From Spirochaetota bacterium (GTDB taxonomy: Bacteria > Spirochaetota > UBA4802 > UBA5550), in assembly GCA_017999915.1 (NCBI GenBank), contig JAGNKX010000001.1, forward strand, positions 558,001-622,000: a stretch of DNA of 64,000 nucleotides. The letters are read 5' to 3'. The notes under the pieces were generated by a model. That model had not been told where the DNA came from and made no database searches. It saw only the letters and a program-made list of their open reading frames with translations. Positions 1 to 64,000 of this stretch are shown here, piece after piece. A program made the position numbers and the translations under genes. Each line of letters starts with the position of its first letter. The stretch's first letter is position 1.

Positions 1-554
1 ACTTCTTCGACGGTAAATGTCTGCTTCTTAAATATTCGTTCGAGCTGAAGGTTTTTCAGCTTCAGCACATTGGCCACCTTGTCTCTAAGGAGCTTCATAT
101 CAAAAACATCACCGGCCCGGATGCCGATGCGGAGGCATTTGTCGGAGTAGCTCGGTCCGATACCCCGCACGGTCGTTCCGATCTTCTTGGACCGAAACTC
201 CTCCATTGCCTCATCATAGGCTTTGTGATAGGGCAGGATGAGATGGGCCGCATCGGATATGAGCAGGCGTTTCCTGACATCATAGCCTTCCTGCTCAAGC
301 GATTCAATCTCATTGATGAGCTGGAGGGGATCAACGACAACCCCGTTGCCGACGACACATTGCTTGTCTTTATGAAGGATTCCCGACGGAACAAGATGAA
401 AGATATACTTTTTATCCTGCACGACGACCGTATGACCGGCATTGGCGCCACCCTGATAGCGCACGATGATATCGCTATCCCTGGTGTAATAATCGATCAT
501 CTTGGCTTTTCCCTCATCGCCCCACTGCGTCCCCATGATTACCTTACAGCTCAT
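1..554 (-). CDS. purA: Adenylosuccinate synthetase, N-terminal part (runs off window)
   Basis: PurA joins IMP and aspartate using GTP to give adenylosuccinate, the first committed step to AMP, in the cytosol. Reading the minus strand from 554 gives MSCKVIMGTQWGDEGKAK, then a YQGGANAGHTVV segment. These carry the GDEGK loop with the catalytic Asp and the GHT His that define the family. The loop reads GDEGKAK where most bacteria have GDEGKGK. The ATG at 554 gives a normal-length N-terminus; a GTG lies directly upstream. About 184 residues are inside the window and the C-terminal half lies beyond base 1. The frame is open throughout. The identification is secure from the N-terminal motifs alone. 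Confidence 0.95.
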   Translation of the reverse strand, partial: MSCKVIMGTQWGDEGKAKMIDYYTRDSDIIVRYQGGANAGHTVVVQDKKYIFHLVPSGILHKDKQCVVGNGVVVDPLQLINEIESLEQEGYDVRKRLLISDAAHLILPYHKAYDEAMEEFRSKKIGTTVRGIGPSYSDKCLRIGIRAGDVFDMKLLRDKVANVLKLKNLQLERIFKKQTFTVEE

Positions 555-948
555 CACCGCACCCGATTACTTGTCAGTGTTGATAGTTCACCATTTACTG
601 CTGTGATTTCTATCGTTCTTAAAGCAGACTGACATCATAAAATATCACAAACAAAAATAACAAGCCTTTTTCAGGCACTATTCATTTATTAATACAGTGA
701 AAAATCATAAATGATTGAATGATGATATATCATGAAGATACAACTTCGCAATGAATTTTGAGCAAATTATGTCGCAAATGATCACCGGACAAATTGAAAA
801 TGGGGCATTCTTTCCAGACTAATCCAAAAACCAGTCTTGTTAGTTATATTTCAAACTATGGGTAGTGAAAAATGCTAAATTACTGAATGACACTTGCCGA
901 TATATAGAATAAGACAACTTTGCCCTTTCGGGCAGTACGGGAAAAAGG
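555..948. other. Intergenic region between divergent purA and LysM gene
   Basis: This AT-rich stretch of 394 bases lies between two divergently transcribed genes, so it should hold promoters in both directions. On plus a -35/-10 pair is visible (listed separately). A short GCCC-TTTC-GGGC hairpin at about 922-933 would lie in the leader of the plus-strand gene. No ORF with coding character and no recognisable RNA gene was seen. Confidence 0.6.
880..908 (+). promoter_or_regulatory. Putative sigma-70 type promoter for the LysM gene
   Basis: TTACTG (880-885), a 17-base spacer and TATAGA (903-908) match the -35/-10 pattern at the ideal spacing. They sit about 40 bases upstream of the start codon. 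Assigned by eye only. Confidence 0.45.
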
Positions 949-1824
949 ATGTTTACCGTGTCTAACAGGGATGTTATTCTGCAGATATCCATTGCTGCAT
1001 TATTCTGCATTTTCATTTTTCCATGCACTATTTATTCTCAATCTGAAGTGAGAATAAATTACAAAACAGACGAATACCATTCTCATAACAATGTGACATA
1101 TGACTCATATGAGAATTATCGTGCTGACAGGGATCGTTACGACCATAGCAAACCCACGATATTACGAGATAAACAGCGTGCCCCGAACACTCGTTCTTCA
1201 CGTTCCTGCAGGCAATGCCCGAGTTATAATCCAAAGAAAAAACATTATATCACCTATACAATTCGTAAAGGCGACACCCTGACCGCCATTGCCAGAAAAA
1301 ATCAAATTTCCATTTCATCACTGCGATCCATGAATCGCATAACCCCTTTAAGCATTCTCAAAAAGGGAATGGTGTTGAAAATACCTGTTAAACAGTCATT
1401 ATCCGTTCCGTTAGAAAAACAGATGTTATCCTGTACAGATAAAAAAAAACCGTCTGAAAGGCCGTTCTTTCAATGGCCGATAAAAAGTGTCATCGATTAT
1501 CGACATGATGGCTTAAATGGAGTCAAGTCTATCGGTATCATTATAACCGGCAAACCAGGTGCAACTGTACATTCCTCTGCTCCGGGAACAGTGAAAAAAA
1601 TTGGAAGAATGAGAGGTTTTGGCAATTATATTGTCATCAGTCATCCCGGACGGTTTTCCACGGTTTATTCAAACTTAGACATTATCATGGTCAGCATCGG
1701 TGATTCAGTACCTGCCGGTAATGCCATAGGCAAGATCAATGCAGCTGAAAAAAAGATTCATTTCCAAATTGATCAGGCGGGAAAGCCTGAAAACCCTCTT
1801 CAGTATCTTCCCAAAAAAATTTAA
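949..1824 (+). CDS. LysM protein with degenerate M23 (LytM) domain
   Basis: This is a probable envelope protein of 291 residues that binds peptidoglycan. A hydrophobic N-terminal segment (about residues 8-28) ends in a likely signal-peptide site. A low-complexity polar linker follows, then one LysM repeat (about 101-147, YTIRKGDTLTAIA...) and a LytM-like beta domain (about 190-288). The domain has the family fold pattern, but the zinc ligands look lost. The HxGxD segment reads SIGII, the usual HL after the tyrosine is NL, and the HxHF motif reads KIHF. It should therefore be non-catalytic, like the EnvC/NlpD activators of amidases. The ATG at 949 is used here. An in-frame GTG at 958 has a better-spaced AAGGA and may be the true start. 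The gene is monocistronic with its own promoter. Confidence 0.85.
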   Translation: MFTVSNRDVILQISIAALFCIFIFPCTIYSQSEVRINYKTDEYHSHNNVTYDSYENYRADRDRYDHSKPTILRDKQRAPNTRSSRSCRQCPSYNPKKKHYITYTIRKGDTLTAIARKNQISISSLRSMNRITPLSILKKGMVLKIPVKQSLSVPLEKQMLSCTDKKKPSERPFFQWPIKSVIDYRHDGLNGVKSIGIIITGKPGATVHSSAPGTVKKIGRMRGFGNYIVISHPGRFSTVYSNLDIIMVSIGDSVPAGNAIGKINAAEKKIHFQIDQAGKPENPLQYLPKKI

Positions 1825-1912
1825 TTTTTTTATTTATTGAAATGATTTTCCCACCAGAATTTATTGACTAACACGGCGTTTAACAGTATTATCTTTCATA
1901 GGTACATGTTAT

Positions 1913-2194
1913 ATGGATCCAAAAAAAATCAACGTAAAAGATTTAACATCTGTTTATCGGGAACTGCAGAAGGGCTCGGAAACCTCCATAGGTAATTATC
2001 TCTTCAAGGGATTAAGAATTCAGATTAGCAAGTACAAATCATCTGGAACCGAGCGCTATATGCGGCTGTACAACAAAAGACGAAATGACGGCTTATGCAT
2101 CCGGTGCGGCAACAAGGTCACGAAAAGAAATCCCCATACGGGCAAGCTATACCGGCTATGTGAATATCATCGGGAAATAACAGACCGGAGATAA
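1913..2194 (+). CDS. Small CxxC...CxxH zinc-finger-like protein, unknown function
   Basis: A basic protein of 93 residues that I cannot assign to a named family. The C-terminal third has C62-x2-C65-x17-C83-x2-H86, a spacing typical of a single structural zinc site. It is surrounded by Arg/Lys, including a YMRLYNKRRNDGLC lead-in and a YRLCEYHRE end. The arrangement recalls short treble-clef or HNH-like zinc modules without nuclease residues, so nucleic-acid or protein binding is plausible but not shown. It lies downstream of the LysM gene on the same strand, 88 bases away, and faces the minus-strand 6S candidate. Coding is supported by the conserved-looking zinc motif. Confidence 0.65.
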   Translation: MDPKKINVKDLTSVYRELQKGSETSIGNYLFKGLRIQISKYKSSGTERYMRLYNKRRNDGLCIRCGNKVTKRNPHTGKLYRLCEYHREITDRR

Positions 2195-2200
2195 CAATTA

Positions 2201-2398
2201 ACCTATATTCCCTGCCACCGGGACCTGTTTCCCCCTTCAAAGAACCCGTTCATTCTCTTTTGATAGACAAGATAAAAACCGGAATAACAGGAACGTCCTG
2301 ATAGATCCCGATTGATTTTGTTTAAATCTGCCATATAGTAGTGAACACCTCCATCCCCTTGAGGACCGGACCTCGCCGAACACACAATATCCGAACTC
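2201..2398 (-). ncRNA. ssrS: Probable 6S RNA
   Basis: 6S RNA mimics an open promoter and sequesters housekeeping RNA polymerase. The minus strand of this gap shows the family's hallmarks at the right distances. TGTTCGG lies near the 5' end (complement of 2376-2382), followed by a GGTCCGGTCCTC segment. Near the 3' end a GGGTTC...GAAGGGGG stretch (2231-2247) precedes CAGGTCCCGGTGGCA (about 2213-2227). This follows the order of the E. coli GGGUUCAAGGG...CAGCCUGCGGCGGCA 3' end. UGUU can pair with GGCA as in the known closing stem, and TATT/AATA extends it. The length of about 198 nt fits. A weak TTGCAG-17-CATAGG promoter precedes it. No fold was computed. An overlapping 76-codon frame here is judged spurious. 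Confidence 0.55.
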
Positions 2399-2475
2399 CT
2401 AAGCCCTATGATCGATATTCGGATTGCCTGCAATATTGATAAAGAATTTTCATTTTGGTGTTGATGATACTGGTA

Positions 2476-3318
2476 TCATTCAAAATCCATTGAAAGATCA
2501 AAGGCCTGCACCGAATGAGTGAGGGATCCCATGGAAATATAATCAACATCAAGTCCGGAAATTTCTTTAATACGATCCTCTGTCATGTTGCCGGAAACCT
2601 CTATCCTTGCTTTCTTGCCGATCAGTTCAACAGCCGCCTTCATCGTGGCTCCATCCATGTTGTCGAGCATGATAATATCAGTTCCGGATGCCACTGCCTC
2701 AGCAACATCTTCCAGGCTTTCTGTCTCAACTTCAACCGTGTATTGGGACCCATAGTGCTCACGGACCAGCTGCACGGCCCTTTCTATGCTCCCGGCCGCT
2801 CTGATGTGATTATCCTTTATCATGACCATATCATAGAGACCCATGCGATGGTTGACGCCGCCCCCGCTTTTAACCGCGTATTTATCGAGTTTCCGGAAGC
2901 CCGGCAAGGTCTTCCTGGTATCCAGGAGCTGTATGTTCGTGCCGGTCAACGTCGAAACAACCTTCGCTGTGCGCGTTGCTATGGCGGTCATGCGCTGGAT
3001 AAAATTAAGCACGATCCTTTCGCCGGAGAGAACGCTGATCGTCGGACCTGCCACCGTCATGACCCTATCATTTTTTCGGATTGTATCCCCATCCCGCACC
3101 AGAGGCGTCACCGACACCTTGGGATCAATGATTTCATATACGATCCGGGCCACATCAGAGCCGCAAAAGATGCCCACATCCTTGGAAGCTATGATACCGT
3201 AAGCAATGTCACCTTTATTAAAAATTGCCTGCGACGTAATGTCTCCGCCGCCGATATCCTCTGCGATGGCAAGACCCACCAGTTTCTCAATATCGCTCTT
3301 CTGTATCGTTTCACTCAT
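2476..3318 (-). CDS. nadC: Nicotinate-nucleotide pyrophosphorylase (carboxylating)
   Basis: NadC converts quinolinate and PRPP to nicotinate mononucleotide in NAD synthesis. The 280-residue product has the usual length and all family blocks. These are EDIGGGDITS at about 20, NFIQRMTAIAT (about 106), LDTRKTLPGFRKLDKYAV with the PRPP/quinolinate-binding Arg and Lys, GGGVNHRMGLYDMVMIKDNH, VEVETESLEDV, MLDNM, and the C-terminal VSGNMTEDRI...YISMGSLTHS. No nadA or nadB is in the window, so the precursor genes must lie elsewhere. It is separated from uvrB upstream by 98 bases and may share its transcript. The 6S candidate lies downstream on the same strand. Confidence 0.97.
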   Translation of the reverse strand: MSETIQKSDIEKLVGLAIAEDIGGGDITSQAIFNKGDIAYGIIASKDVGIFCGSDVARIVYEIIDPKVSVTPLVRDGDTIRKNDRVMTVAGPTISVLSGERIVLNFIQRMTAIATRTAKVVSTLTGTNIQLLDTRKTLPGFRKLDKYAVKSGGGVNHRMGLYDMVMIKDNHIRAAGSIERAVQLVREHYGSQYTVEVETESLEDVAEAVASGTDIIMLDNMDGATMKAAVELIGKKARIEVSGNMTEDRIKEISGLDVDYISMGSLTHSVQAFDLSMDFE

Positions 3319-3416
3319 GGCATAACCCTGGCTGATTAATATGCAAATATTCCACCATGCTTTTCTACTTTATCAATACTATACTATTCATGAAAAATCA
3401 TTACAATACGATCCGA

Positions 3417-5426
3417 TTATGCTTCAGTCTTCTCAAGGAGCTCTATTTTCTTTTCAATATCGAGCATCTGGTCGCGTAATACCGCGGCTTTTTCGAATTC
3501 GAGATCATCCGCCGCCTTGAGCATTTCATCACGAATGGAATCCAGCGCCTCTTTCAGTTTCTTTACATTGTTGCTCTGGTAGGCCGCTCCGTATTCGGCG
3601 ACCATATCCGCGTAGCGGCTTTCATCATGGTACTCGCGCTCTATGATATCAACGATATCCTTGGTGATGCTCTCCGGTGTTATGTTGTGCTCCCGGTTGT
3701 AATGTTCCTGGATCGTCCTCCGACGATTCGTTTCATCGATGGTCCGGCGCATTGAATCAGTCATGGTATCAGCATAGAGTAGCACCGTGCCGTTTATGTT
3801 TCTCGCCGCGCGGCCGGCGGTCTGAATGAGGGAGCGCGTCGAGCGGAGGAATCCTTCCTTGTCAGCGTCGAGGATCGCGACCAGCGAAACCTCAGGCAGG
3901 TCCAGCCCTTCGCGAAGAAGGTTGATTCCCACCAGGCAATCGAACAAGCCGATGCGGAGGTCCCTGATGATCTCAACGCGCTCAATGGTATTGATTTCCG
4001 AATGGAGATACTTCGCCCTGATCCCCACTTCCTCGAAATATCTGGTGAGGTCCTCGGCCATCTTTTTCGTGAGCGTAGTCACCAGCACCCTCTCGTGCCG
4101 TCCGGCGCGCGTATTGATCTCGCCGATCAGGTCGTCCACCTGGGTTTTCGCCGGCCTGACCTCGATCACCGGATCGACGAGACCAGTGGGCCGTATTACC
4201 TGCTCAACGACGTTTCCGCTTTTTTCGAGCTCATATTCAGCCGGAGTGGCGGATACGAACACCACCTGGTTTATCATCTTCTCGAACTCCTCGAAATAGA
4301 GGGGCCTGTTATCAAGGGCCGAAGGGAGCCTGAAACCGAATTCGACCAGGTTCGTCTTGCGCGCCCGGTCTCCCTCGTACATACCCCGCACCTGCGGCAC
4401 GGTCACATGGGATTCATCGATGAACATCAGGTAGTTGCCCCTGAAATAATCGAGGAGGCACGAAGGCCGCTCCCCGGCCTTGCGGCGGGAGATGATGCGC
4501 GAATAATTCTCGATCCCGCTGCAATATCCCATCTCAGCGAGCATCTCCATGTCATACCTGGTCCTGCTTTCCAGCCGCTGCGCCTCGACGAGCTTGTTCA
4601 GTTTTGTAAGCACCGCCAGGCGGGACTGGAGCTCTTCCTCTATGAGGCTGATCGTTTCTTTCATTTCATCCATGGATGACACGAAATGCTTGGCCGGATA
4701 GATATAGCATTCCTTTACTTTTCCAATGACAGCCCCGGTGACCGGATTGATCCGGGATATACTTTCTATCTGGTCGCCGAAAAATTCGATCCGGTACGCC
4801 TCCCTCTGCAGATAGGCAGGGAATATCTCCACAACGTCGCCGCGGGCCCGGAAGGTGCCCCTGATGAAGGATATGTTATTACGGTCATAATAGATCGATA
4901 CCAGCCGCCTGAGCAGGTTGTCCCGCTCCATTTCATCTCCGGTATGAATTCGTATGTGGGACCGGTCAAAATCCTCGGGAGTGCCCAATCCATAAATGCA
5001 CGATACCGAAGAAACCACTATGACGTCATTCCGTTCAAGGATCGACGAGGTGGCCTTAAGCCTCAGCCGGTCAATCTCGTCATTTATGGAAGCGTCCTTT
5101 TCGATATAGAGATCCGACGACACAACATAGGCCTCAGGCTGATAATAGTCGTAGTACGAAACGAAATATTCCACGGCATTGTCAGGAAAAAATTCTGAGA
5201 ATTCCCTGTAGAGCTGCGCCGCCAGAGTCTTATTGTGGGTCAGCACCAGGGTCGGCATCCTGACCTCTTCAATGACCTTGGCCATGGTGAAGGTCTTTCC
5301 CGATCCGGTGACGCCGAGAAGGGTCTGAAATTTCTCGCCCTTGCGGATACCCGCGATAAGGTCATTGATCGCCCTTTCCTGGTCCCCGGAGGGCTTGAAT
5401 CGTGATACTACGTTAAATTCCGCCAT
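3417..5426 (-). CDS. uvrB: UvrABC excinuclease subunit B
   Basis: UvrB is the damage-verifying helicase-like core of bacterial nucleotide excision repair. It is loaded by UvrA and recruits UvrC. The 669-residue protein is full length. It shows a Walker A (GVTGSGKT, about 40), the beta-hairpin ([11 protein letters not shown], about 92-102), motif II DESH, motif [11 protein letters not shown], and the C-terminal UVR coiled-coil domain (about 625-662) that contacts UvrC. Its start lies 9 bases after the stop of the upstream HD-GYP gene, so it is probably co-transcribed with that signalling protein and perhaps translationally coupled. uvrA and uvrC are not in the window. Confidence 0.98.
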
Positions 5427-5435
5427 ACTATCTCA

Positions 5436-7325
5436 CTATTCTTCCCTGATAATATCCATGAAAACATTGACAATAGAAGGATCAAAAAGAATTCCGCCAT
5501 TTGATTTCATGAAGCCGGTTGCATCATCCCGCTGTAATCCCTTCCGGTAGGGCCTGTCAGCGGAGATGGCGTCCCAGACATCGGCCACGGTAATTATCCT
5601 GCTCTCAAGGGGTATTTCGTCGCCTCGGCGGCTCTCCGGATAACCCCCTCCGTCCCAGTGCTCATGGTGATACAGAATCCCCGGCACTATTTTATTATAC
5701 GATGGAATATCCCCTATGATCCGGGCCCCTATGCCGGGATGCTCCTTGATGACGGCATATTCCTCGGCGGTGAGCTTCCCCGGCTTGTCAAGGATGAGTT
5801 CGGAAACGGCAATCTTGCCGATATCATGGAGAATCGCCGAAAAGGTGACTGTCCGCACGATCTCTTCGGGCATGCTCAGCCGGTACGCGATCTTTTCCGA
5901 ATAGGTGGCGACCCGTTCGCTGTGACCCGCTGTCCATTTTGACTTCGCGTCTATCGAGCGCGTGAGGGCCAGAAGGATTCCCACCAGGAGCTGTTCCTTC
6001 TCCTCAAAGGCCCTGATGCTCTGGAGCGCGATCCCCACCTGGTCTGCCAGCATGGTAATGGATTCCATCTCACGCGGTGAAAAGCCATTCTGTTCATCTC
6101 TTGCCAGCACCAGGGAGCCAAGGTACTGTTCCTCCATGTAAACCGGGACATTGATCCCGGTTCCTCGTTTACTGCCCAGGAGCCCTTCCATGACCTCGCG
6201 GTATTGCGATCCTTCATCCTGAAGACTGAATTGCCTTATTCGCTCCATTTCCTTCCGGTCAATGCTGTTAAAAGGCACGAAAGGTTTTTCCGCCAGAAGC
6301 CCCTCCACAGGGTCCTGATAGCGCGAAAGCAGGTCGAAGCCTTTCTTTTCATCATTGTACAGCGCCATTGCTATGGAACTGCTGTTAAAGAGGGATGACA
6401 CCAGACCAATGACCCTCTCCAGCAGATCGCTCCTTGAAATCGATGAAAGAACGGCCTTGTCAATCTTATTCATGGTTTCCATGGTCTTCATGCGATGTTC
6501 GATTTCCCGGACATGGCCGTCAATCTTGTGAGTCATGGTATTCAATGATTCAGAGAGAACGCCTATCTCATCACTCCTGTCCATGGTGAACTGGCGTCCC
6601 GTAACGCCGGCAGCGCGGTCCCGCGCCACCTCCGAAAGCATCTTTATCGGCCTGGCGATGCGGTAGGCAAAGATTTTCCCGAGAACAATGGATATCACGA
6701 GCAGCAGAGATGCAAAGATGACAATCCGATGCACATTCTTTTTGATGAAGGATGCCAACCCTTCCCGGTTCATTTCCAGGTTCACGACATAAGCGTACTT
6801 CGCTTTCCGAAGAGGCAGGAGAAACATTATGGAAACACGATCGCTCTGCCCGAAAAAGAGGCGCGAGGAATGGAATATTCTCTCCTTGAGGGTTCTGTTC
6901 AAATGATGCACTTCAGAGGAGGGCGCCGGCTCTTCCCTGAAAACAGAATTGGCGTCGCTGTATATTCTTTTCCATGAATGTCCCCGGCGATCGTGATAGT
7001 AGATAGTGGGCTTGATTGTCCCGAATGTCGAAAATGATGTTTTCAGGACGAGATTGTATAACCTTGTCAGATCATCATTCCTCTTGTTTATCAGCTCAAA
7101 AATAAAGTCCTCACCCTTGGTGCCGGTTATTTCCTTGAATATCGGCACAGCGGTTTCATAGGCCATATCGATTTCTCTTTGAGTGGAGCCTATGGTATAG
7201 AGAATAAAGGTCACGTATCCGATGACAATTCCGAATATGACAAAATAAAGGGTTATCTTTATCCCCAGGGATACTCGGATACGCTGGATAATGAATTTTG
7301 CTAACGTTCTCATGGGCTGCATCAT
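5436..7325 (-). CDS. Membrane HD-GYP phosphodiesterase with HAMP and GAF-like region
   Basis: A predicted inner-membrane c-di-GMP phosphodiesterase of 629 residues. A first membrane helix (about 22-46) and a second (about 200-222) enclose an extracytoplasmic sensor region. Next come a HAMP segment (about 222-275), a coiled linker, a GAF-like domain (about 290-430) and an HD-GYP domain (about 440-620). The catalytic signature is complete: HDIGKIAV, the HHEHWDGGGYP motif and ITVADVWDA. It is therefore probably active. It sits between the polysaccharide deacetylase (21 bases upstream) and uvrB (9 bases downstream), so an envelope or motility output is an inference. The sensed ligand is unknown. 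Confidence 0.9.
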   Translation of the reverse strand: MMQPMRTLAKFIIQRIRVSLGIKITLYFVIFGIVIGYVTFILYTIGSTQREIDMAYETAVPIFKEITGTKGEDFIFELINKRNDDLTRLYNLVLKTSFSTFGTIKPTIYYHDRRGHSWKRIYSDANSVFREEPAPSSEVHHLNRTLKERIFHSSRLFFGQSDRVSIMFLLPLRKAKYAYVVNLEMNREGLASFIKKNVHRIVIFASLLLVISIVLGKIFAYRIARPIKMLSEVARDRAAGVTGRQFTMDRSDEIGVLSESLNTMTHKIDGHVREIEHRMKTMETMNKIDKAVLSSISRSDLLERVIGLVSSLFNSSSIAMALYNDEKKGFDLLSRYQDPVEGLLAEKPFVPFNSIDRKEMERIRQFSLQDEGSQYREVMEGLLGSKRGTGINVPVYMEEQYLGSLVLARDEQNGFSPREMESITMLADQVGIALQSIRAFEEKEQLLVGILLALTRSIDAKSKWTAGHSERVATYSEKIAYRLSMPEEIVRTVTFSAILHDIGKIAVSELILDKPGKLTAEEYAVIKEHPGIGARIIGDIPSYNKIVPGILYHHEHWDGGGYPESRRGDEIPLESRIITVADVWDAISADRPYRKGLQRDDATGFMKSNGGILFDPSIVNVFMDIIREE

Positions 7326-7346
7326 ACATCAGTATGATATGTTTTG

Positions 7347-8225
7347 TTATGACAGAGATATAACTTTTTCAAGATTTTTTAAAAATCTTTTCTGCATCAG
7401 CCTGTTCCGGACAAAGGGGGTCTTATTGATCATGATTTCCATTGAATGAAAAAGAAGAACCAGTACTGGATTTCCATAGAGTCTGGTCATTTCCTTGATT
7501 ACCCTTTTCTGCTCCCACACGGTCATGTGGGTGGGCCTGAGCCAGTTGTAAAAGAGCCAGTTATCGGGTAAAAACCTTCCCATGATGCCGAACCTTTTTC
7601 CAAACACCGTCACCGGATATTCCATAATGCCGGCACTCATGCTTTTATCAGCGGCCGCATACAAGTCGCCACTGCTGATCCAATAGGGCTGCAGGGGAGC
7701 ACGGCTGTGATCAGGGCCGCCGATCCCTGACCAGTCGATGCCAGGCGTAACCGAGCTGTCGTAGCGATACCCCAGGTCATGGAGTATCCGTATTGTGTCA
7801 AGGTCTGCTCCATAGCGCGCCGCCCGGTACCAGATTGGACGAACTGAAAGCCTCTTCTCAATTAATTCGGTCAGGTTTTTTATTTTGGCATGTTCTGTGT
7901 TCGTATCATGGGCAAAGCAGGGAAATTCGGCCGATACCTTACCGGCCGGATCTTGGATCGTTACATTGGGTTCAATGTATTCCGAATGAAGGTGCGTGCC
8001 GATTATCGCTCCCTTTGCGATTTCCGATGAAAGCACCCGGCAGCAGGCATCGTCGCGAACCACTTCCGGTGAGACAAAATAGATCGGCTTGATGGAATGG
8101 AGATCCCAGAGGGGCCGCAACAGGGCAGGAATTCCCTCCGTGACGGATGTGAAGGTCAGAGGCGACGAGCGCCTCCATGAAATATCGCAATCCGGCTCAG
8201 TGTCAATGGTGACGTATAATTCCAT
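7347..8225 (-). CDS. Polysaccharide deacetylase (NodB-like) family protein
   Basis: A 292-residue member of the carbohydrate esterase 4 / NodB-fold group that removes N- or O-acetyl groups from sugar polymers. It begins with a TIDTEPDCD segment in place of TFDDGP. Also visible are GTHLHSE with metal-binding His, YRAARYGAD, a GYRYDSSVTPGIDW segment typical of motif 3-4, and LLFHSMEI near the end. The pattern matches deacetylases found beside glycosyltransferases in surface-polysaccharide clusters. Its start lies one base after the GT4 stop, so the two are almost certainly co-translated. There is no signal peptide, which suggests action on a cytoplasmic lipid-linked sugar. The substrate is unknown. 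Confidence 0.8.
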   Translation of the reverse strand: MELYVTIDTEPDCDISWRRSSPLTFTSVTEGIPALLRPLWDLHSIKPIYFVSPEVVRDDACCRVLSSEIAKGAIIGTHLHSEYIEPNVTIQDPAGKVSAEFPCFAHDTNTEHAKIKNLTELIEKRLSVRPIWYRAARYGADLDTIRILHDLGYRYDSSVTPGIDWSGIGGPDHSRAPLQPYWISSGDLYAAADKSMSAGIMEYPVTVFGKRFGIMGRFLPDNWLFYNWLRPTHMTVWEQKRVIKEMTRLYGNPVLVLLFHSMEIMINKTPFVRNRLMQKRFLKNLEKVISLS

Positions 8226-8226
8226 A

Positions 8227-9315
8227 TCATTGTCGCAGGAGAGAAATATAGTCCTGGATTACATGGTCCCAGTCGAACCGTTCCAGCGATATTTTAGGCG
8301 CTGAAACCTTATGGCTGATCAGGTGCCGCAGCTTGGCCCTGAGATCCACCACGTTTTGTTTCTCAAAAAAATACTTATCTTCTTTCAGGATAAAACGATG
8401 CCCGCCTATATCCGATACCAGTGGATAGCATCCGGCGCTGACTGCCTCGAGGACCGTCAAGCCAAAGCTCTCAAAGTAACTGGCTGATATGAAAATCGAC
8501 GCCTTGCCATATACGTTCTTCATTTCAGGGCTGTCGTTGTCGATCCATCCCAGGAATTTAACGGTCCGGCTCAAGCCATCGACGCGCGCCTTCTCCTTGA
8601 GATCCTCTCGATAGGGGCCGTCCCCGACGATCTCAACCTTCCAATCGCCCAGGTCCAATCCCTTCAGGGCCTCAAGGATATCCTGAACGCCCTTGTTGAA
8701 AAAGAGCCGTGTGACAATAAGAATCGTTTTGTCCTTCTTCAGGGGCTTAAACCTCTTTAAATCAAGACCATTGACTACGGTTACAAAGGTTCCATCCCGG
8801 GTGATCTCTTTTATTTTTTCAATGAGATAATCCGAGGGAGCAGTCACGCACTTCGCATGCTTGATGATTGTCTTCCAGGGTATTCCCAAAAACGGATAGA
8901 GCATGGCAAATCGATTATTGTGACCCAGCACATCGCTCCCGTGAGACGTGAGCACATAGGGAATGTTAAATCTCTTTTTAGCCCAGAGCGCCAGGACCCC
9001 TGTGGGTATGATGAAATGAGTATGATTAATATCATACCTGACCTTCCGAAGGCGTCTCAACAGGAAGAACCAGGCCGAAAGGAGATAGGTCAACTGCTCC
9101 CAGGGATGGCAAATCTCTATTTTAGACCGCCATGATTTGACACGGAATACATTGATGCCATCGATAATCTCGAAAGCGGGGAGGTCCTTGTAGCTCATGG
9201 TGACCACATCCACCTCGTGGCCATGCTCCACATATCCCCTGGCGATCTCAAGACAAACAGGGCTTGCCCCTCCGCCGATCGGGGTAAATTCATAGTTTAG
9301 GAATAATATCTTCAT
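8227..9315 (-). CDS. GT4-family glycosyltransferase
   Basis: A 362-residue GT-B fold retaining glycosyltransferase. The N-terminal half has the FTPIGGGASP glycine-rich loop and HTHFIIPTG...TSHGSDVLG acceptor-domain signatures. The C-terminal half has LIVTRLFFNKGV, VGDGPYREDL and SASYFESFGLTVLEA, which carries the E-x7-E nucleotide-sugar-binding motif. It probably adds a hexose to a lipid-linked surface glycan. It is the first gene of a four-gene minus-strand run (GT4, deacetylase, HD-GYP, uvrB) and lies opposite a 288-base divergent promoter region. Donor and acceptor sugars cannot be told from sequence. Confidence 0.9.
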   Translation of the reverse strand: MKILFLNYEFTPIGGGASPVCLEIARGYVEHGHEVDVVTMSYKDLPAFEIIDGINVFRVKSWRSKIEICHPWEQLTYLLSAWFFLLRRLRKVRYDINHTHFIIPTGVLALWAKKRFNIPYVLTSHGSDVLGHNNRFAMLYPFLGIPWKTIIKHAKCVTAPSDYLIEKIKEITRDGTFVTVVNGLDLKRFKPLKKDKTILIVTRLFFNKGVQDILEALKGLDLGDWKVEIVGDGPYREDLKEKARVDGLSRTVKFLGWIDNDSPEMKNVYGKASIFISASYFESFGLTVLEAVSAGCYPLVSDIGGHRFILKEDKYFFEKQNVVDLRAKLRHLISHKVSAPKISLERFDWDHVIQDYISLLRQ

Positions 9316-9561
9316 CGGGAAAAAACCTGTATCCTATACATTGCAGTAATATTCATGGAATTGTCATTAGCGGACTGGTAACATCCCATTTATAAAATAA
9401 AATATTCAATGAGGGACCCATAAACATTAAAGTCAGAATGACAATAATTTATTCAATAACATTTTTTTTCATTAAATCTCAAAACAGAGACAGTTAAGAA
9501 ACCTCAGTTTATAAGTTCATACAACTTTTTTCAAGAATAGTCCTGATAATGGATAAAAATC

Positions 9562-9589
9562 TTGAATTTTATACCTATTTTTATATAAT
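9562..9589 (+). promoter_or_regulatory. Promoter of the OmpR-type regulator
   Basis: TTGAAT (9562-9567), 16 bases, then a perfect TATAAT (9584-9589). The start codon is at 9604, so transcription beginning about 7 bases after the -10 leaves a leader of under 10 nt. No Shine-Dalgarno is visible, so the mRNA may be leaderless or nearly so. Confidence 0.65.
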
Positions 9590-9603
9590 GCTACGAAAAT
9601 ACA

Positions 9604-10248
9604 ATGAAAAATCAAATCGCATTATTATCGGATAATCAGGAAATACAGGGCGTTATTGCATCTTATTATCCATCCATAGAGTTATTCAGGTCCATTGAAT
9701 CGATCAAGCGTGACGACTTTTCCATTCTTCTAACCGATTTTGATATTTTCGGCTCCATCGATTCCATCCAATTTCTGTTGTCCAAAATCAGAAAAAAAAT
9801 TCAGGATAAACCGGTATTGCTGATATTAAAAGACAAATCCATTGCTGAATTGCATATGGACTGGTTCTTTGACGATTTTATCTTATTTCCATTCAAGAAA
9901 GAAGAGCTCTATGCGCGGATCAACAGAATCCTCTGGCAAAAGGGCATCGATGATGACACGGTAGCAATCGGAAGGCTCATCATTAACTTTAAAGAATACA
10001 GCGTATACATGGAAAATGAAAAGCTCGATTTAACATACAAGGAATTTGAGCTCCTTCGCCTTCTTGTATCAAATAAGGGCGAGGTCTTTTCCCGCAAGGA
10101 CCTCCTGAGCAAAATATGGGGCGTCGAATATATCGGAGGCACCAGGACCGTCGATGTCCATATACGGAGATTGCGGGGAAAGCTCGGCGATGAGTTCAAT
10201 TCAATCATAGAGACTGTTCGGAATGTCGGATACCGGTGCAAGGTATAA
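9604..10248 (+). CDS. OmpR-family response regulator, divergent receiver
   Basis: A 214-residue two-domain regulator. The receiver (about 1-115) keeps a likely phospho-acceptor in LLTDFD (D45) and the switch Lys (K98). The usual N-terminal acidic pair is reduced to SDN (D10), so phosphorylation chemistry may be altered. The C-terminal winged helix (about 122-213) is typical: LTYKEFELLRLL, FSRKDLLSKIWG, TRTVDVHIRRLRGKLG and RNVGYRCKV. No histidine kinase is adjacent, making it an orphan. It has a strong promoter and almost no leader. Targets cannot be predicted. Confidence 0.85.
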   Translation: MKNQIALLSDNQEIQGVIASYYPSIELFRSIESIKRDDFSILLTDFDIFGSIDSIQFLLSKIRKKIQDKPVLLILKDKSIAELHMDWFFDDFILFPFKKEELYARINRILWQKGIDDDTVAIGRLIINFKEYSVYMENEKLDLTYKEFELLRLLVSNKGEVFSRKDLLSKIWGVEYIGGTRTVDVHIRRLRGKLGDEFNSIIETVRNVGYRCKV

Positions 10249-10371
10249 CCTTCCTGGTATACAAAGAAAATTACTTGCTATTTTTAGCCAATTTTTTAAG
10301 TTGTACGTTACATTGTCACACATGTGCAGCAATATTCCACCAAATCGAAATGAATTTGTGCGAGGACCGGT

Positions 10372-10872
10372 ATGAACCATTTAAAAAAAATAAAGAGAGT
10401 GCTTGATGTCGCCTACAACGAAAATCTTGACGAATATGAACTTCTTGTAAAACGCCTTAAAAAAGAGCTTCCTCTCTTCAATGGAGCAAAAAGAATAGCA
10501 GCGGCGGTGCTTAAGGAATATCTCGGCGATATTTCCGGAATTGAAATTCCAAAGGAAAAGCTTTATCAGAAGGCCGAAGCCGGCCAGATCGTTTTTGAAG
10601 ACATCAAGGATGGACGGGCGCGGCTCTTCATCAATATCGGGAAAAACCATAATATCAGCACCGGCGACCTCATCAGGGAGATCGTCAAGAAATCAGGCAT
10701 TGATGGTAAATCGATCGGCAAGATCGACATCCACACGACCTATTCCTTCTTTGAGATCCCTGAACAATTTGCCGAGCTGGTGCTCCATTCCTTTGACGGC
10801 GCTAAAATAAAGGGCCTCAATGTCGTGGTTGAGCCAGCAAAAAAAAGAAAGAAAGAAAAAGACGTCATATAG
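10372..10872 (+). CDS. Stand-alone DbpA/CsdA-type RNA-binding domain protein
   Basis: A protein of 166 residues. Residues about 82-156 (ARLFINIGKNHNISTGDLIR...FFEIP...LNVVVEP) match the RRM-like DbpA domain that ends DEAD-box helicases such as DbpA, CsdA/DeaD and YxiN. The preceding helical part (YELLVKRLKKEL...RIAAAVLKEYLGD) resembles the spacer found between helicase core and DbpA domain in DeaD proteins. The helicase core itself is absent. The upstream 123 bases hold no remnant of one. It ends in a basic KKRKKEKD tail. A GAGGA lies 5 bases from the ATG. A role as an RNA-binding or ribosome-assembly accessory is inferred. It is followed by a methyltransferase 12 bases downstream. Confidence 0.75.
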   Translation: MNHLKKIKRVLDVAYNENLDEYELLVKRLKKELPLFNGAKRIAAAVLKEYLGDISGIEIPKEKLYQKAEAGQIVFEDIKDGRARLFINIGKNHNISTGDLIREIVKKSGIDGKSIGKIDIHTTYSFFEIPEQFAELVLHSFDGAKIKGLNVVVEPAKKRKKEKDVI

Positions 10873-10884
10873 CGGCGCCGTCCC

Positions 10885-11715
10885 ATGACCGGCGATGTCA
10901 GAAAGTGCCCGGTATGTTCCACTTCATCAATCACGCCCATGAGCGAAGAATTGCTTATATGCGCGCAATGTGGTATTGCATTCAATACCGCCTATGCTCT
11001 TAAAACCTACAATGACACCTATTTTCTCGATGAATACCGGAATCAATACGGTAAAACCTATATTGATGACCGCCACAATATCTGTAACCAGTCAAAGAAG
11101 CGTCTTCTCCGTATATTGAAGCTTATATCCGGCAGAGACGTTAGCAGCACGGATCTATCGCTTCTCGACATCGGTTCTGCTGCGGGCTTCTTTCTGCAAT
11201 GCGCCAGGGACATGGGCATCAGAGACGTTTCCGGCATAGAAATTTCTGAATACGCCGCACGGTATTGCGAGAAACAATTCAATATCCCTGTCACACGATC
11301 ATCATTTGATGATGTAACATTGACGTCCCCTTACAGTATTATCACCGCTTGGTATTTTATAGAACACTGCGGAGATCCTCTTTCTGTGATGCGTAAAATC
11401 TATAATGCCCTTGATACGGGCGGAATCTTTGCTTTCTCAGTGCCATCAATTTTCGGGCCTCTCTACACCTTTAACCGTGTCGCATGGATAGAAACACATC
11501 CGTCAGATCACTTTATTGATTTTTCGCCCAGGGGAGTGAAAAAAATTCTTACTGGTATAGGGTTTACAAAAATCTCGATCAGGCCTGCGGGAATACATCC
11601 TGAACGCGTCATCAATCCGCGTTCGTTCTTCTACCGCCCTTTTGTCACTTTATATAATATTTATTCACAGGCCACTTCTTTTTCTGATACGATAGAAGTC
11701 TATGCCATAAAATAG
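10885..11715 (+). CDS. Class I SAM-dependent methyltransferase with N-terminal zinc ribbon
   Basis: A 276-residue protein with two CxxC pairs (C8/C11 and C26/C29) forming a rubredoxin-like zinc knuckle. A Rossmann methyltransferase domain follows, with motif I LLDIGSAAGFFLQ (about 93-105), acidic EIS after strand 2, AWYFIEHC (motif IV region) and GGIFAFSVPS. It resembles the broad Methyltransf_11/23 group often found with glycan or small-molecule genes. It follows the DbpA-domain gene by 12 bases and is probably co-transcribed. It converges on ftsK. The substrate is unknown. Confidence 0.8.
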   Translation: MTGDVRKCPVCSTSSITPMSEELLICAQCGIAFNTAYALKTYNDTYFLDEYRNQYGKTYIDDRHNICNQSKKRLLRILKLISGRDVSSTDLSLLDIGSAAGFFLQCARDMGIRDVSGIEISEYAARYCEKQFNIPVTRSSFDDVTLTSPYSIITAWYFIEHCGDPLSVMRKIYNALDTGGIFAFSVPSIFGPLYTFNRVAWIETHPSDHFIDFSPRGVKKILTGIGFTKISIRPAGIHPERVINPRSFFYRPFVTLYNIYSQATSFSDTIEVYAIK

Positions 11716-11745
11716 CTTTGTGTACTTTACAAAAATCCCTGAAAT

Positions 11746-14241
11746 CTAAATAAAAACTTCCCGTGGTTTGCTTCCGATCTGAGGTCCGATGTACCCCATG
11801 TCCTCCATCTGTTCAATGATTCGGGCAGCTCGGTTGTACCCTATGGACAGGCGGCGCTGGAGATACGAGGCTGATGCTTTTTTGGTCTCTTCAATAATTT
11901 TCAGAGCTTCCTGGAACAACTCGTCTGACGCCTCGTCCAGTTCCTTTGATTCTTCTTCCTCGAGGAGACTCTCCTCAATGTCGATATACGACGGCTTGCC
12001 GCGCTTGCACAGGTGCGTGGCGATCTTCTCTATCTCCTCCTCTGAGATATATCCCCCCTGGATGCGCATGGGGAATGAGCTTGTCGGCGACTGGTAAAGC
12101 ATGTCGCCGCGCCCCAGAAGCTTCTCCGCTCCGTTCTGGTCGATAATCGTTCGTGAATCGGTTCTCTGGGCCACCTGAAAGGCGATGCGGGCCGGAAAAT
12201 TCGCTTTGATGAGGCCGGTGATGATATCAACAGAGGGCCGCTGCGTCGCCACGACCAGATGAATTCCCACCGCCCTCGATTTCTGGGCAATCCTGGTAAT
12301 ATAACCCTCGACCTCCTTGGAACTCATCATGAGGTCGGCCATCTCATCTATAATGGCAACGATGAAGGGCAGCTGCTCGGTGCCGTCTTTAAGGCGCGCC
12401 ACCTTTTCGTTATACCGTTCAATATCGCGGGTATTCAATGCCGAAAGGAGGCAATATCGCCGCTCCATTTCATGCATAGTCCACTTGAGCACCATTGGCG
12501 CCACCTGAGGATCCACAATGACCGGCGTCAGCAGATGGGGGAGGCCGTTATAGAGCTGGAGCTCCACCATTTTAGGATCAACGAGTATAAAGCGGATGTA
12601 ATTCGGATCATAATTGTAGATGAGGCTGGTGATGATGGAGTTCACGCAAACGGATTTCCCCGACCCGGTGGTCCCAGCGATCAGAAGGTGCGGTAATCTC
12701 TTGAGATCAAGCATGACCGGCTTTCCCAGAATGTCCTTGCCGAGAGCGACAACAAGGGACCCGTCATAATTATTAAATTCATCGGATTTTATTATATCGC
12801 CAAGGGTGACCGTCTCCCGGTACAGATTGGGAATCTCGACGCCGATGGCGGATTTTCCCGGAATCGGCGCAACGATACGGACTCGCTGAGCCGCCAGGGC
12901 CATGGCGATATCATCGGCCAGACCAACGACCCGGTTCACCTTGATCCCTGGAGCTATCTGCATTTCATACAGGGTTATGACCGGACCGCGGTTAACGTTA
13001 ACCACATCTGCTTCAATGCCAAACTCGGCAAGGGTATTCTTCAAAAGTACAGAATTCCGGTGAATCTCCTTTTTCCAGCTTTCAGTGTCCAGCGGTTTCG
13101 ACGACGTGAGATAGGACGTTGGAATGATATACTCTTCATTGATCGAAATGTTGTCAAATACCCTTTCCGCAATGTCTTCCCGTATTTCCGAATCCATGGC
13201 TTGAAGCGTTGCCCTTTGCCGAGGCACCTCAGGACCGGCATTATCTTCTTCACAATCAGCTCCCTCGATTTGTTCAGAGGATAATTCAGAGACAGAAGAA
13301 CCATCGTTTATTTCCGTCTCCTCAGAAGCCATAATTGGTTCTTCATCTACATTTTCATCTGCTCTGTCATGGGCTAATTCATCATCAACACGGTATTCAT
13401 CTTCATGGAGAATAACTTCTGCTTCATCCTTACCATAAATTTCATCATTATCAGGCGTATCCAGTAAGGGAATATCGCCTTTTCTGTTATTGTCCGAAAC
13501 GAATGCCTGGACACTGTTCCATGGTGCATCAGGCAGCGATCTGAATTGCATTACATCAAAAAGGGCTCCTGCCTTTTCTGTCTCGTAGACGATAATCCTT
13601 TTTTTTGTTATCCAGGGGAATTTCCGATCTTTTTTGACACTGTTAAGTTTACCAAATGAAATTTTAGGAATTTCATCTCGTTCCGAATCTCTTCTGAATC
13701 GTGCTTGTAACCGCCTCATTATCCCTGACAGGCGGGTCTCGGTTCTATACTGCTCATGCTTGGGTGATATGATCAAGCTAATCAGAAGAAGGGCCGAGAT
13801 GAGAACCACCGCTGACAGGCATATATATGATGCGGATCTACCTATTAAGGATATGAATAAGCTATCGATCATTGTGCCGAGATAACCGCCCGACATCTGC
13901 GGCACATTGCCCATGGATAGGGATACCACCGATGAAAGTGAAATCGTGACGAGAAGCGTCAGGCCGGTTTTTTCCGTAACTTTGCTGATCAGGCTGCTTT
14001 TGATCAGGTATATGCCCGGTATGATAAGAACTGCGATAATGCCGTAAGACGCGACACCGAAGAGCGAGCGTATGATATGTCCTATCCATGCTCCCACTGG
14101 CCCGGTGATATTCTTTACTGTCCCATGTTCAGCCAGAAATGAATAATCGGAAGGATGATATGCTGCGATCGAAACAAGAAAAAAAACAGCAATGCCAATC
14201 AATACGGCTCCCAGTATTTCCTGATAGCGTTTCCAGAACAC
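11746..14241 (-). CDS. ftsK: DNA translocase FtsK/SpoIIIE
   Basis: FtsK pumps chromosomal DNA through the closing septum and helps resolve dimers at dif. The protein is about 831 residues. Four membrane helices lie in the first 165 residues, then a linker rich in Asp/Glu (about 235-345) that is shorter than in enterobacteria. The alpha/beta motor has Walker A GTTGSGKSVCVNS and Walker B FIVAIIDEMADLMM. The C-terminal gamma winged helix (about 765-831, IGYNRAARIIEQMEDMGYIG) reads KOPS-type sequences. An AGGAGG lies 8 bases before a GTG at 14241, which I take as start; a TTG at 14247 is also open. A 210-base gap to the RNase J gene holds no clear feature. Confidence 0.96.
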   Translation of the reverse strand: MFWKRYQEILGAVLIGIAVFFLVSIAAYHPSDYSFLAEHGTVKNITGPVGAWIGHIIRSLFGVASYGIIAVLIIPGIYLIKSSLISKVTEKTGLTLLVTISLSSVVSLSMGNVPQMSGGYLGTMIDSLFISLIGRSASYICLSAVVLISALLLISLIISPKHEQYRTETRLSGIMRRLQARFRRDSERDEIPKISFGKLNSVKKDRKFPWITKKRIIVYETEKAGALFDVMQFRSLPDAPWNSVQAFVSDNNRKGDIPLLDTPDNDEIYGKDEAEVILHEDEYRVDDELAHDRADENVDEEPIMASEETEINDGSSVSELSSEQIEGADCEEDNAGPEVPRQRATLQAMDSEIREDIAERVFDNISINEEYIIPTSYLTSSKPLDTESWKKEIHRNSVLLKNTLAEFGIEADVVNVNRGPVITLYEMQIAPGIKVNRVVGLADDIAMALAAQRVRIVAPIPGKSAIGVEIPNLYRETVTLGDIIKSDEFNNYDGSLVVALGKDILGKPVMLDLKRLPHLLIAGTTGSGKSVCVNSIITSLIYNYDPNYIRFILVDPKMVELQLYNGLPHLLTPVIVDPQVAPMVLKWTMHEMERRYCLLSALNTRDIERYNEKVARLKDGTEQLPFIVAIIDEMADLMMSSKEVEGYITRIAQKSRAVGIHLVVATQRPSVDIITGLIKANFPARIAFQVAQRTDSRTIIDQNGAEKLLGRGDMLYQSPTSSFPMRIQGGYISEEEIEKIATHLCKRGKPSYIDIEESLLEEEESKELDEASDELFQEALKIIEETKKASASYLQRRLSIGYNRAARIIEQMEDMGYIGPQIGSKPREVFI

Positions 14242-14457
14242 GGTCAAATCCTCCTTCGACTGTCAGGCCTAACCGAACCGTGATGGGAACCCGTAATGCC
14301 GCAGAGACCTGGCGCACGGATACCCCCGATCAGGTAAAACCTATCTCATATCATTTTCGGTCGTTTGGATGTTTTTTTTTAGTCAGGATGGGGCAGGTCG
14401 CAGAAAAATGGCCTCATAGCTTAGGACTTTCAAACATTAAACAGCTCATTTTTCGCT

Positions 14458-16110
14458 TTAAACTTCCAGAATCTCAACCACAATAAGAGGATTCCGGCGG
14501 GTCAGCTTGAAAATGAAGTTTTTCACCCCTTTTTTTAAGTGGGTGGAAATGTCATTGGCGGAAGCCTCTTCAGCCAGAAGCTTTTTTATCCGCTCGTTGG
14601 CGTCTTTCCGGATCAATTCCAGGACCTTCTCTTCTTTGGTGCCGAGAAAACCCCTGGAAAAAATATCAGGCTCCCTCATGAGCATCCCTTCCGAAATGAC
14701 AATGGCGATAATAACGATCCCGTCTGAGGACATTACATGGCGGTCCTTGATCACATTGCTCTCAATGTCGCCGATTTCCTTGCCGTCGACATATATCTGG
14801 GAAAGATCTATTGAACCGGTTTTTTTAAAGTTTTTTGATGATAGCTCTAGGATATCACCGTTTTCAGCGATCAAAATCCGCGATGCCTTGATATTGAGTG
14901 ATTCCGCAATTTCCGCATGTGCTTTGAGGTGGCGATACTCGCCGTGGATGGGCATGAAGAATTTCGGCTTTGTGACCGCTATCATGAGCTTCAGTTCCTT
15001 TGAGGAGCCGTGGCCCGACACATGGATATCGTCATCCTGGTCGTAATAGACCTCGGCCCCCATCTTCATGAGGGAATTAACCACGTTCGTCACCATTCTC
15101 TCGTTGCTGGGAATGACCGATGCGGTGATGATCACCGTATCGCCCTTTTCGGCGAAAAAATGCCTGTGCGTGCCGTAGGCCATCCGGTAGAGGGCGGACA
15201 TCGGCTCTCCCTGGCTGCCGGTGCCAATGATGACCAGCTTTTTATTCGGCAGGGAGCTGGCCTCCGAAATATCGATGATGAGGTCATCCCGGTAGCTCAG
15301 GTATCCGAGGGAATTGGCGATCTCCACGTTCTTCTGCATCGTCAGGCCGGAAATGACGATCTTGCGGTTATAGCGCTGGGCCACATCCATGACCTGCTGT
15401 ATCCGATGTATATTTGACGCAAAAGTAGCCACGATAATCCGGCCATTGGCCGATGAAAAGATATCGGTCAGCTTTTCGATGAGCACCGATTCAGATTTGG
15501 TAAAACCCTCCCTCTCCGCATTGGTGCTATCCGACATGAGCAGGAGGACCCCTTTTTCGCCATAATCCGCAAACCTGAATATATCCGTGACGTCGCCGTC
15601 CACGGGAGAGAAATCTATTTTAAAATCCCCCGTATGGATGATGGAGCCGATATCAGTCTGAATGGCAAGGCCCACTCCGCCGATAATGGAATGGTTTACC
15701 TTGATAAACTCAATCATGAAATTACCGATCAGTAATCGATCGCGGGGCATAATTTCTATGAATTCCGGATCCTTTTTCGGCGGGATCTCCTCGAGCCTGC
15801 TCTGAATAAGGCCGATGGTGAGCTTCGTTGCGTAGAGAGGGACACTAACTTCCTGAAGGAGGTATGGTATCGCACCGATATGATCTTCATGGCCGTGCGT
15901 GACCAGGATCGCCTTGACCTTTGCCTTGTTCTTCCTGATGTAGCTGAAATCAGGAATGATGTAATCAATGCCGGGGGTTTCCTCGGTGGGAAACATAATG
16001 CCGCAGTCAACAATGATTATTTCATTTTTGTATTCAAAAAGGGTTATGTTTTTTCCGATGCCCCCCAGTCCTCCCAGAGGGATGATTTTAATGGCCTTAT
16101 GATCCTGCAT
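14458..16110 (-). CDS. rnj: Ribonuclease J
   Basis: RNase J is a metallo-beta-lactamase-fold exo/endoribonuclease for mRNA decay and rRNA maturation. Beginning at MQDHKA (16110) the protein has about 550 residues, the family length. It shows the GGLGGIGKN opening, the HGHEDHIG metal motif, the beta-CASP region (GTGSQGEP, SGHGSS, PIHGEYRHL) and a short C-terminal domain. The open frame extends to 16164, but that would overlap dut by 47 bases. An AGGAG within the last codons of dut lies 12 bases before the ATG at 16110, so I prefer that start. dut and rnj form a tight minus-strand pair. Confidence 0.95.
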   Translation of the reverse strand: MQDHKAIKIIPLGGLGGIGKNITLFEYKNEIIIVDCGIMFPTEETPGIDYIIPDFSYIRKNKAKVKAILVTHGHEDHIGAIPYLLQEVSVPLYATKLTIGLIQSRLEEIPPKKDPEFIEIMPRDRLLIGNFMIEFIKVNHSIIGGVGLAIQTDIGSIIHTGDFKIDFSPVDGDVTDIFRFADYGEKGVLLLMSDSTNAEREGFTKSESVLIEKLTDIFSSANGRIIVATFASNIHRIQQVMDVAQRYNRKIVISGLTMQKNVEIANSLGYLSYRDDLIIDISEASSLPNKKLVIIGTGSQGEPMSALYRMAYGTHRHFFAEKGDTVIITASVIPSNERMVTNVVNSLMKMGAEVYYDQDDDIHVSGHGSSKELKLMIAVTKPKFFMPIHGEYRHLKAHAEIAESLNIKASRILIAENGDILELSSKNFKKTGSIDLSQIYVDGKEIGDIESNVIKDRHVMSSDGIVIIAIVISEGMLMREPDIFSRGFLGTKEEKVLELIRKDANERIKKLLAEEASANDISTHLKKGVKNFIFKLTRRNPLIVVEILEV

Positions 16111-16117
16111 ACAGAGC

Positions 16118-16552
16118 CTATACTCCTGAATGACCGAAACCGCCGTCATGCCTGTCGGTTTCACTCAATTCACAGTCAACGATGAAATTGCCTTTATACG
16201 TTTTATTGAAAACCATCTGCGCGATTCTCATGCCGTTTTCAATGGAAAATTCTTTTTTCCCGAGATTGGTCACAATGATCTTTATCTCTCCCCGGTAATC
16301 CGAATCAATCGTGCCCGGGGTATTGAGCAGGGTAATGCCGTGATTGAGGGCGAGGCCGCTCCTCGGACGGATCTGGGCTTCATATCCTTCAGGTATCTCC
16401 ATAGTTATGCCGGTCGGGATGAGTTTTGTATCACCGGGCTGGAGAACGACTGAACCATGAATAAATGCGAAAATATCGGCCCCAGAAGCACCCTTGCTTT
16501 GATAAGCGGGAACGCGTGCGCCCGGCTCTGCATGAATTTTTATTGTCACCAT
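16118..16552 (-). CDS. dut: dUTP diphosphatase (trimeric dUTPase)
   Basis: Dut hydrolyses dUTP to dUMP and pyrophosphate, keeping uracil out of DNA and feeding dTMP synthesis. The 144-residue protein carries the five trimer motifs: [32 protein letters not shown] with the catalytic Asp, [10 protein letters not shown], and the C-terminal glycine-rich [11 protein letters not shown] arm that closes over the substrate. It is complete and probably active. It is first in the dut-rnj pair, 7 bases from the preferred RNase J start, and faces a divergent TPR gene across 161 bases. Confidence 0.96.
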
Positions 16553-16713
16553 ATTCGATGTAACACATATGATAATAATGTTAACTTTGTCAAGTTAATA
16601 GCACTCTTATGAACAAGTATCATATTAATAATTCACGATATTTGAATTATTTATTGCTTCCAATTGTTGACTCCGATATTATTCTATAAGGAATATAAGA
16701 CGGCGTATTCATC

Positions 16714-17547
16714 ATGACAGGAATCTCAACAAATAAAAAATTCAATAATGCGGTTCAATACGAAAAATTGGGTGACTATGAAAATGCCCAAAAAGAGTAT
16801 ATTTCCATCATAACCATTGACCCCATGTTTCGTCCTGCCTATGTTAATCTTGGCTCCCTCTACTCCAGGATGAATCATTTTGTTGAATCCATGAAATGCT
16901 ACGAAGCAGCACTATCACTGGGGAAGGATTACATCACATTTTTCAATATTGGCTGTATCCTCTATAAGATGAATGATTATTCCAAAGCCTTGAAAAATCT
17001 GAATCTTTCATCCTCTTTAAACAATACATTCGCCTTATCAAAACTCGTAGCGGGTCTCTGTCATAGCCGGCTGAACAATCTTGCCGATGCAGAAACAAAT
17101 TTCCTGGATGTCCTGAAAATTTCCCCTGACAACAGGGTCTCTCTCACTGCACTTGCGATTATATATTACAATAAAAAGACCTATGATCGTTCCCTGCAAA
17201 TACTCAACCGAATTTTATATATCGATGCAAATAACAACAAGCTTCGTGAATTAAAATCCAATATTTTATTGATAATTGGACGCATTGACGAATCAGCCAG
17301 AGAAATTAAAATCCTGAAACGTAACTCCGATGGTTATACATACTTTGATGAATTCATCAAATCGATACCGGTTGACTGCTTGACAGACAAATACGGCACT
17401 ATAGATAATAAAATAGAGGCGTTGAAGAATACTAATAAAAGCAACGGCGATAATCTGATATCCCTCAGTCTGTGTCACCTTTTTAAAGGAGACACAGATA
17501 CGGCTATTGATTATTTATTTAAATTTAAAAAGAATTATGGTAATTAA
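16714..17547 (+). CDS. Tetratricopeptide repeat protein
   Basis: A 277-residue protein built largely of TPR-like helical pairs. At least five repeats are visible from about residue 10 to 210, with typical spacing of small and aromatic residues (for example NAVQYEKLGDYENAQKEYI, AYVNLGSLYSRM, FFNIGCILYKMNDYSKAL). TPR arrays act as protein-protein scaffolds. There is no signal peptide or membrane segment, so a cytoplasmic location is likely. It is monocistronic and followed by the 5S rRNA gene. No specific partner can be inferred. Confidence 0.8.
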   Translation: MTGISTNKKFNNAVQYEKLGDYENAQKEYISIITIDPMFRPAYVNLGSLYSRMNHFVESMKCYEAALSLGKDYITFFNIGCILYKMNDYSKALKNLNLSSSLNNTFALSKLVAGLCHSRLNNLADAETNFLDVLKISPDNRVSLTALAIIYYNKKTYDRSLQILNRILYIDANNNKLRELKSNILLIIGRIDESAREIKILKRNSDGYTYFDEFIKSIPVDCLTDKYGTIDNKIEALKNTNKSNGDNLISLSLCHLFKGDTDTAIDYLFKFKKNYGN

Positions 17548-17726
17548 CATTTTCTGTATATTCAATGTATTGCAAATTTGATTCTTTTATTTCAGGGTTA
17601 TAGGGTGAAGTTTCATGCAAGCATCCCTACAGGATTTTTAACTGCAAGAGCGAAATGCTATTTTACACCCATTCTACAATAAATTATAAATTATTAAAAA
17701 AATTTAAAAAAATACAATTAATATCA

Positions 17727-17755
17727 TTGACAATTTTACGAATAAAATTCATATG
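17727..17755 (+). promoter_or_regulatory. Promoter of the 5S rRNA gene
   Basis: A perfect TTGACA (17727-17732), 17 bases, then CATATG (17750-17755), placing the start site at or just before the 5S 5' end. This dedicated promoter shows that the 5S gene is its own transcription unit. Confidence 0.6.
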
Positions 17756-17757
17756 GT

Positions 17758-17881
17758 AAGTTCTGGTGGTTATAGAGAGAGGGAAACACCTGTTCCCATT
17801 CCGAACACAGCAGTTAAGCCTCTCATCGCCAATGGTACTGCATGGGTAACTGTGTGGGAGAGTAGGACGCTGCCAGGACTT
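17758..17881 (+). rRNA. rrf: 5S ribosomal RNA, solitary
   Basis: The sequence follows bacterial 5S rRNA closely. It has the opening TCTGGTGG, GGAAACACCTGTTCCCATTCCGAACACAG, CAGTTAAGCC, GGTACTGC, GTGGGAGAGTAGG and the closing CGCTGCCAGGACTT. The ends AAGTTCTGGTGG and CTGCCAGGACTT pair to form helix I. No 16S, 23S or tRNA lies within tens of kilobases. It has its own promoter and terminator. Unlinked rRNA genes are a known trait of Leptospira and some other spirochaetes. Confidence 0.95.
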
Positions 17882-17899
17882 GAAATCATATATAATGAA

Positions 17900-17936
17900 A
17901 AAAGCCATGATGCGAATCATGGCTTTTATTTTTTAT
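17900..17936 (+). terminator. Rho-independent terminator of 5S rRNA
   Basis: A 12-bp perfect stem AAAAGCCATGAT / ATCATGGCTTTT with a GCGA tetraloop (17912-17915), followed by ATTTTTT. The stem is symmetric in A and T tracts. It may therefore also stop minus-strand transcription of the lipoprotein gene, whose stop codon is 17 bases beyond it. Confidence 0.9.
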
Positions 17937-17952
17937 ATTGATCTTTTCAGTG

Positions 17953-18405
17953 TCAATCCCACTTCGCAGCAGATACTTTTTTCTTCAGGCCCTTGGCATG
18001 TACCACATAAATAATTTCGCAGTTTTGCTCATCGTCCCAGGTTACTTTTTTCACAGAGCCGCCCTTTGTCACGGCCTTCAATTCCTGCGCTACAGCAATG
18101 CCGGTCATCTCAAAATTTTCCATGCCCGATGCGCCTTCCACCGAGGAACCCTTGAATTTTTCAATAATCTGATACTGCGCATTCAGAATTGCGGCTCTCT
18201 TGGAGGCTTCCTTTCTCTGAACAACATTGGTCAGCGTTTTAGTCGGAACACCGGCGGCCGCGAGTTGAAATGTGTCATCATCGATCCAGCCTTCGGTGGT
18301 ATACGTTTGACCTTCAACGGTTCCCCCGATCTTGCTACTGCATGATGTCAGTGTGATAAGAAAACCAGCAGTGAGTATTAATCCAAATATTAATAACTTC
18401 TTCAT
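17953..18405 (-). CDS. LPP20-like lipoprotein
   Basis: A 150-residue lipoprotein. The N-terminal signal (MKKLLIFGLILTAGFLI) ends in LTSC, a standard lipobox with Cys at about 22. The mature part contains GWIDDDTFQL, an alanine-rich helix (KEASKRAAILNAQYQIIEKF) and a C-terminal AKGLKKKV. The pattern fits the LPP20-type small lipoprotein family common in spirochaetes. It shares GWxDDDT and KGLKKK signatures with the plus-strand gene at 19471, so the two are paralogues. An AGGAGG precedes the ATG. The role is unknown and an outer-membrane association is inferred. Confidence 0.75.
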   Translation of the reverse strand: MKKLLIFGLILTAGFLITLTSCSSKIGGTVEGQTYTTEGWIDDDTFQLAAAGVPTKTLTNVVQRKEASKRAAILNAQYQIIEKFKGSSVEGASGMENFEMTGIAVAQELKAVTKGGSVKKVTWDDEQNCEIIYVVHAKGLKKKVSAAKWD

Positions 18406-18680
18406 CTACCATCCTCCTAATAATTTTTAATTAAATTAATCTGGCAGTGATTGACATGCCATGAAATCTATATGTGAGACCTGCAGTCCCAGACCAATAT
18501 AAATTGTTTACACCTTTTAAACGATTATCATAATACTATCATTTCTGGCTAATGTCAACTTAAAATCATTGCAATTTCATCTAATTCTTTTCATTTGGGT
18601 GACAATCAATTGTACTGGTATACTCACGATAAGTGCATCCTTTTTTCCATACCATTGAACCTGGATGAAACTAAAACCTA

Positions 18681-19214
18681 TCACTGATTGTTGATCTCAT
18701 TGATGCACATACCTATAAGAATTGTCATCACGATAATATTAACGAGAAACCATAGGAAATTAATGGATTTATACACTCCCCAATTATACATAAGCCCCGT
18801 AGCCGTTCCCGTGCCGAATCCGACTAAAATAATGGAATGATATTTTACAAAAATACTCATGGCTGTATCAGAAAAAGTTCCTCCGGTGGTTATCATAACG
18901 CTATCGAAATTTTTCTTAGCCAGGGGAAAGACAAAAAACATGACCACGAATAGTATCGCTGAATTCAAGAACCAGTGCTGAGAAAGCATTGCCAGCATTA
19001 TCCCGATCAGGGAAGCGACGCAAAGACTAATCAATAAAACGGACATTGAGTAGTTATTGCTGATCTTGTTCCACAATTTCATCATATAAGGCATGACTTC
19101 TTTCAATTCTTCTTTGGTAAAGCTGTCCTTGGACAGGTATAAATTCACATAATAACTGCCGAGGACTATAATCATCAGATAAAAAATATAAATAAAAAAA
19201 ATTTCGATTAACAC
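18681..19214 (-). CDS. Integral membrane protein, unknown function
   Basis: A 177-residue protein with about five hydrophobic helices (roughly 3-25, 58-78, 83-100, 128-145, 150-172) and a short charged loop (SKDSFTKEELKEVMPYMMKLWNK). No family could be recognised. It lies between two related small lipoproteins, one on each strand, which suggests a shared envelope setting without proving a joint function. An upstream GGAGCG may be the ribosome site. It has no catalytic motif that I can see. Confidence that it is coding rests on length, membrane pattern and absence of competing frames. Confidence 0.6.
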   Translation of the reverse strand: MLIEIFFIYIFYLMIIVLGSYYVNLYLSKDSFTKEELKEVMPYMMKLWNKISNNYSMSVLLISLCVASLIGIMLAMLSQHWFLNSAILFVVMFFVFPLAKKNFDSVMITTGGTFSDTAMSIFVKYHSIILVGFGTGTATGLMYNWGVYKSINFLWFLVNIIVMTILIGMCINEINNQ

Positions 19215-19470
19215 GGGGCGCTCCTTATGGGGGATTTTACTACCATAATTCCTCTTATGTAAAATAAAAAGTCAACTATTTTTGATCATTTTATCCTTTC
19301 ACATCGCCCTATAGCACAAAATGCATTTATTATTATACCATGATTATACTCACAAAAATCCCCCCAGAGGAAGACACTTTAATGTTTTCTTCTTGTAATT
19401 CTTAATTAGTATATTAGACTATTACCACTTCATTTTGGTTCTAAATTTTTCTGTAATGGCGGTGCTTACC

Positions 19471-19842
19471 ATGAAAAAAATGATCTGGCTTGCAATAGTA
19501 ATGCTCACCATATCGTGTGCCAGCAATAAACTCTCACAGACAAATACCAATACAGCGCCCATTACCACAGGCTGGAGCGATGATGACACCTATACGGTGA
19601 AAGTTACAGATAAAACAGAGGATGATGCAATAAAAGTTGCGAAACATAAAATTTTGAAAGACATAGTCGATGTGCGGCTCAGAAATAACAGCCGATATAC
19701 AGACATCGTTAAAATCCGGGATGAATTTGATATGCCGTTGAGAAATGGTGTTGTCGTAAAACGGCAGCAAATCCCTGATGAATTGACTATATATTATCAG
19801 ATCCGGGATAAAGGATTAAAAAAGAAGTTTCAACGCCAGTAA
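19471..19842 (+). CDS. Small lipoprotein, paralogue of the one at 17953
   Basis: Starting at MKKMIWLAIVML (the open frame reaches 19435) gives 123 residues with a signal peptide ending ISC at about residue 16. This is a relaxed lipobox of the kind spirochaetes tolerate. The mature chain carries GWSDDDTYTV, an EDDAIKVAKHKILKDIVD helix and the C-terminal RDKGLKKKF. GWxDDDT and KGLKKK are shared with the minus-strand lipoprotein 1 kb away, marking a duplicated LPP20-like pair. It converges on purN, with 13 bases between the stops. Confidence 0.7.
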   Translation: MKKMIWLAIVMLTISCASNKLSQTNTNTAPITTGWSDDDTYTVKVTDKTEDDAIKVAKHKILKDIVDVRLRNNSRYTDIVKIRDEFDMPLRNGVVVKRQQIPDELTIYYQIRDKGLKKKFQRQ

Positions 19843-19855
19843 CCAGAACCTTCTG

Positions 19856-20479
19856 TTATCCGCGAATGATTACTTTATTCACGATAACATCTAATTTATT
19901 TTCACAGAACAGGCGCACTGATTCCGAGATAACAACAGATTCCTCTCGCATGATCTTCATTGATAATGTTTCAACGGTATCTTGTTCATGCACCATTACC
20001 GGAACCTGCATTATGATTGGTCCGGTATCCATACCCTTGTCCACAAAATGTGCGGTACACCCGGTAATTTTAACACCGTATTCAAGGGCTTTTTTCTGAC
20101 TATGAATACCCGGAAATGAAGGCAGGAGAGAAGGGTGAATATTTATAATCCTGTTCCGGTACTGTTTCACAAAATATTCTGACAGCATGCGCAAGTATCC
20201 CGCGGTAACAACCAGGTCGGTTTTGAACTTATCTAGCAGCGAAACAATGTCTTCCTCATGGCTTTCTCGTGAAGAATACTGCTCCGGATCAACAACATAG
20301 GCAGGAACATACAATTGTTTCGCCCTGTCAAGAACCGGGGCTGATGGATTATCAGTTATTACACAACCTGATTTGGCCCGTATCTCCTTGTTGATGATCT
20401 TATTCACAACGGATGAAAAAAGGAGCCCTCTCGTGGATGCGAGAAACGATACGACTTTTTTCCTGTGCCATGGCTTCAT
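19856..20479 (-). CDS. purN: Phosphoribosylglycinamide formyltransferase (10-formyl-THF)
   Basis: PurN transfers a formyl group from 10-formyl-tetrahydrofolate to GAR, step 3 of purine synthesis. The 207-residue chain has the catalytic Asn-His pair in INIHPSLLPSFPG (about 113-125) and the Asp-bearing HFVDKGMDTGPII. The N-terminal phosphate loop reads LASTRGLLFSSV instead of the usual LASGxGSN pattern, a notable departure that could alter GAR binding. A related formyltransferase with another substrate is therefore possible. It overlaps the PP-loop gene by 4 bases and is the last gene of a moeA/PP-loop/purN operon. Confidence 0.8.
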   Translation of the reverse strand: MKPWHRKKVVSFLASTRGLLFSSVVNKIINKEIRAKSGCVITDNPSAPVLDRAKQLYVPAYVVDPEQYSSRESHEEDIVSLLDKFKTDLVVTAGYLRMLSEYFVKQYRNRIINIHPSLLPSFPGIHSQKKALEYGVKITGCTAHFVDKGMDTGPIIMQVPVMVHEQDTVETLSMKIMREESVVISESVRLFCENKLDVIVNKVIIRG

Positions 20480-21474
20480 ATTCTCAACCGTTCAAGGAAT
20501 TCATCTGATGCGGAATCAGACACCGAGATCGTTGTCATCGCGACATCGTTTTTAAAAACAACGATGCGGGGCGCATCCAGTTCTATCTTTCCATAGCGCC
20601 GTATGATCGACCCGATTATTGCAATTTCGGTTTCATTAATAATTCCTTTGACTAGTACCGCCGGCCCCTTGAATGCCGGCAGAAAAAAATAATCCGCTCG
20701 GCCCCGGTATTTATCAAGCTCGTTGTTCTCCCTTTCATTTCGTGAGACAATGATCTTGGCCAAATCGCTGATCCGGTAATGTCTGCCTATCGTCAGCAAA
20801 TACATATCAACGGCGTCAACCTCGCTGTGTTTCTCGAGCAAGTCCCTCACTCTCTGCGATATGAACTTATCCGTAAAAAGACACCCGCCGGATGGTGATT
20901 CATATTCATTGATCGCATAATTGCCGGCCAACTCAAACTGCTCTTTACGGGACCTGCCGTTGATCCCCAGAAGCCGGTTGCGGTCCACAATCCCCTCCTC
21001 CTCGGGAATTGTCGGTTTAAGCAATTTCGCGGATAGAGGTCGCAGCAGCCGTCCCTTCAGACCTGTCTCTTTTTCGATATGATTCATGGTGTGACGCATC
21101 TGGGACATGGGGCGTTGTCCCACCACTTCTCCGGTTGCGACAAAATCAGCCTTCAGCTCATGCATTAATTCAGCGGCCTTTTTAATGAAATAGATGTGGC
21201 AGTCAATACAGGGATTAGCATGCTTACCGTAGCCATGGGCAGGATTGCGGATGATATCAATATATTCCTTACCGCATCTGTGCACCCGCGTCTCCAGGTT
21301 AATGCGGGAGGCCAGTTGAACGGGTTTTAAATTTTCCGGAAGTGCATCGGGTGCGACAAAGGGGAGCACGCCATGAAAACCCATCAGATCCAGGTCCTGG
21401 TCCATGAGTACCCGTGCAGCCAGAAGGCTATCGAGACCTCCGGAAATTAATACGACCCCCTTGCCCTTGCTCAA
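20476..21474 (-). CDS. MnmA/ThiI-like PP-loop ATPase with NFACT-R-like C-terminus
   Basis: A 332-residue protein. The N-terminal PP-loop ISGGLDSLLAA (about 10-20) marks an adenylating sulfurtransferase or tRNA-modification enzyme. NPCIDCHIYFIKKA resembles the MnmA catalytic Cys region. The C-terminal part (about 255-330, KYRGRADYFFLPAFKGPAVLVKG...) resembles the NFACT-R RNA-binding module seen in proteins labelled tRNA (5-methylaminomethyl-2-thiouridylate)-methyltransferase-like. It overlaps moeA by 4 bases upstream and purN by 4 downstream. tRNA thiolation is the leading inference. It is not canonical MnmA, lacking that family's length and central domain. Confidence 0.75.
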   Translation of the reverse strand: MSKGKGVVLISGGLDSLLAARVLMDQDLDLMGFHGVLPFVAPDALPENLKPVQLASRINLETRVHRCGKEYIDIIRNPAHGYGKHANPCIDCHIYFIKKAAELMHELKADFVATGEVVGQRPMSQMRHTMNHIEKETGLKGRLLRPLSAKLLKPTIPEEEGIVDRNRLLGINGRSRKEQFELAGNYAINEYESPSGGCLFTDKFISQRVRDLLEKHSEVDAVDMYLLTIGRHYRISDLAKIIVSRNERENNELDKYRGRADYFFLPAFKGPAVLVKGIINETEIAIIGSIIRRYGKIELDAPRIVVFKNDVAMTTISVSDSASDEFLERLRI

Positions 21475-22721
21475 TCAATTTCCTCATGATTGATAAGCTG
21501 AATCATCACCCGGTCTCCTTTTGAGCATCCGGTCGATTCCTCATTCATCACGATCAGGCAATTGGCAACGCTCATCGAACGGAGTATCCCCGATCCCTGA
21601 GGGCCCGTCGTCGATACATGAAAAACGCCGTCAATGATCGTAAAGTAACCTCGGAAAAATTCTTTCCTGCCGCTTCTTTTATCAATATCGTTATCTGCCA
21701 CAGCATGGACCAACGGCTTATTGAGCTTTGTTGATCCGCTCATTTTCAACAGAGCCGGGCGGACAAATTCAATAAATGATACCATAGTCGATACCGGATT
21801 TCCCGGCAGACCAAAGACCAGGGTATTTTTCCTGGTACCGTAGATGAGGGGCTTCCCCGGCTTCATCCTGATAGTCTCAAATGAAATATCCACACCAAGC
21901 TCAACAAGCACGTCCTTCACCAGGTCATACTTGCCCATGGAAACGCCACCGGTGGAAATAACCATGTCATACTCGAGGGCTTTTGCGAACATTTCCTTTG
22001 TAAAGGATATAGAATCTCTGGCTATCCCGATATAATGAGGTATGCAGTGATATTTTTTTATTTCCGAAGAAAGCGTATAGGCATTGGAATTCCGTATCTG
22101 TCCCGGCCTTAATTCCGCCCCCACTTCGGCAATTTCATCACCGGTGGAAATGATCGCCACCCGCGCCTGTTGATACACAGGAATATCGTTTACATTCAAT
22201 GAAGCCAGCAAACCAATTTCAGCCGACTTTAATTGTGTGCCTTTATTCAATGCTACCTGTCCAACCCGGATGTCTTCACCGGCATGTCGGATGTTTTCAT
22301 TCTGCTTGATCTCTTCGAAAACAGCTATAGTCCCCCGGGTGGCGTCTTCCCTGGTATGCTCTACCGGGACCACCGCAGTAGCGCCATCGGGAATTGGTGC
22401 TCCGGTCATAATGCGGACAGCTGAATTCCCTTCAACTTTAATGGTATGAAACTCGACGCCTGCTTTTATCTCACCACATATCAATAATTCCACGGGACTA
22501 TCCGGATGTGCGCCACCGGTGTCGTCCCAGTGAAGGGCAAATCCATCCATGGCAGAATTATCAAAAGGAGGAATATTGATTTCAGAACGAATATCCTGGT
22601 AAAGGATACGCCCGTAAGCCTCTTTCAATGGAACTCGTTCTAAGCCAAGCTCCGTAACAGAGGACAGAATCATACAGTGGGCTGTATCAAAAGAAACAAA
22701 TGTTTTACTTTTTTCTGTCAT
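21471..22721 (-). CDS. moeA: Molybdopterin molybdenumtransferase
   Basis: MoeA inserts molybdate into adenylylated molybdopterin. From MTEKSKTF (22721; the frame is open to 22772) the protein has about 416 residues, the normal size. Signatures include PPFDNSAMDGFA, RIMTGAPIPDGATAVV, ISTGDEI, RNSNAYTL, GGVSMGKYDLV and GLPGNPVSTMV. Its partner mogA lies 29 kb away on the other replichore. No molybdoenzyme is in the window. The 4-base overlap with the PP-loop gene suggests translational coupling with genes of unrelated pathways. Confidence 0.95.
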   Translation of the reverse strand: MTEKSKTFVSFDTAHCMILSSVTELGLERVPLKEAYGRILYQDIRSEINIPPFDNSAMDGFALHWDDTGGAHPDSPVELLICGEIKAGVEFHTIKVEGNSAVRIMTGAPIPDGATAVVPVEHTREDATRGTIAVFEEIKQNENIRHAGEDIRVGQVALNKGTQLKSAEIGLLASLNVNDIPVYQQARVAIISTGDEIAEVGAELRPGQIRNSNAYTLSSEIKKYHCIPHYIGIARDSISFTKEMFAKALEYDMVISTGGVSMGKYDLVKDVLVELGVDISFETIRMKPGKPLIYGTRKNTLVFGLPGNPVSTMVSFIEFVRPALLKMSGSTKLNKPLVHAVADNDIDKRSGRKEFFRGYFTIIDGVFHVSTTGPQGSGILRSMSVANCLIVMNEESTGCSKGDRVMIQLINHEEID

Positions 22722-22840
22722 TATATCAATCCGTGTAGTACCTGCACCTGTATAGCTACATGAATACATCAAAGGTTGTCAAGAATTTTCAAAAAGGCAT
22801 GGGATCTAGCATTGATCAGTTAGCTAAGGTCTTTTTTTTG

Positions 22841-23893
22841 TTATAGATCAAAATTTACCAGGGAACCTGACTGGTTATATCCGAATATATCGCCTTTTTT
22901 CTCTATTTTTGATCCATACATGGCGTAATCGGCAAGAGTGACCAATTCTTCGTAATTCGTAATATCATTCGGATAAGGATACGTGGCAATGCCCATTGAA
23001 ACGGATATAGTGTTAAGGCCGGTTGACTTATAGTCTGTTCCGACTATATCGGCGATACTGATATTCTTTAGCATATCGCGTATCCTACGAGCAACGGTCA
23101 GAACACTGAGATGATCAGTTTCAGGCAGGAAAATGCAGAATTCGTCGCCTCCGAATCGTGCCGCAAGGTCATAGGGACGAATAATGAATTTGTAAGACTG
23201 TCCGTTTCCGTTTATCGGTCGATACACACTTTCATCGATAAAGGCGCTGCATATCTTTTTCAATACCATATCACCGACCAGGTGATTGTAGGTATCATTG
23301 ATCTCCTTGAAATTATCGCAATCAAGATAAATAATAGAAAGATATGACTTGGGACCATTGTTGTTTTGCGGCTGATTCTCATAATTTCTGTTTTTTCTTA
23401 TGACACGCTCGAATTCGGATTTGAGCCGCTCCTCGAATGTCTTGCGGTTCAGAATTCCTGTCAATCCGTCAAATCCGGACATCTGAAAGCGCGTTGAATT
23501 CTTCACGATGGCGGAGAGGTATTTTGCACGGACAGGTTTATCCAGGAAATAATAGGCGCCCTTATCAAGAACGATATCGGAAAGCTCGACTTCATTATAG
23601 CCTGTAATGGCGATTATCGGCGTGCTCACGTTATATTCAGCTTTAAGGACATCCAGGGCATGTAACCCGTTTTTAGGATCTGCGCTATCACCGTCATGGA
23701 GGGGAATTGACAGGTCCAGCAATATCGTATCCCAATAGGTCTTGCTTACCAGATCCAGCAGTTTTTGAACATTAGTCGCAGTTTCAATGAAATAATTCTC
23801 ATCTGATACCTCGAGAATTTTCGTAATGGTGCGTAATACCAGCGGATCGTCATCAACGATAAGGATACTGATATCCCGTTTAGTATCAATCAT
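22841..23893 (-). CDS. Response regulator diguanylate cyclase (REC-GGDEF)
   Basis: A 350-residue cytoplasmic protein that should make c-di-GMP on phosphorylation. The receiver (about 8-125) has the acidic triad VDDD and acceptor D60. The GGDEF domain (about 142-335) has FDGLTGILNR and an intact GGDEF (248-252). An RPYD at 239-242 sits exactly five residues before it, so the inhibitory I-site RxxD is present. A loop inserted in the GGDEF domain (RKNRNYENQPQNNNG) is unusual but peripheral. The neighbouring upstream minus-strand gene encodes a STAS protein, 110 bases away. Confidence 0.92.
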   Translation of the reverse strand: MIDTKRDISILIVDDDPLVLRTITKILEVSDENYFIETATNVQKLLDLVSKTYWDTILLDLSIPLHDGDSADPKNGLHALDVLKAEYNVSTPIIAITGYNEVELSDIVLDKGAYYFLDKPVRAKYLSAIVKNSTRFQMSGFDGLTGILNRKTFEERLKSEFERVIRKNRNYENQPQNNNGPKSYLSIIYLDCDNFKEINDTYNHLVGDMVLKKICSAFIDESVYRPINGNGQSYKFIIRPYDLAARFGGDEFCIFLPETDHLSVLTVARRIRDMLKNISIADIVGTDYKSTGLNTISVSMGIATYPYPNDITNYEELVTLADYAMYGSKIEKKGDIFGYNQSGSLVNFDL

Positions 23894-24003
23894 GGTCTTT
23901 ATGCTTATTACTACTATTCAATATTATTCAGTAACATATTAAGGGTATCGCCGTACCAGCAAGGCGGCCTTACATCGATTAACGACAGTTGTTTTAATAC
24001 AAT

Positions 24004-24348
24004 TCAGACTGATGCAAGCGCGTCAGCCAAATTTCGGAAAATCCTGAAAAACGTGTCAACCCTAGTAATGCTGAATACCTTTAATACGAATGTATTATCA
24101 CTTACAAGATGGATAATTATTCCCTTCTTTCCTGCGGCATTTTTTATTGCAATTAAATATCCGATTCCCACTGAATCGATAACCGTGACCTTTGTCAGAT
24201 CAAGAATGAAATTTTGGACATGTTTCTTGGTTATTAACGATTTTATAGTCTCAATTGTCTCGCTCGAGTCATCATTTATCAGCTTATCATGCAAAAACTC
24301 GAATATTCCAAACCCTTGTTGCTCATAAAACCGATAATTTAGATCCAT
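24004..24348 (-). CDS. STAS-domain anti-sigma factor antagonist
   Basis: A 114-residue single STAS domain of the SpoIIAA/RsbV type. The conserved phosphorylation site lies in VTVIDSVGIGYLI (S59), followed by the typical helix (AIKNAAGKKG) and VFSITRVDTFFRIF. In partner switching the unphosphorylated form binds an anti-sigma kinase. No such kinase is adjacent. A PP2C-type phosphatase able to reactivate such a protein is encoded at 41282-42436. Linkage between them is inferred. A separate promoter is likely in the 189-base divergent gap to the GT2 gene. Confidence 0.88.
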   Translation of the reverse strand: MDLNYRFYEQQGFGIFEFLHDKLINDDSSETIETIKSLITKKHVQNFILDLTKVTVIDSVGIGYLIAIKNAAGKKGIIIHLVSDNTFVLKVFSITRVDTFFRIFRNLADALASV

Positions 24349-24537
24349 TTCTTTCCTGATTGTTATTATACGTCATGCCGGGATGAATTTAGACAATACT
24401 ATCATATGAACGTAATCCTTCGTCAACAATTTATTACTTCAGCATATTAATATAATAATCTGCAAATGAATTGACAGGCTAAGGGCTTCCATGGAATTTC
24501 AAGATGTATTTGATAGCATATTTATTAACGGCAATCT

Positions 24538-25242
24538 ATGGACTCGTCATTGCTTATAATCATCCCTGTGTATAACCAGGGTTCTCAGATAAAGAAAAGC
24601 CTGTCTCTTCTTGAAGAGCTCAACCATGACGTTCTCTTGGTTGATGACGGTTCTACCGACAACACCTATGAAATAATCAAGGATGAGAAGTGGCTTAGAT
24701 ATATCAAGCATGAACTGAACCTGGGCATAGGCGCTTCTATTATAACAGGATATGAATATGCCCGTGACATGAATTATGAAACAATAATCATGCTCAAAAT
24801 CGAAAATAGTAAGTTTAAAGAAGAAATAACCGAGCTCATGGAGAACATCAACTACGGCTATGATATTGTCACCGGCAGCAGGATCCTTGAAAATTTCAGT
24901 TTTCAGGATATACCGCCCGAATTCATTTCAATAACATCAGATCTTTCATCACAGATCAGGGAGATAACCGGTTTTGATATAACCGACCCCCTCTCGGGAA
25001 TTCTCGCCATACGGACCAGCGTATTGAAGAATATGGAGCTTACTGAATTCAATCATTGCCTCCTGCTTCAGCTCTGGATTCAGGCGCACTATTTCGGTCT
25101 TTCCATTATTGAGATTCCAGCACAGTCAGGCAGAGGATTTGGCGAGGAGTTGACCATCTATGATGATCCGATGGGTCTTTTTCTTGCGCTCATGGAAACA
25201 GAAAAAATTCTCTATCCAAAAAAGGATAATACCGAGCACTAA
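24538..25242 (+). CDS. GT2-family glycosyltransferase
   Basis: A 234-residue GT-A fold enzyme resembling dolichyl/undecaprenyl-phosphate sugar transferases. It starts with LLIIIPVYNQGSQI, has LLVDDGSTDNTYEII, and a TGSRILEN segment. The metal-binding DxD region seems changed: the expected DAD reads KIEN in IIMLKIENSKF. It lacks the C-terminal membrane helices of many relatives. The DPLSGILAIR motif agrees with DPM1-like enzymes (DxxSGFRA). The altered DxD makes activity uncertain. It stands alone on the plus strand. Confidence 0.75.
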   Translation: MDSSLLIIIPVYNQGSQIKKSLSLLEELNHDVLLVDDGSTDNTYEIIKDEKWLRYIKHELNLGIGASIITGYEYARDMNYETIIMLKIENSKFKEEITELMENINYGYDIVTGSRILENFSFQDIPPEFISITSDLSSQIREITGFDITDPLSGILAIRTSVLKNMELTEFNHCLLLQLWIQAHYFGLSIIEIPAQSGRGFGEELTIYDDPMGLFLALMETEKILYPKKDNTEH

Positions 25243-25552
25243 AGCATCAATTGAGTGATATTGCTACCGTCATCGAGAGATCATTCGATTTTTTTCATTC
25301 CTTCAACCCCATGGCTGCGCTCCTGATAAAATACCCCTCAGCAAGCCACGGTATATTTTGACGCATAATGTTTTGCGCGGGGCGATCAAAACATCTTAAA
25401 TATTTTTCCATGCCCCGCAATTTATAGATTGACAAATATACGACTATCAGTAGTACAAATTGATTCTTTTAAGCATTGTCACATTTGTTTAAAGGAGTGT
25501 TATAATATAGCAGCATCAGTATTCATGCTGCGTGAGGTGATCAGAAACATTC
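25243..25552 (+). other. Intergenic region with inverted repeat and helicase leader
   Basis: This 310-base gap contains an inverted repeat, GCGGGGC (25377-25383) and GCCCCGC (25412-25418), around a 28-base AT-rich centre. Closer to the helicase gene there is a perfect TATAAT (25501-25506). A leader hairpin GCAGCAT/ATGCTGC (25510-25531) precedes a GAGGTGAT ribosome site. No ORF or known RNA class was recognised in the first 130 bases. Confidence 0.55.
25476..25506 (+). promoter_or_regulatory. Putative promoter of XPB-like helicase gene
   Basis: TTGTCA (25476-25481) and TATAAT (25501-25506) are separated by 19 bases, longer than ideal. This suggests a weak or activator-dependent promoter. The start site would fall just inside the GCAGCAT/ATGCTGC leader hairpin. 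Confidence 0.4.
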
Positions 25553-27232
25553 ATGTCCAAGCCCGTTATTATTCAAAGCGACAACACCCTTCTTCTGGAA
25601 GTGGATAATCCTAATTTTGAAAACGCCCGAGATTCAATTGCACAATTTTCCGAGCTGGTAAAAAGCCCCGAGCACATCCATACCTACAAGGTTTCCCCCC
25701 TTTCCCTGTGGAACGCCGCTGCATCGGGCCTGACCTATCTGGATATTCTTGGAATATTGAAGCAGTATTCACGCTACGAAATACCCGAGATCGTCAATAC
25801 CACCATCAAGGACCAGATGCGTCGCTACGGCCTCCTCAAGCTGGTACCGCGGGATAACGACATCTTTCTGATATCCAGCGACGCCATACTCCTGAATGAA
25901 ATCTGCAACACGAAAAAAATTCAGCAATATATAGACGCCCGCCTCAACGAGAACGAGATAAAAATCAGGAAGAACTTCCGCGGCCACATCAAGCAGGCGC
26001 TGATAAAAATAGGCTTTCCCGTTGAGGACCTTGCAGGATACGAGGACGGCGATCCCTGCGACATCCGGATGAAAGATGTATCTTCGAAGGGACAGCCCTT
26101 TAACATACGCGATTACCAGCAGAGCTCTGTCAATGCATTCTACCGGGGGGGCGGTCCCGAGGGAGGCAGCGGCATCGTTGTTCTGCCCTGCGGCGCCGGT
26201 AAAACCATTGTCGGCATTGCCATCATGAACCTGCTTTCGACCGAAACCCTGATACTGGTCACCAACACCATCGCACTCCGCCAATGGAAGGAGGAGCTCC
26301 TCGACAAGACGCATCTCGATCCGGAACAGATCGGCGAATTTTCCGGTGAAAAGAAAGAGATCAGGCCCATCACCATAGCAACGTACAATATCCTCACCTA
26401 TCGGAAGGACAAAAACGGTCCCTTCCTGCATTTCGACCTGTTTAATTCGAAAAACTGGGGCCTTATCATCTATGATGAAGTGCATCTGCTGCCGGCGCCG
26501 GTATTCAGAATGACATCGGAAATCCAGTCTAAACGGCGCCTGGGACTCACCGCAACCCTTATCCGCGAAGACGGCATGGAAGCGGATGTGTTCAGTCTCA
26601 TCGGCCCGAAGAAATTTGACATGCCCTGGAAGACCCTGGAAAAATCAAACTGGATCGCCAAGGCACTCTGCACGGAAGTCAGGATCGACCTCCCGGAAGA
26701 TCTGAGGATGAAGTATTCCCTGGCCAAGGACCGGGAAAAATTCAGGATTGCCTCTGAGAACCATGAAAAGAACAAGATCGTGGGAACCATCATCGAGCAC
26801 CATGGCAATTCAAACATACTCATTATCGGGCAATACATATCCCAGCTGAAAGAAATAGCCGATCATTTCAACTACCCGATGATTACCGGAAGCACCTCCA
26901 TAACTGAACGCGAAGAACTGTACCGCCTGTTCAAGGAAGAGACCATAAAAATACTGGTAGTATCGAAGGTCGCAAACTTCTCCATCGATCTTCCCGATGC
27001 CAATGTCGCCATACAGATATCGGGGACCTTCGGTTCGCGGCAGGAAGAGGCGCAGCGCCTGGGAAGGATCCTGCGGCCCAAGAAGGGTGATAACAAGGCC
27101 TTCTTCTATACGATAATTACATCCAATTCAGTTGAAGAAAAATTCGCCCACAACAGGCAGCTCTTTCTGACTGAACAGGGCTACACCTACATCATCCTCA
27201 ACAAGGAAATGTTCCAGGAAAAATTCAAATAG
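25553..27232 (+). CDS. Bacterial XPB/Rad25-type DNA helicase
   Basis: A 559-residue superfamily 2 helicase of the XPB group, known in spirochaetes, mycobacteria and archaea and linked to nucleotide excision repair. The N-terminal part (about 1-185) holds the helicase-C3-type domain. Motor domain 1 has motif I PCGAGKT (about 221), LVTNTIALRQWKEEL, the DEVH box, and TATLIREDGME with the XPB-specific RED motif. Motor domain 2 has ILIIGQYISQL, ISGTFGSRQEEAQRLGRILRPK (motif VI). The typical partner nuclease Bax1 is not adjacent. It converges on gyrA with 48 bases between. uvrB is elsewhere in the window. Confidence 0.9.
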   Translation: MSKPVIIQSDNTLLLEVDNPNFENARDSIAQFSELVKSPEHIHTYKVSPLSLWNAAASGLTYLDILGILKQYSRYEIPEIVNTTIKDQMRRYGLLKLVPRDNDIFLISSDAILLNEICNTKKIQQYIDARLNENEIKIRKNFRGHIKQALIKIGFPVEDLAGYEDGDPCDIRMKDVSSKGQPFNIRDYQQSSVNAFYRGGGPEGGSGIVVLPCGAGKTIVGIAIMNLLSTETLILVTNTIALRQWKEELLDKTHLDPEQIGEFSGEKKEIRPITIATYNILTYRKDKNGPFLHFDLFNSKNWGLIIYDEVHLLPAPVFRMTSEIQSKRRLGLTATLIREDGMEADVFSLIGPKKFDMPWKTLEKSNWIAKALCTEVRIDLPEDLRMKYSLAKDREKFRIASENHEKNKIVGTIIEHHGNSNILIIGQYISQLKEIADHFNYPMITGSTSITEREELYRLFKEETIKILVVSKVANFSIDLPDANVAIQISGTFGSRQEEAQRLGRILRPKKGDNKAFFYTIITSNSVEEKFAHNRQLFLTEQGYTYIILNKEMFQEKFK

Positions 27233-27280
27233 CCGAAGAGCTCCCTTGCGGGTATCACGCTGTCCATGACCCCTTCAGCT

Positions 27281-29734
27281 CTATTCGCTGATAGCAGCAA
27301 AATCAGTCACGAAATCGTCATCGCCCAGATCAAGCAGCTTGACGCCGACGGTCGCCCGTCCCTGTATCGAAACATCCTCTGCCAGAAGCCGGATGGCCAT
27401 GCCGTTTTTCGACGTGATGATTATTTCATCGCTGTCAAACACTGATTTAACCCCGTTGGCCGAGCCGTTCTTATCGGTGACCTTGACATAGGCCATGCCC
27501 TTGCCGCCGCGGCCCTTATTGGCAAAATTCTTGTAATCGACCCTCTTGCCGTATCCCTTTTCCGTAATGACAAAGAGTGTCGAGTTCTTCTTTACCATGT
27601 CAATGCCCATGATCACGTCGTCCTTACCGAGGCGCATGCCGATGATGCCGGCGGCGTTGCGACCCATGGACCTCATCTTCATAAGGTTCGTCCTGAGGAG
27701 ACTGCCGCCCCGGGACGCAATGACGATGTCATCACCCTTGTCGACGACCTTGACGTCCACCAGTTCATCGTTCTTCTTCAAATTCAGCGCGATGATGCCG
27801 CCCTTCTTGGCGTTCTGGAACACGTTCAGGTCGGTCTTTTTCAGGATACCAAACTTGGTCACCATGCAGAGATATTTCTCGCTTTCAAAATTATCGATCG
27901 AGCATATGGCGGTGATATTCTCTTCGGTAGACAGGTTGATGATCCCCTTCAGCGATTTGCCGCGGCTCGTTTTTGACGCCAGGGGTATCTCATAGGCTTT
28001 CAGGGCGAATATCTTCCCTTTATTCGAGAAAAGGAATATGACATCATGGGTCGATGCGATGGTCATCATCTTGATGAAATCTTCCCGCTTGGAGGTGATG
28101 GCGCTGACGCCCTTGCCGCCCCGGCGTTGTTTTTTGAAAGTGTCCACCGGGAGCCGTCTGATAAACCCGTCATTGGTTATGGTAATGACCATATCCTCGT
28201 CGGCGATGAGATCCTCCACATCGAAATCGGTGGAAGTTTCTCCACCCTTCATGATCTCCGTTCTCCGCTTGTCACCGTACTTTTGTTTTACTTCCAGGAG
28301 CTCTTTTTTAATGATCTCAAATATCTTGGCTTCGCTCTTGAGGATCGCCTTGAGCTCCTTGATGAGCTTGAGGAGTGCGTTCAACTCTTCAACGATCTTG
28401 TGAACTTCAAGGCTGGTGAGTCGCTGCAGGCGCATGTCCAGAATGGCCTTGGCCTGTATCTCCGACAATGAAAAGCGCTTGATGAGCTTTTTGGCCGCCT
28501 CATCCGGATCCTTGGACCCGCGGATAATTTTAATGACTTCGTCGATGTTATCCAGGGCGATTTTCAGGCCTTCCAGTATATGGGCCCGCTCCTCGGCCTT
28601 TTTCAGCTCGAACCGGGTTCGTCTGATAACGACTTCCTTCCGGTGTCCTATATAATTGCTGATGATACCTTTCAGATCAAGGATACGGGGAACGTTGTCC
28701 ACCAGGGCCAGCATGATGACGCCGAATGATGTCTGCAGGGCCGTATGCTTGTACAATTGGTTGATGATAATGCTGGTATTGGCATCTTTCTTCAGTCCAA
28801 TGACGATCCTCATTCCCTTCCGATTCGATTCATCCCTGAGCTCTCCTATCCCTTCTATTACTTTTTCATTGACCAGTTCGGCTATACGGCTGATAAAAAC
28901 CGCCTTGTTTACCTGGTAGGGGATCTCGGTTATGATGATATTTTCACGGCCTTTCTTGTTTTCCTCAATATCCACCTTGCCCCGTACCATGATGCTGCCG
29001 CGTCCTGTGGTAAAGGCCTTGAAAATACCGTCAGTGCCCATGATGGTGGCTCCGGTGGGAAAATCCGGACCCTGGATGTGCTTCATGAGCTGTTTAACGC
29101 TGAGTGAAGGATCATCTATGAGAGCAATGGTGGCATCGACCACCTCGCCGAGATTATGGGGCGGAATCTTGGTCGCCATGCCTACCGCGATGCCTTCCGA
29201 GCCATTGACGAGAAGGTTGGGGAATGAAGCCGGCAGTACCTGCGGTTCCTTCTTTGTTTCATCGAAGTTGGGATTAAAATCTACCGTTTCCTTGTCGATA
29301 TCTTTTAATAATTCCTCGGCGATCTTATTGAGGCGAGCCTCCGTATACCGGTACGCTGCAGCAGGATCGCCGTCAACGGAGCCGAAGTTTCCCTGGCCGT
29401 CGATGATCGGGAGGCGCATTGAAAAATCCTGCGCCATGCGAACCATGGTATCATACACGGCAATGTCCCCATGGGGGTGGTAATTACCGAGAACTTCACC
29501 GACTATCTTGGCGGACTTGACATAGGGACGGTCACTCCGCCAGGCCCGTTCGTTCATTGCGTGGAGTATCCTCCGGTGGACCGGCTTGAGTCCGTCCCGG
29601 ACATCCGGCAGGGCACGGCCGACTATGACGCTCATGGCATAGTCGAGATAGGAATTTCGCATCTGGTCTTCTATTTCAACTGCGACGATATTCTCCTTGA
29701 ATAATTCGCCGCCTTCAGATTTTTTCTTTGGCAC
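27281..29734 (-). CDS. gyrA: DNA gyrase subunit A
   Basis: GyrA forms the DNA breakage-reunion core of gyrase with GyrB. The 817-residue chain starts at a GTG. It has the winged-helix QRDR region (HPHGDIAVYDTMVRMAQDF) and catalytic Tyr in AAAYRYTEARL. The C-terminal beta-pinwheel includes a GyrA-box-like QRRGGKG, the signature that separates gyrase from topoisomerase IV. In the quinolone region the classic Ser position reads Ile (HGDIAVYD, where E. coli has HGDSAVYD). It lies 71 bases downstream of gyrB and ends the minus-strand replication block. Confidence 0.98.
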   Translation of the reverse strand: MPKKKSEGGELFKENIVAVEIEDQMRNSYLDYAMSVIVGRALPDVRDGLKPVHRRILHAMNERAWRSDRPYVKSAKIVGEVLGNYHPHGDIAVYDTMVRMAQDFSMRLPIIDGQGNFGSVDGDPAAAYRYTEARLNKIAEELLKDIDKETVDFNPNFDETKKEPQVLPASFPNLLVNGSEGIAVGMATKIPPHNLGEVVDATIALIDDPSLSVKQLMKHIQGPDFPTGATIMGTDGIFKAFTTGRGSIMVRGKVDIEENKKGRENIIITEIPYQVNKAVFISRIAELVNEKVIEGIGELRDESNRKGMRIVIGLKKDANTSIIINQLYKHTALQTSFGVIMLALVDNVPRILDLKGIISNYIGHRKEVVIRRTRFELKKAEERAHILEGLKIALDNIDEVIKIIRGSKDPDEAAKKLIKRFSLSEIQAKAILDMRLQRLTSLEVHKIVEELNALLKLIKELKAILKSEAKIFEIIKKELLEVKQKYGDKRRTEIMKGGETSTDFDVEDLIADEDMVITITNDGFIRRLPVDTFKKQRRGGKGVSAITSKREDFIKMMTIASTHDVIFLFSNKGKIFALKAYEIPLASKTSRGKSLKGIINLSTEENITAICSIDNFESEKYLCMVTKFGILKKTDLNVFQNAKKGGIIALNLKKNDELVDVKVVDKGDDIVIASRGGSLLRTNLMKMRSMGRNAAGIIGMRLGKDDVIMGIDMVKKNSTLFVITEKGYGKRVDYKNFANKGRGGKGMAYVKVTDKNGSANGVKSVFDSDEIIITSKNGMAIRLLAEDVSIQGRATVGVKLLDLGDDDFVTDFAAISE

Positions 29735-29805
29735 GTCGCTACACTCCGCATGTAATTATATCAATCGGTTTCCGCTCTCATCTGAACGGCAATACCGCCT
29801 GGATC

Positions 29806-31942
<2,137 letters not shown>

Positions 31943-31953
31943 GCGGAACAGCC

Positions 31954-32283
31954 TTACCATCGTATCGATTTAATTTCCACCTTGATATCCCGGATGGCAT
32001 GAAAGAAAAATTGTTCGTGCAACTTGTTCAGGAGCATATCCTTCATCATGATTATCTCGTTGGCATACACAGAATGATCAGCCGTCACAAACAGGATGTT
32101 CTTGTATATACGGTCCGGTTTACTATGGGTTGATATTATGTCTCCAACAATAGAGTACCATTGTGTTACTAATTCTTCAATTGTAAACGATTTTTCTAAT
32201 TCAAATTCATGAATTATGTCAGGAAGGATGTTTTCAAATGAATTAATGCCGTTTTTTCTCTTGTCCCGTATCCTGAATTTCAT
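31954..32283 (-). CDS. dciA: DciA-like (DUF721) helicase loader candidate
   Basis: A 109-residue basic protein of the DUF721 family. DciA proteins recruit or load the replicative helicase DnaB in bacteria without DnaC/DnaI and commonly sit near dnaA-recF. Visible are the helix ENILPDIIHEFELEKSFTIEELVTQWYSIVG and the KH-like strand-helix LFVTADHSVYANEIIMMKDMLLNKL (quoted in parts: W42 and the VTADHSVYANEI core). It lies between recF and remB, sharing the transcript. No dnaC homologue appears in the window, in keeping with this role. Confidence 0.82.
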   Translation of the reverse strand: MKFRIRDKRKNGINSFENILPDIIHEFELEKSFTIEELVTQWYSIVGDIISTHSKPDRIYKNILFVTADHSVYANEIIMMKDMLLNKLHEQFFFHAIRDIKVEIKSIRW

Positions 32284-32329
32284 ATAAAGCGCTTTTCCCG
32301 TGCGATAAAAAATACGATGATTAGAATAA

Positions 32330-33436
32330 TCAAAATTCCTTGATCAGACCATTGGGTCCAACGGTGTATCCCTTATACTCTCCAAACTTATCCAATTGCT
32401 CTGGATTAAAATGCACCATGGTGAAAATAATCTGATTCCCGCGTCGAAGAATATCGATCATCTTTGATCGCCTTCGCTCATCCAGTTCTGAGAAAATATC
32501 ATCGACAAGGATAACCGATTTTTTTCCCATAACTTCCTCTATCAAGATGCACTCGGCGATTTTCAGTGTGACGGCCGCCGTTCTCCTTTGCCCCTGGGAC
32601 GCATAATGTATGAAACGATTCCCGCCCTTATTTTCAAGGATAAAGTCGTCTCTCTGCGGGCCCAGGCCGGTGGATCCGAGGATACAATCACGGGACCGCG
32701 CGTCATGCAGCTGCTGAAGAATTGCAGCGGCATCATTCTTTCCCGTTGTGCAGTCATAGGCTATGAACGGCGGATCATCGCTCTCGGCAATATTAACATA
32801 AAATTGGCGAAAAACAGCGTTAAATTTTTCAATAAATGCATGGCGTTTACTTGTAATGATACTCGACTTTTCACTGAAAAGCGCATCCCATACATCCAGC
32901 TGATTTTTTGCTATGGTGTTGAACTTGATCTCTTTTAATATTCTATTGCGCGAAGCAAGGACTTTTTTAAATTCATTGAGGGCGTCAAAATATGTCACAT
33001 CGATCTTTGAAATGACGCTGTCAAAGAACCTCCGCCGTGATTCAGGAGCTCCATTGATAATGTTGATATCGCCGGGAGAAAGGACAACGGTGAGAAATCT
33101 CCCGTAATAACCGCCGGCCGTTTTTATCTCCTTGCCGTCTATTTTCAGGCGCTTTTTTACCGCATCCTGACCAGCGGTGCATCCAACCTCAAATATGCGA
33201 TCATCTGAATCACCAACAACAACCGAACAATGATAGGCATTCTCATTCCATTTTATTATTTCTGAATCGTGAATATTTCTGAATGTCTTTATATTTGATG
33301 CAATGGAAAGGGCCTCAAGGATATTCGTTTTTCCGACACCATTATTGCCTATGATAAAATTTATCCCTGGCGCAAACGAGATATTCAAGGTATCATAATT
33401 TCTAAAGTTCTTTGCTGTCAGCTCCCGTACATACAT
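32330..33436 (-). CDS. recF: Recombination mediator RecF
   Basis: RecF loads RecA at single-strand gaps with RecO and RecR. The 368-residue SMC-like ATPase has Walker A IIGNNGVGKTNILEAL (about 30), RDFLTVVLSPGD-type family residues, the ABC signature region YASQGQRRTAAVTLKIAE, Walker B VILVDDIFSELD and a final TVGPNGLIKEF. The length matches the family. It lies 54 bases downstream of dnaN and 46 upstream of dciA within the conserved origin block. Confidence 0.97.
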   Translation of the reverse strand: MYVRELTAKNFRNYDTLNISFAPGINFIIGNNGVGKTNILEALSIASNIKTFRNIHDSEIIKWNENAYHCSVVVGDSDDRIFEVGCTAGQDAVKKRLKIDGKEIKTAGGYYGRFLTVVLSPGDINIINGAPESRRRFFDSVISKIDVTYFDALNEFKKVLASRNRILKEIKFNTIAKNQLDVWDALFSEKSSIITSKRHAFIEKFNAVFRQFYVNIAESDDPPFIAYDCTTGKNDAAAILQQLHDARSRDCILGSTGLGPQRDDFILENKGGNRFIHYASQGQRRTAAVTLKIAECILIEEVMGKKSVILVDDIFSELDERRRSKMIDILRRGNQIIFTMVHFNPEQLDKFGEYKGYTVGPNGLIKEF

Positions 33437-33490
33437 ATATCATTCAACATTATTAGTAACATATTGATATGAAATCATCAGAGATCGATA

Positions 33491-34624
33491 TTAATCAGTT
33501 TGAGATGATTTGATCTGAATCGGCATTATTATTGATATATAGTTGCTGTCCTGTAGAGGCGTAATGGTGACAGGGCTCATCTGTCCCGTTATACCGCACT
33601 TGATATATTCAGAATCAACCTCTTTGAGCGCATCAATGAGAAACTGCGCGTTTATACCGATGGAAATCTTTTCATCCTTGCTGGTTTTCACCGCTATCTC
33701 TTCTTCCGCTTCTCCCAGCTCCGGCGTGCTCGACTGGATAACCATTTTATTATTTGAAACATTGACAATTATTTTATTGGCCGGTTCCCTTGTGAAAATC
33801 ATGGCCCGCTTCACTGAGTCAAAGAGCTTCTTCGTTTCAATCTCGATTTCAAGCATATGTTCCTTGGGAAGGACCTGGCGATAATTGGGAAACTGGCCAT
33901 CGACGATCCTGGATATGATCTCAGTATTGGAAATTTTAAAAAAGCACTGGTTATTATTATAGGAAAACAGGCACGTGCCGGATGTTTCAAGAAGACGGTA
34001 GACCTCGTGTATTGTTTTCAGCGGAATGATGATGCCATCGCCGAATTGTATCTCCTTCTGTATAGTCCTGCTAATCAGGGCCAGTCTCCTGGAATCAGTG
34101 GATACAGATGTAACATTGCCCTTGGAATCAGAAATAAAAAATACGCCATTAAACACCGGCTTGATCGCGTCACTTGACGCGGCATAGATGACCTTCCTGA
34201 TCATTTCCCGCAATATGCCCTGATCGAGTTCAATGGAGTTTTCTTCGATGAAATGCGGGATTTCCGGATATTCGTCCGCAGCAAGACCTATCAGCGTATA
34301 ATGGCCCTTCACATCCTTCGACTTTGAGGTTATATTGATCGACAGGTTTTCGTTGACAGTGATGGCCAGCTCATCATTGGGAAGTTCTTTCAGGATGCTG
34401 GAAAATTTTTTTCCGTTTGCGGCAAAGGATATTTTTTTATCCGCCTGTGCATCAACCTTTGTCCGGACAGCTATCTCATTATCGGTCGATATCAATTCTA
34501 TCGAATCCTTTGAAACATTAAAAAGACAATTGGCAAGAATCGTATTGATATTTTTTGTCGAAATAATAGAATCGGCAATATTTATGGATTTTAACAGGGA
34601 TTCTTTATCGATCTTTATAACCAT
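33491..34624 (-). CDS. dnaN: DNA polymerase III beta sliding clamp
   Basis: The clamp tethers DNA polymerase III to DNA. AAGGAG sits 6 bases before the ATG at 34624 (MVIKIDKESLL), giving 377 residues. The longer open frame from 34645 would put the ribosome site inside the gene, so I reject it. Three clamp domains are recognisable (LANCLFNVS, KVIYAASSDAIKPVFNGVFF, EVDSEYIKCG). The end ISIIMPIQ corresponds to the usual MPMR motif. It is preceded by a 245-base gap to dnaA that carries repeated TTATTAACA words. Confidence 0.97.
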   Translation of the reverse strand: MVIKIDKESLLKSINIADSIISTKNINTILANCLFNVSKDSIELISTDNEIAVRTKVDAQADKKISFAANGKKFSSILKELPNDELAITVNENLSINITSKSKDVKGHYTLIGLAADEYPEIPHFIEENSIELDQGILREMIRKVIYAASSDAIKPVFNGVFFISDSKGNVTSVSTDSRRLALISRTIQKEIQFGDGIIIPLKTIHEVYRLLETSGTCLFSYNNNQCFFKISNTEIISRIVDGQFPNYRQVLPKEHMLEIEIETKKLFDSVKRAMIFTREPANKIIVNVSNNKMVIQSSTPELGEAEEEIAVKTSKDEKISIGINAQFLIDALKEVDSEYIKCGITGQMSPVTITPLQDSNYISIIMPIQIKSSQTD

Positions 34625-34746
34625 TACAGGCTCCTTCTTATACAATTAATTAATAACATAAATTAATAAGTTGTAGTAGTAGTAACATAATTTTGTTGAT
34701 ATCTTTATAACCCCTGGAAATACCAGTAATTATGATATTATTACAA

Positions 34747-34864
34747 TGTTAATAACGTTTTATAATACAACGAGAGAGGCACTATAAACGATATAAATAA
34801 CAAAGGTTATGAGATTTGAGACTTTTCGAATATTTATTAACAGAGAATTCGAGATTTATTAACA
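34747..34864. repeat. Three TTATTAACA 9-mers between dnaN and dnaA
   Basis: Copies lie at 34747-34755 (as TGTTAATAA), 34834-34842 and 34856-34864; the last two are in direct orientation, 22 bases apart. Three more identical copies lie on the other side of dnaA. The word differs from the consensus DnaA box TTATCCACA at two positions. The region is very AT-rich. Confidence 0.6.
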
Positions 34865-34869
34865 CTGTA

Positions 34870-36219
34870 TTAACTTTTTAATTCGATAATAAGGTCGTTG
34901 ATCAGCTCTTTAAATTCAGGGTCGTTTTTTATATCGTCCATGATTTTGTTGCAGGCATTGATCACTGTTGAATGATCCCTGTCACCGAATTCCTTTCCGA
35001 TATCGGTGTGTGTCATTCCGGCAAGATCTCGGGCAAGGTACATGCCGATGAAACGAGGCTGGATTATTCGTCCCTGCCTGCTTTTTGATTTTAAATCATC
35101 GGGAGAGACATTGAATTTTTCCGATACTTTACTGATAATATCACTGATAGACACCATTTTATTCGAATCAACGTCAAACAGTTCTTTCAGATGAAGTTTA
35201 ACAAGGTCAATGGTGATTTCCTCCCTGCTGAACTGGGATACCATTTTCAACTTGCTCACTGCGGCCTCGAGAGCCCTGATATTTGATTTAATACGACGGG
35301 CTATGTAATTGAAAGCCTCGTCGGATATGACCAGCTTTTCTTTTTCAGCCTTATCCCTCAGAATGGCCTCGCGGGTTTCCAGGTTCGGCGCCTGGATGTC
35401 GGTAATCATACCCCACTCGAACCGTGTCCTCAGACGATCTGCCAGGGTTGCAATCTGTTTTGGAGGTCTGTCGCTGGATATTACGATCTGCTTTTTGTTG
35501 CCGTGGAGTGAATTGAATACCTGGAAAAACTCATTTTGCGTTTCTTCCTTGTTCTCCAGAAACTGGATGTCATCTATCAACAGGATATCCACATGCCGGT
35601 ATTTTATTTGAAAGCTTTCCTGGGTCCGGTTACGGATCGCATTAATGAATTCCGTGACAAAATCGCCGGTTGTAACAAAGAGAACTTTTAAATACGGCTT
35701 TTCCATATTGATATAATTGCCGATGGCCTGCAGTAAATGGGTTTTTCCGAGACCCGTGGATCCGTAAATAAAGAGAGGGTTAACCTGTGTGCCCGGGGCC
35801 TGTGAAACAGAATAAGCCGCAGCATGGGCATACTGGTTATTGGGACCTATAACGAAGTTCTCAAAGGTATATTTGGGATTCAATGATGATACTGATGACA
35901 TCTGTTCTCTCTTAAAATAGGAATTACTATTAACAGGTTGTGAACCTATGCTCTTGTCTTTTTGTTCAGGTGAAAAGCCATTTGTAGTGACAAATTCACA
36001 AATATAATTCAGACCGGTGATTTCTTTTAATTTCAATGAAATCTGGTTCGAGTATTGCTCAGATATGTGCCGCTTCGTAACTTCATCTATGACTTTTATT
36101 TTCAATATATTATCAGAAATAGACAAAGGCTCTGTATCTTTCAACCACATATTAAAAGATTGCTTGTTAACACTGGATTCAAGCGATTCCAGCACGTTAT
36201 TCCATAATTCTCTGGGCAC
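34870..36219 (-). CDS. dnaA: Chromosomal replication initiator DnaA
   Basis: DnaA binds oriC boxes and opens the origin. Beginning at the GTG at 36219 (MPRELWNNVLESLE) gives about 449 residues. Domain I is recognisable at the N-terminus. The AAA+ domain has YGSTGLGKTHLLQA, DILLIDDIQFLENK and a sensor region ISSDRPP. Domain IV carries the DnaA signature MTHTDIGKEFGDRDHSTV. The open frame extends to a TTG at 36243, but that start would lie inside a consensus DnaA box. GGGGG precedes the GTG. Boxes at the start codon suggest autoregulation. Confidence 0.97.
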   Translation of the reverse strand: MPRELWNNVLESLESSVNKQSFNMWLKDTEPLSISDNILKIKVIDEVTKRHISEQYSNQISLKLKEITGLNYICEFVTTNGFSPEQKDKSIGSQPVNSNSYFKREQMSSVSSLNPKYTFENFVIGPNNQYAHAAAYSVSQAPGTQVNPLFIYGSTGLGKTHLLQAIGNYINMEKPYLKVLFVTTGDFVTEFINAIRNRTQESFQIKYRHVDILLIDDIQFLENKEETQNEFFQVFNSLHGNKKQIVISSDRPPKQIATLADRLRTRFEWGMITDIQAPNLETREAILRDKAEKEKLVISDEAFNYIARRIKSNIRALEAAVSKLKMVSQFSREEITIDLVKLHLKELFDVDSNKMVSISDIISKVSEKFNVSPDDLKSKSRQGRIIQPRFIGMYLARDLAGMTHTDIGKEFGDRDHSTVINACNKIMDDIKNDPEFKELINDLIIELKS

Positions 36220-36233
36220 AACAACCCCCACAT

Positions 36234-36645
36234 TTATCCACAAATGTTAATAACTATGTGTATAAGTATATTAATGTTCAGTATTATAAATTTTATTAAA
36301 CATTTAACTGTTTCATATATTTTTATCAGAATAATTGGCTACAACAAAAAGAGATATAGAGATAAGACTTTTATTTTCACAAATCGGATATTATGTCTTG
36401 TTAATAAAAAAGCAAAGTATTTTTGGCAATCAATTAATTCACATATTTATTTTTGGGAAAAAAAAATTTAACAATTCTTAATAAATATCTGATAACCTGT
36501 TAATAAAATGGATTAATTGTTGATAACTGCTTGATAATTTGTTTATAATATATGAATATCAGTTTTTTAGATACTAGTGAATTTGTTCAAAGCTTAAATT
36601 CCAAAAATCATTGTTCCGAGCCATGAAATGCTATATTAATTAAAT
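36234..36645. other. Candidate replication origin (oriC) upstream of dnaA
   Basis: This gap of about 400 bases is extremely AT-rich. It holds two exact consensus DnaA boxes: TTATCCACA (36234-36242, plus) and TTATACACA on minus (36257-36265). Near-matches occur at 36435-36443 (TAATTCACA) and 36518-36526 (TGTTGATAA). The word TGTTAATAA recurs at 36245-36253, 36399-36407 and 36498-36506. A/T runs around 36440-36510 could be the unwinding element. Gene direction changes here from mainly minus to mainly plus. A 75-codon frame inside (36244-36471) is judged spurious. GC skew was not computed. Confidence 0.85.
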
Positions 36646-37500
36646 ATGCTATATTCACGGAATGACATAACAAGGACCTATGAACAGGTTCATGATCTCC
36701 TGCTCACAAGATATATCATCAAAACATATTCGATGAATAAGACGGACATACGTGATGTCGCGCTGAAAGACCTTGATTGCGGAAATATTAAAAAAGTGCT
36801 GGAACTGGGATGCGGCTATGGCTTTTTTATTGAAAAGCTTAAAAATAGGCTTAATGATGGGGCGGTGATAATAGGGATTGACATGGTGGAAAACAATAGG
36901 GAGCCCTTTCTACATTCTGTTTCGTCAATACAATATAAAGGTGAATTCATAACAGGGAATGCAGATATAATTAAACAAATGGCGAAAGAATCCATTGATA
37001 TGATAATAACAAGTTATTCATTATACTTTTTTCCCCATCTTATTCCGGAGATTTCACGAATTCTGGCTCCGGACGGAGTTTTCATTGCCATAACCCATAG
37101 CAAGAATACGCTGCAGGAAGCAATGAATTTTATATGCGCTTGTATGAATTCCGTGGGTTTTAATAATATGAACGAAACGTCTCTCAATAAATTATTTTCA
37201 GCATTTTCCATGGAAGATGGCCGTTATCAGCTGGGACAATATTTTAATAGCATAGAACGCCTGGATTTTCCCAATGCCATGGTTTTTCCGGCAGAGCATG
37301 TCAATGATTTCATTTTTTATATTAACAAAAAGAAGAACCTGATTTATAAAGAAGTCATGGAATTGATGCCAGATAGACTTGATGATGTGCTCGCTTGCGT
37401 TGAGACGAAGATATTCGATTATGTTAAGATGAATGGTAAAATCATATTAAATAAAGATGACGCGATTTTCAGATGCCATAAACCGATATCACGCCAATGA
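36646..37500 (+). CDS. Class I SAM-dependent methyltransferase
   Basis: A 284-residue protein with a Rossmann methyltransferase core. Motif I is VLELGCGYGFFIEKL (about 50-64), followed by GIDMVENN with the acidic ribose-binding residue, an ITGNAD segment, DMIITSYSLYFF (motif IV region) and LAPDGVFIAIT. It lies directly right of the origin. Its last codon overlaps the NUDIX gene start (ATGA), so the two are translationally coupled. The C-terminal part (about 180-284) is unassigned and may set specificity. The substrate is not known. Confidence 0.8.
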   Translation: MLYSRNDITRTYEQVHDLLLTRYIIKTYSMNKTDIRDVALKDLDCGNIKKVLELGCGYGFFIEKLKNRLNDGAVIIGIDMVENNREPFLHSVSSIQYKGEFITGNADIIKQMAKESIDMIITSYSLYFFPHLIPEISRILAPDGVFIAITHSKNTLQEAMNFICACMNSVGFNNMNETSLNKLFSAFSMEDGRYQLGQYFNSIERLDFPNAMVFPAEHVNDFIFYINKKKNLIYKEVMELMPDRLDDVLACVETKIFDYVKMNGKIILNKDDAIFRCHKPISRQ

Positions 37501-38504
37501 AAAAAAGAAGACAATACTGTTCATATTGCGGGCAGCCCGTGACAACGAAAGAACAGGACGGAAAATCTCGGGATTTCTGTCCCTCTTGCAATATATTTTA
37601 CTATGACAATCCCCTTCCCGTTGCCTGCACGATCGTGGTAAACGATAAAAGAGAGGTTCTTCTAGTACAGAGGAAAAAGGATCCCTATAAGGGAATGTGG
37701 TGCCTCCCCATCGGTTTTGCCGAAACCGGAGAGGAAGTGACTGAAGCTGCATTGCGGGAATTACAGGAAGAGGCCGGTGTTGAAGGGGAGATCCTCAGGC
37801 TCATCGACGTGGATACTGTCGATAATTATTTTTATGGCAGCCTTGCCATCGTAACCTATGAAGTGAAAGTGACGGGCGGTGAGGTCTGCCCGGGAGATGA
37901 CGCATCGGATGCCCGCTTTTTCCCCATTTTAGAACTCCCCCCCCTGGCATGGTCTTCCAATGAAAAGGCGATCACTATTTTTATCAAACTGTATAAAGAC
38001 TCCTGGGCCATGGTGGATTCCTTCAGGCAGCTTTACCCTGAGCTCAATGCCCGTGACTCTTTCACGCAGGTCACCGATGAGCAGAAGCAATTATTGTCAA
38101 ATGTCCTGATAAAGATGCTTAATACCGATAACGTGGAAATGACACATCGATGGAGCAGTGAAATATCAGTGAAAGTTCCGGTTTTGGAACCATATCTGGA
38201 CATTCTTGTGGATATTAATGGCAAAATTATTCAGTCCATCCAGAACCACCTCCAGGGAGTCATCAAGGGGAACGATTATTCGGATTTTATTCCGACAGGC
38301 AGAGACCTTCTAAATGCCCGTGTGCCGTTGCCGGAGTTATTGACAGCCCTTGCCCTCAGCAGAAGGACCATATGGACCCATGTGATAAAAAAGAGAATCC
38401 TTGCATCGCCTCTGGAGATATATACCACCCTTGAGCTGAATAACCGCATAATATTCATTTATGACAGAATCATTTATTTTATTGCCAAAGGATATAACGA
38501 ATAA
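37497..38504 (+). CDS. Zinc-ribbon NUDIX hydrolase fused to RsbRD-like helical domain
   Basis: A 335-residue fusion. Residues 8-31 form a zinc ribbon (C8, C11, C28, C31), as in NADH pyrophosphatase-like NUDIX enzymes. The NUDIX box is complete, G73-x5-E79-x7-REL-x-EE-x-G94-V, so nucleoside-diphosphate hydrolysis is expected (ADP-ribose or NADH are possible substrates). Residues about 185-335 are all-helical. They end in ARVPLPELLTALALSRRTIW and IYDRIIYFIAKGY, resembling the RsbRD N-terminal sensor fold of stressosome-type proteins. Such a pairing is unusual. It overlaps the upstream methyltransferase by 4 bases. Confidence 0.8.
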   Translation: MKKRRQYCSYCGQPVTTKEQDGKSRDFCPSCNIFYYDNPLPVACTIVVNDKREVLLVQRKKDPYKGMWCLPIGFAETGEEVTEAALRELQEEAGVEGEILRLIDVDTVDNYFYGSLAIVTYEVKVTGGEVCPGDDASDARFFPILELPPLAWSSNEKAITIFIKLYKDSWAMVDSFRQLYPELNARDSFTQVTDEQKQLLSNVLIKMLNTDNVEMTHRWSSEISVKVPVLEPYLDILVDINGKIIQSIQNHLQGVIKGNDYSDFIPTGRDLLNARVPLPELLTALALSRRTIWTHVIKKRILASPLEIYTTLELNNRIIFIYDRIIYFIAKGYNE

Positions 38505-38510
38505 AAAATT

Positions 38511-38710
38511 TTAGCTGTTTGCTGAAAAACAGCAAACTGCTAAACGATACATGGATGTACCGCCATTTTTCGAGACATTGGCCGAGAAAAATGTGACGTT
38601 TGACGAATTCACTTCGTAAAACCGACATGTGCTGGACAGGATGTCCGAATGCCGACGCAGCGCAGGATGCGCTAAAAAGCGTCGGCAAAAACTCCAAGGA
38701 GGGAGTTTTT
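38511..38710 (+). ncRNA. Possible CsrA-binding (CsrB/RsmZ-like) structured RNA
   Basis: This 200-base stretch is a chain of hairpins. It starts with TTAGC-GTTTGCTG/CAGCAAAC-GCTAA (38511-38543). TACA-TGGA-TGTA follows (38548-38559), close to the CsrA selection consensus. GGAC-AGGAT-GTCC (38634-38646) and AGCGC-AGGAT-GCGCT (38659-38673) each show CAGGATG in a loop, the repeat that defines E. coli CsrB. The last is enclosed by GCCGACGC/GCGTCGGC. A terminator whose loop is AAGGAG ends it. No promoter was identified, so it may be a 3' extension of the NUDIX transcript. Alternatively it is a dispersed intergenic repeat. Short frames here are not credible. Confidence 0.4.
38687..38710 (+). terminator. 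Rho-independent terminator after the hairpin array
   Basis: AAAAACTCC (38687-38695) pairs perfectly with GGAGTTTTT (38702-38710) around the loop AAGGAG, giving a stem ending in a U run on the plus strand. Confidence 0.7.
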
Positions 38711-38765
38711 CTGGATACTGTTAGATGGAATCTGCATCATCCGCTCAATAGAAGAAACGTGGTAA

Positions 38766-39344
38766 TTGGTAGTAACAGAATTGATACAAAAAAAGATTCT
38801 TATCCGAGGCGGCAGCATCCCCGCCGGATATGGTGTGGATAAGTCCTATGTGGATATCATCCGGGAAAAGATACAGGACGCTGAAATCATCAACAGATCA
38901 CGGGTAAAGGATAATTCTTTTCAGGGAGTATGGACTTTTTCTGAAGATATTGATCGCTATAAGCCTGATATCTTCGTGCTTCACTTTGGCATCGACGACG
39001 CGTACCAGCCGGTTTACCGGTCAGAATTCAAGGAGAACCTTGTGCAGATTGTCAGGCTTGCCAGAAAAAGATTCAATCCTGAAATAATCTTATTGACCTC
39101 ACATCCTTTTGAGAATCCCTATGATATGGAAATGATCTACATCTACTACCGGGTGATCCGTGAAGTGGCTGTTGATCTCCAGTGCGACATGGTTCCTGTC
39201 CATGTATTATGGATGGGGATTATCGAAGAAAAAGGGAAAGCAATTTCGGATTATGTACTGGAAGATTGCCGGTATCCCAATGAGCGGGGTCATGAATTGT
39301 ATGCTGATTCGGTATTACATAAATTAAAGGAAAAGTTATCCTGA
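38766..39344 (+). CDS. SGNH/GDSL-like hydrolase fold protein
   Basis: A 192-residue protein with traits of SGNH esterases. The first block is IRGGSIPAGYGV, with Ser in the GDS position. The third block reads HFGIDDAYQP, where GxND is usual, and the last is DCRYPNERGHELYAD, giving the D-x-x-H-like pair with His. The second (Gly) block is not obvious. Lack of the Asn in block III makes hydrolase activity uncertain. The start is a TTG at 38766, 56 bases after the terminator; a second in-frame TTG at 38781 is possible. No signal peptide is seen. Confidence 0.6.
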   Translation: MVVTELIQKKILIRGGSIPAGYGVDKSYVDIIREKIQDAEIINRSRVKDNSFQGVWTFSEDIDRYKPDIFVLHFGIDDAYQPVYRSEFKENLVQIVRLARKRFNPEIILLTSHPFENPYDMEMIYIYYRVIREVAVDLQCDMVPVHVLWMGIIEEKGKAISDYVLEDCRYPNERGHELYADSVLHKLKEKLS

Positions 39345-39384
39345 CGGACGAATTTAATCAAGTGAGAGAGCATAGGAGGGATAT

Positions 39385-39735
39385 ATGTCAGTAATTATCA
39401 AAGACATTAAAAAGAATAACAATGAAATAATTCGTATCGAGGTATCGGAATTCAAGGGTCGTGAGCTGATCAATGTGAGAATATGGTATCAGGCCATCGA
39501 CAGCGGCAGCGGCGACCTGGTATACAAACCGACGCAAAAAGGAATTACACTGAATATAGCTGAATTTGAAGAGCTCAAGGATGGGATTGAAAAACTCGGT
39601 AACTATATACAGGATCAGCTTACCGGCAACAAGCCGAAGCAGCCGGGGGAAGAAAAGCCGGATAAAGAAAAAAAAGCAAAGGCTGAGAAAAAAGAAAAAA
39701 AGGAAGCTGAAGTTGAGGATGATGTTGATGATTAA
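39385..39735 (+). CDS. PC4/YdbC-like ssDNA-binding protein with charged tail
   Basis: A 116-residue protein. Residues about 14-72 match the PC4 (p15) transcriptional coactivator fold: IEVSEFKGRELINVRIWY, then KPTQKGITLNIAEFEEL. Bacterial PC4 homologues are dimers that bind single-stranded DNA or RNA. The last 35 residues are a Lys/Glu repeat tail ending in acidic EVEDDVDD, comparable to the acidic tails of SSB proteins. GGAGGGATAT precedes the ATG. It sits 3 kb from the origin candidate. A nucleic-acid-binding role is likely; its target is not known. Confidence 0.8.
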   Translation: MSVIIKDIKKNNNEIIRIEVSEFKGRELINVRIWYQAIDSGSGDLVYKPTQKGITLNIAEFEELKDGIEKLGNYIQDQLTGNKPKQPGEEKPDKEKKAKAEKKEKKEAEVEDDVDD

Positions 39736-39797
39736 AAAAATTATGCCACGTTACGCGAGAGGGAGCATCAAGAGCCTTGTTTGCGATGATTGACCCA

Positions 39798-41264
39798 CTA
39801 TTCGATATTTATCAGGGCATCGAAATATAACCGCACAATCGAATCCACACAGACCATTCTGGCTTTATTGATCTGCATTTCGTCATGAAGAATATTTGGA
39901 TTCACAACACCCTTCAGGACGTCTTCGATAAGTATCCCGGCTGAAAAAGGGAGATGGCGAAGCACGGAGGAAACGATTTTTTTTTGAATACCTTTCATCG
40001 CTGTTGATAGAGTGAACCAGCCCACTGACAATAATAGATATTGATAATCGGTCGGGCTTGTCAAGGAAGATAGTAGATAAGCAAAACGCTCCGAATGTAA
40101 CTTGATACGGTTCATTTTCAGTTTTCTGTACTGTGAGATGAAGGCTATGCGGCCCTTCATTATGTCATCATATGACAGTGAAGGATGTAACAGTTTCTGA
40201 ATATCGTCCAGTTTCCTTTGCGTTATCACTTCTGACAGAATCGGTTGTATAGAACCGATGTCTCTGCCGATGGCCGCGGCTATGATAGGTTCCTCGGTTG
40301 ATGAAATAGTGGCCTGCAGCAAATCCTCAGATCGCATCTCAGAAAGCCAGGCGGGGAAATTTTTTTTCAACGCCAGATCACTGGCGAGAGACAGCTGTAC
40401 CACGCGCTGAATATTTCTGAGCACCGCGGAGTAGCTGAGATCAATGCCGTCTCTCATGAGCATAGAGATAGATTCTTCGACGGAATAGACGCCCCCTGCA
40501 ATATCGCGTTTTGTTATCTTGAGATTGTTATCTTTGTTAAAGAGAATGACATCATCGATGGAGTTTTGCGATAAAGTATTTTTTATCTTACCGGTTAAAT
40601 CAGGGAATGCGTTGATAACAAGAAAGATCTGGTATGGCGTAAAGGAACCGCTTTTTTGAAGATAATGTATCAATGAACGGAGCTCGATTCTGTCCAGAGA
40701 TCTGAAGAGATAATGTATTTCAGGAAGCATCCAGAGTGGATTGCCAAAAAAACGAATGACGCTTTTTTCAATGTCAAGGGCCGATACGGCAGATGATTTA
40801 GAAATTGAGAAAAAACTAAAAAACTCAATTGGGAAAAAAATATGTATCTCCCTATCCTCTCCGAAAACGGAAAATGAAATCGAAATTTCTTTTAAGTGTG
40901 ATGTGTAAATGGTTTGTTGAAGATTGCGGACAAGTGTGATGGTAACATGCTTTTTACATATAACATTGAAGGTGGTGGTTATGTCATGAATCATATCAGC
41001 GGTCTTATGTTGAAATATCTTCTGTTCATCCGTGGAAAAATTGTGGAATGAGACATGGATGCTGATTTTATTTGAGAGTGATTGCAAACAGAGGGTCATC
41101 TGTATCTGATCTGATGTTGAAGAACAATCCATGATGGGAGAATAGGCGATGTTGCGCCCATGGAGCAGATCATGCAGAAGATCGCCCATGTCCGGAAAAA
41201 GAAGATCACATATGATGACTGAGGCATGATTGAAAAGCATAGGAATAAACCGACAATAGAGCAA
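39798..41264 (-). CDS. Unrecognised 488-residue protein with FliG-C-like tail
   Basis: I cannot assign this protein. The N-terminal 25 residues (VIICDLLFPDMGDLL) look like the acceptor strand of a receiver domain, but the rest of such a domain is missing. The middle (about 60-170) is rich in beta strands. The second half is helical. Its last 60 residues (LRHLPFSAGILIEDVLKG...NKARMVCVDSIVRLYFDALI) weakly recall FliG C-terminal or FliG-like repeats. No signal peptide or clear membrane helix is seen. It lies 17 bases downstream of the receiver-PP2C gene on the same strand, so a joint signalling role is possible. Confidence 0.6.
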   Translation of the reverse strand: MLYCRFIPMLFNHASVIICDLLFPDMGDLLHDLLHGRNIAYSPIMDCSSTSDQIQMTLCLQSLSNKISIHVSFHNFSTDEQKIFQHKTADMIHDITTTFNVICKKHVTITLVRNLQQTIYTSHLKEISISFSVFGEDREIHIFFPIEFFSFFSISKSSAVSALDIEKSVIRFFGNPLWMLPEIHYLFRSLDRIELRSLIHYLQKSGSFTPYQIFLVINAFPDLTGKIKNTLSQNSIDDVILFNKDNNLKITKRDIAGGVYSVEESISMLMRDGIDLSYSAVLRNIQRVVQLSLASDLALKKNFPAWLSEMRSEDLLQATISSTEEPIIAAAIGRDIGSIQPILSEVITQRKLDDIQKLLHPSLSYDDIMKGRIAFISQYRKLKMNRIKLHSERFAYLLSSLTSPTDYQYLLLSVGWFTLSTAMKGIQKKIVSSVLRHLPFSAGILIEDVLKGVVNPNILHDEMQINKARMVCVDSIVRLYFDALINIE

Positions 41265-41281
41265 TAATCCCCATGTGATCG

Positions 41282-42436
41282 TTAAAACTCGATGTTCAGA
41301 AAGGCTATATCATCAACCCTGTTCTCAAGGGGTGAAAAGGACTTCACTTCATCAAGGAGTGCCTTGCAGAAACCGTCACCCTTGATCGAGAATTTTTCTG
41401 AAATAAATTTAGCCAATCGGGTCTCTCCGAATTCTTCTCCCTCATAATTCTTTATCTCGCTTATGCCGTCCGTGTACAAGAGCAACTTGTCACCCGGCTC
41501 CACCGGCAGCATTTTTTCTTCATAGGATGTATCCTTGGCCAGACCGATGAAGAAGCCCTTGGTGTCAAGGGCGTGAACCTTCTTCTTTGAGGCGCGATAA
41601 TAGAGGGCCCTGGTGTGGCCGGCATTGGAATAGTGGATCGTCTTGGCCTTGCTGTCGTAAAAGACAAGGAAGGCTGTTATGTACTGCGTATCAAGGAGAA
41701 GACCGTTCATCTGCTCATTGACCGATTCGAACAAACTGTGGGGCGAATCATAGCGGGATGAGTAAATGCTGAAGATCATCTTTGCCATGGACATGACCAG
41801 GGCGGCTGGAATGCCGTGGCCGGTGACATCAGCGATAAGGAAACCGTATCTGTCATTGGGGAGTGAATAGCAGTCATAGAAATCGCCGCCGATATCCTCA
41901 ATAGGCAGGTAGCAGCCGCTCACGGCGGGATAGGGTATCGGGGAAAAATCCTTCGGGATGATGAATTGCTGGATGCGTTTCGCTATATCAAGCTCCTTTT
42001 TGATCTGGAGATTTTTTTCATACAACTCGCTGTGAACACTTTTCAGACGGAGGAGCGAGAGCACCCGCGCCGTCAGTTCTTTTTCATTAAGAGGCTTCAA
42101 TAGAAAATCGTCTGCGCCGATGCGGAGACCCTTGATTTTTGAATTGAGGTCATCGGAACCGGTCATTAAGATGGCAGGGACGAAATTGTTTCCTATGATC
42201 TCCTTGAATTTTGACAAAAAACCGAAGCCATCCAGCTTCGGCATGATGATATCGACAAGGATGAGATCATATTTCTTATTCTTCAGCGCGTTGAGGCCGT
42301 CAATGCCGTCGACAGCTTCATCAACTTTCATGTTAAGTTCAGAAAGAGTATTTTTGATGATGGCCCTGTTAAGCTTGCTATCGTCAATAACAAGGATGTT
42401 CCATTCAAGATTCAGATAATCGAGATTCAGTGTCAT
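41282..42436 (-). CDS. Receiver-PP2C (SpoIIE/RsbU-type) serine phosphatase
   Basis: A 384-residue response regulator with phosphatase output. The receiver (about 13-130) has the acidic IDDS and acceptor D62 in ILVDIIMPKLDG. A coiled linker (KNLQIKKELDIAKRIQQ) ends in the conserved QxxxxP region. The PP2C domain (about 170-384) keeps IEDIGGDFYD, FLIADVTGHGIPAAL, NAGH and LLLYTDGISE with metal-binding Asp. It should dephosphorylate a STAS protein in response to a kinase signal. A candidate is the STAS protein at 24004-24348. It is co-oriented with the unassigned 488-residue gene. Confidence 0.93.
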   Translation of the reverse strand: MTLNLDYLNLEWNILVIDDSKLNRAIIKNTLSELNMKVDEAVDGIDGLNALKNKKYDLILVDIIMPKLDGFGFLSKFKEIIGNNFVPAILMTGSDDLNSKIKGLRIGADDFLLKPLNEKELTARVLSLLRLKSVHSELYEKNLQIKKELDIAKRIQQFIIPKDFSPIPYPAVSGCYLPIEDIGGDFYDCYSLPNDRYGFLIADVTGHGIPAALVMSMAKMIFSIYSSRYDSPHSLFESVNEQMNGLLLDTQYITAFLVFYDSKAKTIHYSNAGHTRALYYRASKKKVHALDTKGFFIGLAKDTSYEEKMLPVEPGDKLLLYTDGISEIKNYEGEEFGETRLAKFISEKFSIKGDGFCKALLDEVKSFSPLENRVDDIAFLNIEF

Positions 42437-42599
42437 AGAAATGATGCAGCTATCCGGTTATTTTTACAATATCGCGATATATAGTTCAACTATTCTGCCT
42501 TTCTTAATAAATATTGATATCTATATTAATAGTTGATATTATTTCAACTATTAATTATTAGAAATATATGCAGAAAAATCATATGACATAATCCTGATC

Positions 42600-44519
42600 A
42601 TGAAGAAAAAAAGAATACTATTTGTGCAGCTTCCATTAACAAGCCACTCCCATGATTACAACCAGGGAAATATTGAATATGCCTCAGCATCCATTGCCGG
42701 ATATATCATCAGGCATGTGACAGCACATGTTGATATTCAAATGGTGCCCTCGGTCATAACGCAATTCTGCGCGAACAGGATTATTGTAAAATACATACTC
42801 AATGTAAAACCGGATATTCTTGCATTTACCTGTTTTCTCTGGAACGTTGAGCGAAGCCTCTCAATAGCCCGAGCAGTGAAGGAAATGGACGGCTCCATAC
42901 AGATCATTTTCGGCGGTTCGGAAATAAATCCAGGATCTATCGCTATGACGGTGCCGAGGGAATACGTGGATTATTTTGTCACGGGAGAGGGAGAATGGTT
43001 TTTTCATAAATTGTTGTGTGACGATGATCTCAACAGGCATACGTCATTGATAAACGGTAACAGGGTCGCAACACAGCCGGCGGATGAATTGGTTCCGGTT
43101 GAGAAGATCGTCGAGCCATTCAGCAACAGGAGGCTCAATCCCATGGCGGACGGGTCCGCTTTTTTTGAGCTGACCCGCGGATGCCCCTATAGATGCAGCT
43201 ACTGTTTGTATTCAAAGAATGTCAATCTGATCCGGGAACTCCCCTTTGATGCATTAATTGGCGCATTGACAAATGACTATACGAAAAAGATCCTTTCGGA
43301 ACTCTACATTCTCTCTCCTGCCTTGAATACGACACGGCAGTTTGAAACAAAATTAGAGCTGCTGGAAACAATCGGTCATGGTATACGCCTTCATTCGGAA
43401 ATGAGGGCCGGCGGTGTTGATAAAAAGATGGCGCAGCTATTATATAAAGCCGGATTCAGGAGCATGGAAGTCGGCCTTCAGACAATGAATCTTTCTTCCC
43501 TGAATGAAGTGGGGCGAAACAGCAGCCCCGCCTGTGAACTGGAAGGGATGAAACATTTGAAGAATGCCGGTATTGATATTAAAATCGGATTGATGCCGGG
43601 ACTTCCCGGGGATACAAGGGATTCCTTTCTGGCCATGGCGGACATGTTGATAAAAATAGGATTCAAGGAGAATATTGAACTATATCCTTTAATGATCCTT
43701 CCGGGCACTCTGATTCGGGATAACGCCGACAGAAGCGGCATCAATTATTTGAAGAAGCCCCCCTATTACTATAATTATGGCTGGGGAATGTCCTTTGATG
43801 ACCTTCGTGACATAACGAAGTCCCTTGAGGATGCTACCGGTTTTTCCCATATCGTCAGGAAGCTGCCTGATTTCACCGGTTCAGAGAAGGGCTTGTATTG
43901 CAGGGGGATATCGTGTACCAGCGATGATTTATTAAAGTACGTTAATCGTATTATGGAATGCATTGAAACCAATGTATTTGATTTTTTCATCCAGGTGAAT
44001 GATGAAACGGGGCTGTACCAGGGCGTCTCTGAGTTGATGGAGCTGAGTCCTGATAACCAATTGTATAACATTATCGTGTATGAGAACTCGCTTCTTGATG
44101 AAACGAAGGTCGTTGATGCGGTACAGAACTGCGCTAACGACACGTTCATGGAAAGAATCAATATATTCCATGAATGGAAAGATGGTTCTACTTTGCGGGT
44201 GTATCAGATCATCGATGAGTACGAGAAGTATTGCGCGGCAAAATCAATATATTCATTCATAACACCAATATTCAAGATACATGATGACAACTATAATGCT
44301 TTATCGCTAATTCATGACTATGAAGATAATGTCCTTGTTGCCCGAGGCTTATTTAAGAGGGTTAAGAATCAACTGAAAAAATTCGCCGATTCAATCGAGT
44401 CTATCGCCTTTGAGGATTATTCCGAGGAAGAGGCGTTTTATAAGATGATCGGATATGACTACATCAAAATGCCCTATACCTTTAAGGTGCTACACTTCCA
44501 TGACGATGCAAAACTATGA
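42600..44519 (+). CDS. B12-binding-domain radical SAM protein
   Basis: A 639-residue enzyme with an N-terminal Rossmann cobalamin-binding-like domain (about 5-140, SASIAGYIIRH, FGGSEINPGS, YFVTGEGEWFF). A radical SAM barrel follows with the 4Fe-4S motif C195-x3-C199-x2-C202 in RGCPYRCSYC. The sequence GLQTMNLSSLNEVGR is typical. The C-terminal 200 residues resemble the DUF4080-type extension of this group. The DxHxxG cobalamin motif is not evident, so B12 may not bind. The reaction is unknown; related enzymes act as methyltransferases or oxidoreductases. It converges with pyrF and overlaps it by 6 bases. Confidence 0.85.
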   Translation: MKKKRILFVQLPLTSHSHDYNQGNIEYASASIAGYIIRHVTAHVDIQMVPSVITQFCANRIIVKYILNVKPDILAFTCFLWNVERSLSIARAVKEMDGSIQIIFGGSEINPGSIAMTVPREYVDYFVTGEGEWFFHKLLCDDDLNRHTSLINGNRVATQPADELVPVEKIVEPFSNRRLNPMADGSAFFELTRGCPYRCSYCLYSKNVNLIRELPFDALIGALTNDYTKKILSELYILSPALNTTRQFETKLELLETIGHGIRLHSEMRAGGVDKKMAQLLYKAGFRSMEVGLQTMNLSSLNEVGRNSSPACELEGMKHLKNAGIDIKIGLMPGLPGDTRDSFLAMADMLIKIGFKENIELYPLMILPGTLIRDNADRSGINYLKKPPYYYNYGWGMSFDDLRDITKSLEDATGFSHIVRKLPDFTGSEKGLYCRGISCTSDDLLKYVNRIMECIETNVFDFFIQVNDETGLYQGVSELMELSPDNQLYNIIVYENSLLDETKVVDAVQNCANDTFMERINIFHEWKDGSTLRVYQIIDEYEKYCAAKSIYSFITPIFKIHDDNYNALSLIHDYEDNVLVARGLFKRVKNQLKKFADSIESIAFEDYSEEEAFYKMIGYDYIKMPYTFKVLHFHDDAKL

Positions 44520-45359
44520 TTCAAGAGAGGACGCGACCGCATCATTCAGTTCCTTCAGGGCCTTGACAGCCGCTTCGGCGTAGTGGAGCTTTTTATGCTT
44601 TTTGTAGGCGTAATTGATGGCGCTCGAAGAGTTAATGCGGTGAATGCGAATATCGTGGAATTGCTTTAAAACACCCATAACTTCTTCCAGGCTCCCACCC
44701 TGGGCTCCTATGCCCGGTATCAGGAGCGGGATTTCCTTTCCCGATCGGATATAGGTCAGGGCTATCTGCGACAGCTGCTCCGGATAGGTGGCGCCGACAA
44801 CTGAACCGAGGCCGGGCTGGTGCCATTCAGTAATTTTTTTTGCCACATGAAGGTAGAGGGGCTCATTATCAAGCATGAGATCCTGTATGTCGATGGAGCT
44901 CTTGTTGGATGTTTTTGTTAAAACGTAATATCCCTTGGTAGGAAATAATTCAATAAAAGGGTGGATGGAATCAAAGCCCATATAGGGTGCGAGAGTTACC
45001 GCATCGGCCTTGTAAAAATCAAAGGCCTCCCTCGCATAGGCTGCAGCTGTTTTATCGATGTCTCCCCGTTTTACATCCAGGATAACAGGAAAACCCTCGT
45101 GACCGAATAGACTGATTATCTTCAATAATGCGTCGATGCCCGCCATGCCATACTGGGCATAAAACGCATAATTGGGCTTCACTGCTGAAGGATATATTTT
45201 TTTCTGCAGGATCTTATTCAGTATTTCCTCATAGAACGCGACAATGACTGACTGAGGATCCCCCGAAAGGGGAATGTCTTCAATGACGGGATCAAGGCCA
45301 AGGCAAATGATGGAGTTGAATTTATCATACGAAAGTTTTAATGAATCAAGATAATCCAA
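44514..45359 (-). CDS. pyrF: Orotidine 5'-phosphate decarboxylase
   Basis: PyrF makes UMP from OMP, the last step of de novo pyrimidine synthesis. The 281-residue length and the motifs ICLGLDPVIEDIP, AVKPNYAFYAQYG, VILDVKRGDIDKTAAAYA (catalytic Lys-Asp set), DAVTLAPYMGFDS and LIPGIGAQGGSLEEV identify the longer subfamily 2 enzymes. The gene is complete. It overlaps the 3' end of the radical SAM gene on the opposite strand by 6 bases. No other pyr gene lies in the window. Confidence 0.96.
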   Translation of the reverse strand: MDYLDSLKLSYDKFNSIICLGLDPVIEDIPLSGDPQSVIVAFYEEILNKILQKKIYPSAVKPNYAFYAQYGMAGIDALLKIISLFGHEGFPVILDVKRGDIDKTAAAYAREAFDFYKADAVTLAPYMGFDSIHPFIELFPTKGYYVLTKTSNKSSIDIQDLMLDNEPLYLHVAKKITEWHQPGLGSVVGATYPEQLSQIALTYIRSGKEIPLLIPGIGAQGGSLEEVMGVLKQFHDIRIHRINSSSAINYAYKKHKKLHYAEAAVKALKELNDAVASSLES

Positions 45360-45399
45360 TGGTAGTGTCCTTTGCTGTATTGTTGGTATTATGTACGCA

Positions 45400-45936
45400 T
45401 CAGCCCTTTAAGCTGTTAATATAGTCAGAATAAATCGAGACATTTTCCTTATCAAAAAGGACAAAATAAATTTCAATCACATAATCATATTTTTTCATGA
45501 ACTCAAGGGCGGTATCCACGGCGATCCTGCAGGCTGCTTCTTTGGGATAGCCGTAAACTCCCGTTGAAATGGCAGGAAAGGATATTGATTTCAGGTTATT
45601 CTCTTTTGCAAGAAGTAGGGAATTCATATATGATTTTTTCAGTATTTCCGGCTCCCCGCTCCTGCCGGTTCTATATACAGGACCAGGCGTGTGGATGACA
45701 TGCTTGGCCCTGAGATCATGGCCGCCGGTGATTCTCGCCTCTCCGTGGGCGCACCCGCCCAGCTTTCGGCATTCCTGAAGAAGACCCGGTCCTGCAGCAC
45801 GGTGAATGGCGCCGTCGACACCGCCGCCGCCAAGAAGGCTTGGATTGGCGGCATTGACGATAGCATCAACCGCTTCGCGGGTTATGTCACCCTGTTTTAT
45901 ATGGATGTGATCAAGTAGTGTCTGCATACGGGACAT
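45400..45936 (-). CDS. Macrodomain protein (YmdB-like ADP-ribose hydrolase)
   Basis: A 178-residue single macrodomain. It opens with IHIKQGDITREAVDAIVNAAN, then GGGGVDGAIHRAAG (the phosphate-binding loop with catalytic Asp-type residues). HVIHTPGPVY and SISFPAISTGVYGYPKEAA follow, which together mark the MacroD/YmdB class of O-acetyl-ADP-ribose deacetylase and mono-ADP-ribosyl hydrolases. It is probably active. It lies just downstream of no obvious partner; pyrF follows 40 bases later on the same strand. A link with the NUDIX protein in ADP-ribose turnover is conceivable. Confidence 0.93.
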   Translation of the reverse strand: MSRMQTLLDHIHIKQGDITREAVDAIVNAANPSLLGGGGVDGAIHRAAGPGLLQECRKLGGCAHGEARITGGHDLRAKHVIHTPGPVYRTGRSGEPEILKKSYMNSLLLAKENNLKSISFPAISTGVYGYPKEAACRIAVDTALEFMKKYDYVIEIYFVLFDKENVSIYSDYINSLKG

Positions 45937-46084
45937 AATAGTATTTTCATATTTAATATATTACGGTTTATAGTAACGATGGGGTGAAAAAAAAATGTCA
46001 ATTATTAAAAATATTAATTTGATCGCAGCGGGTGCCAACCCCGGAGGTCTGCTCCGGAGTTTTAGAGTGCGCAAAACATTATGC

Positions 46085-46130
46085 GACAAAATACCCCCGT
46101 CCCGATGCATCGGGACGGGGGTATTTTGTC
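46085..46130. terminator. 46-bp perfect palindrome, bidirectional terminator type
   Basis: Two 23-base arms, GACAAAATACCCCCGTCC plus CGATG and its exact complement, meet with no unpaired base at 46107/46108. The A tract, GC-rich core and T tract arrangement is that of a bidirectional intrinsic terminator. Neither neighbour is transcribed towards it. Confidence 0.6.
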
Positions 46131-46231
46131 TGGCCGGGTCATTAAAAAAAACGTATGTACATTGAGTCCATGATAAACAACCGATGTTTAATTATAATAC
46201 AAAGCCCTTGGTTCAAGAATGTATTAATCAA

Positions 46232-46259
46232 TTGACTCAAAATCACCGTCTATCACAAT
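46232..46259 (+). promoter_or_regulatory. Possible mnmG promoter
   Basis: TTGACT (46232-46237), 16 bases, CACAAT (46254-46259), about 35 bases before the mnmG ATG. The -35 is good and the -10 moderate. Confidence 0.35.
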
Positions 46260-46294
46260 AACTGTTGTAACTATTAGTTGAAATAGGGAACTGG

Positions 46295-48154
46295 ATGATA
46301 CGGAACTATGACATAGTGATAGTGGGCGCCGGTCACGCGGGTGTAGAAGCGGCATTGGCCTCGGCGAGGAGGGGCTTCAAAACGCTGCTACTCACCGGCA
46401 ATCTTGACACCATTGCGCAGATGAGCTGCAACCCGGCAATCGGCGGCCTGGCCAAGGGACACCTCGTCAAGGAGATAGACGCGCTGGGAGGCGAAATGGC
46501 GCGGGCCATCGACGAGACCGGGATCCATTTTAAAATGCTCAATAAAAGCAAGGGGCCTGCGGTATGGGCGCCGCGGGCCCAGGCGGATAAAAAAAACTAT
46601 CAGTTCAGGATGAAACACGTTCTCGAATCGGAGAAAAACCTTGAGGTGATACAGGATATCGTCGAGGAGATCATCGCAGAGGGAGGGGCTGTTGCCGGTG
46701 TAAAAACGAAAAGAGGACAGGAGCATTGCGCGAAAGTTGTCATTATATGCACCGGAACGTTTTTAAAGGGACTCATACACATTGGAGAGTACCAGGAGCG
46801 AAGCGGAAGGCTGGGAGATTTTTCCTCCGAGACATTGTCTGATTCATTGCGAAGGCTGGGATTTCCGGTGTTGCGCTTGAAAACCGGGACGCCTCCCCGT
46901 GTTAATGGAGAGTCGATAGATTTCTCACAATGCGAAGTACAGCATCCTGACGAAAAGCCGGTGCCATTCTCCTATTCCACGGAAAAGATCGTGCAGCAAC
47001 AGGTCCCCTGCTGGATTACTTATTCCACTGTCGACACCCATGAAATTATTAAACGAAACCTGCACAGGTCCCCGCTCTACGGGGGAGTCATCAAGGGAGT
47101 GGGCCCACGGTATTGTCCATCCATTGAGGATAAGGTGGTCCGTTTTTCTGATAAATTGCGCCATCAGCTTTTTCTTGAACCTGAAGGATATCAGACCAGG
47201 GAATTCTATATCAATGGGTTTTCCAGTTCCCTTCCGGAAGATGTCCAGCTTGAAATGATACGAACGATACCGGGGCTGGAACATGTCAAAGTAATGAGGC
47301 CGGCTTACGCTGTGGAATACGATTTTGTGCCTCCCACGGAATTATATTCAACCCTTGAGACGAAAAGAATAGCCGGGCTTTATCACGCGGGCCAGATAAA
47401 CGGGACCTCCGGTTATGAAGAGGCAGCGGCGCAGGGCATCATTGCTTCAATAAACGCCGGGAATAAATTGATGGGGAAAGAGCCTCTCATCATCAAGCGC
47501 TATGAAGCATATACTGGAGTATTGATCGATGATCTTGTCACAAAGGGAGCCAATGAACCGTACCGTATGTTCACATCAAGGGCAGAGCATCGGTTGATAC
47601 TTCGCCAGGACAACGCTGATTATAGAATGATGAAGTACGGCTATGAAAACGGGCTGATCGAGAAAGAGATCTACGAAGCAATGGATGAAAAATACAAAAA
47701 AATCTATTCCTTGATCAACAGCTTCAAGAATAGAACAATAGAAATAGATGAGTTGAACAAAAAGATTATTACGAGCGGTGATGGGAATCCCGTATCACCG
47801 GGTAAATATAAAATAGATAAGCTGTTAAAGAGGCCTGATGTTACCATACAGAACATAATGGCTATTTCTAATGAGCATTTTGATCCGGATCTTGCACCGA
47901 TTGTTGAAATGGAGATCAAGTATGAAGGATATATTGCGCGGGACCAGGAGCGTATAAAAAAAATAGAACGGATGGAGCATAAATCGATACCAAGGGATAT
48001 TGATTATGGCTCCATTACAGGATTAAAAAAGGAAGCGCGGGAAAAGTTGAATATGATCAAACCTGAAACCATGGGCCAGGCCATGAGAATTTCAGGGGTT
48101 GATCCTACGGATATATCCATACTGCTTGTACATATTGAATCTTTGAAAAAGTGA
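46295..48154 (+). CDS. mnmG: tRNA uridine 5-carboxymethylaminomethyl modification enzyme
   Basis: MnmG (GidA) with MnmE modifies wobble U34 in several tRNAs using FAD, NADH and a methylene donor. The 619-residue protein has the dinucleotide fold [19 protein letters not shown]. It also has [36 protein letters not shown], the [11 protein letters not shown] motif with the catalytic Cys, and the C-terminal helical domain ([15 protein letters not shown]...). It is complete. Its stop overlaps the rsmG start by 4 bases (GTGA), the arrangement seen near many bacterial origins. Confidence 0.98.
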
Positions 48155-48885
48155 AAGAGAGGTTCCACGTGGAACACGTGTTGCTGATGGAATGGAAGAA
48201 TAAGACCGGAGTAACCATTGATTCTGATAAGGAGGTTAAGCTGATCAAGTATGCTGAATTGATCCATGAAACGAATAAAAAATTTAATATTACCGGTTTT
48301 AAAACAGTTGAGGATATAATTAAGAATTTGATTGTAGGAAGCCTCGATCCCCTGTTTTCATTGAATGTTCCACGTGGAACATTATTTGCCGATATCGGGA
48401 CCGGGGCAGGGATCCCGGGAGTTCCCCTTGCTATATTCAATGAAAATTGGAAAGGCCTATGCATTGATTCAAACAGTAAAAAAATCTCCTTTGTGAAATC
48501 CGTGATCCAGAAGTGCGGGATAGAAAATTTACAGGTGCATAACGGCAGGCTAGAAGATCTTGCCAGGGGAGAGATGAGGGAAACCTGTGATTACGTATTT
48601 TCGCGCGCTCTGGGAGAGATATTTTTTGTTCTTGAAGTGGGTGCTCCTCTTCTAAAGAAGCAGGGGCTATTGTATGTTTATTCTCATGCTGCACCTGAAG
48701 AGCTGTCATCTTCTATGTGTAATCACGCAACAGAGGTGGGATTGACGTTGCTGCAACGGTCCAGATATACTGAGTATGGCTTCGGCGATACCGGTCTTCT
48801 TTTTTTTAAGTCAGGAGCAACAGAGAGCAGGTATCCCAGGAAGACGGCTGCAATAAAAAGGGATATAGCCCGATTAAAGGCATAA
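48151..48885 (+). CDS. rsmG: 16S rRNA (guanine-N7) methyltransferase RsmG
   Basis: RsmG (GidB) methylates G527 of 16S rRNA. The 244-residue class I methyltransferase has [18 protein letters not shown] (motif I, about 88-105), [22 protein letters not shown] and a FSRALGEI segment with the typical RA motif. It starts at a GTG that overlaps the mnmG stop. Two parS-like palindromes lie inside the reading frame and encode FHVEH and NVPRGT. parA and parB, which commonly follow rsmG, are absent. The next gene encodes an unrelated secreted protein. Confidence 0.95.
48161..48176. promoter_or_regulatory. parS site 1
   Basis: GGTTCCACGTGGAACA, a 14-bp perfect palindrome GTTCCACGTGGAAC matching the ParB-binding parS family (consensus TGTTtCACGTGaAACA, with the TTCCACGTGGAA form known in several phyla). 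It lies in the first codons of rsmG, about 11.7 kb from the origin candidate. Confidence 0.85.
48366..48381. promoter_or_regulatory. parS site 2
   Basis: TGTTCCACGTGGAACA, a perfect 16-bp palindrome, 205 bases after the first copy and in the same gene. Two copies in one gene near the origin strongly favour a functional ParB loading zone over chance. Confidence 0.88.
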
Positions 48886-48900
48886 GGACCCATAAATTTG

Positions 48901-49473
48901 ATGAAGACACGAGCTATACTATTTTTCATTGGGCTGATTGTGATCTGCTCTATGTCTATTGCAGAAGCAGAAGAGGACACGATCCCCTATGATAGGATTT
49001 TGCGTGATAGCACACTCATTGTGCCTGGAATCGGCGCTGAAGGGATTCTCATAAATGAGGACATTGAGGATGTTTTTAAGCGTGTCGGTCGGATGAAATA
49101 CAAAGTATCAAAGCCCCGCGCCACCGGAGAACTTTTTAAAAATGTATTCAATGTAAACAGCAGGAAAAAAATATATTTTGAAACACTCTATTATCATGAA
49201 GAGAACAAGTATACAGCCTGTGTCTTCCATGGGAAAGTTGTCGCCGTTATTGGCTTGAATAATAACAGGGTGACCCTTGATTCCGTCAATTTACGGAGCG
49301 GTATTAACAGTTTCATTTTCAATTACGGGAAGAGAAATCTTTATCTGGTCAAGAGCGATTCCAATGCTGTCTATATCTATCCTGACCGGGGCACAGCCGT
49401 GGCGGACGATGGCATGAATGATTCAATAGATTTCTATATTGTCTTTAGGGGGGAAACCAGCGAAACCAGATAA
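48901..49473 (+). CDS. Secreted or periplasmic protein, unknown function
   Basis: A protein of about 190 residues beginning MKTRAILFFIGLIVICSM, a signal peptide with probable cleavage after AEAEE-type residues near 22. The mature part is of mixed alpha/beta character: IVPGIGAEGILINEDIEDVF, YFETLYYHEENKYTACVF and VAVIGLNNNRVTLDSVNLR. It recalls small proteins that measure structural constraints without catalytic residues. I recognise no family. It is 15 bases downstream of rsmG and probably shares its transcript, occupying the place where parA usually lies. The frame actually opens at a TTG at 48898; the ATG at 48901 is preferred. Confidence 0.65.
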   Translation: MKTRAILFFIGLIVICSMSIAEAEEDTIPYDRILRDSTLIVPGIGAEGILINEDIEDVFKRVGRMKYKVSKPRATGELFKNVFNVNSRKKIYFETLYYHEENKYTACVFHGKVVAVIGLNNNRVTLDSVNLRSGINSFIFNYGKRNLYLVKSDSNAVYIYPDRGTAVADDGMNDSIDFYIVFRGETSETR

Positions 49474-49684
49474 TTTTTGGCGTCCATAATGCACTGCCGG
49501 ATATTCCATGGTGCGGTTCCGGCAGCAGAGGTGACGGAACCAGTTTAAAATAACAAGTGTTATGCTTTTAGTTATGATGAAAAACGCATGACATGAGCAA
49601 TAATTGAATATCCACATCATTGCCTTGTCCGGCGTAATAGACGGTGACTATTGGAATAATTATCCCGGGTTTAGAATAAGTCTG

Positions 49685-49713
49685 TTGACTTTTAACCAAT
49701 GAATAATGAGAAT
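49685..49713 (+). promoter_or_regulatory. Promoter of the phosphate-binding-like lipoprotein
   Basis: TTGACT (49685-49690), 17 bases, GAGAAT (49708-49713), leaving a leader of about 30 bases with GAGGG before the ATG at 49748. The position rules out the longer frame that opens at 49706. An inverted repeat GGTTCCG/CGGAACC lies further upstream (49515-49541). Confidence 0.45.
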
Positions 49714-49747
49714 AAAAAATCACGGAAAAATATATGAGGGTTCTATA

Positions 49748-50593
49748 ATGATACAAAAGATTATTTATGCATTGTGCTCAATCATTATTATCGGGTTATC
49801 TGTTTCCGGTTGTGGAAAGAAAAACGGGAAGGAAATAGAGATACGCGGATCAAGGACAATGGAACCGGCGTTGGCCAGTCTTGCTGAATCGTATAGTAAA
49901 AACCATGGAGCAGCTATTAAAATTATATCGACAGGTTCTCTGAAGGGATTGACCTCGTTGAGTGATGGAACCTGTGACATGGCCAGTTCTTCGGTTAAAA
50001 TGCCGGCCCAGATGGTGTGGGAAGCCCAGAAGAAGGGCGTCATCGTAAAAGAATTTATAATTGCCTATGATATAATTGTTCCCATCGTGCATCCATCAAA
50101 CCAGATCAAAAATTTATTTCAGGGTCAGCTGGCCGACATGTATTCCGGGCTGATCAAGGATTGGAAGGTTATAGAGATCAAGCCGGGAAGAATCATTGTT
50201 GTCGAAAGGGATGACAATTCGGGAACAAAACTGCTCATGAATGAGAGATTCTTCGAGCTTAAGAAACCTATGGAAACGAGCGTCAAGGTCAAATCCGATG
50301 TCGATGTTGTAAATTATATCGCCAGGCACCCCTCTGCCGTGGGTTATGTCAGCAAACGATTTCTCACTACCGGCGTCAAGGCGGTCAATATCAACGGGTT
50401 CAGCGGAACAGTGGAAAATGCAGAAAAGAAATATTATCCACTTTCCCGTGAGTTATACCTTTACGCAAACGAGAAGGTTTATGCCGGGGATGTGAAATCA
50501 TTTATTGATTTCTGCACGAGTAAAACCGGCCAGGATATGATGAAGAAGGCGGGATTTATTCCTGTGGATCTCATTAATAAACAGGTGAAATAG
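49748..50593 (+). CDS. PstS-like periplasmic phosphate-binding lipoprotein
   Basis: From MIQKIIYALC the protein has 281 residues. The signal peptide ends in LSVSGC, a good lipobox with Cys at about 21. The mature part is a type II periplasmic binding fold of the PstS/PBP-like-2 family: IRGSRTMEPALASLAESYSK, TGSLKGLTSL, CDMASSSVKM and VERDDNSGT, where PstS has the phosphate-binding RxxGSGT. The last residues suggest a phosphate-type oxyanion ligand. No pstCAB or phoU is adjacent, so it may be a solitary sensor or scavenger. mogA follows 10 bases later. Confidence 0.82.
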   Translation: MIQKIIYALCSIIIIGLSVSGCGKKNGKEIEIRGSRTMEPALASLAESYSKNHGAAIKIISTGSLKGLTSLSDGTCDMASSSVKMPAQMVWEAQKKGVIVKEFIIAYDIIVPIVHPSNQIKNLFQGQLADMYSGLIKDWKVIEIKPGRIIVVERDDNSGTKLLMNERFFELKKPMETSVKVKSDVDVVNYIARHPSAVGYVSKRFLTTGVKAVNINGFSGTVENAEKKYYPLSRELYLYANEKVYAGDVKSFIDFCTSKTGQDMMKKAGFIPVDLINKQVK

Positions 50594-50602
50594 GGAAGTG
50601 AT

Positions 50603-51091
50603 ATGATTTCCATTGGCATAATAACCGTGAGTGACAGGTCTTCGAAGGGCCTGCGCAAGGATTTGTCAGGACCTGCCATCCGGCAGTGGGCCGAGGGTAA
50701 AGGGTATCTTGTTCAGAGAGAGCTGATTGTCCCCGATGAATATGAGGAAATAAAAAGAGCGTTGATCGAGCTTTCCGATGCTGATATCAATGTGATCCTT
50801 ACAACAGGAGGAACGGGCTTTGCGCCGCGGGATGTTACGCCGGAAGCAACCCTGGATGTGTTGGAAAAACAGGCCCCGGGATTTGCCGAAGTAATGCGAA
50901 TGAAGTCATTTCAGGTGACGGCCCACGCCATGCTTTCCCGGGCCGTTTCCGGTATACGGAAAAGGAGTCTCATAATAAACATGCCGGGGAGTCCCAAGGC
51001 GGTTCGGGAAAACCTGGGTTTCATCGAAGCTGCTATTCCCCATGCCGTTGAATTACTCAAGAACAAGGTCTCTGACTGCGGTGGGACATAA
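50603..51091 (+). CDS. mogA: Molybdopterin adenylyltransferase
   Basis: MogA adenylylates molybdopterin before molybdenum insertion by MoeA. The 162-residue protein contains IGIITVSDRSSKG, LTTGGTGFAPRDVTPEATL (the MPT-binding loop with catalytic Asp) and LIINMPGSPKAVRENL. The length fits the MogA/MoaB class. A MoaB identity cannot be ruled out by eye. It follows the binding-protein gene by 10 bases and could be co-transcribed. The partner moeA is at 21471-22721. Confidence 0.92.
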   Translation: MISIGIITVSDRSSKGLRKDLSGPAIRQWAEGKGYLVQRELIVPDEYEEIKRALIELSDADINVILTTGGTGFAPRDVTPEATLDVLEKQAPGFAEVMRMKSFQVTAHAMLSRAVSGIRKRSLIINMPGSPKAVRENLGFIEAAIPHAVELLKNKVSDCGGT

Positions 51092-51103
51092 TAAGAATCA
51101 TGA

Positions 51104-51823
51104 CTACCATGGCGGCGGATTGATCTCCATGACATGGTTATGGTAGCCGAGGAATAATCTATCATTCTCGTAGAATGCATACAGGCCGTCCAGGTACCCT
51201 GGATCGCCGATATCCTCATGGCGCAAATTAAAGTAGTATTCCCGCATGATCATGATGTTCCAGTCATGGGTGACGTTGACAGTGGAATGCCTTTGTGAAT
51301 TAAGCTGGTTGACCAGTATCGATAATTGTATCCGAGCAGCCTCAGGGAGAGACATAATTAGATCGGCGGGCAGCTCATTATCGAACCATTTTCGAATGAA
51401 TTTCGTCTGGCCGATTTCTTCAATAGCGCGAACCACTGATTCCCAAATACCGGTTATGTAGGGACCTCCCAGATCAAAGATAAAACCCTCCAGGGTCGCG
51501 ACCTGCTTGGCGTTTGAGATACCTTCACGGATGCAGTCAGCAGTTTCCTTGCACCGGGGTACGGGACTATGGTATATTGCAATGGGGCTATAGCGCGCCA
51601 GGCTTTGCCCGAGGTTGTACGCATCCTCTTTGCCTTTGCTCGTCAGCAGCAGGTCAAGGGCGTTTGCCATTTTATTGATGGGATGACGCTCTGCATGGCG
51701 AACCATGATGGCTATGGCGCCGTGTATTTCCGGTATGTTAAGATTGTTTTCTATCATGAAAACATATCTGGAACCGATGTATCTTTCAGTCAAGCTGTTA
51801 TCGGAGTGTGTCTGATGATACAT
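51104..51823 (-). CDS. Histidine phosphatase superfamily protein
   Basis: A 239-residue protein of the phosphoglycerate-mutase-like fold. The catalytic RH is in IMVRHAERHP (H43). The second arginine is in YHSPVPRCKETADCI and the acid/base pair region in VTHDWNIMI. The RHAERHP variant (RHGE in many relatives) resembles acid-phosphatase-like members. There is no signal peptide, so a cytoplasmic phosphatase is likely. The substrate is unknown. It converges on mogA and lies opposite the acyl carrier protein gene. An internal ATG (MIENNLN) is an alternative start. Confidence 0.82.
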   Translation of the reverse strand: MYHQTHSDNSLTERYIGSRYVFMIENNLNIPEIHGAIAIMVRHAERHPINKMANALDLLLTSKGKEDAYNLGQSLARYSPIAIYHSPVPRCKETADCIREGISNAKQVATLEGFIFDLGGPYITGIWESVVRAIEEIGQTKFIRKWFDNELPADLIMSLPEAARIQLSILVNQLNSQRHSTVNVTHDWNIMIMREYYFNLRHEDIGDPGYLDGLYAFYENDRLFLGYHNHVMEINPPPW

Positions 51824-51998
51824 TTAATTTGTCTTGACTTTTTTTTTGTCGCAAATTGTGGTGGGTCTATTCATTTTTCACGATTTGTAGATTTCTTATG
51901 AATTGTATCTGTACATAACTATATCTTAAGAAATGCTATAAGAGCGTCAGGCATGTCTCTGGGAGAATATGCATGGCATAAATTTGCAGGAGCGTTAC

Positions 51999-52250
51999 AT
52001 GACTCGACAAGAAATTGTAGAAAAGATTCTTGAATTACTGAGGGATGAATTTGAAATAGAGAATCCGGATCTGGATGATAATCTCACTGAAAAATATGAA
52101 TTCGACAGTATCGATGCCATTGCATTGCTTGAATACGTTGAGGATTTTATCGCGTCTCCCTTGACACAGGAAGAAAAAAAACAGGCCATGGAAATCCGCT
52201 CGATCAATCAGATTTGCGATTTTATCGAAGGTGTTATGAAAAAAAGATAA
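51999..52250 (+). CDS. Acyl carrier protein
   Basis: From MTRQEIVEKI (51999, AGGAG 8 bases upstream) the protein has 83 residues. The phosphopantetheine site is FDSIDAI with S37, preceded by LTEKYE. It is acidic except for its end (KKR). It heads a plus-strand cassette with a ketosynthase and an acyltransferase, so it is likely a dedicated carrier and not the housekeeping AcpP. The frame extends upstream to 51969, but that start has no ribosome site. Confidence 0.88.
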   Translation: MTRQEIVEKILELLRDEFEIENPDLDDNLTEKYEFDSIDAIALLEYVEDFIASPLTQEEKKQAMEIRSINQICDFIEGVMKKR

Positions 52251-52282
52251 TAACCCGAATCAGGTAAAGAGCCAGAACTAAC

Positions 52283-53521
52283 ATGGAACGTAGAGTCGTC
52301 ATAACAGCGGAATCAGCCATAACGCCGATCGGGCACGGGAAGAAAGCCATTTTCAGCAACCTGATTAACGGCGTGTCAGGTATAAAGAATATCAAGCAGG
52401 AAGACGATCTGCTCTCCAAGTACCTTCATTCGAAAGTCTTTGGCCTGGTCGATTATGAAATCGCCTATGAGTTTTCCCGAAAATTCACCAAAACCCTGGG
52501 ACCGGTTTCATACTATGCCTGCCAGGTCGCCAAGGAAGTAATTGAACAGGCGGGTTTGGACCAGGAGTTCCTCTCATCCGGCAGAGTAGGCATAGCCTTT
52601 GGATCTACCCATGGAAGCCCCACGGTTCAGCGCCATATATATGAAGCTTTTTTCGATCCGGAGCTAAAGGGTTACGCGAAAGTAAACGCCACGGATTATC
52701 TGAAGTCCATGGTGCACACGACAGCGGTGAATATTACCCGGATGTTCGGCATCACAGGACGGGTTATATCCTCCTGTACCGCGTGCACCACCAGCAGCCA
52801 GTCCATTGGATACGGATACGAAGCGGTAAAATACGGTCTCCAGGATGCGATGATCTGCGGCGCCGCTGACGAATACGATACCACAACCGTCGCCGTCTTC
52901 GATAATCTGCTGGCCTGTTCCACGGCCTATAATGACAGGCCCCATCTGACCCCGCGGCCCTTTGACGTGAAGCGTGACGGACTGGTGGTCGGCGAAGGAG
53001 CGGGGGCTGTCCTCCTCGAGGAGTATGAACACGCGAAACGGCGGGGGGCAACGATCCTGGCCGAGGTTATTGGATTTGCCTGCAGCAGCAACGGCGGCGA
53101 TCTGATACTGCCCAATGCTGATGGGGTTAAACGGACCATCAGGATGGGCCTGGAAAACGCGCGGATCAATCACGATGAAGTAGGCTTTATCAGCGCCCAT
53201 GCAACATCCACCAAGGTTGGTGATGTCGTTGAGGCCCAGGCGATACACTCGGAATACGGCGCCGGGCCGCTGGTATCCGGACTTAAAAGCTATATCGGTC
53301 ACACCATGAGCAGCTGCGGGGTCATCGAGGTCATTTTTACCTTGTACATGCTTCAGGAGGGCGTCATTGTTCCTACTCTGAATCTGGAGGAGGTTGATCC
53401 GCGGTGCGATATGATACAACATGTGTCCACAATAAAGGAATGTGAAGTGAAGATAGCATCGATACAGAATTTCGCCTTTGGCGGAGTTAATACCTGCCTG
53501 TTCATACAAAAATGGAAATGA
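52283..53521 (+). CDS. Beta-ketoacyl-ACP synthase (KAS I/II type)
   Basis: A 412-residue condensing enzyme with the full Cys-His-His set: C168 in SCTACTTSS, H306 in FISAHATSTKVGD and H340 in SYIGHTMSS. The opening RRVVITAESAITPIG and the end ASIQNFAFGGVNTCLFI are typical. The TACTTS nucleophile context differs slightly from FabF TACATS. It lies between the ACP and a PlsC-like acyltransferase, with 32 and 6 base gaps. Together they may build and transfer a special acyl chain. The product is not predictable. Confidence 0.93.
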   Translation: MERRVVITAESAITPIGHGKKAIFSNLINGVSGIKNIKQEDDLLSKYLHSKVFGLVDYEIAYEFSRKFTKTLGPVSYYACQVAKEVIEQAGLDQEFLSSGRVGIAFGSTHGSPTVQRHIYEAFFDPELKGYAKVNATDYLKSMVHTTAVNITRMFGITGRVISSCTACTTSSQSIGYGYEAVKYGLQDAMICGAADEYDTTTVAVFDNLLACSTAYNDRPHLTPRPFDVKRDGLVVGEGAGAVLLEEYEHAKRRGATILAEVIGFACSSNGGDLILPNADGVKRTIRMGLENARINHDEVGFISAHATSTKVGDVVEAQAIHSEYGAGPLVSGLKSYIGHTMSSCGVIEVIFTLYMLQEGVIVPTLNLEEVDPRCDMIQHVSTIKECEVKIASIQNFAFGGVNTCLFIQKWK

Positions 53522-53527
53522 TTCTGT

Positions 53528-54313
53528 ATGTCATTCATTTACAGGGTCATTAAAGCTCCCCTTGATGTTATAATTACACTTATATGCTGGATTTATTTTC
53601 TTTTTGGATACCTTTTTTTTTATATACCCTTGCTTATTGTTTTGAATCCATTTACTTCTGATAAGGAGTCGCTATTTCAGAAGATAAACCATGTCTTTTA
53701 TAAAGTGTTTTTCATGCTTCTCAAAATCATCACTCCGGGGCTTTCCCTGGATATTAGCCCTGAGGTCATGCAAATAAAATCTGCGGTGGTTGTAGCAAAC
53801 CATCGATCATACCTTGATCCAATTCTATTGATATCGCTCTTTCCACGGCATAGAACGATTGTGAAAGGGATTTTCTTTACCATACCGATCATGCGATGGA
53901 TTATGAAGTCCGGCGGGTATATACCCTTTGCTCAATCAAGCGAATCCAGGGAGATTATGAGAGAGGGAATACAGGGAATGTCTCACTTTTTCCAGAAAGG
54001 GGGCGTCCTCTTTATTTTTCCTGAGGGACGGCGGAGTCGAGACGGGGCACTGGGGCACTTTCAGAAAGGAGCATTTTCAATTGCCGCCCAGTGTCGGATG
54101 CCCGTAGAGGTTTTATATATCAATAATTCAGATACATTATTTACCCCGGGCAAATTCTTTTTCAATACATGTCTGAAGAATCGAATTACCGTTGAGCGCG
54201 TAGGCCGAATTGATCCGGATGATACAGGTCATTCTCACATTCAGGCGCGTATCATGCGCGATAAAGCCTTGCAGCTTATCCAGCATAGAATAGATAAAAA
54301 GCCAGATAATTGA
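53528..54313 (+). CDS. PlsC-like 1-acyl-glycerol-3-phosphate acyltransferase
   Basis: A 261-residue membrane-associated acyltransferase. Hydrophobic segments at about 13-40 anchor it. The catalytic NHRSYLD (H92, D97) is block I and FPEGRRSRDG (about 162-171) is block III. PlsC makes phosphatidic acid, but this copy follows ketosynthase and ACP genes, so an acyl-ACP-dependent role on another lipid is possible. It starts 4 bases after the ketosynthase stop. No ladder of transmembrane helices is present. Confidence 0.88.
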   Translation: MSFIYRVIKAPLDVIITLICWIYFLFGYLFFYIPLLIVLNPFTSDKESLFQKINHVFYKVFFMLLKIITPGLSLDISPEVMQIKSAVVVANHRSYLDPILLISLFPRHRTIVKGIFFTIPIMRWIMKSGGYIPFAQSSESREIMREGIQGMSHFFQKGGVLFIFPEGRRSRDGALGHFQKGAFSIAAQCRMPVEVLYINNSDTLFTPGKFFFNTCLKNRITVERVGRIDPDDTGHSHIQARIMRDKALQLIQHRIDKKPDN

Positions 54314-54536
54314 AAAAATAGATTGGATTTTGCCTGTATGAAAGGCATACAGAAAGCGTCTTTTTAAAAGCAGTTTAAAAATATCTCTGATAATTAAAAT
54401 AATTATAACGACCGATAATAGAGGTACGGGGAGTATGATTCCTGGGTGATGTTGTATGCTCCCATTCTTTTGGGAGCAGATATCTGTAATCAATAACGAC
54501 AGAATTTAATGGAAACTGATATCACTGTGATGAGCC

Positions 54537-55982
54537 ATGGGAAATTATAGTAATAGCATGATCAGAATTATCGTCGGAGCAATCGTATTTGTCTGTTTGG
54601 CTCCTAGCTTCTCCTCAACGGCAATGGCCGGCCAGTATCTTAAGATCGATAAAATTGACGCCACATCTGAATTCCCTAAAGTAAAAGTATCAGTAACAAT
54701 AGGTGGAATTGACTGTTCATCCGGTGCATTGAGTGATAATGACCTTATCATTGATGAGGATGGTTTGAGAATTGAAGAACCTCTGACAATCATGAGAGCC
54801 CCTGAACCGGAAAATTATTTATACCTCGTATTCTCAATTGATTCAAGTAAAAGCATCAGTAAAAAATTTTTAAAAAAAATAAAAATGTCGGCTCGGGACA
54901 TTGCCGGAAGCATTGGCGCTAATGACAAAATCGCGGTGTACCGGTTCAATGACAATGTTGAATTGTTGAATAGCTTTTCTCATGATACTGATGAAATCAT
55001 GAAAAACATCGGTGGAATTGAGCGTCATGGAAGCAAAACGCTCCTCTACACGTCTATTTATGATTCCATTGAATTATTGGATAAGGCCAAGCTGATTAAT
55101 AAGAAGGTAATAGTTTTTACCGACGGCAAGGACGAAGGGAGCAGCGTCGATGAGGAGGACGTCATTCAGTTCGCCGGCAATGCTATGGTCCCCATCTATT
55201 TTATTTGCTGCAAGGATTCAAAAAATATCCGGTCCATGGCCCGGATTTCACAGCGCACGGGCGGCAAATTAATATACAGCAATAGCAATGACGTCTCCGG
55301 AATGTATCGAACTATCATATCCATTATGAAAAACAGGTATACGGTATCCTATCCTACAAAATTGAATTTAGACGGCATGAACCACCGCATCGAATTGCGG
55401 TTAAAGCATAAGGAAATACGGGATCGGGATTCAGAAGTTTTCTTTTTAGATAAGAAGGGGAGTGGCAGCCCCATCATATCGAACAACGCAATTATCGTCC
55501 TCAACATTATTCTCTTGATTATCATGCTCTCTGTGATTTGTTTCTTTTTATACAGGGAAAAAGAGCTGTTGAAGAGAAGGACAGAAGATACGCAGAGATC
55601 TGTTCCCGTCCATGATGATCTGGCGTCCATGACGCCTCTCGAAGATGCGAGCGCTGCATTTGAAAGGAGTATCGGTGGCGCCTGGCTGTTACAAAAAAAC
55701 GGATCTGCAATCGGGAAGAAATATCCAATTCAATATCAGGATATTATCATCGGCAGCGGAAAAGACAGCACCATTTTTATCAACGATTCATCCGTGTCGG
55801 AAAAGCATTCCAAGATAAAGAATATCCAGGGGATGTATACGCTGTTTGATTTGATCTCCGATCGTGGTACCTATTTAAATGATAAAAAGCTCCTGCGGCC
55901 GAAAGTTCTCCATGACTGGGATGAAATAACCATTGGATCTACGAAACTGATTTTTCGTGCCTCGCCATTGCGGGGTGAATGA
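54537..55982 (+). CDS. VWA-domain membrane protein with C-terminal FHA domain
   Basis: A 481-residue envelope protein. A signal peptide or anchor (about 8-31) precedes a small domain. A von Willebrand A domain (about 95-270) has a complete MIDAS (DSSKS at 102-106, Thr in GSKTLLYT, Asp in VFTDGKDEG). A membrane helix (about 320-341) comes next, then a linker and an FHA domain (about 388-475) with GSGKDSTIFI, SSVSEKHSKI and GTYLNDKKL. So the metal-binding sensor faces out and the phosphothreonine reader faces in. No Ser/Thr kinase is adjacent. The start ATG has a weak ribosome site; M8 is an alternative. Confidence 0.88.
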   Translation: MGNYSNSMIRIIVGAIVFVCLAPSFSSTAMAGQYLKIDKIDATSEFPKVKVSVTIGGIDCSSGALSDNDLIIDEDGLRIEEPLTIMRAPEPENYLYLVFSIDSSKSISKKFLKKIKMSARDIAGSIGANDKIAVYRFNDNVELLNSFSHDTDEIMKNIGGIERHGSKTLLYTSIYDSIELLDKAKLINKKVIVFTDGKDEGSSVDEEDVIQFAGNAMVPIYFICCKDSKNIRSMARISQRTGGKLIYSNSNDVSGMYRTIISIMKNRYTVSYPTKLNLDGMNHRIELRLKHKEIRDRDSEVFFLDKKGSGSPIISNNAIIVLNIILLIIMLSVICFFLYREKELLKRRTEDTQRSVPVHDDLASMTPLEDASAAFERSIGGAWLLQKNGSAIGKKYPIQYQDIIIGSGKDSTIFINDSSVSEKHSKIKNIQGMYTLFDLISDRGTYLNDKKLLRPKVLHDWDEITIGSTKLIFRASPLRGE

Positions 55983-56099
55983 ATAATTGACACCGGCGAT
56001 ATAAAATCCTTGACTTCTTCACATATTTTAATTTTTGTTTATCCAGCGGGCTTTTGATGCTGCGCATAAATCAAAACAAAAATATTATTTCTGAGATCG

Positions 56100-57716
56100 A
56101 TGAAACATAATCCCTTCACCAGTGAGGACGCAAGTAAAATACTGATAGTGGATGATGAGCCCTTTATTCGTAAGGTATTATCCAAGTATCTGATCGGAAA
56201 GAATTATATCATTGAAACAGCAGATAATGGCGAAGTCGCGATAGATAAGTTAAATTCTGAACCATTTGATCTTGTCCTGACAGATCTGCGGATGCCCAAG
56301 ATGGGAGGCCGAGAGTTGCTGCAGATCATGTCGGAAAATTTTCCCAGCATACCAAAGATCGTCCTCACCGGTTATGGCACCAGTGAGGACATCATACTGG
56401 CCCTGCAGACCGGCGCCTATGATTTTCTTACAAAACCGATAACTGATTTCGGGATCCTTGATCATTCAATAAAAAGGGCGATCGAGCGAAAAAAGTTGAA
56501 TGATGAGAGAACCCGGTACTTGCAGCAGGTCAATCAGATCAACGAAATTATCACCATGCTGAACCAGGGCAAAAGCACCGATGATATCTTCCATTCCCTC
56601 AACAGCACGTTGAAAAAAATCATACCCTTCGATACTCTGGTTCTTCTCATCATCAACAAGGAAACAGGGATGGTCGGGGTCAAGCTTGTGGATTCGGACC
56701 GGAAGTCAGTATTCACAACCGATTCAAAGTTTTCCAAGGATGACCCGATTCTCAATGATGTATCGATGACCAAGGCCTTGTTGTCAATTGATGATGTACA
56801 GGATTTCCCCAAGGCTTATTCGGAATCAGAGTTCATCAAAGAATTCATCAAGGGAGAATACAAATCGCTTCTTATCCTGCCGCTGATCATGAAAGGTGTG
56901 AATCGAGGATTTCTTCTGTTCGCATCCGGATCCGTGGAAGCCTTTGTAAAAAGCCATGTCACGTTTCTCGAATCCATTGGCGGCCAGATTTCCTTCAGCA
57001 TAGAACGGGGCGAGCTGATAGCTGAGATCGAGCAATATACGAAAAACCTGGAGCATACCATCGAGATTCGCACAAAGGAAATACTCAAGACACAAAAAAG
57101 CATGATATTTGCCCTGAGCAAAATCGCCGATACAAGGGATAGGACAACCGGCGACCATCTTGAGCGCATTCGAAGCTATTGCGTATTGATAGCGCAGATA
57201 ATGAAATATTCCGGCAATAATGAGATCACCAACCAATTCATCCGGGACATGTATGATTCCTCAATACTTCATGACATTGGGAAGGTGGGTATCCCGGACA
57301 GCATTTTGCTTAAAAAGGATAAGCTGTCCGATGAAGAGTTGCAGATCATGCTGAGGCACGCTACCATCGGTTACGAGGCCTTGAAAACAGCGTCCAAGGA
57401 CCTGGGAGAGGATTCATTTTTAAAAATGGCACTTGATATCACCCTGTACCACCATGAGCGCTGGGATGGCAGCGGGTATCCCTATGGCCTAAAAGGCACT
57501 GAAATACCTCTGTCAGCCAGGATTGTTGCAATAGCCGATGTCTATGACGCTCTTACAACGGCGCGGCCCTATAAAAAAGCCTTCACTCATCAAGAGTCAC
57601 TGGATATATTTAAAAACGAATCGAATAAATTTGATCCTGAGCTATTGAAGATATTCATGGAAAACGCTGAAGAATTTGATCAAATCCGCATGCGATTCAT
57701 TTCTGATTTGCAATAA
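56100..57716 (+). CDS. Response regulator with GAF-like and HD-GYP domains
   Basis: A 538-residue cytoplasmic c-di-GMP phosphodiesterase candidate. The receiver (about 12-130) has VDDE and acceptor D62. The middle (about 160-310) is GAF-like, a coiled segment follows, and the HD-GYP domain (about 340-520) is complete: HDIGKVGIPDSILLKKD, YHHERWDGSGYP, and IADVYDALTTARPYK. It is second in the plus-strand run after the VWA-FHA gene (117 bases). The rhomboid follows after 2 bases, which suggests co-transcription. Confidence 0.95.
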   Translation: MKHNPFTSEDASKILIVDDEPFIRKVLSKYLIGKNYIIETADNGEVAIDKLNSEPFDLVLTDLRMPKMGGRELLQIMSENFPSIPKIVLTGYGTSEDIILALQTGAYDFLTKPITDFGILDHSIKRAIERKKLNDERTRYLQQVNQINEIITMLNQGKSTDDIFHSLNSTLKKIIPFDTLVLLIINKETGMVGVKLVDSDRKSVFTTDSKFSKDDPILNDVSMTKALLSIDDVQDFPKAYSESEFIKEFIKGEYKSLLILPLIMKGVNRGFLLFASGSVEAFVKSHVTFLESIGGQISFSIERGELIAEIEQYTKNLEHTIEIRTKEILKTQKSMIFALSKIADTRDRTTGDHLERIRSYCVLIAQIMKYSGNNEITNQFIRDMYDSSILHDIGKVGIPDSILLKKDKLSDEELQIMLRHATIGYEALKTASKDLGEDSFLKMALDITLYHHERWDGSGYPYGLKGTEIPLSARIVAIADVYDALTTARPYKKAFTHQESLDIFKNESNKFDPELLKIFMENAEEFDQIRMRFISDLQ

Positions 57717-57718
57717 TC

Positions 57719-58612
57719 GTGAGCATTGTTATGTACGGGCAGAATGTCAATATTAGAATCGGCGGTCCCCTGACCCCTATGGTGAAAAAGCTGATGATCA
57801 TCAACGGGGGCATTTTTATCTGTCAGCAGATCCTAGGAATATTCTATCCCGGGTATGTAGAGCATCTCTTCGGGATGAATCATGTCGGATTCATACAGGA
57901 ATTCAAGCTGTGGCAGATAGTCACCTACATGTTTCTCCACGGCGGGTGGTTTCATATTATTTTTAATCTACTGGGATTATGGATGTTTGCGGGAGAGCTG
58001 GAACAGAACTGGGGAAGCGCCGTTTTTCTCAGGTATTATCTGATCTCCGGGATAGGCGCGGGATTTTTCATTGCCCTCATGAACTACCTCATGTATGCCA
58101 GGAGTGGGATAAATCCCGTGACTATCGGAGCATCCGGCGCTATCTACGGCATACTCCTTGCCTATGGCGTAACCTGGCCAAATAGAAAAGTGCTGCTCTA
58201 TTTTGTCATCCCCATCAAGATTAAATATCTGGTGATGATTTTTGGATTGATCGAATTTTTAGGCATGCTTTCCTCAGCTGCCGGGACCGGCGGTAACGTA
58301 AGCCATATTGGGCACCTGGGCGGCCTCATTACGGGCCTGGTATACTTTTTTCTCCGCATACGGCGATCAGCCAATGCCGGGGTATCTGAAAAGAAGACGG
58401 ATGGGGGATTCCTTTCAAGTTTCTTTAAGAAAATGAGGATTAGAAGAAAGAAAAAGGTGATAGAGACGAGAATAGAGTCGAAAAAAATTATTGACGAGCT
58501 TCTGGAAAAAATTGCGCGCCAGGGCATGAGTTCCCTGACACCGCAGGAAAAGAAAAAACTTGAATGGGCCCGAAAGCATTACTATCCTGACAGGGATGAA
58601 ACACTGCATTGA
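57719..58612 (+). CDS. Rhomboid-family intramembrane serine protease
   Basis: A 297-residue polytopic protein with six hydrophobic helices (about 25-215). The catalytic Ser is in TIGASGAIYG (S139) and the catalytic His in SHIGHLGG (H199). The L1-loop-like HGGWFHIIFN matches the family's HxxxWH pattern. The C-terminal 85 residues are basic and helical (RIRRKKK, then EKIARQGMSSLTPQEKK), like the cytosolic tail of spirochaetal and Bacteroidetes rhomboids. It starts at a GTG 2 bases after the HD-GYP stop; an ATG at 57731 is also possible. Substrates are unknown. Confidence 0.93.
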   Translation: MSIVMYGQNVNIRIGGPLTPMVKKLMIINGGIFICQQILGIFYPGYVEHLFGMNHVGFIQEFKLWQIVTYMFLHGGWFHIIFNLLGLWMFAGELEQNWGSAVFLRYYLISGIGAGFFIALMNYLMYARSGINPVTIGASGAIYGILLAYGVTWPNRKVLLYFVIPIKIKYLVMIFGLIEFLGMLSSAAGTGGNVSHIGHLGGLITGLVYFFLRIRRSANAGVSEKKTDGGFLSSFFKKMRIRRKKKVIETRIESKKIIDELLEKIARQGMSSLTPQEKKKLEWARKHYYPDRDETLH

Positions 58613-58631
58613 TTATTAAATAATAATATGC

Positions 58632-58664
58632 AATCGTCCTCCAGATTGGGGACGATTTTTTTTT
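58632..58664 (+). terminator. Terminator after the rhomboid gene
   Basis: AATCGTCC (58632-58639) pairs with GGACGATT (58650-58657), followed by a run of eight further T. It ends the plus-strand VWA/HD-GYP/rhomboid transcript. Confidence 0.85.
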
Positions 58665-58715
58665 ATCGAGGCACGCAAAATGCCTTGAGCTTTGCTGCGG
58701 GGGTATTTTATATTC

Positions 58716-58744
58716 TTGAAACTGTATCTGTGCTGTTGTATACT
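58716..58744 (+). promoter_or_regulatory. Promoter of alpha/beta hydrolase, leaderless arrangement
   Basis: TTGAAA (58716-58721), exactly 17 bases, TATACT (58739-58744). The ATG follows at 58750, so a start 6-7 bases after the -10 coincides with the start codon. No ribosome site exists. This implies a leaderless mRNA. Confidence 0.7.
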
Positions 58745-58749
58745 GAAAT

Positions 58750-59538
58750 ATGCATACGCAGATGGTGTCACTCGAGTACAATAACAGTCCAATACAATTG
58801 GCTGCAAGAATCAGGGACAGGGGTGATGACCTGATTTTCTGCATCCATGGCCTTGGATGTGCGAAAGAAAATTATCATGATGTCTGGTCGCAAAAGGCGT
58901 TAAGCGAGTATTCCATAATTGCTCTTGATCTGCCCGGGTTTGGCAATTCAGCCGGGTTGGATGACTTTTCCTATGACATGAAAGAGCTTGCTGCGGTATG
59001 CGGTTCCTTTCTTTCGCATTTTCCCAATAAAAGGGTGCACATAATCGGACACAGCATGGGCGGCGCCGTGGGACTTTTACTGGCAGATTCCATCCATGAA
59101 CGGGTAGCCTCATTTATTAATGTTGAGGGAAATTTGATCGGCCAGGATTGCACGGTGAGTCGTCGGAAATCATCGAGCAGTTTCGAGAATTTTAAAACAA
59201 AGCAGCTGCCGGCAATGATCCATTCCATGGCCATGTCTGACGAACCGGGAAGGAGGCTTTGGTCGGTCCTGATGAAAAAGGCGGATCCCCGTGCTCTGTA
59301 CCTTTCTGCCCGGTCGCTGGTCCAATGGTCTGACAGCGGTATCTTGTTGAAACAATTCCTGGAGCTGACCTGCTCAAAGGTCTATGTGTACGGAGAATTT
59401 AATTCATTCATGAAGGTGCTGCGTATGCTGGGAGACCTGCCAGCAATTTGTATTTCTAAAAGCGGGCATTTTCCCATGAATGACAATCCCGATGAATTCT
59501 ACTATTCCGTTGCATCTTTTATTGATAGTATTCGGTGA
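58750..59538 (+). CDS. Alpha/beta hydrolase
   Basis: A 262-residue protein of the alpha/beta hydrolase fold. HGLGCAKEN forms the oxyanion-hole segment, GHSMGGAVG the nucleophile elbow (S102), and SKSGHFPMND the C-terminal His region. The Asp acid is probably in the strand near VYGEF, not certain. LDLPGFGNS is typical of the group. There is no signal peptide. Substrates are unknown and span esters, lactones and haloalkanes in the family. It converges on the FecR-OmpA gene, with 2 bases between the stops. Confidence 0.88.
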   Translation: MHTQMVSLEYNNSPIQLAARIRDRGDDLIFCIHGLGCAKENYHDVWSQKALSEYSIIALDLPGFGNSAGLDDFSYDMKELAAVCGSFLSHFPNKRVHIIGHSMGGAVGLLLADSIHERVASFINVEGNLIGQDCTVSRRKSSSSFENFKTKQLPAMIHSMAMSDEPGRRLWSVLMKKADPRALYLSARSLVQWSDSGILLKQFLELTCSKVYVYGEFNSFMKVLRMLGDLPAICISKSGHFPMNDNPDEFYYSVASFIDSIR

Positions 59539-59540
59539 TG

Positions 59541-60617
59541 CTATTCAATAATGATAAATTCCACCCTGCGGTTGAGAGCTCTTCCAGCGGGCGTGCGGTT
59601 GTTTCCTATCGGTTTGCTTGAACCGTACCCGGCCACTTCGAGATGTTTGGGATCAATCCCTTTTTGGGTTAAATATTTTTTAATCGATTCAGCCCTTTGA
59701 ACTGATAATGTCTGGTTGAATGGCGCCGTGCCCTGTATGTCGGTATGCCCCTCGATACGTACGTTGACGTTCTTTTCCTTTATGATCTTTTCAATTTTTT
59801 CCAATTCCTTGTATGAATCGGGAAGGATTGTTGCACTATTCACTTCAAAATTGATTTTATCTGATATAAAAAGAACCTCCTCGGTATGAATGGAGTTAAG
59901 TATGGACCGCATGGTCGCAATTTCATCATCCGTCATTTTTTGGGGGTTTGCCGGCGGTTCTTTTTCCTTGATCAGTATTTTATTCTGATATGATAAAAGT
60001 ACTCTCTGGTCTACAAAAGCCGGGTTGTTAAGCTCCGTTATGCCGGAAAGTGAATATACGGTCGACATATACAGGGGTTCGATCACCTGCTCTTCACCCG
60101 GTTGTTGTGCCGATTTTTTCTGTTTTAATTGCAGCTTTTTCATTTCCTTTGTATCTTCTTGTATATCGAAACCAAGCTCCGTGCCGCGGATGGCGGCTAC
60201 GACGGTCGGTGTTTTTATTTTTATATCGTAATCTTTGAATAGCTTTTCGAATTTTCCATACATGGATCCGCTGTTCAGCTTCAGCAGTATTTTTCTGACA
60301 GACATTTCATCAATTCTCATCATGCTGTTTTCAGAAACACGGATGGCCATGTCGCCGTGAAAACGTATATCCATGTGCGAATTATTCTCTGTTTTTACTT
60401 CATATCCCAGGCCGAGTGTTTGACCCACGATTGCTATCTCCCATTTTTCCGACGGGGATTTCCTGTATGAGGCGTTACCGAGGACAAAAGTAATTTTTGG
60501 ATTTTTTTGTATCAAAACCGGCAGTTGGACCATGGCGATGTCCGTATAGAGAATAAAGCCGATACCCAGGCCGGCGATAGATAAGAGTATAAGAATAACG
60601 ATTAATTTCTTTATCAT
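59541..60617 (-). CDS. FecR-OmpA fusion protein
   Basis: A protein of about 358 residues with an N-terminal membrane anchor (about 5-25). A FecR-like domain (about 45-150) has GNASYRKSPS, ENNSHMDIRFH and the VVAAIRGTELGF motif, and is followed by a Gln/Lys-rich linker. The OmpA-like domain (about 245-358) has VRIEGHTDIQG, SVQRAESIKKYL and GYGSSKPIGNN...NRRVEF. OmpA domains bind peptidoglycan and FecR domains sense or bind at the membrane, so a periplasmic tether is likely. GGAG lies 5 bases from the ATG at 60617; the frame is open from a GTG at 60623. FecR-OmpA combinations recur in spirochaetes. Confidence 0.88.
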   Translation of the reverse strand: MIKKLIVILILLSIAGLGIGFILYTDIAMVQLPVLIQKNPKITFVLGNASYRKSPSEKWEIAIVGQTLGLGYEVKTENNSHMDIRFHGDMAIRVSENSMMRIDEMSVRKILLKLNSGSMYGKFEKLFKDYDIKIKTPTVVAAIRGTELGFDIQEDTKEMKKLQLKQKKSAQQPGEEQVIEPLYMSTVYSLSGITELNNPAFVDQRVLLSYQNKILIKEKEPPANPQKMTDDEIATMRSILNSIHTEEVLFISDKINFEVNSATILPDSYKELEKIEKIIKEKNVNVRIEGHTDIQGTAPFNQTLSVQRAESIKKYLTQKGIDPKHLEVAGYGSSKPIGNNRTPAGRALNRRVEFIIIE

Positions 60618-60720
60618 AACCACTCCATATTATCTGTATCAATAAATTACATAGAGGAGTATGGGAAGTCAAGCCTAATCATGAATGCAGATGATGACTT
60701 GAAATGAATCAGTTGGCTCA

Positions 60721-63700
60721 CTATCGTGCTATATATTCTTCTTTGTCAGCCCGATAAAAATAAATGCCGCTCTGTGGGTTATTGCGATCCATGCCCCTGA
60801 GATACAGATAGTATATGCCTCCGAAGTGACGTTCATAGTTAAAATCAGGAATCAGGTTTTTCAGCCAACGGAGGAGTGCTGTGGCATAGATATTCATCTG
60901 TAAATCATAGCCCATGTCATGGATGTTTTTTTCAATGGCATCCCAGGAATATCCTTCTTCGATAAAATTCGATTTCCAATCAAGAATATAATATTTATCA
61001 TTAAAGACGAAAATCATATCGATAAATCCGTGCATGAAATCGCCGCAGGCAGCTGTTTCAGGTACTATGAAATGAGTACCAGCGGGGACGGAGTAATAGA
61101 ATTCGATTTCGTGCATTCTGTTTTTTAAATTTTTCAAAATCAGATCCGAGCCGTTCAAAGGCGTATTAAGGGTATGCCAGATTATTCGTGCGGTCTGCTC
61201 TCGAAGAATATTTATATCTGCTGAAATGAATTGGCTCATATGGAGCTGAATGGACTTTTCGATTACCGTTCCGGTTTCTGTGCCCGAGGCGGTCAGCTCA
61301 GCCGGATCGGTGGCGTTACCTGCGAGTTGAAAATCGATCTGCTCAAGAATGCTATGGAGCATGATTCCGGTATCTTTGCTATGGGGAAGATCGTGCGTGT
61401 TTTGATGATCTGATGAGGCGAATCCGGCGACAAGGAATGTTTCATCATAATCATTGGCATCAGGAATGGTATTGCCGAATTTTGGAGATTCCTGATCGAT
61501 CGGTTCATGGTACATAGCTGCTTTTAGTCCGGAAAACGAATCAATACGTATTCTGCGGTCATATAATTGTTGCGCATATTCCGGGACTAATGGCTCAGGA
61601 ATTGCCATATCAAAGGCAGGCTTGAGTTGTTCAGTGATTTGTTGTGCATTTTCATCATATCTTGTCTCAATGGAGCGCCAGTCCACCCGGTCCTGCTTGC
61701 GCAGCTGTTTCAAGGCTGTAAGAAGTTTGTTGCCCAATATACCGGCACTGCTCTGCGACCTGCTGCCCGGCTGGAATATGGGAACATAGAGCTTCTCCTT
61801 TGCCCTGGTTAGGGCAACATAGAAAAGGCGTTCCTCCTCGCTGTTGGCCTCACGGTCGTACTGTGACTGATGATCAGAGCTCATGACCAGGTCAAAGACC
61901 CTGCCGGAATTGGCGTGATATGTCCAGAATGGCGCTGTCTTTTTTTTTGTATATCCCCCGGCAATGAATACCGTCTTGAATTGAAGGCCTTTACTGGTAT
62001 GAATTGTGAGAATCTGAACGCCGGGATTATCCATATCGATGGCGTGTATATTATAATCATCGTGGGATGATGCATCATTCCGTCGCAGGCCTGCTAGATG
62101 GTCCACAAGATCTTGGATGCAGTAATTGTTCCGGTATGCTTCCATGTCGAGGTTTTGCAATATTGAGCGATAGTTGATAAGCGCCCGGTCATGATCGTCC
62201 AGATCGGAACAATAGACAATGCCGGTATCTTCAAGGAACGATTGAAAGATTAGAGGCCATTTTTTTTCCGATCCCAGCCGGATCCATTTCGCGAAAAGTC
62301 GGTCGGCCGGATGATCATGGAGCATGCCGGTATAATCAAGCAACTGTTGAACGGGAACACGGAAGAAACGCGTGAGCAGCGCTTTTTTTCTGGCCATTAA
62401 ATCATGGGGGCTCGCTATAACAGAAAGGAGCAGCTGTATTTCAAGGGCTTCCTTTGATTGAAATAGTCCTTCTTTTTTATAAAGGGAATAATTGATTTTT
62501 TTCTTTTTCAGGAATTTTTCGATGGCTTCAGCTTCCTTCCATTTCGTCACTAGAATTGCTATTTCATTGAGATTAATTGACGGATCGGCGGAAATCATAG
62601 CCTTTATTTCATGGGCGATATAACGGGCCGATTTATATTTAGCAGCACTACCGCTGCAGGTTCCACAATCCAGGACAGTAAGGGACCCGTCAATACAGCG
62701 AGTATCATCGCTTTTGCTTTGCGGATAATGGTTGGGCAGGTAATGAATAGTGTCGTCGGAAAACCATTTTTTTTCGGCAAAAATAGCATTGTATAAGGCA
62801 ATAAGTGAACGTGTGGACCGCCAGTTTTGATCAAGACTATAATACCCGGCATTGAAGTGAAAAATCATATCATCACGGGCGGTGTAGTAGGCATGAATAT
62901 CGGCACCGCGGAATCCATATATGGATTGCTTGGGATCCCCGATAATGAAGAGCCTGTTCTTTCCTGAATCGAGGAAGATTGTGCGGAATATGCGCCATTG
63001 AAGCATATCGGTATCCTGAAATTCGTCAACCAGGGCATAGCGATATTTTTTCTGCAGCGCACTCTTCAAAAGGGAGGTCCTCGTGCTGAGAGCGCTATAG
63101 ACGCGGGTTATCATATCATCATAGCTCAATAATCCATTTCCTTTTTTATGCTGAAGTGCTAATTCTTTCAGCTCATTCACGGTGGCTGTGGTGAGGGCAT
63201 GGCGAAGCGTGGCGATATCAAGGGCTCTCAGTTTTTCCAGAACCTCAATGATTTCAATAAGACGCGGTAGTTTTTCTTTGTAGTCGGAGCCATCCTTGTT
63301 CCAACGAGTATTCAATTCATAAAATCCCTGGTCACCCAGGTTAAGGCCTGTGATGAAATCATCAAGAGCATTGGGATCACAGGACTTTTCTTTATGTTCC
63401 ACGATTAGTTCAACAATTCGCATTATTATCCGAAGCCGCTTGGCCATGCTGTTTTTATTGATATTGAGCGAAGCATAGCGGGCCGGGAAATCACTCTTGG
63501 AGATATCGCCGGGATCGATGAAACCTATAAGCTGTTCCAATTCATGAAGGCAGGTCTGGCATTGTAATTCAATTTCGTTCAGAGTTGAAATAATGTCTAT
63601 CTCATGGCTGGGGATAAGAACGTCATTGCCATAAGACTGGAATCGCAACGCTATTTCTATTGTTTCATTTTCCCAGGAACTGAGACTTCCGGCGGTCGAT

Positions 63701-64000
63701 CCCGGATAGAGGGATATCCTGAGTATCTTGCTCAAATCTTCAACAAATCGATTCGGCCATAGGTCTCGCATTATATGATGCAGAACATCCTTGTATACGG
63801 ACCTGTCATCGGTCAGTTGCCCTTGAAATTGCTCATCATTTTCAAAGGCGAATTCCTGGAGTAGCTTGTTGCAGAAACCGTGGATCGTGAAAATCGATGC
63901 AGAATCAAAGTTGTCAAGGGACATCTTGAGCGTTTCAGATGGATATGTATCCAGCGCTGCCGTTAGGTTCTCCTGTATGCGTTTTTTGATTTCAGCCGCC
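60721..64000 (-). CDS. RecB/AddA-like UvrD-family helicase-nuclease, C-terminal part (runs off window)
   Basis: A superfamily 1A helicase fused to a RecB nuclease domain, over 1090 residues inside the window. The visible part begins inside the first motor domain (KKRIQENLTAAL...SIFTIHGFCNKLLQEF). Motif II is DEFQDTDMLQWRIF, motif III region IIGDPKQSIYGFRG, motif IV region NWRSTRS, motif V HTSKGLQFKTVFIAG, and motif VI VALTRAKEKLYV. The C-terminal nuclease has GFIDMIFVFNDKYYILDWKSNF-type residues (GxxD and DWK), with YDLQMNIYA. It probably repairs double-strand breaks. The nuclease's catalytic D-x-K is intact. RecC and RecD partners would lie outside. Confidence 0.9.
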   Translation of the reverse strand, partial: AAEIKKRIQENLTAALDTYPSETLKMSLDNFDSASIFTIHGFCNKLLQEFAFENDEQFQGQLTDDRSVYKDVLHHIMRDLWPNRFVEDLSKILRISLYPGSTAGSLSSWENETIEIALRFQSYGNDVLIPSHEIDIISTLNEIELQCQTCLHELEQLIGFIDPGDISKSDFPARYASLNINKNSMAKRLRIIMRIVELIVEHKEKSCDPNALDDFITGLNLGDQGFYELNTRWNKDGSDYKEKLPRLIEIIEVLEKLRALDIATLRHALTTATVNELKELALQHKKGNGLLSYDDMITRVYSALSTRTSLLKSALQKKYRYALVDEFQDTDMLQWRIFRTIFLDSGKNRLFIIGDPKQSIYGFRGADIHAYYTARDDMIFHFNAGYYSLDQNWRSTRSLIALYNAIFAEKKWFSDDTIHYLPNHYPQSKSDDTRCIDGSLTVLDCGTCSGSAAKYKSARYIAHEIKAMISADPSINLNEIAILVTKWKEAEAIEKFLKKKKINYSLYKKEGLFQSKEALEIQLLLSVIASPHDLMARKKALLTRFFRVPVQQLLDYTGMLHDHPADRLFAKWIRLGSEKKWPLIFQSFLEDTGIVYCSDLDDHDRALINYRSILQNLDMEAYRNNYCIQDLVDHLAGLRRNDASSHDDYNIHAIDMDNPGVQILTIHTSKGLQFKTVFIAGGYTKKKTAPFWTYHANSGRVFDLVMSSDHQSQYDREANSEEERLFYVALTRAKEKLYVPIFQPGSRSQSSAGILGNKLLTALKQLRKQDRVDWRSIETRYDENAQQITEQLKPAFDMAIPEPLVPEYAQQLYDRRIRIDSFSGLKAAMYHEPIDQESPKFGNTIPDANDYDETFLVAGFASSDHQNTHDLPHSKDTGIMLHSILEQIDFQLAGNATDPAELTASGTETGTVIEKSIQLHMSQFISADINILREQTARIIWHTLNTPLNGSDLILKNLKNRMHEIEFYYSVPAGTHFIVPETAACGDFMHGFIDMIFVFNDKYYILDWKSNFIEEGYSWDAIEKNIHDMGYDLQMNIYATALLRWLKNLIPDFNYERHFGGIYYLYLRGMDRNNPQSGIYFYRADKEEYIAR

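What the first reader, a model, noticed from the sequence alone, without database searches (positions are those of the whole stretch)
38511..38710. Chain of CAGGATG hairpins: possible CsrA-sponge RNA
Seen: four consecutive hairpins with GGA in the loop (TACA-TGGA-TGTA, GGAC-AGGAT-GTCC, AGCGC-AGGAT-GCGCT, and the terminator loop AAGGAG) within 163 bases on one strand. Known: CsrB-type RNAs carry CAGGATG repeats in hairpin loops and bind CsrA. Spirochaetes encode CsrA, but I recall no established CsrB/RsmZ RNA in them. Inferred: this is such an RNA, or a 3'-UTR sponge of the NUDIX gene. A dispersed repeat is the main alternative.
Basis: partly seen in the sequence, partly recalled or inferred. 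Interest (0 to 1): 0.7.

Follow-up and report, generated by a model that had tools for sequence, protein, structure and literature searches.

The report
Scattered predicted decoys for regulator CsrA
This spirochaete genome carries over 70 scattered copies of a paired-hairpin module whose loops match the known landing site of the regulatory protein CsrA, so when transcribed they would likely soak up CsrA, a job that other bacteria give to a few dedicated small RNAs.

Summary
The four GGA hairpins are there (38548-38710), but in a dispersed repeat, not a single-locus RNA. The element (38511-38725) has imperfect terminal inverted repeats; I aligned 21 copies, 5 long and 16 short, and a congener lacks it at the orthologous site. 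Only the long form holds the two CAGGATG hairpins. They form a 61-nt module: loops 26 nt apart, the second hairpin nested with an A-rich bulge. An unrelated repeat family also exists with and without it. A covariance model gives 79 matches in this genome (73 at E below 0.01) and matches in 33 of 46 genomes of the order. Stems covary; loops stay A(N)GGAN with N free: in 19 copies found by plain similarity, AGGA is intact in all 38 loops. Non-spirochaete hits of the loop pattern do not pair. Five of six flagellin leaders here carry two A(N)GGAN hairpins 22-27 nt apart, the CsrA arrangement, and csrA lies beside fliW. I conclude: a lineage-specific, repeat-borne module predicted to dock CsrA dimers, likely a dispersed decoy. 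Transcription and CsrA binding are untested.

The parts
38511..38725 (+). Dispersed hairpin element, long form, with imperfect ~10-bp terminal inverted repeats (TTAGCTGTTT at the left end, ATACTGTTAGA at the right end; family consensus TTAGCAGTTT...AAACTGTTAGA)
   Evidence: Copies in own genome; 21 aligned copies, 5 long and 16 short; absent at the orthologous site of congener G003
38510..38544 (+). Hairpin 1, no GGA loop (TTTAGCTGTTTGCTG-AAAAA-CAGCAAACTGCTAAA)
38548..38559 (+). Hairpin 2, loop ATGGAT; weak stem in this copy; GGA lost in 3 of 21 copies here and in both copies read from another species
38564..38593 (+). Hairpin 3, no GGA loop
38597..38623 (+). Hairpin 4, no GGA loop (approximate ends)
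38629..38689 (+). Two-hairpin module R1 (61 positions), the conserved covarying cassette
38634..38646 (+). Module hairpin A, GGAC-AGGAT-GTCC (predicted CsrA site 1)
38651..38686 (+). Module hairpin B: outer stem 38651-38658/38679-38686, inner hairpin AGCGC-AGGAT-GCGCT 38659-38673 (predicted CsrA site 2), bulge AAAAA 38674-38678
38687..38710 (+). Hairpin 7, loop AAGGAG; A(N)GGA kept in 18 of 21 copies; terminator-like by eye, not reported by the terminator scan
37497..38504 (+). Upstream NUDIX gene; the element starts 7 nt after its last base
38766..39344 (+). Downstream GDSL-like lipase/acylhydrolase gene

Best explanation
The feature is the long form of a dispersed hairpin repeat that carries a conserved two-hairpin module, and that module is predicted to bind a dimer of the regulator CsrA and, when transcribed, would likely act as one of over 70 scattered decoys for it. 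Shown: the repeat family; the module as a cassette present or absent in two unrelated repeat families and spread over the order; stem covariation with A(N)GGAN loops kept and the N free; csrA beside fliW; dual A(N)GGAN hairpins in five of six flagellin leaders. Inferred: the GGA strand acts as single-stranded RNA; one CsrA dimer bridges the two loops; the copies, transcribed by read-through from whatever genes they land beside or from promoters of their own, together lower free CsrA and so relieve targets such as flagellin mRNA, beside or instead of control by FliW. Also inferred: in the window's family the module was added to a short element, because long copies lack the first four bases (CCTG) of the last hairpin's left arm while keeping the CAGG partner.
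For: Dispersal and two forms. A second, unrelated family: 19 long copies with the module and 9 short copies read without it. Spaced-loop pattern 61 times in the own genome against 2 for the reversed control. In 392 genomes of the phylum 22 have the strict pattern: 19 of 46 in the own order, 3 of 346 outside; control 1. Pairing was not part of the pattern, yet three-helix pairing holds in 27 of 84 spirochaete-group instances and 0 of 50 others; mean pairs 3.5/4, 2.8/3, 3.8/6 against 1.7/4, 1.1/3, 2.5/6. Covariation score 0.664 against 0.158 in shuffles (27 sequences) and 0.629 against 0.149 (88 distinct matches), 0 of 500 shuffles reaching it in either. Model matches: 79 in the own genome at E up to 0.1, 73 at E up to 0.01; 33 of 46 genomes of the order, 19 of 20 in the family. 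Loops: in 19 copies found by plain similarity AGGA is intact in both loops of all 19; of the 73 core columns only four vary in more than one copy, namely the N of loop B, the N of loop A and one base pair that changes on both sides. In the model matches the A-loop is A(N)GGAN in 77 of 85 with letters and the B-loop in 79 of 88. In the same family's other hairpins loops swap between ATGGAT, ACGGAT, AAGGAT, AGGGAC and AGGAT (13 of 14 copies with that hairpin), and 9 of 9 short copies keep an A(N)GGA(N) apical loop. G-U against A-C cells 11:1 with each helix scored in modules chosen on the other, 19:6 in the larger set. CsrA keeps L4 and R44 (sequence; residues from PMC7652899) and matches RNA-bound homologue 2jpp. 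Loop spacing 26 nt lies in the published bridging range of 10-63 nt. Flagellin leaders: 5 of 6 have a distal A(N)GGAN hairpin plus one over the Shine-Dalgarno, 22-27 nt apart, against 2 of 264 sampled genes with both (that sample contains two of the flagellin genes). Chains of four loops spaced 26-31-26 in G008.
Against: No transcript and no binding data. Module orientation relative to neighbours is random and positions turn over between species, as for selfish repeats. In the window's own family GGA is lost in hairpin A of 2 of 5 long copies, in hairpin 2 of 3 of 21 and in hairpin 7 of 3 of 21; both copies read from another species lack GGA in hairpin 2. Most module loops are five-nt AGGAN, while most SELEX ligands had six-nt loops and short stems. 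Both strands fold and some modules overlap or form inverted pairs, so palindromic DNA is part of the picture. G-T pairs also occur in single-stranded DNA, and the G-U excess falls to 41:29 if the two weak pairs are kept. The measure 'pairs changed on both sides' is less distinctive: 1 of 500 and 43 of 500 shuffles reach it. Genome G032 (95% complete) has 5 weak matches but no csrA found. Hexaloop ANGGAN hairpins alone are not clearly enriched in the 400-kb sample (rank 15, 50 and 13 of 256). One flagellin leader has no such hairpins, and in another (L385) the lowest-energy fold pairs the distal GGA. No Rfam family reaches its gathering score at the module.
Confidence: 0.6

Rival explanations
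1. Selfish palindromic DNA repeats (MITE- or REP-like) whose hairpins are recognised as single-stranded DNA by a transposase; the GGA loops are the transposase's mark and have nothing to do with CsrA.
For: Terminal inverted repeats, presence/absence at an orthologous site, many intergenic copies, random orientation, position turnover, both-strand folding and inverted pairs. Six Y1 transposase matches in the genome.
Against: None of the six Y1 loci carries a module in its flanks of up to 1.5 kb (best model match 12.3 bits, E 0.14; one locus is cut by a contig end); one module lies about 1.8 kb from a Y1 gene, about what chance gives by my estimate. The module sits in ten flank-similarity groups, six of them with two or more copies. 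The loop rule A(N)GGAN with free N and a five/six-nt switch matches CsrA, and the same hairpins stand in flagellin leaders.
Confidence: 0.23
2. Cis-acting CsrA sites: each element puts the neighbouring gene (for example NUDIX) under CsrA control through its 3' or 5' UTR.
For: The window copy starts 7 nt after the NUDIX gene on the same strand; the loops are CsrA-type.
Against: Gene orientation around modules is even: 16/14/14/14 over the four arrangements among 58 usable modules. The same gene pair lacks the element in a congener. Of six modules with a matching flank, one or two have a GGA element at the same place in the other species (judged by eye).
Confidence: 0.09
3. Structured transcription terminators or mRNA stabilisers spread by repeats; the GGA loops are incidental.
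For: Strong hairpins, one ending in TTTTT; in the own genome 24 of 38 usable modules lie between genes of opposite orientation.
Against: Does not explain AGGA loops kept with variable stems, the fixed 26-nt spacing or restriction to one order. The terminator scan did not report the + strand hairpin.
Confidence: 0.08

Closest known systems
CsrB/CsrC and RsmX/Y/Z decoy RNAs of Gammaproteobacteria
   Same: Several hairpins with CAGGA(U/A/C)G or ANGGAN loops; up to four per element here; expected to bind CsrA dimers (PMC7652899 passages).
   Different: Not one or two dedicated genes but over 70 dispersed modules on several repeat families; fixed two-hairpin architecture with nested stem and A-rich bulge; the genome has FliW; a BarA-UvrY link was not examined; no Rfam match at gathering score (RsmY 17.2 bits against 57).
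CsrA sites in flagellin (hag/flaB) leaders
   Same: Two A(N)GGAN hairpins 22-27 nt apart in five of six of this genome's own flagellin leaders.
   Different: The leaders stand in front of a gene with one loop over the Shine-Dalgarno; the modules are dispersed with no fixed gene.
REP/BIME elements with RAYT transposases, and MITEs
   Same: Short dispersed palindromes, inverted pairs, terminal inverted repeats.
   Different: No module found in the flanks of six Y1 transposase matches; the constraint sits on apical loops, not on a tetranucleotide before the stem (REP definition recalled).
CsrA-like ncRNA predicted in Leptospira biflexa
   Same: A predicted CsrA-regulating RNA in a spirochaete with fliW beside csrA (passages of PMC4863578 and PMC8668096).
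   Different: One predicted locus; no dispersed, covarying module is described in the passages read.

Membership tests
CsrB/RsmZ-type CsrA decoy RNAs | Multiple A(N)GGA motifs in hairpin loops | tested here: met
   Two per module, four in the window element (one weak), chains of four in G008
CsrB/RsmZ-type CsrA decoy RNAs | Sequence/structure match to a curated family | tested here: not met
   No CsrB/Rsm match at gathering score in the window or ten other loci scanned; RsmY at 17.2 of 57 bits, E 0.032
CsrB/RsmZ-type CsrA decoy RNAs | Dedicated, independently transcribed gene | tested here: inconclusive
   Dispersed repeat, absent in a congener at this site; promoter scan 1 weak site against 1.3 in shuffles; no RNA-seq at hand
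CsrB/RsmZ-type CsrA decoy RNAs | Binds and sequesters CsrA | not testable with these tools
   csrA with L4 and R44 is present; binding needs the bench
REP/RAYT system | Elements flank a RAYT (Y1_Tnp) gene | tested here: not met
   0 of 6 Y1 loci within flanks of up to 1.5 kb
MITE | Short non-coding element with terminal inverted repeats in many copies | tested here: met
   21 aligned copies of the TTAGCAGTTT...AAACTGTTAGA element
MITE | Target-site duplication and an autonomous partner transposon | tested here: inconclusive
   No clear duplication by eye in the flanks; of six partial-copy regions fetched only L324 was read for ORFs, with no obvious transposase by eye

The most novel reading that the evidence does not exclude
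A diffuse CsrB: mobile repeats have spread a CsrA-dimer docking cassette through the chromosome, so that the CsrA pool of a FliW-bearing spirochaete lineage is buffered by dozens of scattered decoys whose joint output tracks genome-wide read-through transcription rather than one dedicated small-RNA promoter.
Probability: 0.35. Interest if true: 0.88.

Novelty: new variant of a known kind. Interest (0 to 1): 0.75.

Why it matters
The review passages read here describe CsrA control by decoy RNA for Gammaproteobacteria and by FliW for other bacteria, and say that whether FliW and sRNAs act together in any species remains to be determined (PMC7652899). This lineage has csrA-fliW plus a predicted CsrA-docking module in dozens of copies, which makes that question directly testable. 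It would also be a case of a regulator's binding site spread by repeats that may titrate the regulator, and it adds a covariation-supported structured module that matches no Rfam family at its gathering score.

Tried and rejected
A dedicated sRNA at this locus: rejected because of dispersal and the missing element in congener G003. A 3'-UTR sponge of the NUDIX gene: no orientation bias of modules. RAYT/REP link: no module beside the Y1 genes. Spread outside the lineage: the genome-contig scan gave 82 stretches (80 listed by name); 50 instances from loci listed as non-spirochaete do not pair. Viral carriage: 5 contigs with the pattern, about what chance gives by my own rough estimate, none matched by the model. 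Autonomous partner of the element: six regions around partial copies were fetched, only L324 was read for ORFs; not pursued. Rfam at relaxed threshold: weak hits only at the window element. TwoAYGGAY motif: only a table line was seen (PMC2864571), so no comparison was made. Structure prediction and the protein-database search were not used.

Caveats on counts. One search scored 40 of 65 first-look candidates, 150 of 2864 and 40 of 90, so copy numbers are lower bounds; of the 79 matches, six lie between E 0.01 and 0.1 and some of these overlap stronger matches on the other strand. The 27 sequences of A1 were chosen for pairing, so the percentage paired there is inflated; the 88 distinct matches of A2 are aligned to the model and lean towards it. 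In one search the group called spirochaete (84) holds two loci (L258, L259) that the listing did not name, and three single hits from outside the order (L149, L150, L151); instances too close to a contig end were dropped. The loop count (14 copies) used loci mostly fetched with patterns that require GGA; one search repeats it on 19 copies fetched by plain similarity. The first G-U/A-C count was made on sequences chosen with G-U allowed; one search repeats it without that bias. In one search two weak pairs (columns 5-21 and 35-73) were left out before the count. One search used 98 modules; 40 overlap an ORF of 80 aa or more (many probably spurious, some from non-spirochaete loci) and orientation rests on the other 58. 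One search covers 20 loci of G002/G003; synteny of the six with a matching flank was judged by eye, and one of the six (L370) lies beside a flagellin gene, where the match may be a paralogue.

Full report
What is at the locus. Between a NUDIX gene (37497-38504) and a GDSL-like hydrolase gene (38766-39344; families) lies a chain of seven hairpins. The + strand folds 5.7 standard deviations better than shuffles, but the other strand does too, 8.2.

It is a dispersed repeat. Searching the own genome (G000, 5.46 Mb, 29 contigs) with 38480-38720 gave 50 matches, several being two pieces of one copy. I fetched 20 places and aligned them with the window: 21 copies share the consensus ends TTAGCAGTTT and AAACTGTTAGA, 38511 to 38725 in the window. 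Five are long (window, L009-L012); sixteen lack the stretch with the two CAGGATG hairpins. In the short form the last hairpin is complete (CCTG...CAGG); in the long form CCTG is replaced by the insert while CAGG (CTGG in the window) stays, so I infer that the module was added to a short element. At the orthologous site of congener G003 (77% identical NUDIX protein) the gap between the conserved blocks is about 85 nt against 296 in the window and the element is missing; a short AAAACTGTCAGG there may be a remnant. The long form also exists in another species (L245, L249).

The insert is a cassette in its own right. GGACAGGATGTCC with up to one mismatch occurs 66 times in the own genome against 10 for the reversed control. 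In an unbiased sample of twenty 20-kb stretches (400 kb, 44 kb intergenic by my ORF mask) AGGAN is the commonest of 256 pentaloop classes in intergenic hairpins (15 of 616 at stem 4 or more, 9 of 236 at 5) and tied for first at 6 (5 of 98); in genic hairpins it is 1.5 to 2 times the class mean. ANGGAN hexaloops alone are not clearly enriched. Reading the hits showed pairs of loops 26 nt apart with different stems. The pattern CAGGANG-N(5-7)-TGC-N(8-12)-CAGGANG occurs 61 times against 2 for the control. A second, unrelated repeat family, searched by plain similarity, also has two forms: 19 long copies with the module and, among the loci read, 9 short copies in which the same place is a small hairpin with an A(N)GGA(N) loop (AACATGGATGTT, AACATGGACGTT, AACAGGATGTT, TACAGGATGTA). 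So the same module is present or absent in two unrelated families.

Structure and covariation. The pattern contains no pairing, so pairing is an independent test: 27 of 84 spirochaete-group instances have all three helices in the fixed register and 0 of 50 others do. In 27 aligned, ungapped instances chosen for pairing (A1) 13 of 18 pairs change on both sides; the covariation score is 0.664 against 0.158 in shuffles and at most 0.09 in slid controls; RNAalifold predicts nearly the same structure unaided. In 88 distinct matches of the covariance model R1 the score is 0.629 against 0.149; the cruder measure 'pairs changed on both sides' is reached by 1 of 500 and 43 of 500 shuffles. Loops in these matches: A-loop A(N)GGAN in 77 of 85 with letters, B-loop in 79 of 88. 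The cleanest test is the 19 long copies of the second family, fetched without any demand on loops: AGGA is intact in both loops of all 19, and of the 73 core columns only four vary in more than one copy: the N of loop B (T6 A2 G9 C2), the N of loop A (G13 T6), and the two sides of one stem pair that change together (C-G, A-T, one G-T). In 14 of these copies a further hairpin is alignable; 13 have loops ATGGAT, ACGGAT, AAGGAT, AGGGAC or AGGAT, so only N positions and the five/six-nt length vary. G-U cells exceed A-C cells 11 to 1 when each helix is scored in modules chosen on the other and 19 to 6 in the larger set without two weak pairs (41 to 29 with them). This points to the GGA strand acting single-stranded, without separating RNA from single-stranded DNA.

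Distribution. R1 finds 79 matches at E up to 0.1 in G000, 73 at E up to 0.01. In the order 33 of 46 genomes match at E up to 0.001, 19 of 20 in the own family; G008 has 52, G002 48, G001 31. The strict pattern occurs in 22 of 392 genomes of the phylum, 19 of 46 in the order and 3 of 346 outside; the control occurs once. Named records with the pattern include Spirochaetes metagenome-assembled genomes such as RBG_16_49_21 and RBG_13_51_14. The 59 G000 modules that I could cluster by flanks fall into ten groups of 26, 17, 4, 3, 3, 2, 1, 1, 1, 1. Some G008 elements hold four GGA hairpins spaced 26-31-26. Orientation relative to neighbouring genes is even, 16/14/14/14 of 58, and positions turn over: of six G002/G003 modules with a matching flank among my G000 loci, one or two have a GGA element at the same place (judged by eye).

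Why CsrA. The loops agree with the CsrB repeat CAGGA(U/A/C)G, the SELEX consensus RUACARGGAUGU and the ANGGAN loop whose N is variable, and two sites 10-63 nt apart can be bridged by one dimer (passages of PMC7652899); most SELEX loops had six nt, most module loops have five. csrA was found in 37 of 39 genomes (missing in G012, 72% complete, and G032, 95% complete). In G000 it follows fliW and two flagellar hook-associated genes (flgK and flgL by eye); Pfam FliW 1.3e-38 and CsrA 6.7e-25. CsrA has L4 and R44, the residues that the review calls critical, and matches solved homologues including RNA-bound 2jpp. The strongest link is internal: of six flagellin genes (seven Flagellin_N matches, the seventh being the gene before fliW) five have a distal A(N)GGAN hairpin at -35 to -39 with a stem of 4-8 pairs and a second one over the Shine-Dalgarno with 3-8 pairs, 22-27 nt apart; L386 has neither, and in L385 the lowest-energy fold pairs the distal GGA. 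Of 264 sampled genes 3 have the distal hairpin and 2 have both, and the sample contains two of the flagellin genes. So the likely CsrA targets of this genome use the same hairpin pair that the module presents.

How it most likely works. A transcript through the GGA strand folds into hairpins A and B; a CsrA dimer is predicted to bridge the two loops; with over 70 modules the copies would compete with flagellin and other leaders. Shown: sequence, structure, distribution and the flagellin parallel. Inferred: transcription, binding, titration. Random orientation and turnover keep a purely selfish DNA reading open; against it, no module lies in the flanks of the six Y1 transposase matches and the loop rules are those of CsrA.

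Print check. Searches for CsrA with intergenic repeats, repetitive extragenic palindromes, sponge, mobile or transposable elements, FliW with CsrB and spirochete, CsrA with Leptospira, and structured RNA candidates with Spirochaetes (listings only, except the passages cited) showed no such module among the papers listed. A CsrA-like ncRNA was predicted in L. biflexa (passages of PMC4863578; PMC8668096). Passages of PMC4679880 reject CsrA for a different intergenic repeat. No Rfam family matches the element at its gathering score; the best relaxed hit by E-value is RsmY, a CsrA-family decoy, on the GGA strand at 17.2 bits against 57.

Noticed in passing
L382, L383, L384, L385, L388 (flagellin leaders, G000): Five of six flagellin genes have dual A(N)GGAN hairpins with different stems, one over the Shine-Dalgarno: predicted CsrA control of several flagellins in this lineage.
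   Followed up: yes
L408, L409, L411, L412, L414-L418 (short copies of the second family): Where the long copies hold the module, the short copies hold a small hairpin with an A(N)GGA(N) loop, so the cassette sits inside a GGA hairpin.
   Followed up: partly
L298, L337, L338, L300, L295, L369: Some modules occur as overlapping or inverted pairs, so a transcript from either direction would carry a GGA module.
   Followed up: partly
L326, L327, L329 (G008): Tandem modules give four GGA hairpins spaced 26 (27 in one)-31-26 nt.
   Followed up: partly
G032 (handle): 95% complete genome with 5 weak module matches but no csrA match; assembly gap or real loss.
   Followed up: no
L291:1161-1361: Cobalamin riboswitch (95.9 bits) about 140 nt from a module, on the opposite strand.
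   Followed up: no
window 39385-39735: PC4-like (PF02229) protein gene, a single-stranded nucleic acid binding family (function recalled), two genes downstream of the element.
   Followed up: no
G005:C22, G005:C50 and several G012 contigs: Modules lie close to contig ends, so repeat copies probably break these assemblies and copy numbers may be underestimated.
   Followed up: no
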